Source: an uncultured Lachnospiraceae bacterium (GTDB taxonomy: Bacteria > Bacillota > Clostridia > Lachnospirales > Lachnospiraceae). Taken from it: a stretch of DNA of 32,797 nt. The position numbers and the translations under genes were made by a program. The stretch covers positions 1 through 32,797 of the forward strand of contig CAMOYN010000002.1 of assembly GCA_946630035.1 (NCBI GenBank), written 5' to 3'. Below, in pieces: positions 1 through 32,797 of this stretch (position 1 is the first letter of the stretch; each line of letters starts with the position of its first letter). Under the pieces are notes generated by a model. The model searched no databases, was not told the origin of the DNA, and worked only from the letters and a program-made list of their open reading frames with translations.

Positions 1-215
1 TAAAGCATACGCAGAGCCGAATAGCCGATGGCCGTTCCCACCTCCAGCACCCGCCGGGGCTGTACCATCTCCACCATCACTTCCAGAAAAGAGGCAGTCT
101 CTCTCCGGATGATGGGCACATGGTCCCGGACAGCCAGCTGTTCCATCTCCCGCAGCAGGGGAGGGGAATCCGTTTCCAGAGACCGCAGATAGCTTGCCAG
201 ACGTTGTTCATCCAT
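1..215 (-). CDS. trmR: O-methyltransferase, TrmR/YrrM type (N-terminal part; runs off the window)
   Basis: Only the first ~71 codons are present; the gene continues past base 1. It is absent from the ORF track because its stop lies outside the window. The translation begins MDEQRLASYLRSLE and reaches VLEVGTAIGYSAL, the glycine-rich SAM-binding motif I of the class I O-methyltransferase family (COG4122). The ATG at 215 follows a GAGGAG ribosome-binding site. The gene starts 17 bases after the MltG-like stop codon, so the two are co-transcribed. In Bacillus the gene after mltG (yrrL) is yrrM/trmR, which methylates 5-hydroxyuridine at the wobble position of tRNA. That synteny, more than the short sequence, supports the TrmR name. 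The family assignment is firm; the substrate is inferred. Confidence 0.8.
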   Translation of the reverse strand, partial: MDEQRLASYLRSLETDSPPLLREMEQLAVRDHVPIIRRETASFLEVMVEMVQPRRVLEVGTAIGYSALRML

Positions 216-232
216 CCTGTCGCTCCTCGGTT

Positions 233-664
233 TCAGGCGCCTCCGCCGCTTTGTTTTTTCGGTATCACGTTCTCCGCCTCCGTCTCCGGTTCCACCGACA
301 TGATGGCCACCATCTGACTGATCGACTGAGAGGTGTTCAGTATATAGGTTCCCGGATACACCCGGTACCGGTAGATCCTGGCCTGGACCGCATAGACCCG
401 GCTGTCCCGGATCAGTCCCTTTCGCACCAGGAGGTCTCCCACCTCACCGGAGGACATTCCCTCCGTAATGGTTACGGCAATATCTTTTCCCGGTGCTCCG
501 GTCATGGGACTGGAGTGAAACACAGAGTATCCGAACCGGTAAGCCTCTCTGGAAAAAAACACAGCCAGCAGAACCACCAGTACATAAAATGCCACTCTGG
601 CCGCGATCCGGGTAACCAGAAACAGCGTAGAAAAGCTATTTTCACTGTGATCTCTCCGTGCCAT
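233..664 (-). CDS. Short MltG/YceG-like membrane protein without the catalytic domain
   Basis: 143 residues. A basic N terminus is followed by one membrane helix (about residues 20-40). An extracellular segment (VTITEGMSSGEVGDLLVRKG ... YPGTYIL) resembles the LysM-like part that precedes the catalytic domain of the endolytic transglycosylase MltG. Family members are usually about 330-380 residues and carry the catalytic glutamate further downstream, which is missing here. The ORF ends in a Gly-rich tail and a normal stop, with no sign of a downstream remnant because the next gene starts at once. It lies between RNase J (15-base gap) and the TrmR-type gene, the usual yrrL position. It may bind peptidoglycan or act as a regulatory partner; cleavage of glycan strands is not expected. 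The family link is good; the function is unknown. Confidence 0.75.
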   Translation of the reverse strand: MARRDHSENSFSTLFLVTRIAARVAFYVLVVLLAVFFSREAYRFGYSVFHSSPMTGAPGKDIAVTITEGMSSGEVGDLLVRKGLIRDSRVYAVQARIYRYRVYPGTYILNTSQSISQMVAIMSVEPETEAENVIPKKQSGGGA

Positions 665-679
665 AGATCTCCCTCCTGT

Positions 680-2365
680 TTATGCCTCCATGATAATGGG
701 AAGAATCACCGGACTGCGCTTCATGCGTTTCCACAGGAAGTCATTCAGATCATCCCGAATAGTATTCTTGATCTTACTCCAGTCGGTCACATGGCGGTCC
801 TGACAGTGCATAATCGCATTCAGCACCACGGACTGGGCTTCTTCCATCAGTTCTTCATTCTCCCGGACATACACAAATCCCCGGGTGACAATATCCGGAC
901 CGGAGAGCAGCTGATTGGTTCCCCTCTCCAGTACCGCCACCGCGATAATGATTCCGTGCTGGGCCAGCGTCTGGCGGTCTCTCAGCACGATATTACCTAC
1001 ATCGCCCACGCCGAGGCCGTCCACCATCAGACTTCCCACCGGAACCTGGTCCACTACCGCTGCGTAATCCCGGTTCATCTCCAGCACGTCACCGGAGTGG
1101 AGCAGGAAGATATCCTCTTCCGGAATTCCCAGTTCATGCACCATATGGGCATGTTCCTGGCGATGCCGGTGCTCTCCGTGAATCGGAATCGCGTACTTGG
1201 GTTTTGTCAATGCATAGATCAGTTTGATCTCTTCTCTGCAGGCATGGCCGGATACATGGGTATCCTGGAAAATCACATTGGCTCCCAGCTGCTGCAGATC
1301 GTTAATAACCTTCGCTACGGCTTTTTCATTTCCGGGGATCGGTGCCGAGCTCAGAATAATCGTATCCCCCGGTTCAATCTTTACTTTTCTGTGGATATTG
1401 GCAGCCATCCGGGACAGGGAAGCCATCGATTCGCCCTGACTGCCGGTGGTGATCAGGACCGTCTGTTCCTTCGGATACCGTTTCAGGTCTTCGATGGAGA
1501 TCAGACAATGATCCGGAACCTGAATATATCCCAGTTCCACAGCGGCGGAAAGAATATTTACCATACTTCTTCCGTCCACTACCACCTTTTTTCCGTATTT
1601 TGCTGCCGTGTTGATAATCAGCTGCACCCGGCTCACATTGGACGCAAAGGTCGAAACGATGATCCGGCTGTTCTGATTCTCTGCAAACATGGTGTCGATA
1701 TTTTTTCTCACCCACTGTTCCGAGACCGTAAATCCTTCCCGGAAAATATTGGTACTCTCACAGAGCAGTGCCAGCACGCCTTTCTTTCCCAGTTCCGCGA
1801 AGCGGGCCAGATCCGCCGGTTCGCCAAACAGGGGCGTGTAATCGATCTTAAAGTCCCCGGTATGAATCAGGGTTCCCACCGGTGTGCCGATCGCCAGAGC
1901 CGCCGCATCCACGATACTGTGGTTCACACGGATGTATTCCACGGAAAATGCCCCGGCGTTGATGGTCTGGCCGTAGGAAACGACCTTTCTTTTCACTCCG
2001 TCCGGTGCCGGATGTTCCTCCAGCTTTCCTTCTATGATGGCCATGGTCAGCCGGGTTCCATATACCGGCACCGGGACCCGCTGCAGCACATAGGGCAGGG
2101 CGCCGATGTGATCTTCATGACCATGGGTGATGAAAAATGCCTTTACCCGGCTCAGATTCTCTTCCAGCCAGGAGACATCCGGAATCACCAGATCTACTCC
2201 CAGCATATCGTCGTCGGGGAAGGCCAGACCGCAGTCGATGACGATAATACTGTCACCGTATTCCAGTGCGGTCATATTCATGCCAATCTGTTCCAGTCCG
2301 CCCAGCGGAAGGATCCGCAGACGTTCTTTTTTACTTACAGTTTTTTTCTTTCTTGCTTCTGCCAA
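680..2365 (-). CDS. rnj: Ribonuclease J
   Basis: 561 residues, the normal length for RNase J, which combines endonuclease and 5'-exonuclease activity in Gram-positive mRNA and rRNA turnover. The metallo-beta-lactamase motif HGHEDHIGAL lies at residues 81-90 and supplies the zinc ligands. Further family landmarks are LIHTGDFKID, the beta-CASP segment around VSTFASNVSR, and PIHGEHRH near residue 390. The start is TTG at 2365, supported by AGGAGG six bases upstream and by the lack of a better ATG. The leader carries two hairpins and a TATAAT box. The gene is inserted between the DUF1292 and mltG-like genes of an otherwise conserved block. Whether it is the J1 or J2 paralogue cannot be told here. 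Confidence 0.95.
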   Translation of the reverse strand: MAEARKKKTVSKKERLRILPLGGLEQIGMNMTALEYGDSIIVIDCGLAFPDDDMLGVDLVIPDVSWLEENLSRVKAFFITHGHEDHIGALPYVLQRVPVPVYGTRLTMAIIEGKLEEHPAPDGVKRKVVSYGQTINAGAFSVEYIRVNHSIVDAAALAIGTPVGTLIHTGDFKIDYTPLFGEPADLARFAELGKKGVLALLCESTNIFREGFTVSEQWVRKNIDTMFAENQNSRIIVSTFASNVSRVQLIINTAAKYGKKVVVDGRSMVNILSAAVELGYIQVPDHCLISIEDLKRYPKEQTVLITTGSQGESMASLSRMAANIHRKVKIEPGDTIILSSAPIPGNEKAVAKVINDLQQLGANVIFQDTHVSGHACREEIKLIYALTKPKYAIPIHGEHRHRQEHAHMVHELGIPEEDIFLLHSGDVLEMNRDYAAVVDQVPVGSLMVDGLGVGDVGNIVLRDRQTLAQHGIIIAVAVLERGTNQLLSGPDIVTRGFVYVRENEELMEEAQSVVLNAIMHCQDRHVTDWSKIKNTIRDDLNDFLWKRMKRSPVILPIIMEA

Positions 2366-2381
2366 ATACTACCTCCTCACA

Positions 2382-2407
2382 GGCAAAGACCGCAGTCTGT
2401 CTTTGCC
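2382..2407 (-). other. Leader hairpin just upstream of the RNase J ribosome-binding site
   Basis: A 9-bp perfect stem (GGCAAAGAC / GTCTTTGCC) with an 8-base loop lies about four bases from the AGGAGG of the RNase J gene. It has no T-run on its 3' side, so it is not a terminator. A structure this close to the ribosome-binding site could affect translation or mRNA stability. That role is inferred only from position. Confidence 0.5.
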
Positions 2408-2416
2408 CTGCACTCC

Positions 2417-2443
2417 AAAAGGACAGGCCTGTACTGCCTGTCC
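2417..2443 (-). terminator. Terminator-like hairpin between the DUF1292 gene and RNase J
   Basis: An 8-bp perfect stem (GGACAGGC / GCCTGTCC) with a 7-base loop is followed on the minus strand by TTTT. It lies 28 bases after the DUF1292 stop. The T-run is short, so it may only attenuate read-through from the ireB-ruvX block. A TATAAT box at 2454-2459 directly upstream has only a poor -35, but it could make this hairpin the 5' end of a separate RNase J mRNA. Confidence 0.5.
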
Positions 2444-2471
2444 AGCATTACTTATTATATCTACACGGCCA

Positions 2472-2729
2472 TCAGCCTTCCAGATCCACATCATCCAGCA
2501 GTTCCGCGAACACGGAGAGCAGGTAGTCCAGTTCTTTTTCGTCTTCTACCATCTCGTAAACTGCTTCCTCTGAATCCTCCTTAGAATGATCTTTCAATAT
2601 ATAGCAGTTTCCGTCGCCCGCAGGCACATCGGCTGCCAGTATATAATCCATCCCTGCCAGGCGGGTACTCTCCAGAACGTACAGCTCCAGTTCTTCCCCG
2701 GCCTCTCCGGTAAATATGATCTTTTCCAT
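2472..2729 (-). CDS. DUF1292 family protein (YrzB-like)
   Basis: 85 residues, very acidic. MEKIIFTGEAGEELELYVLESTRLAGMDYIL followed by a C-terminal YLLSVFAELLDD is the standard DUF1292 layout, a small cytosolic protein of unknown function in Firmicutes. The ORF track starts at a TTG that overlaps the ruvX stop. The ATG at 2729 matches the usual family start (MEK-IIF) and is preferred, although the best purine tract (AAGGGG) lies closer to the TTG. It follows ruvX with almost no gap, as in the Bacillus yrrK-yrzB pair. The family call is firm; no biochemical role can be given. Confidence 0.85.
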   Translation of the reverse strand: MEKIIFTGEAGEELELYVLESTRLAGMDYILAADVPAGDGNCYILKDHSKEDSEEAVYEMVEDEKELDYLLSVFAELLDDVDLEG

Positions 2730-2734
2730 CTGGG

Positions 2735-3181
2735 TCAAATATCCCCTTCCGTCTCTTCCTGCGCCTTTCCGGAAGCCAAAAATCCTTCCAGAATAAAGGC
2801 GGCAGCCACCTGATCAATCACTTCCTTGCGGTTTTCCCGCCGGATCCCGCTCTCGATCAGCACTTTCTCCGCTGCCACGGTTGTCAGTCTCTCATCCCAC
2901 AGAAAAACCGCCAGACCCGTACGACGGCGCAGCATCTGGGCAAACTCCATCGTCTTTTCGGCCCGTTCTCCCACAGAATAATCCATATTTCTGGGCAATC
3001 CCAGAACAATCTTTTCCACCTGGTACTCCGCGATCAGAGACTCGATCCTGGCCAGTGTTTTGCGCAGTTTGTTTTCTTCCTTCCTCTCGATGGTCAGAAG
3101 AGGCTGCGCCGTCACTCCCAGGGGATCGCTGATCGCCACTCCTACCGTACGCGATCCATAATCCAGCCCAAGAATCCGCAT
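2735..3181 (-). CDS. ruvX: Holliday junction resolvase-like / pre-16S rRNA nuclease RuvX (YqgF)
   Basis: 148 residues, full length for the YqgF family of RNase H-fold nucleases. The N-terminal [21 protein letters not shown] carries the first catalytic aspartate and the glycine turn. [18 protein letters not shown] and the late [14 protein letters not shown] supply the other conserved acidic positions. The family trims the 5' end of 16S rRNA and has been proposed to resolve Holliday junctions. The ATG at 3181 lies seven bases after the ireB stop, and the stop overlaps the start region of the DUF1292 gene, so the three are translated from one transcript. The assignment is secure from motif and synteny. 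Confidence 0.95.
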
Positions 3182-3188
3182 CCTGCGC

Positions 3189-3452
3189 TTACCTCTGATT
3201 GCGGTAACGAATGTACACCCGCATCAGTTCCTCCAGGATCTCATCTCTCTCCACTTTGGAGATCAGACTTCTTGCGCCACGATAATTTGTGATATATGTA
3301 GGATCTCCCGACATAATATATCCTACCATCTGATTCACAGGATTGTATCCCTTCTCGCTCAATGCATCGTAGACATGCTCCAGCACTTCACTGACCTTCA
3401 GAGGATTATCCTGTACTGCCACAAAATTCTGTGTTCTCTGTAAATCTGACAT
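3189..3452 (-). CDS. ireB: IreB family regulatory phosphoprotein (DUF965 / YrzL)
   Basis: 87 residues, with the strongly conserved [34 protein letters not shown] core of the IreB family and a C-terminal LMRVYIRYR. In Enterococcus faecalis IreB is a threonine-phosphorylated substrate of the PASTA kinase IreK and affects cephalosporin tolerance; family threonines occur near the N terminus (T7 here). The ATG at 3452 follows GGGAGG by a short spacing. It heads the ireB-ruvX-DUF1292 block, where alaS would usually sit upstream; here the upstream gene is mtaB. A candidate promoter lies in the 3' end of mtaB. Confidence 0.93.
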
Positions 3453-3498
3453 GATACCTCCCTGGCAGCTCCTTCCTGAGCCGCTTATACTGTTGCTT

Positions 3499-3527
3499 AT
3501 TGTAATACATTATCAGAAAAGGCGCAA
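3499..3527 (-). promoter_or_regulatory. Candidate promoter for ireB-ruvX-DUF1292
   Basis: TTGCGC and TACAAT are separated by 17 bases, overlapping the last codons of mtaB and about 47 bases before the ireB start. The -10 is good and the -35 moderate. It would let the ireB block be expressed apart from mtaB. Confidence 0.5.
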
Positions 3528-4799
3528 CCCCAAACTTTTTTCATCCACAAATGTCGTAAAAGGAACACCTGCCCGGTGTCCTTCCTCCGGCACCCACAGT
3601 TTTACATACTCACGGGTGTACCCTTCCAGGCAGGATACCCCCTCCCGCAGGATGCTCTGCTCCGGCAGGAAATCCACTTCCTTCCCCAAAGAGTAACGGC
3701 GGAAGTCCTCCGACTGTCTGGCCGTCAGGTCCAGCAAAATGCGGCTGCGCTCATTTTTGACCGTCTCCGGAATCTGATCCGGCATCTGGTCGGCCCGGGT
3801 CCCTTTTCTCCGGGAATATTTGAAAATATGTGCCTCGTAGAAGCCGATATCCTCCAGAAACTGCCTTGTTTCCTCAAATTCCTCTTCGGTCTCTCCCGGA
3901 AATCCCACAATCACGTCGGTGGTGATGGCAGGATGTTCATAGTACTGCCGCAGGAGATGGCATCGCTCCCGGTATTCCTCCGGGGTATAGTGGCGGTTCA
4001 TTCTTTTCAGCACCGTGGCGGAACCACTCTGCAGGGAGAGATGAAAATGAGGACATACCTTCTCGCAGGAGGCGATCGCTTTCACGAAAGATTCGGTAAT
4101 AATCCTCGGCTCCAGCGACCCCAGACGGATTCTCTGAATTCCCGGGATCTCCGCCAGCGCCAGGATCAGGTCCTTCAGAGGCTCCTCCCCCGGCTCCGGC
4201 CAGTCTTTTCCGTAGGAACTCAGGTGAATACCGGTCAGGACGATCTCACAGAATCCTCGGTCCGCCAGGCGTCCGGCCTCTTCCAGCACGTCCTCTGCCC
4301 TCCGGCTGCGGATTCTCCCCCGCACATAGGGGATCAGGCAGTAACTGCAGAACTGATTGCAACCGTCCTGTATCTTCATAAAGGCCCGGGTGTGCTCGGA
4401 ACTGTCAGAGATCGAGAGGGGCTCATATTCTTTGGGTGCTTTCAGATCCAGAACCGCACTCTGATGCGCTTCGATCAGTTCCCTCAGCCTTCCCTTCTGA
4501 TCATTTCCCACAATCAGATCCGCCACTCCCTCCAGGGCGACCTTCTCCGGATCCGCCTGGGCATAACAGCCGGCGGCCACCACCAGGGCTTTGGGATTCA
4601 TCTTCTTCGCCCGGTGGATCATCTGGCGGGATTTGCGGTCCGCTATATTGGTCACGGTACAGGTATTAATCACGTAGATATCGGCTTTCTCCTCAAAAGG
4701 AACAATCTCATAGCCGGAAGCTGCCATCTGCTGGATCATGGCTTCCGTCTCATAGGAATTGACCTTGCAGCCCAGATTATGAAAAGCAATCTTCGTCAT
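3513..4799 (-). CDS. mtaB: tRNA (N6-threonylcarbamoyladenosine(37)-C2)-methylthiotransferase MtaB
   Basis: 428 residues. It is a radical-SAM methylthiotransferase that converts t6A37 to ms2t6A37 in ANN-decoding tRNAs. The N-terminal UPF0004 domain has the three Fe-S cysteines C11, C47 and C78 (NLGCKVNSYE, NTCTVT, AAGCYA). The radical-SAM cluster is C147-x3-C151-x2-C154 in GCNQFCSYCLIPYVRGR, and the C-terminal region is TRAM-like. GCKVNSYE, in place of the GCQMN of MiaB, points to MtaB. The ATG at 4799 is preceded by AGGAGG five bases upstream. It is transcribed away from the HPr-like gene; no convincing promoter was found in the short A/T-rich gap. Confidence 0.95.
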   Translation of the reverse strand: MTKIAFHNLGCKVNSYETEAMIQQMAASGYEIVPFEEKADIYVINTCTVTNIADRKSRQMIHRAKKMNPKALVVAAGCYAQADPEKVALEGVADLIVGNDQKGRLRELIEAHQSAVLDLKAPKEYEPLSISDSSEHTRAFMKIQDGCNQFCSYCLIPYVRGRIRSRRAEDVLEEAGRLADRGFCEIVLTGIHLSSYGKDWPEPGEEPLKDLILALAEIPGIQRIRLGSLEPRIITESFVKAIASCEKVCPHFHLSLQSGSATVLKRMNRHYTPEEYRERCHLLRQYYEHPAITTDVIVGFPGETEEEFEETRQFLEDIGFYEAHIFKYSRRKGTRADQMPDQIPETVKNERSRILLDLTARQSEDFRRYSLGKEVDFLPEQSILREGVSCLEGYTREYVKLWVPEEGHRAGVPFTTFVDEKSLGLRLF

Positions 4800-4868
4800 A
4801 TTATCCTCCTGTACCTGTTATTACAACCTTATATTTAAAATACTTTTTCTCTTTTTTTCAGAATACTC

Positions 4869-4900
4869 TTGACTTTTGGCCCAATCGATTTTACTATAAT
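4869..4900 (+). promoter_or_regulatory. Promoter of the HPr/Crh-like gene
   Basis: TTGACT is followed after 17 bases by TACTAT, or after 20 by the overlapping perfect TATAAT; the 17-base pairing fits better. It lies about 50 bases before the ATG and is the only promoter-like sequence in the divergent gap. Confidence 0.65.
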
Positions 4901-4950
4901 ATTGATGCAGCTTGTTGCCAGCTCAGTATTTTAAGAAAAGAGGATCAACT

Positions 4951-5184
4951 ATGACAACCGTTCAGATTATGCTCAATTCCATCGATAAGGTTAAAAATTT
5001 CGTCAATGATATCACCCGTTTTGACAGCGACTTCGACCTGGTATCCGGCCGTTATGTCATTGACGCCAAATCCATTATGGGTATCTTCAGCCTGGATCTT
5101 TCCAAGCCGATCAATCTCAGCATCCATTCCGATTCCGATCTGGATCAGATCATGGAGACGCTGAAACCTTATATCATTGAGTAA
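4951..5184 (+). CDS. HPr-family protein lacking the catalytic histidine (Crh-like)
   Basis: 77 residues, close to HPr length. The C-terminal two thirds align with HPr/Crh, including AKSIMGIFSLDL around the regulatory serine (Ser46 in HPr). Where HPr has the active-site LHARPA motif this protein has LNSIDKVKNF, so His15 and Arg17 are absent. It therefore cannot carry phosphate from Enzyme I; if anything it is modified by HPr kinase at the serine, as Crh is in Bacillus. Unlike Crh, the replacement is not a single His-to-Gln change. ATG 4951 is chosen over the upstream TTG in the ORF track because AAAGAGG lies seven bases before it. It is monocistronic, with its own promoter and terminator. Confidence 0.8.
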   Translation: MTTVQIMLNSIDKVKNFVNDITRFDSDFDLVSGRYVIDAKSIMGIFSLDLSKPINLSIHSDSDLDQIMETLKPYIIE

Positions 5185-5199
5185 TACCATTCATGCAGG

Positions 5200-5229
5200 A
5201 GAGAAGCGCCGAAGCGCTTCTCTTTTTTT
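5200..5229 (+). terminator. Rho-independent terminator of the HPr-like gene
   Basis: A perfect 10-bp stem AGAGAAGCGC / GCGCTTCTCT with a CGAA loop is followed by seven T residues, 15 bases after the stop codon. It works only for the plus strand; the convergent thiI transcript has no T-run after this stem. Confidence 0.93.
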
Positions 5230-5282
5230 GTCGGCAAAGCCGACCGCACATAGCGCGCAAGAATCGCAAACGAGTCTTGAAT

Positions 5283-6467
5283 TTATGGTTCGACTACAAT
5301 GGTCTCTACCGTAGACAGGGCCTGCTCCATCAGCGCCGGCATCACTTCTGTCAGTTTTTCTTCCGAATGCTGGATCACCGAAAGTTTCGGCTTTGTGACC
5401 GGATGCTTTGCCACAAAGATGGTGCAGCAATCCTCAAAGGGCTGAATCGACACTTCAAAGGTTCCGATCTTCTCGGATATTTCAATGATCTCCTGTTTGT
5501 CAAAGGCAATCACCGGCCGGAATACCGGCATATGGCAGACCTCGTTGGTGACCGTCAGGCTCTGCATCGTCTGGGATGCCACCTGGCCGATGCTCTCTCC
5601 TGTCACCAGAGCCAGACAGCCGTTTTTCTCTGCCAGTGCCTCTGCGATCTTCATCATATAGCGGCGCATGATGATCGTCAGTTCATCGTGGGGGCATTTT
5701 TCATAGATCGCCAGCTGAATGTCGGTAAAATTCACCACATGCAGCTGGATCGTGCCGCTGTATTTCGCCACCAGACGGGCCAGATCCACCACTTTCTGTT
5801 TCGCTCTTTCGCTGGTGTAGGGCGGGGCGTGGAAATAGACGGCATCCAGCATAACTCCGCGCTTGGCGATCATATAGCCGGCCACCGGGCTGTCGATTCC
5901 GCCGGACAAAAGCAGCATGGCTCTTCCGTTGGTTCCCAGGGGCATGCCGCCGGCCCCGCGAATCACCTCGGTGTAGATATTGATCTCATCCCGCACTTCT
6001 ACCGTCACATAGACATCCGGTTCATGTACATTGACCTTCATGCGAGGGCAGGCATTCAGTATCGCCTCTCCCAGCCTGGCATTCAGCTCGTTGCTGTCCA
6101 TCGGATAGCTTTTTCTGGCACGCCGGGCCATCACCTTAAAGGTGAGATCCTGGTCCGGGTAACGCTCCTGCATATACTCCACCACGGTCCGGGAGAGATC
6201 CTCGAAACCGGTATCTTCGATCTGAATCACCGGGCAGATCCCCACCACACCAAATACATGCTTGAGTGCATCCAGCGCTTCTTCATAATCATACTCGGAA
6301 AGCGCTTTGACATAGATTCTGCCGCTGGTCTTCCACACCTCAAACTCGCCCTCTACGCGCTGCATCTTCTGTGCCAGCTGAGAGACCAGTTTGTCTTCAA
6401 ATATATACCGGTTTTTCCCTTTTACCGCGATTTCCGCATATTTAATCAAAAACAGCTGAAATTTCAT
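5283..6467 (-). CDS. thiI: tRNA 4-thiouridine synthetase ThiI
   Basis: 394 residues. It adenylates and thiolates U8 of tRNA (s4U) and in some species also donates sulfur for thiazole. A ferredoxin-like/THUMP N-terminal region (about 1-165) is followed by the PP-loop ATPase domain with LLSGGIDSPVAGYM (SGGIDS at about 188-193) and a YFHAPPYTSERAKQKV segment. There is no C-terminal rhodanese domain, the usual short Gram-positive form, which takes persulfide sulfur directly from a partner cysteine desulfurase; that partner is encoded just upstream. The ORF track starts eight codons earlier, overlapping the previous stop, but GGAGG six bases before the ATG at 6467 and the MKFQLFLIKYAEI family start decide this start. 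Confidence 0.95.
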   Translation of the reverse strand: MKFQLFLIKYAEIAVKGKNRYIFEDKLVSQLAQKMQRVEGEFEVWKTSGRIYVKALSEYDYEEALDALKHVFGVVGICPVIQIEDTGFEDLSRTVVEYMQERYPDQDLTFKVMARRARKSYPMDSNELNARLGEAILNACPRMKVNVHEPDVYVTVEVRDEINIYTEVIRGAGGMPLGTNGRAMLLLSGGIDSPVAGYMIAKRGVMLDAVYFHAPPYTSERAKQKVVDLARLVAKYSGTIQLHVVNFTDIQLAIYEKCPHDELTIIMRRYMMKIAEALAEKNGCLALVTGESIGQVASQTMQSLTVTNEVCHMPVFRPVIAFDKQEIIEISEKIGTFEVSIQPFEDCCTIFVAKHPVTKPKLSVIQHSEEKLTEVMPALMEQALSTVETIVVEP

Positions 6468-6487
6468 TCTTGTCCTCCGAGTCTCTC

Positions 6488-7648
6488 TCATTTTCTCACA
6501 AACCGTCTCAGAACCGGAAGCACTTTTCCCAGCACCTGGAGGGTTTCATCGATCTCTTCTTCTGTGTTGTAGATTCCCAGGCTGAAGCGAATCGTGGAAT
6601 CCAGCAGCTGCCGGTCCATATGAATCGCCGTCAGGGTCTCACTGGGATGTTTTTTCCCGTTGGAGGCACAGGCCGATCCCGCCGACACACAGATTCCGGC
6701 TTCTTCCAGACTGTGAAGCAGCACCTCACTGCGCACGCCGGCAAAGCTGGCGCTTACGATCTGGGGCGCCCGGGCACTTCCCTCCGGCCCGTTGCTCGTT
6801 ACGTCGGGCAGCTGTTTCAGGCCCTCCGTCAGACGGTCCCGCAGGCGGATCATCTCCTGCCGGTGTTTTTCCTGATTCCGGTACATATAATCGGCTGCCA
6901 CTCCCAGGCCGACAATGCCGGGGACATTCTCTGTGCCGGAGCGCAGATTCTTCTGCTGCCCTCCCCCGTACATCAGCGGGGGCAGTTTCACTCCGTCCCG
7001 GATATACAGAAATCCGCAGCCCTTCGGCCCATGAATCTTATGGCCGCTGACCGACATCAGATCCACTCCCATCGTATGGGGGCGGATCGGCAGTTTCCCG
7101 TAGGCCTGAACCGCATCTACGTGAAAGAGGATCTTCCGGTTCTGCCGGGAAAGGATCTTCCCGATCTCCTCGATGGGCTCCACGGCACCGATCTCATTGT
7201 TTACCATCATCACGGAAACCAGCACGGTCTCCGGCCGGATCGCCTGCTCCAGCTCCTCCGGAGATATCAGCCCGGTACGGTCCACCGGCAGCCGGGTCAC
7301 CGAAAAGCCCTGGCTCTCCAGCCAGTCAGCGGTTCTGCCGATGGAGGGATGCTCGATGGCCGTGGTAATCATATGATTTCCGCTTCGTTTCATCGCCTGC
7401 ATCACCCCCAGCAGAGCCTGGTTGTTGGACTCCGTCCCTCCGGAGGTAAACAGGATCTCCTTTTCTGACACATGCAGTGTCTGCGCGATCTGCTCCCGGG
7501 ATTTCCTCACCAGATTCTCGGCGGAAAAGCCTTTCATATGCATGGAAGAAGGATTCCCGTAGTCCTCCAGCATGGCCCGGCTCACGGCCTCCGCCACTTC
7601 CGGCAGAGCTCTGGTCGTCGCAGAATTATCCAGGTATATTTCTCTCAT
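6488..7648 (-). CDS. Cysteine desulfurase (NifS/IscS type, likely partner of ThiI)
   Basis: 386 residues. It is a PLP enzyme taking sulfur from cysteine to form an enzyme persulfide. Landmarks are MREIYLDNSATT at the start, TSGGTESNN, HVDAVQAYGK, the PLP lysine in SVSGHKIHGPKG (K204) and the catalytic cysteine in CVSAGSACASNG (C337). The start at 7648 is the conserved MREIYLDN; the eight-codon extension in the ORF track lies further inside the rsmE end. It overlaps rsmE by 23 bases and ends 20 bases before thiI. In Bacillus the gene next to thiI is the dedicated desulfurase NifZ, which supplies ThiI. The same role is inferred here from position; a general Isc/Suf role is not excluded. Confidence 0.93.
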   Translation of the reverse strand: MREIYLDNSATTRALPEVAEAVSRAMLEDYGNPSSMHMKGFSAENLVRKSREQIAQTLHVSEKEILFTSGGTESNNQALLGVMQAMKRSGNHMITTAIEHPSIGRTADWLESQGFSVTRLPVDRTGLISPEELEQAIRPETVLVSVMMVNNEIGAVEPIEEIGKILSRQNRKILFHVDAVQAYGKLPIRPHTMGVDLMSVSGHKIHGPKGCGFLYIRDGVKLPPLMYGGGQQKNLRSGTENVPGIVGLGVAADYMYRNQEKHRQEMIRLRDRLTEGLKQLPDVTSNGPEGSARAPQIVSASFAGVRSEVLLHSLEEAGICVSAGSACASNGKKHPSETLTAIHMDRQLLDSTIRFSLGIYNTEEEIDETLQVLGKVLPVLRRFVRK

Positions 7649-8402
7649 GTTCTTCTCTTTCCTCTCTGGCAATCTCCAGAGCAGCCATGCAGAGGGTAAG
7701 GGCTGCCGGTCCGGCGGTCTCCGTCCGCAGGATCCGCCGTCCCAGACTGATCACCTTTGCCCCTGCGGCCTGCAGTGCTTCTACTTCGGAAGGCTCCAGC
7801 CCTCCCTCCGGTCCGATCACGATTCCGATATTCATCCCCGGGGTCAGCGTCCTGAGGACATCCCGGACCTCCCGCATACCTCTGGCATTTTCATAGGGGA
7901 CCAGCAGCAGATCCAGGGAGGAAGCCTCTTCCAGCATCCCCCGCATATCACATACTTCCGCCACTTCCGGTATGATCCGCCGGCCGCACTGCTTGGCAGC
8001 GCTCTCCGAGATCCGGTTCCATCGCGCTGCTTTTTCTTTCTTTTTCTTCGGATCGATCCTTGCCACAGACCGCTTCATCGCCACCGGTACGATGCGCCAG
8101 GCTCCCAGCTCCACCGATTTCTGAATGATATGTTCCAGTTTATCCGATTTCGGCACGCCCTGATACAGCGTCAGTCTGGCCGGCAGTTCTGCATCCTCGA
8201 CTTCTTCGGGAAGCACTTCCGCCAGGACCTCCTCATCTCTCAGTTCCCGGATCCGGCAGTAAAAATCCCTGTCCTCTCCGTTGCTGATTACCACAGTTTC
8301 TCCCGGTTTCATCCGCAGGACGTTCTTAATATGATTCACATCCCCGCCGGTGATAGAAATGATGGGGCCGTCGCCCGCCCCCGGCACAAAAAAATGATAC
8401 AT
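7626..8402 (-). CDS. rsmE: 16S rRNA m3U1498 methyltransferase RsmE
   Basis: 258 residues from the conserved MYHFFVP start. It is a SPOUT-fold enzyme methylating N3 of U1498 in 16S rRNA. The PUA-like N terminus contains HIKNVLRMKPGE. The SPOUT knot region has KSDKLEHIIQKSVELG, IGPEGGLEPSEVEAL and SLGRRILRTETA. The ORF track begins at a GTG 24 bases earlier, inside the 3' arm of a 10-bp hairpin. That GTG has a GGGAGAG tract upstream, whereas ATG 8402 has no clear ribosome-binding site, so the start is less certain than the identity. It follows ftsZ by about 90 bases and overlaps the cysteine desulfurase gene. Confidence 0.93.
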   Translation of the reverse strand: MYHFFVPGAGDGPIISITGGDVNHIKNVLRMKPGETVVISNGEDRDFYCRIRELRDEEVLAEVLPEEVEDAELPARLTLYQGVPKSDKLEHIIQKSVELGAWRIVPVAMKRSVARIDPKKKKEKAARWNRISESAAKQCGRRIIPEVAEVCDMRGMLEEASSLDLLLVPYENARGMREVRDVLRTLTPGMNIGIVIGPEGGLEPSEVEALQAAGAKVISLGRRILRTETAGPAALTLCMAALEIAREEREEHERNIPG

Positions 8403-8416
8403 ATGATTCACAAATT

Positions 8417-8440
8417 GGGAGAGCACGTCTGTGCTCTCCC
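8417..8440 (-). other. Perfect hairpin between ftsZ and rsmE
   Basis: The 10-bp stem GGGAGAGCAC / GTGCTCTCCC has a 4-base loop. On the minus strand it is followed by AATTTGTG, a poor T-run, so it is at best a weak terminator or processing site. The 5' arm includes the only purine-rich tract that could serve the GTG start of rsmE and the 3' arm contains that GTG, so pairing would hide both. Confidence 0.6.
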
Positions 8441-8493
8441 ATCTATGCTAAGGTTTGAACTTGCTTCCTATGACAAAACAGAATCCTGCCGGA

Positions 8494-9663
8494 TTACCGA
8501 CGCAGGAAATCCGGGATATTGATCGTCTTCTCCTGTACCTTGGAATCCGGGGAACGATACGGTTTCCGGGGAGTATACTCACCGGAGGGAGTCGTTCCGG
8601 CCGTGGTCGGTCTTACCGGAGTCACCGGTGTCTGAGTCCCGGATACAGGTTTCGCTGCCGGGGTCACACTGCCTGTGGTACGGCCGCCGAACATCGGCTT
8701 CACAGATGCGGGTTCCTCTTCCAGACCGGTAGCGATCACAGTGATCGTACATTCATCCTGCACATTCTCATCGAAACGGGCGCCGAAGATGATGTTGGCA
8801 TCCTCGCCGGCCAGTTCCTGTACATAGCTGGCAGCTTCGTTGGCCTCAATGAGTCCGATATCGCCTGATACATTGATAATGACATGGGTGGCACCGGCAA
8901 TGCTGGTCTCCAGCAGAGGGCTGGCCACGGCCTGTTTCACCGCTTCCAGAGCCTTGTCATCACCCTTCGCATTGCCGATACCGATATGGGCAATGCCCTT
9001 GTCGGTCATCACGGTCTGTACATCTGCGAAGTCCAGGTTGATCAGAGCAGGAACGTTGATCAGATCCGTGATGCCCTGCACTGCCTGCTGCAGTACTTCA
9101 TCGGCTTTTTTCAGAGCTTCGGGCATAGTGGTCCGACGATCAACGATCTCCAGGAGTTTGTCATTGGGGATGACGATCAGGGTATCCACGTTTTTCTTCA
9201 GGTTCTCAATACCCTGAATCGCATTGCTCATGCGCACTTTTCCCTCAAAGCGGAAAGGCTTGGTCACAACACCTACCGTCAGAATTCCCATCTCTTTGGC
9301 AAGACGGGCAATCACCGGAGCGGCTCCGGTACCGGTACCGCCGCCCATACCACAGGTGACGAATACCATATCTGCCCCTTTGACGGCTGCCGAAAGTTCT
9401 TCTGCGCTCTCTTCTGCTGCCTTTTCACCGATTTCAGGCTTTGCGCCTGCACCCAGTCCCTTGGTTAGCTTCTCTCCGATCTGAATGGCTGTAGGCGCTT
9501 TGCAAAGCTGCAGGGCCTGCCGGTCGGAATTAACGCCGATAAACTCAACACATTCTACATCACTGTCTACCATCCGGTTTACAGCATTATTCCCAGCGCC
9601 GCCGATACCGATCACGATTATCTTCGCTGCGCTTTCTGACTCATTCAGCTTTATCTCTAACAA
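8494..9663 (-). CDS. ftsZ: Cell division protein FtsZ
   Basis: 389 residues, the tubulin-like GTPase that forms the Z-ring. [17 protein letters not shown] starts the GTPase domain, [13 protein letters not shown] is the tubulin signature, and FADVQTVM is part of the T7 loop region. A Thr/Pro-rich linker (about 320-375) leads to the conserved C-terminal peptide INIPDFLRR that binds FtsA/SepF-type partners. The start is TTG at 9663, with AGGAGG nine bases upstream and no in-frame ATG near the domain start. It is the last dcw gene and has a strong promoter of its own in the gap after ftsQ. Confidence 0.98.
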
Positions 9664-9672
9664 CTTCCGGAT

Positions 9673-9678
9673 CCTCCT
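9673..9678 (-). promoter_or_regulatory. Ribosome-binding site deciding the TTG start of ftsZ
   Basis: AGGAGG lies nine bases before TTG 9663. A near-perfect Shine-Dalgarno paired with a weak initiation codon may hold FtsZ translation at a set level. Confidence 0.8.
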
Positions 9679-9740
9679 TTAGTCTCTACTCTTTCAAAAG
9701 AAACATATACGCACGGATTTTGCGCACACTCATGTTATCT

Positions 9741-9769
9741 ATTGTATTTTATTTTGCGCAAATAATCAA
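9741..9769 (-). promoter_or_regulatory. Promoter of ftsZ
   Basis: TTGATT and TACAAT are separated by 17 bases, 78 bases before the TTG start, in the only sizeable gap (143 bases) at this end of the dcw cluster. The stretch TGCGCAAAAT occurs both within the spacer region and again about 25 bases downstream, which could be a regulatory repeat. Confidence 0.8.
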
Positions 9770-9806
9770 GTATCTGCAGCCACTTTTTTTCAGGGTTATT
9801 TACGGG

Positions 9807-10574
9807 TTATTTAAATACGTAACCCGGGCTTTCCGCGTTGGGGTCATAATTATCCAGATATAACGTGCCGGAACGTCCGAAAAGCTGTGGTAGGATATCC
9901 TTCATGATCAGCAGTTTTTCTTCCATATATTTATTCCCGCCCAGATAAACCGAGAGGTCTCCCATTAAAACGGTGACATTTCCCCTCTCATCGAGGCTCA
10001 CCTCATCGACCAGCCCGATCAGGTCTGCCTTCGTCTGGCCCCAGTCGGTGGACTGACTGGTAAGGAACTGACTGACACTGACGATTTCTTCCAGAACCGA
10101 GGCATTTTCCAGGGGGAGTGCCTCTCCCGGCTCCAGCACCTTGTCGCAGACTCCGGAAAACACCGGGATGTCCTCCAGCCGGACGTCGGAACGTTCCACA
10201 ATCTTCCCGTTGTAATCAAAGTACTGACAGGTATCTCCCACCTCGGTCAGACCGGCCAGATTTTTTTCATAGATCCGTATACGCAGCGAGGTCAGGCCGG
10301 TCGGCATGGCCCGGAATCCCTGCACGAAGGGAATCTCCGGGGTCTGACGCAGCAGCGCCATCAGCAGAAAATAAACCGGGTTGCGCATCTCTCCCTCGGG
10401 CAGCAGCAAGGCCTCCAGTTCCGCATCCGTGTAATGGACATTTCCTTCAAATTCCACCTTATCCACCTGCAGACTGGCTCCGGCAACGGTTAATACCCCC
10501 ATAACCAGAACAAGGATCAGAAATTTTCTGATCCGTCCTCCGCCGCCATTCTGTTTTCTGCCGGTTTCACTCAT
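9807..10574 (-). CDS. ftsQ: Cell division protein FtsQ/DivIB
   Basis: 255 residues with the FtsQ/DivIB layout: a short basic cytoplasmic N terminus, one membrane helix (about residues 17-35), then a POTRA domain beginning LQVDKVEFEGNVHYTDAELEALL and the beta domain (LRIRIYEKNLAGLTEVGD ... YFDYNGKIV). It belongs to the FtsQ-FtsL-FtsB divisome subcomplex that activates septal cell-wall synthesis. It lies between ftsW (60 bases away) and ftsZ, the typical place. The Shine-Dalgarno is weak (AAGGATTTTTGAGAT before ATG). Sequence conservation is low, as usual for this family, so topology and position carry much of the call. Confidence 0.9.
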   Translation of the reverse strand: MSETGRKQNGGGGRIRKFLILVLVMGVLTVAGASLQVDKVEFEGNVHYTDAELEALLLPEGEMRNPVYFLLMALLRQTPEIPFVQGFRAMPTGLTSLRIRIYEKNLAGLTEVGDTCQYFDYNGKIVERSDVRLEDIPVFSGVCDKVLEPGEALPLENASVLEEIVSVSQFLTSQSTDWGQTKADLIGLVDEVSLDERGNVTVLMGDLSVYLGGNKYMEEKLLIMKDILPQLFGRSGTLYLDNYDPNAESPGYVFK

Positions 10575-10634
10575 ATCTCAAAAATCCTTCTATATCTCCC
10601 CGGGACCCTATGGTACCCGGACCAGGTATCCCTT

Positions 10635-11789
10635 TCAGTCCAGCCGGATCTTCCGGGACACCCCCAGAGCCATACCGATCTCTGCCATCAGAAACACCAG
10701 AGAGGTTCCGCCATAACTGATCAGGGGGAGCGAAACGCCCGTATTCGGAATAAAGTTGGTAACCACCGCAATATTCAGAAATACCTGAAGGGCAATCTGT
10801 GCCATTACACCCACCACCAGCATGGATCCCAGCAGGTCCGGTGCATTATTGGCAATCACAAGAAAACGATACAACATAAACAGGAAGAGCAGGATCACAC
10901 ACACAGCTCCGAACAGCCCCAGTTCCTCGCAGATAATGGAAAAGATCATGTCATTTTCCGCCTCCGGGACGAACCCCAGTTTCTGCACACTGTTTCCCAG
11001 GCCTTTCCCGAAGACGCCGCCGGAGCCGATGGCATACAGTCCCTGAAGCACCTGCCAGCCACCGTTCTTCGGATAGGCGGCTGGATTCTGCCACACCAGG
11101 ATCCGGCTCACCTGATACTGCTCCAGAATACCGGTCTCCACCAGGCGGTCCGCCAGCATCACGGCAGAAAATGCCACCAGCGCCACCAGTCCCGCCAGAC
11201 GGAGAAACAGCCGTCTCTCACGGGTTGCCACAAAAAACATGGCAGCCACAATTCCTCCGATGATGATACCGGAGCTCAGGTTATTCTTTGCCACCAGGGC
11301 TATAGGGATCAGTGCGTACCCAAGAATTCTCAGAATCGCGTCGGACCGGGTCAGATGACCGACATATTTCACAATCAAGGCCGCCATGGTAAGAATCAGA
11401 GCGATTTTTACCAGCTCAGCCGGCTGGCAGATCGCGTGATTCCGGTATCCGAACCACCGTTTACTTCCGTTGTATTCCACTCCGAAGGGAGTAAAATCCA
11501 CGAGAAACATCATGGCGGTAGAGCCAAGCCAGGCCAGCGGCCAAAGTCTGGCATAGAGATGATAATCCATCACCGATACAAACAGCATCACAGCGAATCC
11601 GATCAGCAGGTTACGGATCTGCTTTTTTACATAAAAAGCACCTCCGATATTCTTCAGCTGGCCGATATAATAGCTGGAACTGTACAGCATCACAAGACCG
11701 AAGCAGCACAAAAAGACCGTGACAAACAACAGGTTGTAGTCAAAGTACCTTTCCCTCTTTTGTTTATTTCTGCTTCGGTCTCTGCTCAT
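10635..11789 (-). CDS. ftsW: SEDS peptidoglycan glycosyltransferase FtsW
   Basis: 384 residues with about ten predicted membrane helices. It has the SEDS-family pattern: FVTVFLCCFGLVMLYSSS early, KRWFGYRNHAICQPAELVKIALI in the middle, GGVFGKGLGNSVQKLGFVPEAENDMIFSIICEELG, and NTGVSLPLISYGGTSL near the end. SEDS proteins polymerise lipid II, and FtsW works with a class B PBP, encoded four genes earlier in the transcript. ATG 11789 follows AGGAGAGAAGG. It is 25 bases after murD. FtsW is preferred to RodA because of its dcw location. Confidence 0.95.
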   Translation of the reverse strand: MSRDRSRNKQKRERYFDYNLLFVTVFLCCFGLVMLYSSSYYIGQLKNIGGAFYVKKQIRNLLIGFAVMLFVSVMDYHLYARLWPLAWLGSTAMMFLVDFTPFGVEYNGSKRWFGYRNHAICQPAELVKIALILTMAALIVKYVGHLTRSDAILRILGYALIPIALVAKNNLSSGIIIGGIVAAMFFVATRERRLFLRLAGLVALVAFSAVMLADRLVETGILEQYQVSRILVWQNPAAYPKNGGWQVLQGLYAIGSGGVFGKGLGNSVQKLGFVPEAENDMIFSIICEELGLFGAVCVILLFLFMLYRFLVIANNAPDLLGSMLVVGVMAQIALQVFLNIAVVTNFIPNTGVSLPLISYGGTSLVFLMAEIGMALGVSRKIRLD

Positions 11790-11814
11790 CCTTCTCTCCT
11801 ATACAACCCTGTTT

Positions 11815-13161
11815 TTACAGTGCGCGGACCAGTTCTTTGAACTCGCGGCCGCGAACTTCGTAATTCGGGAACATACCCCAGCTGGCACAGGCGGGGGACA
11901 GAAGTACTGCGTCTCCGGGCTCTGCCACTCTGGCCGCTTCTTCCACGGCTTCTTTGAGGCTGTTCACAAATACGATCCGCTCCATGCCATACTTTCTGGC
12001 CGTCGCAGCGATCCTCTCAGCCGTGGCTCCCATGAGGATCAGTTCCTTCACCTTGGGACAGGCTGCCTGAATCCACTCATCAAATTCGCCGCCTTTATCA
12101 TAACCGCCTCCCAGCAGCACGGTAGGACGTACCATCGCACGGATGGCCTGGATGGCCGCATCCGGATTCGTACCCTTGGAATCATTGTAATAGACAACCC
12201 CGTTTTTCTCGGTTACGTATTCAATCCTGTGTTCCACCGCGGTAAAGGCCCGCAGGGTCTCACGGATCGACTCCATCGGAACACCGATACAGAGGCTCAT
12301 AAGAACCGCCGCCATTACATTCTCATAATTGTGGCGTCCCAGAAGCTTCAGCTCGTGAATGTTTACCACTTTTTCTGTCGTTCCGTTCAGACGGACATAG
12401 ATATCCTCGCCCTCGAGGAAGGCGCCTTCGGACAATTCCCGGGCGCTGCTGAAGAACAGTACCTTGGCCGGGCAGGAAGGAGCAAAGGCTTTCAGTCTCT
12501 CATCCTCCGCATTCAGGATGCAGAAATCCTCCCCGGTCTGATTTTTCGTGACACTCTCTTTCACCTCAGCATAGCACTCCATGGTCTTGTGCCGGTTCAG
12601 ATGGTCCGGGGTAATATTCAGTATCGCCGAAACCTGGGGATGGAAATCGCGGATGGTCTCCAGCTGGAAGCTGCTGACTTCCGCCACCGTAACCGTATCC
12701 TCTTCGGTCTTGAGGGCTTCCTTGGTGTAGGCATTTCCGATATTGCCTACGACAAATACCGAGCGGAAATAGTTTTTGCAGATCTCACCGGTCAGAGCCG
12801 TCGTTGTCGTCTTTCCATTGGTGCCGGTAATGGCAATCAGTCTTCCCTTCGCAGCTTCAAAGGCCAGTTCAATCTCACTGATGACAGGGATTCCTGCGCC
12901 TTTCAGTTCTTCTGCCAGAGGGGAGTCCATCGGGATCCCGGGGCTCACAACACAGACGGAAATCTCCGGAAGCAGTTCCTCCGGAAGGGCTCCCAGCACG
13001 ATCTGAAGATTCGAAGTCTCCGGGAACTCCTTTTTCAGCTCTGCCGGATCCTTATCGGCATTGCCGTCGTATAACACTACTTCTTTCCCCTGTGCCAGCA
13101 GCAGGCTGCAGGCATGAAGGCCGCTGATTCCGGCCCCCGCCACCAATACTTTCTTATTCAT
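11815..13161 (-). CDS. murD: UDP-N-acetylmuramoyl-L-alanine:D-glutamate ligase MurD
   Basis: 448 residues, the normal length. It adds D-Glu to UDP-MurNAc-L-Ala in the cytosol. The N-terminal Rossmann-like domain begins KVLVAGAGISGLHACSLL. The ATP-binding P-loop is AITGTNGKTTTTALTG (around residues 113-128). VAEVSSFQLETI, ILNITPDHLNRH and the C-terminal VVYYNDSKGTNPDAAIQAI are Mur ligase landmarks, and the last two are typical of MurD. It lies between mraY (76-base gap) and ftsW. The only AAAGGAG tract is about 15 bases before the ATG, so translation initiation may be modest. Confidence 0.97.
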   Translation of the reverse strand: MNKKVLVAGAGISGLHACSLLLAQGKEVVLYDGNADKDPAELKKEFPETSNLQIVLGALPEELLPEISVCVVSPGIPMDSPLAEELKGAGIPVISEIELAFEAAKGRLIAITGTNGKTTTTALTGEICKNYFRSVFVVGNIGNAYTKEALKTEEDTVTVAEVSSFQLETIRDFHPQVSAILNITPDHLNRHKTMECYAEVKESVTKNQTGEDFCILNAEDERLKAFAPSCPAKVLFFSSARELSEGAFLEGEDIYVRLNGTTEKVVNIHELKLLGRHNYENVMAAVLMSLCIGVPMESIRETLRAFTAVEHRIEYVTEKNGVVYYNDSKGTNPDAAIQAIRAMVRPTVLLGGGYDKGGEFDEWIQAACPKVKELILMGATAERIAATARKYGMERIVFVNSLKEAVEEAARVAEPGDAVLLSPACASWGMFPNYEVRGREFKELVRAL

Positions 13162-13237
13162 GGTAAATCTTTCAATCTCCTTTCAATCCCTGACGGATCC
13201 GATTATATAAAATAACATAGATTTCCTTCGCATTTTC

Positions 13238-14188
13238 CTATGCCATAGCCGCAACCAGGCAGAGCACTGCCGTCACGACAGAAAATACTGCTACGATCCG
13301 GGTCTCCGACCACCCTCCCAGTTCAAAGTGATGATGGATGGGAGCCATACGGAACAACCGTTTTCCTCCGGTCTTTTTAAAATATCCTACCTGAAGAATC
13401 ACCGAGATTACCTCTGCCAGGTAAATGAAGCCCACCAGCAGAATCAGCAGAGGCTGCTGCAGCATCAGAGCCGTGGAGGCCACAAACGCTCCCAGACCCA
13501 GAGAACCGGTATCCCCCATGAACACTTTGGCAGGATATACATTAAACAGCAGAAATCCACCCAGTGCACCGCCCACGGCAGCCGTCACGGGTTCCAGCCC
13601 GCCCCCGGTCTTCAGGGAGAGCCAGGTGAAGAAGACGGATACAACGATCGTGACCGTAGAACAGAGGCCGTCCAGACCATCGGTAAAATTCACTCCGTTA
13701 TCCGTTCCCAGTACAACAAAGAACAGGAAAGGCACATAGAGCCATCCCATATTCCACTCTGCTCCGAAGAAAGGAATCTTTATTACCGTTCCGCAGCCGG
13801 AGTGAGCCATCATATAATAGCAGAAAATTGCGGTAAGCACAAACTGCGCTGCCATTTTCTGTTTTGGATTCAATCCCTCGGAATGTTTCTTTACGATTTT
13901 GATATAGTCATCGGTAAAGCCGATCAGTCCGAACCCCAGCGTCATCAGCATCACCGGCAGAATCCGGGGATGCGAAGGAATCCAGAACAGACAGGTCACG
14001 GTGATCGCCAGAATAAAGGCGATTCCTCCCATGGTGGGTGTACCTGCTTTTTTCAGATGCGCCTGTGGTCCATCGTCTCTCACCTGCTGACCGAATTTCA
14101 GTTTTTTAAGAAAAGGGATAAAAACCGGGCAGGCAGCTGCGCTGAGGGCAAATGCAAATAATGCAGGCATAATAATCTGTAGATCCAT
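13238..14188 (-). CDS. mraY: Phospho-N-acetylmuramoyl-pentapeptide transferase MraY
   Basis: 316 residues and about ten membrane helices. It transfers phospho-MurNAc-pentapeptide to undecaprenyl phosphate to make lipid I. The conserved aspartates lie in GFGLIGFTDDYIKIVKKHSEGL and GVNFTDGLDGL, and the histidine motif is RMAPIHHHFELGGWSE near the C terminus. The ORF track extends to a GTG next to the PBP stop. The ATG at 14188 is chosen because GGAAAGG lies about eight bases before it and MDLQII leads directly into the first membrane helix. It follows the PBP gene by 24 bases. Confidence 0.97.
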   Translation of the reverse strand: MDLQIIMPALFAFALSAAACPVFIPFLKKLKFGQQVRDDGPQAHLKKAGTPTMGGIAFILAITVTCLFWIPSHPRILPVMLMTLGFGLIGFTDDYIKIVKKHSEGLNPKQKMAAQFVLTAIFCYYMMAHSGCGTVIKIPFFGAEWNMGWLYVPFLFFVVLGTDNGVNFTDGLDGLCSTVTIVVSVFFTWLSLKTGGGLEPVTAAVGGALGGFLLFNVYPAKVFMGDTGSLGLGAFVASTALMLQQPLLILLVGFIYLAEVISVILQVGYFKKTGGKRLFRMAPIHHHFELGGWSETRIVAVFSVVTAVLCLVAAMA

Positions 14189-14212
14189 GATATTTCCTTT
14201 CCGGCGAAGCAC

Positions 14213-16330
14213 TTACTCCTCCGCCACTTCTGTTTCCATCCGTACTTCCTCCGATTCCGTCTCTGCCTGAGTAGGAGGACCGCTGTCCTGATCCATGAAA
14301 CCACCCTCGGGGATTTCATCTTCCCACTCATTCCCGGCGTTGGTCGGCTCGATGATCTCTTCCTCCTCGGTCGTCCCGTCGCTTTCCCCGGACTCAGAGG
14401 CCGCTGCTTTCTGGCCGTCCGCCTCTTCCGCTCCTGCCGTTGCAGCAACCGCATCCGGATCCGGAGTGATGTTCAGGTACTCCACCAGAGAAGCCATGAT
14501 CTTTTTTTCCAGAGGAACGGCTGTCTCAGAAACCGTATATTTCGATTTTTCCGGTTTATAGATCTTTGGTTTACCGGAGCCCTTCTGGGGATTATCTATT
14601 ACCACATAGATCAGGAGTTCCGGATTCTCTGCCGGGACACACCCGACAAAAGAATGAATGTATTTGTTTTTATTCCGGGGGTATTTCTCGGCCGTCCCGG
14701 TCTTTCCTCCCACACTGTATCCGTTCACCTTTGCCAGCTGTCCGGTTCCCTCCGGATCGTTGACACCCAGGGCCAGACCTTCCAGCAGGATCTCCGCCGT
14801 GGAAGTACTTACCGTCTCTCGCACCACGGTGTTCTCCGTCGTCTTAAGCACCTCCCCGGTCTCACTCAGTATCTCTTTTACAATATGAGGACGATAATAG
14901 GCTCCTCCGTTGAGGACCGAGCAGTAAGCGGCCGCCACCTGAATCATGGTAGCATTGAAGTTCTGTCCGAAGGTATTGGTCGCCAGATCAACCGGATCCA
15001 TGTTATCCACACTATGCAGGATGCCGCTGGACTCACCGGGCAGATCCACGCCGGTCTGCCGGCCCAGGCCGAACTGACTCTGGTACTCGGAAAATACATT
15101 TTTGCCCATGATTTTTCCCAGCTGCATCATCACATCATTACAGGAAAAAGCGAGGGCCTGGGCCAGATTGATATTTCCATGGAGATGGGCGCAGCGGATA
15201 AACCGGTCCACCACCTGTTCGCCCCGGTCACAGACATAGGTGGAATTCTCATTCGCCAGATTCTCTTCCAGCACCGCCGCCTCGGTAAAGAGCTTGGTGG
15301 TCGATCCCGGTTCGAAGGCTTCCGCCACGCAGAAATTCCGCCACATCTGATTCAGGGAGTCCGCCCGGCTCTCGGAAGTCATCGCCTCGATCTCCGCTTC
15401 CGTGTAACTCAGAGACAGGTCATTGGGATTGTTCAGATCATACACCGAATCCGTCGCCATGGCAAGTATTTCCGCATTGGAGGGATCCATCACCAGTACA
15501 CCGACATGATCGGTCTCGACATCTTCGCAGAATTCCGCAATGGCATTCTCGACGATTTTCTGAACCGTGTAATCCAGGGTAGTGATGATGGTGTTTCCAT
15601 TCCGTGCCGGTTTCGTAGTCCGTTCCACCACGCCGTCAGAATTCAGATAGCCAAACTGACGTCCGTCTGTACCCACCAGATAATCGTTGTAGTACTGTTC
15701 AATCCCCCAGTTTCCTTTCCGGCTGTCAGACCCGGAAAACCCGAGGGCTGTACAGGCCAGGGAATCATAGGGATACACTCTCCGGTACTCTGACTCAAAC
15801 CAGACGCCGCTGATCTTTCCCCGGGCTTCCTTATCCCGGTTGTGTTCCTCCTGAAGAGTTTCAAACAAAGTCTTCTGTTCTTCCGGAAGTCCCTTCTGAT
15901 ATCTCACATAGGCGCTCTTTGCGTTCTCTTCGATGGCACTTCTTATTTCGTCCTTCGTAAACCCGAAGGCTTCCGCCACCGCATCCACCGTGGCATCCAC
16001 GTCATCCTGATTTCCCTCCAGGATTACCGACGGGTCTAGAATCAGATTATAGACCTGCTCACTGGCCGCCAGAATCGTCTGGTTCCGGTCCATAATCGTC
16101 CCCCGCTTGAAGGGAAGCACGGTACTGCTGTAATTCTGCTGGTTCATCACCTTTTTCTGATAGTCATCTCCCCGGGTAAGAATAATCCGGATGATTACCA
16201 GCACCAACACAAATAAAGCTAACGCCGCAATGCAAAATGCGAACGCCAGCTTTCTCTGCATATACTTTCTTATTCGAATAGGTCTTTTTCTGGACCGACG
16301 GGAATCAGTCGCTGGTCGGGATGTCTTCAT
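14213..16330 (-). CDS. ftsI: Class B penicillin-binding protein, FtsI/PBP2B type
   Basis: About 705 residues. A basic cytoplasmic N terminus and one membrane helix (about residues 28-51 from this start) precede the pedestal domain beginning GTIMDRNQTILAAS. The transpeptidase domain follows with active-site motifs EPGSTTKLF (Ser343, Lys346), SCND (Ser396) and GGKTGTAEKY (Lys543). It cross-links septal peptidoglycan with FtsW. The C-terminal ~75 residues are Glu/Thr/Pro-rich (EEADGQKAAASESGESDGTTEEEE) and look unstructured; no PASTA domain is seen, unlike SpoVD or PBP2x. The track start (TTG 16363) lies deep inside ftsL. ATG 16330 overlaps ftsL by 26 bases; ATG 16342 is also possible. Confidence 0.95.
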   Translation of the reverse strand: MKTSRPATDSRRSRKRPIRIRKYMQRKLAFAFCIAALALFVLVLVIIRIILTRGDDYQKKVMNQQNYSSTVLPFKRGTIMDRNQTILAASEQVYNLILDPSVILEGNQDDVDATVDAVAEAFGFTKDEIRSAIEENAKSAYVRYQKGLPEEQKTLFETLQEEHNRDKEARGKISGVWFESEYRRVYPYDSLACTALGFSGSDSRKGNWGIEQYYNDYLVGTDGRQFGYLNSDGVVERTTKPARNGNTIITTLDYTVQKIVENAIAEFCEDVETDHVGVLVMDPSNAEILAMATDSVYDLNNPNDLSLSYTEAEIEAMTSESRADSLNQMWRNFCVAEAFEPGSTTKLFTEAAVLEENLANENSTYVCDRGEQVVDRFIRCAHLHGNINLAQALAFSCNDVMMQLGKIMGKNVFSEYQSQFGLGRQTGVDLPGESSGILHSVDNMDPVDLATNTFGQNFNATMIQVAAAYCSVLNGGAYYRPHIVKEILSETGEVLKTTENTVVRETVSTSTAEILLEGLALGVNDPEGTGQLAKVNGYSVGGKTGTAEKYPRNKNKYIHSFVGCVPAENPELLIYVVIDNPQKGSGKPKIYKPEKSKYTVSETAVPLEKKIMASLVEYLNITPDPDAVAATAGAEEADGQKAAASESGESDGTTEEEEIIEPTNAGNEWEDEIPEGGFMDQDSGPPTQAETESEEVRMETEVAEE

Positions 16331-16862
16331 ACTGGCGCACATACTCACTTTCTGTTCGATCAAACCGGATTACCTGATCTTCACTCGGATAGGTCATCCC
16401 CAGCTTTTTGGTCGCCACTTTATAGATATAATCCAGATCCGTATAAATCTTAAGGCTGTCCTCTGCCGCATTATTCGCTGCCTTCAGTTTCGATACTGAA
16501 ACCTGCAGCTCCTGGACACTTCGCTTCGATGCACTGATTTCAGACTGCAGGCGGAGCGAATGATAACAGACGAAAACGCTCAGAACCGTGGCCACCGACA
16601 ACATCATAACATAAGGAAGGCTCATATGCATAGCCTTTTCTTGATTTTTTCTGACTTTCCGGTGATTTCGCCGTCTTTTCTCTTCTCTGACCTGTCTTTG
16701 CCGGCTCTGTTCCCACTCTGTCTCTTCCTGGATCTCTTCCACATAGTCCTCTGCGTAAGAATCCAGATAATCTACATAATAATCCTCCAGACGCACCGTG
16801 TTGCCGGATTGATAATATCGCACCGACGACGCGGGACTAATTCTTCTTCTATTACCAGCCAT
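16305..16862 (-). CDS. ftsL: FtsL-like septum formation protein
   Basis: 185 residues. A long charged cytoplasmic N-terminal part (about 1-78, acidic then strongly basic EEKRRRNHRKVRKNQEK) is followed by one membrane helix (about 80-102). An external coiled coil (LRLQSEISASKRSVQELQVSVSKLKAANNAAEDSL) then leads to IYKVATKKLGMTYPSEDQVIRF, the short conserved ending of FtsL/DivIC-type proteins. It sits at the ftsL position between rsmH and the class B PBP. Family proteins are usually 100-130 residues; the extra length is all cytoplasmic. ATG 16862 follows GGGGAG. Identity rests on topology, the coiled coil and position. Confidence 0.87.
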   Translation of the reverse strand: MAGNRRRISPASSVRYYQSGNTVRLEDYYVDYLDSYAEDYVEEIQEETEWEQSRQRQVREEKRRRNHRKVRKNQEKAMHMSLPYVMMLSVATVLSVFVCYHSLRLQSEISASKRSVQELQVSVSKLKAANNAAEDSLKIYTDLDYIYKVATKKLGMTYPSEDQVIRFDRTESEYVRQYEDIPTSD

Positions 16863-16910
16863 ACATCTCTCCCCTTTACCCGCGTTTTACACATCAGCAA
16901 GTTGCTTTCG

Positions 16911-16974
16911 TTACGGTTCTCTTTCGCTACAGTTCTCTTTCGTTACAATTCTCTTTCGTTGCGGTTCTCTTTCG
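16911..16974 (-). repeat. Four 16-bp tandem repeats between rsmH and ftsL
   Basis: On the plus strand the units read TTACGGTTCTCTTTCG, CTACAGTTCTCTTTCG, TTACAATTCTCTTTCG and TTGCGGTTCTCTTTCG, with partial units on both sides. TTCTCTTTCG is kept in every unit except for one A/G-type change at its upstream edge, while the first bases vary. Sixteen is not a multiple of three and no ORF runs through, so the array is non-coding. It fills half of the 127-base gap in the mRNA between the rsmH stop and the ftsL ribosome-binding site. Confidence 0.9.
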
Positions 16975-16989
16975 TTCCGATCCTTTGGT

Positions 16990-17928
16990 TCAGAGCCTCT
17001 CAAACACCCTCAATTTGGCGCTTTTGGCCCGACTGTTAGCTTCCATCTCTTCTTCCGAAGGCAAAATCGGTTTCCTGGTCACAACTCGTCCAAGACTCTT
17101 CTTCCCACAGACACATACCGGGAAACTGGGCGGGCAGATACACGGATTCTCCGCCTGCCGGAACTTATTCTTTATAATGCGGTCCTCCAGACTGTGGAAC
17201 GTGATGACGCAGAGTCTGCCTCCCGGAGCCAGCGCCTCTATCATCGTATCCATCACATCTTCCAGGACCGTCAGTTCCCGGTTCAGTTCGATCCGGATGG
17301 CCTGAAAGGTTCTTTTGGCCGGATGGCCTCCCGTCTTCTGGATCTTCATGGGAATCGCACTCTGGATCACACGGACCAGGTCAAAGGTGGTCCGGATGGG
17401 AGCCTTTTCCCTCTCCGATACGATCCTGGCCGCAATCTTTGCGGCAAACCGGTCCTCCCCGTAATCCCGGATGATGCGGGCCAGTTCCGGCTCCTCATAT
17501 CCGTTCACGATGTCATAGGCGGTCAGGCTCTCCTCCTGATCCATCCGCATATCCAACGGGGCATCGGCACTGTAGGAAAATCCGCGGTCTGCGGTATCCA
17601 GCTGATAGGAAGAAACTCCCAGATCCAGCAGAATCCCATCCACCCGCGGAATCTTTTGGGAATCCAGGACAGAACGGATCTCTCCATAGTTGGCTTTTAC
17701 GATCGTCACACGATCCTGATAAGGAGCCAGCCGCTCTCCGGCCGCGCGAATCGCATCCGCATCCCGATCGATGCCGATCAGTCTGCCTCCCTCTGTAAGC
17801 CGCCGGGCAATCTGAAAAGAATGTCCGCCGCCCCCCAGTGTACCGTCGACATAGGTACCGTCGGGACGGATATTCAGATTGTCTATCACCGGCTCCAGGA
17901 GCACGGAAACATGAGAAAACTCTGCCAT
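16990..17928 (-). CDS. rsmH: 16S rRNA m4C1402 methyltransferase RsmH (MraW)
   Basis: 312 residues. It methylates N4 of C1402 in 16S rRNA using SAM. The N terminus [13 protein letters not shown] and the SAM-binding [15 protein letters not shown] are diagnostic. Further motifs are [44 protein letters not shown] and [15 protein letters not shown]. The ATG at 17928 shares a TGATG with the mraZ stop, so translation is coupled. It is the second gene of the dcw operon, as in most bacteria. Confidence 0.97.
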
Positions 17929-18353
17929 CAGATACCCAGTCCTTCCATATTCTCCGCGATCTCTTCCATGTCCTCATAGGTGGAATTCTCCTCCCAGCGG
18001 GCACTGTCCCAGATCTCGATTCTGCTTCCCACACCTGCCAGCACAACATCCTTTGTCAGATCGGCCGACTGACGAAGCTTCTGCGGGAGCAGAATCCTCC
18101 CCTGCTTGTCCACTTCGCAGGATGTCGCACCTGCCAGAAAATATCGGGTGAATTTTCTGGCCTTAAGGTTAGTAAGAGGAAGCTGCTTCAGCTTTTCAGT
18201 GAAGGCTTCCCACTCTTCATTCCCATATATAAACAGGCATCCGTCCAACCCCTGAGTCACTACGAAGGTGTCTCCCAGCTGTTCACGGAATTTTGCGGGA
18301 ATGATTAATCGTCCCTTGTTGTCAATACTGTGGTTGTATTCACCCATGAACAT
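17928..18353 (-). CDS. mraZ: Transcriptional regulator and division protein MraZ
   Basis: 141 residues from the chosen ATG, the usual MraZ length. It has two AbrB/SpoVT-like halves, [27 protein letters not shown] and [20 protein letters not shown], each with the KGR/QGR-(L)I/L-P signature. MraZ binds repeated boxes at the start of dcw and represses the operon. The track's upstream extension (MKIMGSDEGES...) is rejected because AGGAGG lies ten bases before ATG 18353 and the family starts there. It is the first gene of the operon, with a strong promoter and MraZ-like boxes upstream, so autoregulation is likely. Confidence 0.96.
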
Positions 18354-18442
18354 GGAAAGCTCACCTCCTCGCGCCCTCGGATCCGCCGACTCCCCTTCGT
18401 CAGACCCCATTATCTTCACAGGAATATGAGATTTCCATCCAT

Positions 18443-18482
18443 AAGCTTACCACTTTGTGACACTTTCCCCCACAATCTCCCA
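18443..18482 (-). promoter_or_regulatory. MraZ-type operator: four boxes at 10-bp period
   Basis: Read on the minus strand, four consecutive 10-mers are TGGGAGATTG, TGGGGGAAAG, TGTCACAAAG and TGGTAAGCTT. MraZ of E. coli binds TGGG repeats separated so that they recur every 10 bp, and Mollicute boxes read AAAGTGG; both patterns are visible here. The array begins about ten bases after the -10 hexamer, so a bound protein would cover the transcription start. Confidence 0.8.
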
Positions 18483-18491
18483 TGTATCTCC

Positions 18492-18520
18492 ATTCTAAAG
18501 CATGTTTTTCCAAATATCAA
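18492..18520 (-). promoter_or_regulatory. Promoter of the mraZ/dcw operon
   Basis: TTGATA and TAGAAT are separated by exactly 17 bases. The expected transcription start is near 18485, just before the MraZ-type boxes and about 130 bases before the mraZ ATG. Confidence 0.82.
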
Positions 18521-18571
18521 GTCCCTTTCCAGAGATTTTTCCATTTTTATTTTTTTCAAATTTTTTTCAAC

Positions 18572-18599
18572 AAAAAAGGAACGGGCAGATACCCGTTCC
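18572..18599 (-). terminator. Terminator of the sensory operon
   Basis: A perfect 8-bp stem GGAACGGG / CCCGTTCC with a 6-base loop is followed on the minus strand by TTTTTT. It is about 67 bases after the stop of the BMP-family gene and separates that operon from the mraZ promoter. Confidence 0.9.
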
Positions 18600-18665
18600 G
18601 GAGATTTTGCTTTCTTATGTTATTTATCAGGAACGCCTCTGCGTTCTTGCCACGCCGCGATTGCT

Positions 18666-19856
18666 CTATTCCACGGAAATAATATCCGGGAGAAGATAGT
18701 AGAACGACGGATAGGAGGAGCGTTCATTCTCTAAAAAACCACCGTTCAGATCTATCGTAACGGAGGAATCCGTCGCACTGACCGCCGTCACGTCGGTTTT
18801 AAAGGCCTGACGTTTATTCCCCGTTTTAAACTGTCCGATCGCCTCGTCGATCTTCTCTTTCGTTCCGGGAGCCGCCAGCGCCGCATTCAGGTCCATCACC
18901 TCGACCCACCCATATTCAAATCCGGCGGATACATCGTTCCCATGAACATTCCCTTTTACCACACTTTCAATGGTCTCCCGGTTCAGCACCGCTTCCACCG
19001 CGGAGACAATATAAGGCGTCCAGTTGATTCTTGCCGCAATCAGCGCAGATCGCGGGGCTACTCCCAGCAGGCTCTGATTATAGGCGACATGGTACACATT
19101 ATGCGTCAGAGATGCCTCCTCGCAGGCCAGCACCGGACCGATGGTATCGGTGTGCTGCGATATAATCACACAGCCTTCCTGAATTAGTTCCTCCGTCATC
19201 CGCTTTTCCAGGGAAAAGCTGCCCCAGGTCCCGGTATAGCGCACGCGCATAAAGGCTTCCGGAGCCACGGAACGAGCCCCCAGGAGAAAGGCTGTATATC
19301 CGGAAATTACTTCCGGATCCGGGAAGGCAGCCACATAGCCGATGCACGCCTCCTCCGGAGTCAGGAGGCGACGATCGATCAGCTGCCGCAGAACACTGCC
19401 CGCAGCAATACCACTGACATACCGGGCCTGATAGGCTTCTCCCTTAAATGTGTGATAGTTTTCCGGGACACTCTCCTCACTCATATCCTTCCATGAGGCC
19501 TGGCAGAACTGCACCTCCGGATATTCCTTTGCCACCTCCAGGACCTGAGGGCTGTATCCATTCAGAAAAATGATACTGCAGCCTTTATTCACCAGATCTC
19601 TCAGAGGTTCTTCGGTTTCGTCATCCAGGACATTGCTGTGGCTTAGGATTTCAATGCGATCGTCATAAGTCTTTTTCAGCTCATCCGCTGCCAGTGAGAA
19701 ATTATAGGTGTACGAGGTACTTTCATCACTGTCATATACAAAACCCACATATATCTTTTCCTGCTCTACATTGGGATTAATCCACGTCTTGTAGACGTAA
19801 ACCAGGATCACTGCCAGCAGGCAGGTAGAAATCGTGGCAGCATATACACGCTTCAT
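18666..19856 (-). CDS. BMP-family (PnrA-like) solute-binding protein with N-terminal membrane anchor
   Basis: 396 residues. An N-terminal hydrophobic helix (about residues 6-24) precedes an extracellular periplasmic-binding fold: IYVGFVYDSDES, GCSIIFLNGYSPQVLEVAKEYPEVQF, GYVAAFPDPEVISGYTAFLLGARSV and GCVIISQHTDTIGPV. These match the BMP family (PF02608), whose studied members bind nucleosides or purines. It has no lipobox (the cysteine follows IST), and the helix lacks a clear signal-peptidase site, so it is probably membrane-tethered. Its ATG overlaps the stop of the HD-GYP gene (ATGA) behind GGGGAGGAG, showing translational coupling. No ABC permease or ATPase is nearby, so a sensing role is inferred. 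The ligand is unknown. Confidence 0.87.
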   Translation of the reverse strand: MKRVYAATISTCLLAVILVYVYKTWINPNVEQEKIYVGFVYDSDESTSYTYNFSLAADELKKTYDDRIEILSHSNVLDDETEEPLRDLVNKGCSIIFLNGYSPQVLEVAKEYPEVQFCQASWKDMSEESVPENYHTFKGEAYQARYVSGIAAGSVLRQLIDRRLLTPEEACIGYVAAFPDPEVISGYTAFLLGARSVAPEAFMRVRYTGTWGSFSLEKRMTEELIQEGCVIISQHTDTIGPVLACEEASLTHNVYHVAYNQSLLGVAPRSALIAARINWTPYIVSAVEAVLNRETIESVVKGNVHGNDVSAGFEYGWVEVMDLNAALAAPGTKEKIDEAIGQFKTGNKRQAFKTDVTAVSATDSSVTIDLNGGFLENERSSYPSFYYLLPDIISVE

Positions 19857-22800
19857 TTCTTCTCCTCCCCTCCGTCCGGTCCGGAAGCGGCTTCTGGCTC
19901 CGGTGAGTCTTTTTTCATGGCAGCTTCCTGGATTTTACGATCCTCCTCTACACGTCTGGCCACTTCTTCCTTTGTCTTCTGGTCCGCCTCACTGATCTCA
20001 GCTGCCTTCTCGCTGTAAAGTGCCTCCAGATCAATGATTCCCTTATCCACCAGGCGCAGGAAGGCATCCAGTGCGTTCGGATCAAACTGAGTCCCACGGC
20101 CACGTTTCATCTCATTCATAACATAATCCGTATCCATCTGATTCCGGTATACTCGATTGGATGTCATGGCGTCGAAGGCATCCGCCACACCGATGATACG
20201 GCCGATCAGCGGAATATCCTCCCCTTTCAGTCCCAGGGGATATCCCCGCCCGTCATAGCGTTCATGATGGAAGTTGGCTCCTTCCGCCACGTTTTCCACC
20301 AGTGTAAAATCCTTCAGGATATCTGCGCCCCGGGTAACATGAGACTTCATCTCCGCATACTCATCGTTGGTCAGACGGCCCACTTTGTTAAGGACATTAT
20401 CCCGGATACCGATTTTACCGATATCATGCATCTGGGCAGCCCTGCGCAGATTTTCCAGTCTTTTATCCCGCTGCCAGCCTTTGTAGCAGCCCATTTCCTT
20501 CGCAATCATGACCGAGTATTCGGCCACCCGCTTTGAGTGCTGACTGGTGCGTACATCCTTCGCGTCGACGGCATTGGCGATGGCCACCACAGTCTCATTG
20601 GCCATTTCCAGTTTCACTTTCTGTTTGTTGATCTGTCTCTGAACAAGCAGCCAGGTGATCCAGACGAAAAATGCTACAAGCACTGTCATCAGATAAACGG
20701 CAAAGCTTCTCTGTTCATACAGTTCACTCTTTTTAATCAGAGGCAGCTGTAATTCTTCCAGTATATTATCACCGGTACTGTCAAACACCGCCAGACGCAG
20801 CGTATACTGGCCGGAGGGAAGATTCGTATAGATCAGATGGCCCAGTTTGCTGTGGGGCATTAAGGTCCAGTTCTGGTCATATCCCTCCAGGATATATCCC
20901 ACATTCGGGTCCTGAATCGTATAATTCAGGATCTCCGGTTCAATCTCCAGCCGGTTCACCCCCTGATCCACCACGATGGACCCAGTCTGTTTCAGAGACT
21001 GCAGAGTATTATCAAAGTACAGTGAAGCGATGTGAATCCGGTAGGAATAGGTAAGCTGATTGTAACGGCGGGTATCAATAATATACATACCAGTATCACA
21101 GGGCAGGAACAGATCCCCCTGATCATCCAGGTAATTCCAGGAATTCGCCGTCAGAGCGGTGCTCAGCCCGCTCCGGGTATCCAGGAGCCGGAAGGGCATG
21201 TTTTCGCGATCTGCCACCAGATCATCCCGTTCCACGATATATACACCCGCACTCGACATGATCATCAGTATATCTCCATCCAGAGAACGGATATCGTAGT
21301 TGTTGTAGTAAGGGAAGTTCTTAATCGGCCGTGTTGTGTTATCTTCTTCCAGATAGCAGAGGCCGTTACTGGTAACCAGCATGACTCCGTCGGATTTCGG
21401 ATCCTTAATGGTACGGAGAATCACGCCGCTGGTCAGACCATTCGCCTGGGTGATCGTCTCCCGGATGGTTCCATCTTCAATGATCGCGATTCCGCCTCCG
21501 TCCGTACCGGCCAGGACCGTTCCGTCGCTTCTCTCGGTAATCGACAGAATCATCGTACTGGTGAGGCCGTCATGACTGCCGATCGTATGAACAACTTCGT
21601 GGTTACGGATAAATACGACCCCCGTGTCTGTTCCGGCTGCCAGTGTACCATCCGAAAGTTCCGTCGCCAGGCGGGCACGGTTTCCGATGCCGTGACTTTG
21701 CTCATCGTACTGCCAGATCTGCCCGTCGGGTGAAACTTCCAGGAGACCGGTACCATAGGTACAGATCCACAGGTCATCCTGACTGTCCACACAGAGACAA
21801 CGAATCCGCACATTCTTCAGCCGGGCTGTCAGCTCATTCTCTATCTGATTCCGGCAGGAAGAATCTACAATATCCAGACCATTATCCGTTCCGATATAAT
21901 AACAGTTCTGCCACCGGGTAATCGCATTCACCACACATCGTTCCATGCCAACCGTTCCATATACATCCTTAAAGGCGGAGTTTGCCATCCGCAGCAGTCC
22001 CAGACGGGTCGAAGTAAACCAGAGATTTCCCTGATAATCCTGCAGCATCTTATATATGGAAGCATTAAATTCATTGGTGTTGACCAGATGACACACTTTA
22101 TCCTTTCCCATATAGGCAACACAGTTATCGGAAGTGATAAAAAGAACGCCATCCTCCAGATAGTAGAGACGGTTTAAACGGGTAACCCCATCCAGGGTAA
22201 TCGTTTCTTTCAGTTCGAAACCGTTGTCCGCAATATCGTACCGATAGATATGATTGGTGGAGGTTCCCGCCATCAGGCTTCCATCCGGCGCGAAGGTACA
22301 GCAGTTAAACACTTCATCCACACCGGAAAGACGCAGGGAAGAAAGGATCCGCCCTTCCCGTAAGAGAAAGAGCCGTCCGTCCGATGTCAGAGCCGCGACA
22401 TGCCCCTGATCGTCTGCCGCGATGCACTCCGCATAGTTAATCTCACGAATGGTATTGAAAACTCTCAGGCCGTTATTCATGGCCAGGATCTGCATGCTGC
22501 TGGTCGTCCCGATATAGTAGTATCCGTCCGAGGACTGAATGATGGAACGGACAGAGTTCGAGGGCAGACCGGAATTCTGATCAATCACATTTACGATCTT
22601 CTCATTGATAGCAATGGAAAGGCCGTTATCATTGGTTCCGATCCAGAGCCGTCCTTCCTCATCCACATACAGGCAGTTTACATTTCGCACGGAATCATAA
22701 TTGCTGATCCACCGAAACTCCAGTCCATTGTAGCGATACAGTCCGGCATAGGTTCCGATCCACAGAACTCCGTCATTGGTCTGTACGATATCATTCGCCT

Positions 22801-23512
22801 GACCGCAGGGCAGTCCGTTATTTCCGGAATACACGGTCTTTACATAATCGTTGTAATCCGTGAAATCAATATCTGCGGCCTGCACAGACATCGTTCCGAC
22901 CCCCAGTCCCAGCAGAAGGATCAGGAAACATCCGGCCTTCGTCCGCCGGACAGCCACCAGCTCGTCTTCCTCGGTCAGCCTCCGGAAGATCTTCACTATA
23001 ATGAAAAGTATCAGCACCAGAAGCACCTTATCTGAAAACTCCACCAGGAGCTGTCCCACGATGGCACACAGCATAAAGGACCAGCCCAGACTCTGGAAGT
23101 ACTTGATGATGGCGTCTCCCCAGATATTATTGGTATAGCCCTCGTTGACAATCCAGTTCAGAGGAAGAGAAATCGCCAGGGCTATAAGCATCACTACCAG
23201 GGCGGTTCTCATGGCCTCATACAGATTATCCATCCATTGGTATATGCCGGCAAATCCCATTATCACGCCTATACCGATACTTGTCAGAGAATATGCCAGT
23301 GCCATTGCATTCATGTGCCCGTAGAGCAGATTACTTGTCAGCCCCAGCAGCGCCCCGCAGCTCGGGCCAGCCATATAACCATATAACATCGTCCCCAGGG
23401 AATCCATCCAGAACGGCCACTGAAAATGAGCTGCCAGAACCCTTCCGCCCACATTAAGTCCGAGACACAACAAGGCAAACAAAACGATCTGGTACGTCTT
23501 CCACTTTCTCAT
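19853..23512 (-). CDS. Fusion sensor: ECF-S-like membrane domain, Reg_prop beta-propellers, Y_Y_Y, HD-GYP phosphodiesterase
   Basis: About 1219 residues. Residues ~1-177 form a multi-helix membrane domain (PFWMDSLGTMLYGYMAGPSCGALLGLTSNLLYG) resembling ECF-transporter S components. A second hydrophobic stretch at ~188-214 ends MSVQAADID and looks like a signal peptide kept inside the fusion. About 14 Reg_prop blades (DGVLWIGTYAGLYRYN, EEGRLWIGTNDNGL, SQDDLWICTYGTGL, SDGTLAAGTDTG) follow, enough for two seven-bladed propellers, then a Y_Y_Y domain (VGYILEGYDQNWTLMP) and a TM helix. The HD-GYP domain (MHDIGKIGI, HHERYDGRGYP, DAFDAMTSNRVYR) looks complete, predicting c-di-GMP hydrolysis. The tail is acidic. 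ATG 23512 is supported by GGGGAGG; the track uses a GTG upstream. It is the middle gene between two binding proteins. Confidence 0.9.
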   Translation of the reverse strand: MRKWKTYQIVLFALLCLGLNVGGRVLAAHFQWPFWMDSLGTMLYGYMAGPSCGALLGLTSNLLYGHMNAMALAYSLTSIGIGVIMGFAGIYQWMDNLYEAMRTALVVMLIALAISLPLNWIVNEGYTNNIWGDAIIKYFQSLGWSFMLCAIVGQLLVEFSDKVLLVLILFIIVKIFRRLTEEDELVAVRRTKAGCFLILLLGLGVGTMSVQAADIDFTDYNDYVKTVYSGNNGLPCGQANDIVQTNDGVLWIGTYAGLYRYNGLEFRWISNYDSVRNVNCLYVDEEGRLWIGTNDNGLSIAINEKIVNVIDQNSGLPSNSVRSIIQSSDGYYYIGTTSSMQILAMNNGLRVFNTIREINYAECIAADDQGHVAALTSDGRLFLLREGRILSSLRLSGVDEVFNCCTFAPDGSLMAGTSTNHIYRYDIADNGFELKETITLDGVTRLNRLYYLEDGVLFITSDNCVAYMGKDKVCHLVNTNEFNASIYKMLQDYQGNLWFTSTRLGLLRMANSAFKDVYGTVGMERCVVNAITRWQNCYYIGTDNGLDIVDSSCRNQIENELTARLKNVRIRCLCVDSQDDLWICTYGTGLLEVSPDGQIWQYDEQSHGIGNRARLATELSDGTLAAGTDTGVVFIRNHEVVHTIGSHDGLTSTMILSITERSDGTVLAGTDGGGIAIIEDGTIRETITQANGLTSGVILRTIKDPKSDGVMLVTSNGLCYLEEDNTTRPIKNFPYYNNYDIRSLDGDILMIMSSAGVYIVERDDLVADRENMPFRLLDTRSGLSTALTANSWNYLDDQGDLFLPCDTGMYIIDTRRYNQLTYSYRIHIASLYFDNTLQSLKQTGSIVVDQGVNRLEIEPEILNYTIQDPNVGYILEGYDQNWTLMPHSKLGHLIYTNLPSGQYTLRLAVFDSTGDNILEELQLPLIKKSELYEQRSFAVYLMTVLVAFFVWITWLLVQRQINKQKVKLEMANETVVAIANAVDAKDVRTSQHSKRVAEYSVMIAKEMGCYKGWQRDKRLENLRRAAQMHDIGKIGIRDNVLNKVGRLTNDEYAEMKSHVTRGADILKDFTLVENVAEGANFHHERYDGRGYPLGLKGEDIPLIGRIIGVADAFDAMTSNRVYRNQMDTDYVMNEMKRGRGTQFDPNALDAFLRLVDKGIIDLEALYSEKAAEISEADQKTKEEVARRVEEDRKIQEAAMKKDSPEPEAASGPDGGEEKK

Positions 23513-23527
23513 CCACAGCACCTCCCC

Positions 23528-24463
23528 TCAATTCAGAGAATACTGTTCAAACCAGCGGTTGTACTGATCTGCAGCCAGAACCTCATCTATAACCCCGTTC
23601 ACAAAATACATCAGCTGGATCTCACCTTTTGCAGCTGCAATCCGGTCTCCTTTATACTCCTCCATCAGAGTAAATTCAGGGATCGGTACAAACATAAGGC
23701 CACAGTCCGGGTGCAGAGTAATATGAGACGTGGCAATCGCAACATCGACAACGCCGGCATCCACTTTTCCCGTCTGCACCGCATCGATCACATCCGCAAC
23801 CGAATCCATCCGCCGGAACTGGCGGTAGAAAGGGGCGGCATCCACGGCCATGGACTCCTGCAGGGAACGGCTCTGGGCTGCGATATCCATCATCTCCAGA
23901 TCCTCGATACCGCGAATCTCCGGCTCTCTCTCCGCCCGGATCAACAGACCGCAGGTCGTCTCCTCTCCACTGTAGTAGTATCCCTTCGACATCTCCAGCC
24001 TGGCCGCCCGCGCTTCTGTAAAAGCCAGCGCCGAGATCGCCAGGTCATATTTTCCTTCTGCCACCGAATCCAGCACAGCGGAGAACTCCATCGGAACAAT
24101 CTCCAGTTCCACGCCCATCCGCTCCGCGATCCGCCGGGCCAGCTCCATGTCCGCTCCCACGTACTGATCCTGACCGGAGAGCGACTCGTCGATAAACTCC
24201 TGGGGAGGATAGTAAGGTTCCGTAGCCACCGTCAGTTTTCCTTTTTCCCGGATCATCCCCAGACGTCCCAGGGCATCCTCCGGAATTCCCTGAGAAACAT
24301 CCATGGATCCGTCCACATAGTTCCATTCATTCTCCACATAGACCGGTTCATCCAAAACCGGTGACTCGGCCAAGACCGTCTGAAAAGTAAGGCAAAGGCC
24401 AAGCACGGCAATAAGAAAAATCCCCATTCTCCCATCCCTTCGTTTTTTGCAATGGACCTCCAT
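23528..24463 (-). CDS. Family 3 extracellular solute-binding protein
   Basis: 311 residues. A signal peptide (KKRRDGRMGIFLIAVLGLCLTFQTVLAES) is followed by an SBP_bac_3 domain: GKLTVATEPYYPPQEFID, GADMELARRIAERMGVELEIVPMEFSAVLDSVAEGKYDLAISALAFTEARA and GKVDAGVVDVAIA. The family binds amino acids and related ligands. The cysteine in VLGLC does not fit a lipobox, so the protein is probably cut by signal peptidase I or stays anchored, which is unusual for a Gram-positive transporter component. ATG 24463 is chosen because AGGTG lies four bases before it. It is the first gene of the three-gene operon, 15 bases before the HD-GYP sensor. It is probably a ligand-sensing partner; the ligand is unknown. 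Confidence 0.88.
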   Translation of the reverse strand: MEVHCKKRRDGRMGIFLIAVLGLCLTFQTVLAESPVLDEPVYVENEWNYVDGSMDVSQGIPEDALGRLGMIREKGKLTVATEPYYPPQEFIDESLSGQDQYVGADMELARRIAERMGVELEIVPMEFSAVLDSVAEGKYDLAISALAFTEARAARLEMSKGYYYSGEETTCGLLIRAEREPEIRGIEDLEMMDIAAQSRSLQESMAVDAAPFYRQFRRMDSVADVIDAVQTGKVDAGVVDVAIATSHITLHPDCGLMFVPIPEFTLMEEYKGDRIAAAKGEIQLMYFVNGVIDEVLAADQYNRWFEQYSLN

Positions 24464-24547
24464 AAAACACCTCATATACGTGCAAGCCAATTGTAGAAAT
24501 ATTTTTTTGCGACTTTTATAGCCTTTTAGGTATATTTTTACAAATAA

Positions 24548-24576
24548 ATGATACCATATTGAGTATTGTATTTCAA
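24548..24576 (-). promoter_or_regulatory. Promoter of the sensory operon
   Basis: TTGAAA and TATCAT are separated by 17 bases, 85 bases before the chosen start of the family 3 binding protein, in the divergent gap shared with the EAL gene. Confidence 0.72.
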
Positions 24577-24615
24577 GTAGAACCTATGGATCCCTATATT
24601 ATTGAGCAATTCCGG

Positions 24616-24645
24616 TTGACCAGAGGATTCCTCATACCTTATAAT
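24616..24645 (+). promoter_or_regulatory. Promoter of the EAL-domain gene
   Basis: TTGACC and TATAAT are separated by 18 bases, about 70 bases before ATG 24714. The track's earlier ATG (24648) would fall at or before the transcription start, which argues against that start. The two divergent promoters lie only about 40 bases apart and could share a regulator. Confidence 0.8.
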
Positions 24646-24713
24646 AAATGAACTACAAACATATACATCTGACTCTGATCTACGCACCCAATGCGAACCG
24701 GAGGATACATATT

Positions 24714-27617
24714 ATGACAAAGCAGGAGTTCTGGGCACTGTTTTATGACCCGCAGGAAGAAGAGATTTCCCTCGCTGAAGAGATGAACCGCACTTCCTTT
24801 GATGAACTACTGGAAATCGATCTGGAAACCGGAAGATACCGCATCATCTATCATGTGCCGGAAAAATATCTGGGTACCTCACTGGAGGGTGATTTCCGCC
24901 GGTTTTATTTGTTTGCTCTGGAGCACTTTGTTCATCCGGAAGACCACGATGCCTATTCCGCCATGGTTGACCCGGACTTTCTCGCAGAACGTCTGAAAAA
25001 AGCATCCAACCGAGGGATTCTGAAAGGGCTCTTCCGCCTGAAAGGAAGCGACGAGAGCTGGATCTGGACCATGCACCTTCTGATATCCGGTACCGAGCTC
25101 GGCCTGCCGGAACACATCATCCGCTGTTATGTCTATGATATTCAGCGCCAGAAAGAACGCGTCCACGGTGAGATACCGGAATCCGAAGAAAGCTCCCATA
25201 CCAAGCATGAAGATGTCACCGGACTGCTGCTCGGCCAGGATTATTTCCGTCTGGTAGACAGCAAGCTCCCCCTCCTTACGGACGGCTGGTGCATCATCGA
25301 TATCGATATCGAACACTTCAAGCTGTTCGTGGACTGGTATGGGATGGAATCCGGGCGATATCTGCTAAGTCAGATCGGCGGGATTCTGAGGGAAGAAAGC
25401 AAAGCCAACGGAGGATTGCCAGGGTACCTGGGTTCGGAACATTTTTGCCTCGTCACTCCCTGCAACATGGAGCAGATCCGTTCCCTCCATGAGAAGATCC
25501 ACTCCCTGATCTCCACGCTCAGCATGATCGAAGGCTTCTCTCCCATCTTCGGCATTGCCCGGATCGATGGTTCCGCCAGCCATATTCTTGAATATTATAA
25601 TCATGCCGGCCTGAAGACCGAAGAGATCAAGGGAAACCTCCATAAACGGATCGATCTCTACGACGCCGGTCTCCATCGCAAGAATGCGGAAGAATATCAG
25701 CTTCTTTACGCTTTTCAGAATGCCCTTGACAATGGGGAGATCGGTTTTTATCTGCAGCCCCAGTACCGGGTTTCCAACCGCAAGATCGTCGGTGCCGAAT
25801 CTCTGGCCCGGTGGTGGAAAAAAGACGGAAGCATGATCAGCCCGGCCGTCTTTGTCCCCATTCTTGAGAAGCACGGTATCATCACCCGGCTGGATATTTT
25901 TATCTGGGAGGCGGTCTGCCAGTGGATCCGCCAGTGGATGGATCAGGGGCATCCCATCATACCGGTTTCGGTCAACGTATCCCAGATCGATATCCTATCT
26001 CTCGATGTCCCTGAACATTTCGCTTCCCTACTGAAAAAATACGAACTTCCCGTGGAGAGCATCAAAGTCGAAATCACCGAATCCGCCTATGTAGACAACG
26101 GGCTCTTTGTACAGGAGGCCGTAAGCAAGCTGCGCAAAATGGGCTTTATGGTCCTGATGGATGATTTCGGCAGCGGCTATTCTTCTCTGAACATGCTTCG
26201 CAGTCTGGACGTGGACCTGATCAAACTGGACGCTCAGTTTCTTAAGATTTCAGAAAATGAAGAACACAAAGGCATCAGCATTCTTGAGTCCATCATCAAC
26301 ATGACGCAGAATCTGGCCACTCCGATCATTGTGGAAGGTGTGGAGACCGAGGTGCAGGCCCGTTTTCTCTCCGATCTCGGCTGCCGGTATATGCAAGGCT
26401 TCTTATTTAACAGGCCCATGCCGGTAGAAGAATTCGAGCAGATTGCCCGGGATCCGTCTCACATCGACACCCACGGGTTTGTTTTCAAGGCCAATCAGCA
26501 GTTCCACACCCGGGAGTTTCTGGATGAAAACATCTACAGCGATGCCATGCTGAACAACATTCTGGGGCCGGTCGCTTTTTATAATGTTACCGGCGAGAGC
26601 CAAAAAAACATAGATATCATCCGTTTCAATGAGCAGTTCTATCAGCTCGTCGGTCTGGAAGTAGAAGATTTTGAAAAACGACGTTTTCACATTCAGGACT
26701 ACATCTATCCGGAAGATCTGCCAAAACTTTATGAACTGTTCCAGTATGCCACTCTCTACCGAAATGTCGGCGCCAAAGGAATCATCCGGGTCTACCGGCC
26801 CAGCGGCATGCTGGTCTGGTGGTCCCTGCAGATCTATTTTATTAATGAAGATATTCAGGGCCAGAAGTTCTACGGCAGCGCCCAGGATGTAACCGAACTG
26901 CAATTCATCCATTCCGATCTTCCCGGTGCCTACTATCGCTGTACCCTGGAAGACGAATTTGAATTCCTGTTCATAAGCAACAATTTCCAGCGAATCACCG
27001 GCTTTTCGGAGAATGAAATCAAGATTCTCTTCGACAACCGTCTTCTTCGCATGGTTCACCCCATGGACGCACCGCGGCTGATAGAGGAATCACAGGAACT
27101 CCTGCGCGGCAACCTGAACAGACTGCGTCCTTACCGGATTCAGCGCAAATGCGGAGATTATATCTATATGGCGGAGCAGACGCAGCTGACCGATCGTTAT
27201 GGCGAACTGTGCTGGCAGTGCATCGCCATTGATGTAACCGATGTGATGCATGTGAGAAATCAGATGCGTATTCTCTCCGCCCATTTAAAAGACACTATCC
27301 TCTTCCTTCATCGAACCACCGAAGGATTGATCTACGAAGTAGCCATACACGGACTGACCGAGGCTCTGGGACTGGACACCCAGGCCCTCCAGATCGCCCT
27401 GAACTCCGGAATCTTCTGCACCTGGGTGGAAGGCTATCAAAACATTCCTCATCAGGAATATACCGAAAGATTCATCCGGCAGATCGCCGGCAGTCAGAAG
27501 GAACTGAACCTCACCCTCCCGGATGGGAGAAAAACCACCCTCGTAGTCCGGGCCGATCTGGTAGGCGGGGAAAGAGGCGACATCGAATACATCGTTGTCA
27601 TCCGCCTCCACGAATAA
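24714..27617 (+). CDS. c-di-GMP phosphodiesterase: PAS, degenerate GGDEF, EAL, two C-terminal PAS-like domains
   Basis: 967 residues, no signal peptide or membrane helix. An N-terminal PAS-like domain (~30-147) precedes a GGDEF fold (~165-315) in which the active-site motif reads LGSEH, so cyclase activity is not expected. The EAL domain (~330-578) keeps E362 (AESLAR), N421 (VNVS), E453 and E456 (VEITES), D483-D484 (MDDFGSGYSSL), K504, E541 (VEGVET) and Q561, so it is probably an active phosphodiesterase. Two PAS-like domains (~610-730, ~735-845) and an unassigned C-terminal ~120 residues follow; PAS domains after EAL are unusual. ATG 24714 is preceded by GGAGG nine bases upstream. It is divergent from the HD-GYP operon. 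Confidence 0.93.
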   Translation: MTKQEFWALFYDPQEEEISLAEEMNRTSFDELLEIDLETGRYRIIYHVPEKYLGTSLEGDFRRFYLFALEHFVHPEDHDAYSAMVDPDFLAERLKKASNRGILKGLFRLKGSDESWIWTMHLLISGTELGLPEHIIRCYVYDIQRQKERVHGEIPESEESSHTKHEDVTGLLLGQDYFRLVDSKLPLLTDGWCIIDIDIEHFKLFVDWYGMESGRYLLSQIGGILREESKANGGLPGYLGSEHFCLVTPCNMEQIRSLHEKIHSLISTLSMIEGFSPIFGIARIDGSASHILEYYNHAGLKTEEIKGNLHKRIDLYDAGLHRKNAEEYQLLYAFQNALDNGEIGFYLQPQYRVSNRKIVGAESLARWWKKDGSMISPAVFVPILEKHGIITRLDIFIWEAVCQWIRQWMDQGHPIIPVSVNVSQIDILSLDVPEHFASLLKKYELPVESIKVEITESAYVDNGLFVQEAVSKLRKMGFMVLMDDFGSGYSSLNMLRSLDVDLIKLDAQFLKISENEEHKGISILESIINMTQNLATPIIVEGVETEVQARFLSDLGCRYMQGFLFNRPMPVEEFEQIARDPSHIDTHGFVFKANQQFHTREFLDENIYSDAMLNNILGPVAFYNVTGESQKNIDIIRFNEQFYQLVGLEVEDFEKRRFHIQDYIYPEDLPKLYELFQYATLYRNVGAKGIIRVYRPSGMLVWWSLQIYFINEDIQGQKFYGSAQDVTELQFIHSDLPGAYYRCTLEDEFEFLFISNNFQRITGFSENEIKILFDNRLLRMVHPMDAPRLIEESQELLRGNLNRLRPYRIQRKCGDYIYMAEQTQLTDRYGELCWQCIAIDVTDVMHVRNQMRILSAHLKDTILFLHRTTEGLIYEVAIHGLTEALGLDTQALQIALNSGIFCTWVEGYQNIPHQEYTERFIRQIAGSQKELNLTLPDGRKTTLVVRADLVGGERGDIEYIVVIRLHE

Positions 27618-27663
27618 CCCATCGGAGCAGGGGGGCCGTGTCCCGGCAAAAGAATGTAAACAG

Positions 27664-27707
27664 AAGGGGCTTTCGCACGAAGAAATTCGTGCGAAAGCCC
27701 CTTTGTT
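27664..27707. terminator. Long hairpin between convergent genes (likely bidirectional terminator)
   Basis: A perfect 18-bp stem AAGGGGCTTTCGCACGAA / TTCGTGCGAAAGCCCCTT has a GAAA loop. It is followed by TTTGTTG on the plus strand and CTGTTTAC on the minus strand. The T-runs are poor but the stem is very stable and lies between the convergent EAL and protease genes, 46 and 56 bases from their stops. Confidence 0.8.
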
Positions 27708-27759
27708 GAGATCCGGTTTCCGTTACGCAGAATTCCGACACCTGCTAAGCCGTAGACTT

Positions 27760-29409
27760 CTACCGGATGGTGAGTTCCACCGTCTTTTTTCCGGACTTGT
27801 ACTGCGCAGAGGGAAGAGCATAGACCATAATCTTTACGGTGCCCTTCTTTTTGGCCGTGACGACGCCTTTCCCGGAGACAGATGCCATTTCCGGGTTGGA
27901 GGATTCGTAGATCAGCTGCCCGGTACCGGAGGTTCTTACGGCGTTCAGCGAAATCTTCGCTCCTTTTTTCATCTCCCGTCTGCTTCTGACACTGATCTTC
28001 TGCGCTGTCTTTCCGGCTTTTACACCAAACCCCTTTACCAGAGCATTGTAAAGACGGTAGGTATATTCTCCTGCGGAGATTTTGGACTGTACGGTGATTC
28101 CCTGCCAGCTGCCGCCGCTTTGAATAAACGACTGTCCGCTCTGTATGACGGCGGGTCTGGCACCTTTGTCCACGACGTCCTGCAGCTCGAAGGGAATAAA
28201 ATACCGGCCCGAAGGCGCCTTTGCCGATATAAGAATACTGAAGGAAGCGCCTTCGGGAATGCCGATCTGTTTCCCCAGATCCATGCGGCTGTATCCGGCC
28301 TGCTTTTTCGTGAAGGTCTTGTTATACAGTCGGACTCCGGAGACCGGGGTGCTGCCGTCATTTGCTGCGTAGATCTGAATGTTCACCCGACAGTTATCCT
28401 CCGGCGTAAAGGTCATGACCTGATCCAGCAGAATGTCCGACCTGGCTGTGAAACAGTTCGCTCCAGCCGTTTCGCTGCCGCTCATCAGGATATAGTCGCC
28501 GATTCCGGTACCATCGTACTGATAGATTTCTTTTCCGCTGCTTTTCTGCCCGACGAAGCTCACCGCCTGGGAGATGCAGGGGCTGTAGTACGAGACGTAC
28601 ATATAGCCGTCTCCGTGAAGATCCGTTCCGTAGGAGTCCTTCACAATCCAGGCTCCGGGGCCTGCCGGCTTGTCTTCGGACCGGAAATCCCGGAAGGTAT
28701 CGTCCCAGCCCACAATCGTCACGGCATGGTCCGCAAGTTCTTCTTCCGAGTAATAGGTTTTCGTCTGGTTCGGAATCCTTGTCCCGAAGACCTTTTCCCA
28801 ACTGTAGAAATCGGGGAAACAGATCTTCGAGGCGACGGCTCCGTTTTTCATGATCAGCTGCTTGATCCGACGGTACGCAGCCCGGTCGTATTTTTCCACA
28901 GTATTGTTTACCTGGACAAAGACCGCCTGCTTTAGTTCATACTGAGACTTCGTCATCATTTTTTGCGTGATGTACTTTCCCCCGGGCATACTGTCACCGC
29001 TGAAGAGAGAATAGGGCATGGTTTTTTCCGTGACAGCCCCGTAACCTCTGGCCAGTTCCGCAGCGGCCGTATAGAAATTCGTCGCATCCCCGCTGTGGAA
29101 ATAGGCATCCTTCCCGGCGTATTTGCTGACAGCTTCGCTGCTCTTCGGATTCAGCATAAAACAAGCCATGTGCGCCTCCGACAGGTCAATCTCCGGCCCG
29201 GCGATCCCCTGGGTGATCAGATTGGATTCCATAGAGGCCAGAGTGGCAAAAGCCCAGCAGAAAGTACGTTCCGATCCCTGGTCCTTGACCCCGGTGACAC
29301 GGCCCTGTTTTCTCAGATCATATTTTGACGGCAGAGATGCTGCCCGGCTGGGCAGTGCGGCAGACAGGAGCAGCGCCGCCGAAAGAATCAGTACCGAAAA
29401 TTTCTTCAT
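27760..29409 (-). CDS. Secreted papain-like (C1A) cysteine protease with C-terminal Ig-like domain
   Basis: 549 residues. A signal peptide ends near SRAAS. The C1A domain starts PSKYDLRKQGRVTGVKDQGSERTFCWAFATLASMES, giving oxyanion Gln44 and nucleophile Cys51. The histidine is H228 in DHAVTIVGWDD. The third catalytic position, normally Asn in WIVKNSWG, is Asp258 here (WIVKDSYGTD). A beta-rich segment (~285-450) resembles the lectin-like domain seen in clostridial relatives. The last ~80 residues (SGTGQLIYESSNPEMASVSGKGVVTAKKKGTVKI) form a Big_2-type Ig-like domain. ATG 29409 follows AGGAGG by eight bases. It is 12 bases after the LRR gene in the same operon. It has no sortase motif or S-layer domain, so it is probably released or loosely wall-bound. 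Confidence 0.92.
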   Translation of the reverse strand: MKKFSVLILSAALLLSAALPSRAASLPSKYDLRKQGRVTGVKDQGSERTFCWAFATLASMESNLITQGIAGPEIDLSEAHMACFMLNPKSSEAVSKYAGKDAYFHSGDATNFYTAAAELARGYGAVTEKTMPYSLFSGDSMPGGKYITQKMMTKSQYELKQAVFVQVNNTVEKYDRAAYRRIKQLIMKNGAVASKICFPDFYSWEKVFGTRIPNQTKTYYSEEELADHAVTIVGWDDTFRDFRSEDKPAGPGAWIVKDSYGTDLHGDGYMYVSYYSPCISQAVSFVGQKSSGKEIYQYDGTGIGDYILMSGSETAGANCFTARSDILLDQVMTFTPEDNCRVNIQIYAANDGSTPVSGVRLYNKTFTKKQAGYSRMDLGKQIGIPEGASFSILISAKAPSGRYFIPFELQDVVDKGARPAVIQSGQSFIQSGGSWQGITVQSKISAGEYTYRLYNALVKGFGVKAGKTAQKISVRSRREMKKGAKISLNAVRTSGTGQLIYESSNPEMASVSGKGVVTAKKKGTVKIMVYALPSAQYKSGKKTVELTIR

Positions 29410-29421
29410 AGTTGTCTCCTC

Positions 29422-30663
29422 CTATCGGATTACCATTGTTTTCACGGCGGACCATTTGCCATACACGGTTCTCCCGGCTACCCTGGTAAAGGGACGAATC
29501 TTCCAGGCAGTTGTCTGTCCTTTTTTCACGCCGGCCAGTTTTTTACTGGTCCATTGGACGGTACCGCTGTTTTTAATCGAAGCCGCTTTCTTATAGCTGC
29601 CCGTTTTCCCCATTCGCCAGAAAATCTGATATCCGCCGGCATGTTTCACTTTCTTCCATTGCAGGCGGACCTTTCTCCCTCTGAGCGCCTCGGTTTTCTT
29701 CCATTCCGTCCCGAACTGCCTGGCGCTGATCTCACTGACAAGTGTCAGGTCATTGTCTGAGGCGTATTCTGCCGCTGCGGAGAAAGCACCGGCATATATT
29801 ACAAAGCCGGGAACCTTTGTGTATATGATCTCCTGTGTTTTCGGATGGATTCTGTGGTTGATTCCGAAAGCCTCCGTGCCGATCGCCTCTACCGCAGCCG
29901 GAATTGAAATCTGTTGCAGACCCGTATTGGCAAAGGCTCCGTCCCCGATCTCCGTGATCGTATCCGGCAGCTTTACCGCCGTGATCTTTTTGTTCCCGCT
30001 GAATGCACCGTTGCAGATTTCCGTGACCGGATAAATTTTATTATCTATGCGGACATTCTTTCTGATCCCGATGGTTCCCGACAGTTTGCCATCCCCCAGA
30101 ATCACACTCGCCGTCTCCTGGCCATCGTACACATAATACAGGATGCCATTTACGGTTTTTTCGATGTGATCATCCAACGCCCGGATTGACAGGATCTCCG
30201 TAGTGGCACAGAAATAAATGTCATCGATCCCGGCTGCCGGTCTGCCCTCCGAATCCAGAGGGTTCCCCTCTTCATCTATTCTGTACAGACCAAAAAGATA
30301 GGTGCACGTCTGGCCAATGCCCCCATCGGGATCCAAGAGCCCGGTGTTATCCACCCATCGATACATTATACCGAACCCATATTTCCCGATACTCTTCCAG
30401 TTCTTATCATAGAAATCGTTGAAGCGGTACGTAAATTTCAGAGTTTTCCCATGGTCGGTGACAGTGATTCTTTCCCCCTGGTTGAACTCCGTCGGGATGT
30501 ACATGACATAATAATACACTACTTCCTCGACCGCGGGCCTGTCCTCAAAGCGAATCCCATAATCCGCCGAAGCCGCCGAAGCCTGTTCCGGCCTGACAAA
30601 GCCCGCGAGGATAATGCTCAATACAAACAGCAGAAATAGTGTTTTCCATTTTTTCTCTCTCAT
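29422..30663 (-). CDS. Secreted BspA-type leucine-rich repeat protein with C-terminal Fn3-like domain
   Basis: 413 residues from the ATG chosen by AGGAGG six bases upstream; the track start adds 12 codons. A signal peptide (MREKKWKTLFLLFVLSIILAGFV ... ASAASA) is followed by ~170 residues without a recognised domain (YYYVMYIPTEFNQGERITVTDHGKTLKFTYRF). LRR_5 repeats then begin TEICNGAFSGNKKITAVKLPDTITEIGDGAFANTGLQQISIP. The C-terminal ~90 residues (RKVRLQWKKVKHAGGYQIFWRMGKTGSYKKAA ... TTAWKIRPFTRVAGRTVYGKWS) are an Fn3-like module common in Lachnospiraceae surface proteins. It is the first gene of a two-gene operon with the cysteine protease. Adhesion or substrate binding is plausible but not shown. 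Confidence 0.88.
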   Translation of the reverse strand: MREKKWKTLFLLFVLSIILAGFVRPEQASAASADYGIRFEDRPAVEEVVYYYVMYIPTEFNQGERITVTDHGKTLKFTYRFNDFYDKNWKSIGKYGFGIMYRWVDNTGLLDPDGGIGQTCTYLFGLYRIDEEGNPLDSEGRPAAGIDDIYFCATTEILSIRALDDHIEKTVNGILYYVYDGQETASVILGDGKLSGTIGIRKNVRIDNKIYPVTEICNGAFSGNKKITAVKLPDTITEIGDGAFANTGLQQISIPAAVEAIGTEAFGINHRIHPKTQEIIYTKVPGFVIYAGAFSAAAEYASDNDLTLVSEISARQFGTEWKKTEALRGRKVRLQWKKVKHAGGYQIFWRMGKTGSYKKAASIKNSGTVQWTSKKLAGVKKGQTTAWKIRPFTRVAGRTVYGKWSAVKTMVIR

Positions 30664-30728
30664 ATCAAACCTCCTCGTACGTGATCCATGGCCCGGCAAC
30701 CGATGTTCCCGGGTAACCAGATATTATT

Positions 30729-30756
30729 ATTTTACTCCTTTTTTATCTTTTTTCAA
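30729..30756 (-). promoter_or_regulatory. Candidate promoter of the LRR-protease operon
   Basis: TTGAAA and TAAAAT are separated by 16 bases, about 65 bases before the LRR gene start, in an A/T-rich stretch. The leader between them contains a CCCGG/CCGGG inverted repeat of unknown use. Confidence 0.55.
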
Positions 30757-30794
30757 CTGACGATATTTTTACTCCGTCCCCCTGAAATTTGACC

Positions 30795-30823
30795 TTGCCT
30801 TTTTCTCTGCATCGTGTTATAGT
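30795..30823 (+). promoter_or_regulatory. Candidate promoter of queT
   Basis: TTGCCT and TATAGT are separated by 17 bases. Transcription would begin near 30830 and include the preQ1-type element. A better -35 (TTGACC, 30789) has a spacer of 23 bases and is therefore less likely. Confidence 0.55.
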
Positions 30824-30865
30824 ATCCCTCGTCGCTGTTCTCCCTATGTGAGCCAGCGGGAAATA

Positions 30866-30908
30866 CCGTGAGTTCGTAACCATCCTCACGTAAATCAAAA
30901 CTAAGGAG
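30866..30908 (+). promoter_or_regulatory. Probable preQ1-I riboswitch upstream of queT
   Basis: A 6-bp stem CGTGAG / CTCACG (30867-30872, 30885-30890) encloses the 12-base loop TTCGTAACCATC. The A-rich tail TAAATCAAAACTAAGGAG runs into the ribosome-binding site of queT. The short stem, the loop and the AAAACTAAGG tail match the H-type pseudoknot plan of preQ1-I aptamers, in which the tail folds back and hides the Shine-Dalgarno. The gene downstream is the expected target. No covariance search was possible. Confidence 0.75.
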
Positions 30909-30918
30909 ACAACAGAAC

Positions 30919-31410
30919 ATGAAGAACAAACAGACGCAATTCCTGACCCAGGCGGCGATGATCGCTGCCCTCTATGTCGTCATCACCTGGCTTTTCGCCG
31001 CCTTTTCCTTCGGCGAGGTGCAGGTGAGGCTCTCGGAAGCCCTCACGATCCTTCCGCTCTTTACGCCGGCGGCCGTTCCCGGGCTCTTCGTGGGGTGTAT
31101 CATAGGCAATATCCTCGGCGGTGCAGTCCTGCCGGATATCATCTTTGGCAGCCTTGCCACCCTGATCGGAGCCTTCTTCACGAGGAAGCTTTCGGACTCC
31201 AATCCTTTCCTCGGACCGATCCCACCGATCGTCGCCAACACCCTGATCGTACCCTTCGTTCTCAAGTATGCCTACAGCGTACCGCTCCCGATTCCTTTTA
31301 TGATGCTCACCGTGGGCATCGGCGAGGTGATTTCCTGCGGAGTGCTCGGTATGGCGCTGTATTTCACATTGAGCCGCAGCCAGAGCGTGATCTTCAACGC
31401 TCAGAGCTGA
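30919..31410 (+). CDS. queT: QueT family ECF-transporter S component (queuosine precursor uptake)
   Basis: 163 residues with five or six predicted membrane helices. The N-terminal TQAAMIAALYVVITWLFAAFSFGEVQVRLSEALTILPLFTPAAVPGLFVGCIIGNILGG is typical of the QueT family (COG4708). It is the substrate-binding membrane subunit of an energy-coupling-factor transporter; the shared EcfA/EcfT module is not in this window. The probable preQ1 riboswitch in its leader supports preQ1 or a related queuosine precursor as substrate and predicts repression when preQ1 is plentiful. ATG 30919 follows AAGGAG by ten bases. It is monocistronic, followed by two terminators. Confidence 0.95.
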   Translation: MKNKQTQFLTQAAMIAALYVVITWLFAAFSFGEVQVRLSEALTILPLFTPAAVPGLFVGCIIGNILGGAVLPDIIFGSLATLIGAFFTRKLSDSNPFLGPIPPIVANTLIVPFVLKYAYSVPLPIPFMMLTVGIGEVISCGVLGMALYFTLSRSQSVIFNAQS

Positions 31411-31438
31411 GTCCGGTTCCCTATCGATATATCAAGAA

Positions 31439-31468
31439 CGGCCTGCTCCGATGAGCAGGCCGCTTTTT
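31439..31468 (+). terminator. Terminator 1 after queT
   Basis: A perfect 10-bp stem CGGCCTGCTC / GAGCAGGCCG with a CGAT loop is followed by C and five T residues, 28 bases after the queT stop. Confidence 0.93.
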
Positions 31469-31474
31469 ATGATT

Positions 31475-31508
31475 AAAGACCGCAGGAAATATAGACTGCG
31501 GTCTTTTT
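31475..31508 (+). terminator. Terminator 2 after queT
   Basis: A perfect 11-bp stem AAAGACCGCAG / CTGCGGTCTTT has a 10-base loop; its 3' arm runs into a five-T tract. It begins six bases after terminator 1, giving a tandem stop. Confidence 0.88.
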
Positions 31509-31974
31509 CGCTGAATATAAATCTAGAAGGACATACGCAGAGGGGATCTTTTCGGCGAGTGGAGATTTAATCTCCTCGCGCTAAATAAGCAGAGAAAATT
31601 TTTCATAGGCTATACGCTAATTTAATTTGTCAAAAATTGGATAATCGGGTGTGGTAAGGAATGGCCAACCATTTCGGATTTCAGATTGTGCAATTTCCGA
31701 CTGCACAATTCCATTTTCCGCCTTCTCCCGGCAGCTGATCCGGAACGCATTCGCTAAAATAAAAGATGATTGTTTCCGGTAGATACACAATTTCACCTTT
31801 CCCGTTTCTCTCATTCATCTGGGATAGCCATAAAATTTTTCTGACATTTCTGCATAAAGCTGCCGTTATCCCCTCGAGGTCATGTCCGTGGGTATTACCA
31901 AGAACTGTCAGTCAATATCAGAGCGGGCAACCGCAGAGCATTTCCATCCGTAAAACATAATCGGGTAATCCCAC
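31509..31974. other. Gap of about 470 bases with no recognisable gene
   Basis: No ORF here has both a ribosome-binding site and a recognisable product. Two small ORFs (65 aa minus, 64 aa plus) overlap and look random. The stretch is A/T-richer than the genes to its left. It contains an imperfect inverted repeat at 31555-31579 (GGAGATT / AATCTCC inside GCGA / TCGC) and an inverted repeat TTGTGCA / TGCACAA near 31685-31710. It could be decayed accessory DNA. Confidence 0.5.
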
Positions 31975-32003
31975 TTGACACTCTATCTTCATCAAACTAT
32001 AAT
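31975..32003 (+). promoter_or_regulatory. Perfect consensus promoter of the repeat-protein gene
   Basis: TTGACA and TATAAT, both perfect, are separated by exactly 17 bases. Transcription would start near 32010, about 50 bases before the ATG. Confidence 0.92.
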
Positions 32004-32061
32004 TATTATATTCTAAGTAAATATAAACAATTATTCTTTCTGAAAGGGAATGATAACAACA

Positions 32062-32797
32062 ATGAAAACACGTGTAAAAAGCTCCGTTATTAGTATTCTT
32101 CTCCTGGCATTTGCCGCTATCATTCTATCCGGAACTGTATATGCATCCGATCATAATCATGATTGGTCTCTTGATGATACGTCCTACCATTCCATTTCCG
32201 ACACACAGCACGAAATCATTTATACCTATCGTTGTGTTGAGTGTGACGCAGAAATGACGGAAAAGAAGGTCGAAAATCATGACCTGCAACTATGGGAAGA
32301 AGAATATAATTCCGTCTCTGACACACAGCATGAAATAGTAGCCACATACTATTGCAGATTATGTGACGCGAAGGTAGTGAAGAAATCATACAAAGCTCAT
32401 AGCCTGATTTTTTCCTACGAATATGGCGTAGATTATGAAAAATCATCTCCCACGAATCATAAGGCAATATATCATTATGAATGTGAGCAATGTAATGCCA
32501 TCATTGATACGCAGAAAATGGAAAATCACGTCTGGGTAAAAGACGATGAATACATAGAGGAAGGGGACTCCTTCCATAATCTGGTTACACTTTATATATG
32601 TGACAAATGTGAGGAAGAGAAGGAAGAAAAGAAGCCCCAGGAACACACCTGGAAGGCATATGATGAAGAAGGAACCTATAAAAGCATTTCTTCCAAGGAG
32701 CATACTTCGGTGGTATATTACGAATGCACCAAATGTGAAACAACAAAAAAAGAAGTTGTCAAGCAGGAACACACATTCGACAAATACGGAGAGTGTA
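32062..32797 (+). CDS. Secreted protein with five H-x7-C-x2-C-x11-H repeats (3' end outside the window)
   Basis: 245 codons are visible; the ORF is open at the window edge and so is missing from the ORF track. A signal peptide (MKTRVKSSVISILLLAFAAIILSGTVYAS) is followed by five repeats of 39-43 residues. Each has a His exactly 8 residues before the first Cys of a CxxC and another His exactly 12 after the second (C58/C61, C98/C101, C141/C144, C180/C183, C222/C225). This spacing suggests four-ligand zinc or other metal sites in an extracellular protein. The segments between are acidic and Tyr-rich, and SDTQHEI occurs twice. The repeats loosely resemble the C-x2-C...HTW repeats of clostridial surface proteins. 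AAAGGGA lies 12 bases before ATG 32062. The DNA is distinctly A/T-richer than the rest. No function is recognised. Confidence 0.82.
   Translation, partial: MKTRVKSSVISILLLAFAAIILSGTVYASDHNHDWSLDDTSYHSISDTQHEIIYTYRCVECDAEMTEKKVENHDLQLWEEEYNSVSDTQHEIVATYYCRLCDAKVVKKSYKAHSLIFSYEYGVDYEKSSPTNHKAIYHYECEQCNAIIDTQKMENHVWVKDDEYIEEGDSFHNLVTLYICDKCEEEKEEKKPQEHTWKAYDEEGTYKSISSKEHTSVVYYECTKCETTKKEVVKQEHTFDKYGEC

Follow-up and report, generated by a model that had tools for sequence, protein, structure and literature searches.

At the very end of the window, by which we mean the whole 32,797-nucleotide stretch analysed here (contig CAMOYN010000002.1 of assembly GCA_946630035.1, from an uncultured Lachnospiraceae bacterium), lies a gene for a protein of tandem repeats, each with two histidines and two cysteines at fixed distances, and the question it raises is what these residues do and with which partners. 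An earlier note on this DNA took them for metal ligands kept by selection, and suggested that such a protein could buffer zinc or stiffen a surface stalk. We consider it likely that the gene encodes a secreted, probably surface-exposed rod of ~40-residue beta units, stapled to one another by structural metal, most likely Zn2+.

The repeat gene and its surroundings

The gene and its upstream region comprise the following features.
31975..32003 (+): candidate promoter TTGACA-17-TATAAT, 12/12 consensus positions, by consensus match only
32062-32796 (+): open reading frame of the repeat protein, 245 aa in translation up to the contig end
32062..32145 (+): signal-peptide-like N-terminus, residues 1-28, from sequence and hydropathy
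32152..32160 (+): H31-x-H33, putative N-terminal cap ligand and first shared His, from sequence and first-unit statistics
32209..32280 (+): repeat core 1, residues 50-73, HEIIYTYRCVECDAEMTEKKVENH, from the translation, as for the next four
32329..32400 (+): repeat core 2, residues 90-113
32458..32529 (+): repeat core 3, residues 133-156
32575..32646 (+): repeat core 4, residues 172-195
32701..32772 (+): repeat core 5, residues 214-237
32770..32796 (+): probable beginning of a sixth unit, HTFDKYGEC, truncated where the contig stops, assigned by likeness

The contig end at 32797 falls inside the repeat gene, so that the open reading frame is cut by the assembly and the window would hold the N-terminal part of the protein. 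A search of the rest of the genome found no second copy of the gene and, with the contig-end sequence absent from every other contig, nothing that would extend the contig. The partial sixth unit looks like short terminal units such as HTFENGVCIECG. Residues 1-28, MKTRVKSSVISILLLAFAAIILSGTVYA-S, combine a basic start, a hydrophobic core and a VYA-S end at which signal-peptide cleavage may be placed, and the protein is predicted to be secreted. The candidate promoter lies ~60 bases 5' of the gene. Because the G+C content of the repeat gene is 39% (GC3 40%) compared to 50-58% (GC3 60-77%) in its neighbours, a horizontal origin or relaxed codon use is suggested.

The repeat gene is preceded by a gene for a QueT-like ECF transporter (30919-31410), which is closed by a strong terminator-like hairpin (31439-31462, +); a second hairpin with a T run is found near 31480-31510. 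Annotation by eye also gives two adjacent genes for secreted proteins, 27760-29409 (-) and 29422-30699 (-), namely a papain-like (C1) peptidase that ends in an Ig-like tail and a surface protein of LRR/Fn3 type. A 1222-aa protein (19853-23521, -), also annotated by eye, has a membrane start, contains beta-propeller repeats of the two-component type and carries an HD-GYP-like domain at its C-terminus; its gene has substrate-binding-type lipoprotein genes on both sides.

In the translation, H-x7-C-x2-C-x11-H blocks occur exactly five times, starting at residues 50, 90, 133, 172 and 214, compared to a mean of 0.0017 and a maximum of 1 in 200,000 shuffles of the mature sequence. The invariant His-Cys-Cys-His spacing reported in the earlier note is thus exact, and its two further observations, a repeat period of 39-43 and divergent sequence between the ligands, hold equally well, with measured pitches of 40, 43, 39 and 42. 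Only H, Y(-2), C, C and H are invariant within the 24-residue core; because the other 20 positions, none of them ligands, are only 10-40% identical between repeats, the fixed spacing is not simply a product of recent duplication, and its conservation is positional. The final His of a block is at the same time the first His of the following unit (H33, 73, 113, 156, 195, 237). The possibility of a multihaem cytochrome, with paired CXXCH, was ruled out by the five motifs themselves, which read CVECD, CRLCD, CEQCN, CDKCE and CTKCE.

Relatives of the repeat and catalogued families

A search with the whole protein found no relatives in the genome_contigs, viral_contigs, phages and plasmids collections, and a two-unit tandem HCCH pattern with a pitch of 43 gave 7 and 1 matches in the genome and viral collections, with no real relative among them; the three in-frame genome matches were His-rich metal proteins or low-complexity frames, and hence were set aside. 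Profile searching for the repeat in surface proteins, an approach proposed in the earlier note, did return relatives. One clear relative emerged from related genomes, an 1814-aa open reading frame from the same order (G121:C54), which is the closest full-length relative and is complete, with a signal peptide, about 35-40 units, an acidic/Pro-rich stalk and a C-terminal membrane helix with a basic tail. It mixes His-type units like those of the window (e.g. TKHVTIKNYECELCHGKLDQEKTEEEH) with commoner H...PTCTEDGYxxYxCxxC...GH units. At E 0.001 the pure His subtype was found only in G121, alongside a weak, chance-like match of 48 aa, in order and phylum samples of 392 and 398 genomes. In other genomes of the family, the weak matches of profile A1 consisted largely of unrelated metal proteins, L020 alone being a repeat protein.

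The profile of the common form, A3, matches 56/145 related genomes and also three further proteins of the window's own genome, in which the repeat class stands beside a transglutaminase-like domain (C234), SH3 and peptidoglycan-binding domains (C68) and LRR/Fn3 domains (C51); arrays reach about 50 units per protein in the class. In the secreted transglutaminase-like protein (L081, G000:C234:1-3462), ten class units precede the catalytic domain. The window repeats are a rare His-rich subtype of this common secreted-protein repeat of the clade, H...C-x9-C-x2-C-x~12-H. Both forms have the same strand order, ligand order, boundary His and array-end rules, but the common repeat mostly has Cys at -10 as its upstream ligand and reaches its end His 12-15 residues after CxxC, whereas in the window type the upstream ligand is His at -8 without exception and the corresponding interval is 11 residues.

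The class is a widespread family of bacterial surface-protein repeats that is uncatalogued in Pfam/NCBIfam for the proteins tested. In Pfam, searched with the window protein and the class members tested, the repeat itself reaches no cutoff (best score PF23674 RYYR-CCHC, 20.4 bits versus a cutoff of 27), and NCBIfam, searched with the window and G121 proteins, gave none at cutoff (best score 19.7 versus 40). Scores below these curated cutoffs argue against membership of a Pfam/NCBIfam zinc ribbon or zinc finger family. Classical C2H2 zinc fingers and zinc ribbons have the CxxC knuckle and His ligands in common with the window repeats, but the latter are modelled without a helix and appear to share ligands between units. 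A search of solved structures with the window protein or the G121 protein found nothing, and Foldseek/VIA returned nothing significant for the 43-aa unit, which is no surprise with so small a sheet; the ZBDs of IgAse, discussed below, may also be missing from the resolved structures of the library. An adhesin family sought in the Pfam, NCBIfam and solved-structure searches gave no match either, so that the disulfide-forming adhesin repeat which the earlier note had envisaged as a counter-explanation did not materialise.

Predicted fold, array ends and the grouping of ligands

AlphaFold2, run with an alignment of only the window's own five repeats, folds one unit with confidence (pLDDT 92.5), with strands at 3-12, 17-26 and 32-40; the whole 217 aa without an alignment gave a pLDDT of 32. 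The modelled unit is a three-stranded antiparallel up-and-down sheet, as predicted for the IgAse ZBDs. Arguing from its topology, H1 and C26/C29 would be at one end of the sheet, with H18 and H41 at the other; a single strand separates H18 from C26, and another C29 from H41. The two ends are about 8 strand residues from each other. Because H18/H41 and C26/C29 are at opposite ends of the sheet, the H18-C26-C29-H41 set of one repeat cannot form one metal site on this model. With end-to-end stacking, C26 and C29 of unit n+1 would instead meet H18 and H41 of unit n, H41 doubling as H1 of unit n+1.

This arrangement bears on how arrays should end, and 377 units parsed from 44 proteins allowed the family to be surveyed. 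Full-length last units retain the first His and CxxC, but only 17% of them have the upstream ligand, versus 91% of middle units (p 2e-18), and only 20% the end His, versus 97% (p 4e-24), while a conserved Gly that is not a ligand shows no change (93% versus 88%). These p-values treat units as independent, which is not fully true, although a check limited to one array per genome removes most of the concern. In that check, covering 25 genomes, the upstream ligand is found in 4/25 last versus 226/253 other units, the end His in 4/25 versus 242/253, and the Gly in 23/25 versus 221/253. Since first units mostly keep both the upstream ligand (78%) and the end His (92%), the loss in last units is not edge decay. 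Of the first units, 43% have an additional His/Cys two residues ahead of their first His, versus 4% of middle units (p 7e-8), and where a unit has no upstream ligand the next unit has this additional residue in 10/25 cases versus 2/244. The co-loss at array ends and the extra ligands at array starts together support metal sites straddling unit boundaries, and show, at the level of sequence, a dependence of the upstream His/Cys and end His on the CxxC of the next unit. The window follows the same family rules, starting with H31-x-H33 and having the respective His in each unit, such that five sites would be ligand-complete with H31 as cap.

These results speak against the idea that each repeat is self-contained and zinc-finger-like, its own H-C-C-H binding one zinc. 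It would explain why the four residues keep exact spacing in 5/5 repeats, and CxxC with two His is a common zinc set, but it appears unlikely, since the model separates the first His and CxxC from the other two His, last units that keep CxxC and lose both other ligands would be left with orphan cysteines, and the extra His/Cys often found at array starts has no need in such a scheme. The metal idea of the earlier note is therefore right in kind and wrong in grouping: selection for metal coordination is supported, whereas the single-repeat site is contradicted by both the unit model and the array-end statistics.

Extracellular CxxC pairs can also be oxidised and, the protein being predicted to be secreted, the cysteines might form disulfides while the histidines serve something else. 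We find this improbable, as both His positions of a site equal the Cys in conservation and vary together with the latter, and as variants with 3Cys+1His and 2Cys+2His interchange freely. Gut anaerobes live in a reducing setting, which also speaks against disulfides. The IgA peptidase IgAse, moreover, has no disulfides in its experimental structures, in which its ZBDs are not included, or in models (PMC12237041).

Proposed metal staples between units

In the arrangement we favour, with metal shared between neighbouring three-stranded up-and-down beta sheets, each metal would have as ligands the upstream His of unit n (which is the first His in the earlier note), the His shared by n and n+1, and the two Cys of the CxxC of n+1. 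The sites would be H31/H33/C58/C61, H50/H73/C98/C101, H90/H113/C141/C144, H133/H156/C180/C183 and H172/H195/C222/C225, with a sixth formed by H214/H237 and the Cys of unit six, partly past the contig end. The fixed spacings would then represent the lengths of strands 2 and 3, setting the distance between successive metals, and the variable part of the unit would be strand 1 and its loop. The outcome would be a stiff, protease-resistant, disulfide-free rod or spacer, whose role, we infer, would be to carry or display another domain. Of the surface stalk suggested in the earlier note, the extended surface rod is supported, and its stiffness is presumed.

The other function suggested there, an extracellular zinc store or buffer in which the repeats provide capacity and not structure, could draw on the about six predicted sites in the 217 residues of the mature sequence and on its net acidic character (48 D/E versus 24 K/R). 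It seems very improbable, however, since low-affinity storage needs no fixed geometry, array-end caps or inter-unit pairing, and since the repeats of relatives adjoin transglutaminase, SH3, peptidoglycan-binding, LRR and Fn3 domains, as would fit a spacer; nor was a zinc-uptake gene seen when the window's open reading frames were annotated by eye.

For structural staples between units, the only described relative found in the literature on extracellular zinc repeats is the pair of predicted zinc-binding domains, ZBD1/ZBD2, of the Thomasclavelia ramosa IgA peptidase IgAse (M64) (PMC12237041). These are predicted three-stranded up-and-down subdomains with no Dali homologues, and their putative zinc sites, for which the paper itself asks for experimental validation, lie at subdomain interfaces and consist of 2His+2Cys or 3Cys+1His (PMC12237041). 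The window units resemble them in predicted fold, predicted ligand sets and presumed elongated form, and IgAse is a secreted, cell-wall-anchored gut Firmicute protein, as the window protein is predicted to be secreted. They differ in that IgAse has two to three units per domain, accessory to a peptidase and with sites that are predicted only, whereas in the window five uniform His-type units and the first part of a sixth follow immediately on the signal peptide.

On our best reading, what is new here is a His-type variant of a widespread uncatalogued class, of which the predicted IgAse ZBDs would be the sole described members found. More than one third of the related genomes sampled contain the class, whose units adjoin peptidases, transglutaminases and cell-wall domains but are named by neither Pfam nor NCBIfam in the proteins searched. 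The array-end rule supplies a direct argument from sequence for zinc staples between units, and turns a 2025 structural prediction for a single IgA peptidase into a family-wide testable hypothesis. More tentatively, the class may be a large unnamed family of extracellular rods of gut Clostridia in which every joint is a two-unit metal staple, with length set by the strand 2/3 spacing, stiffness dependent on environmental zinc, and a surface architecture sensitive to zinc withholding by the host.

The window type is linked to IgAse only via the commoner C-type units. Profiles A1 and A3 align in hhalign with a probability of 67 and E 5e-5, over only 16 columns; the window-type profile A2 does not list PDB chain 9qa6_A, which carries the IgAse sequence, whereas the class profile A3 matches it in three stretches (E 0.008).
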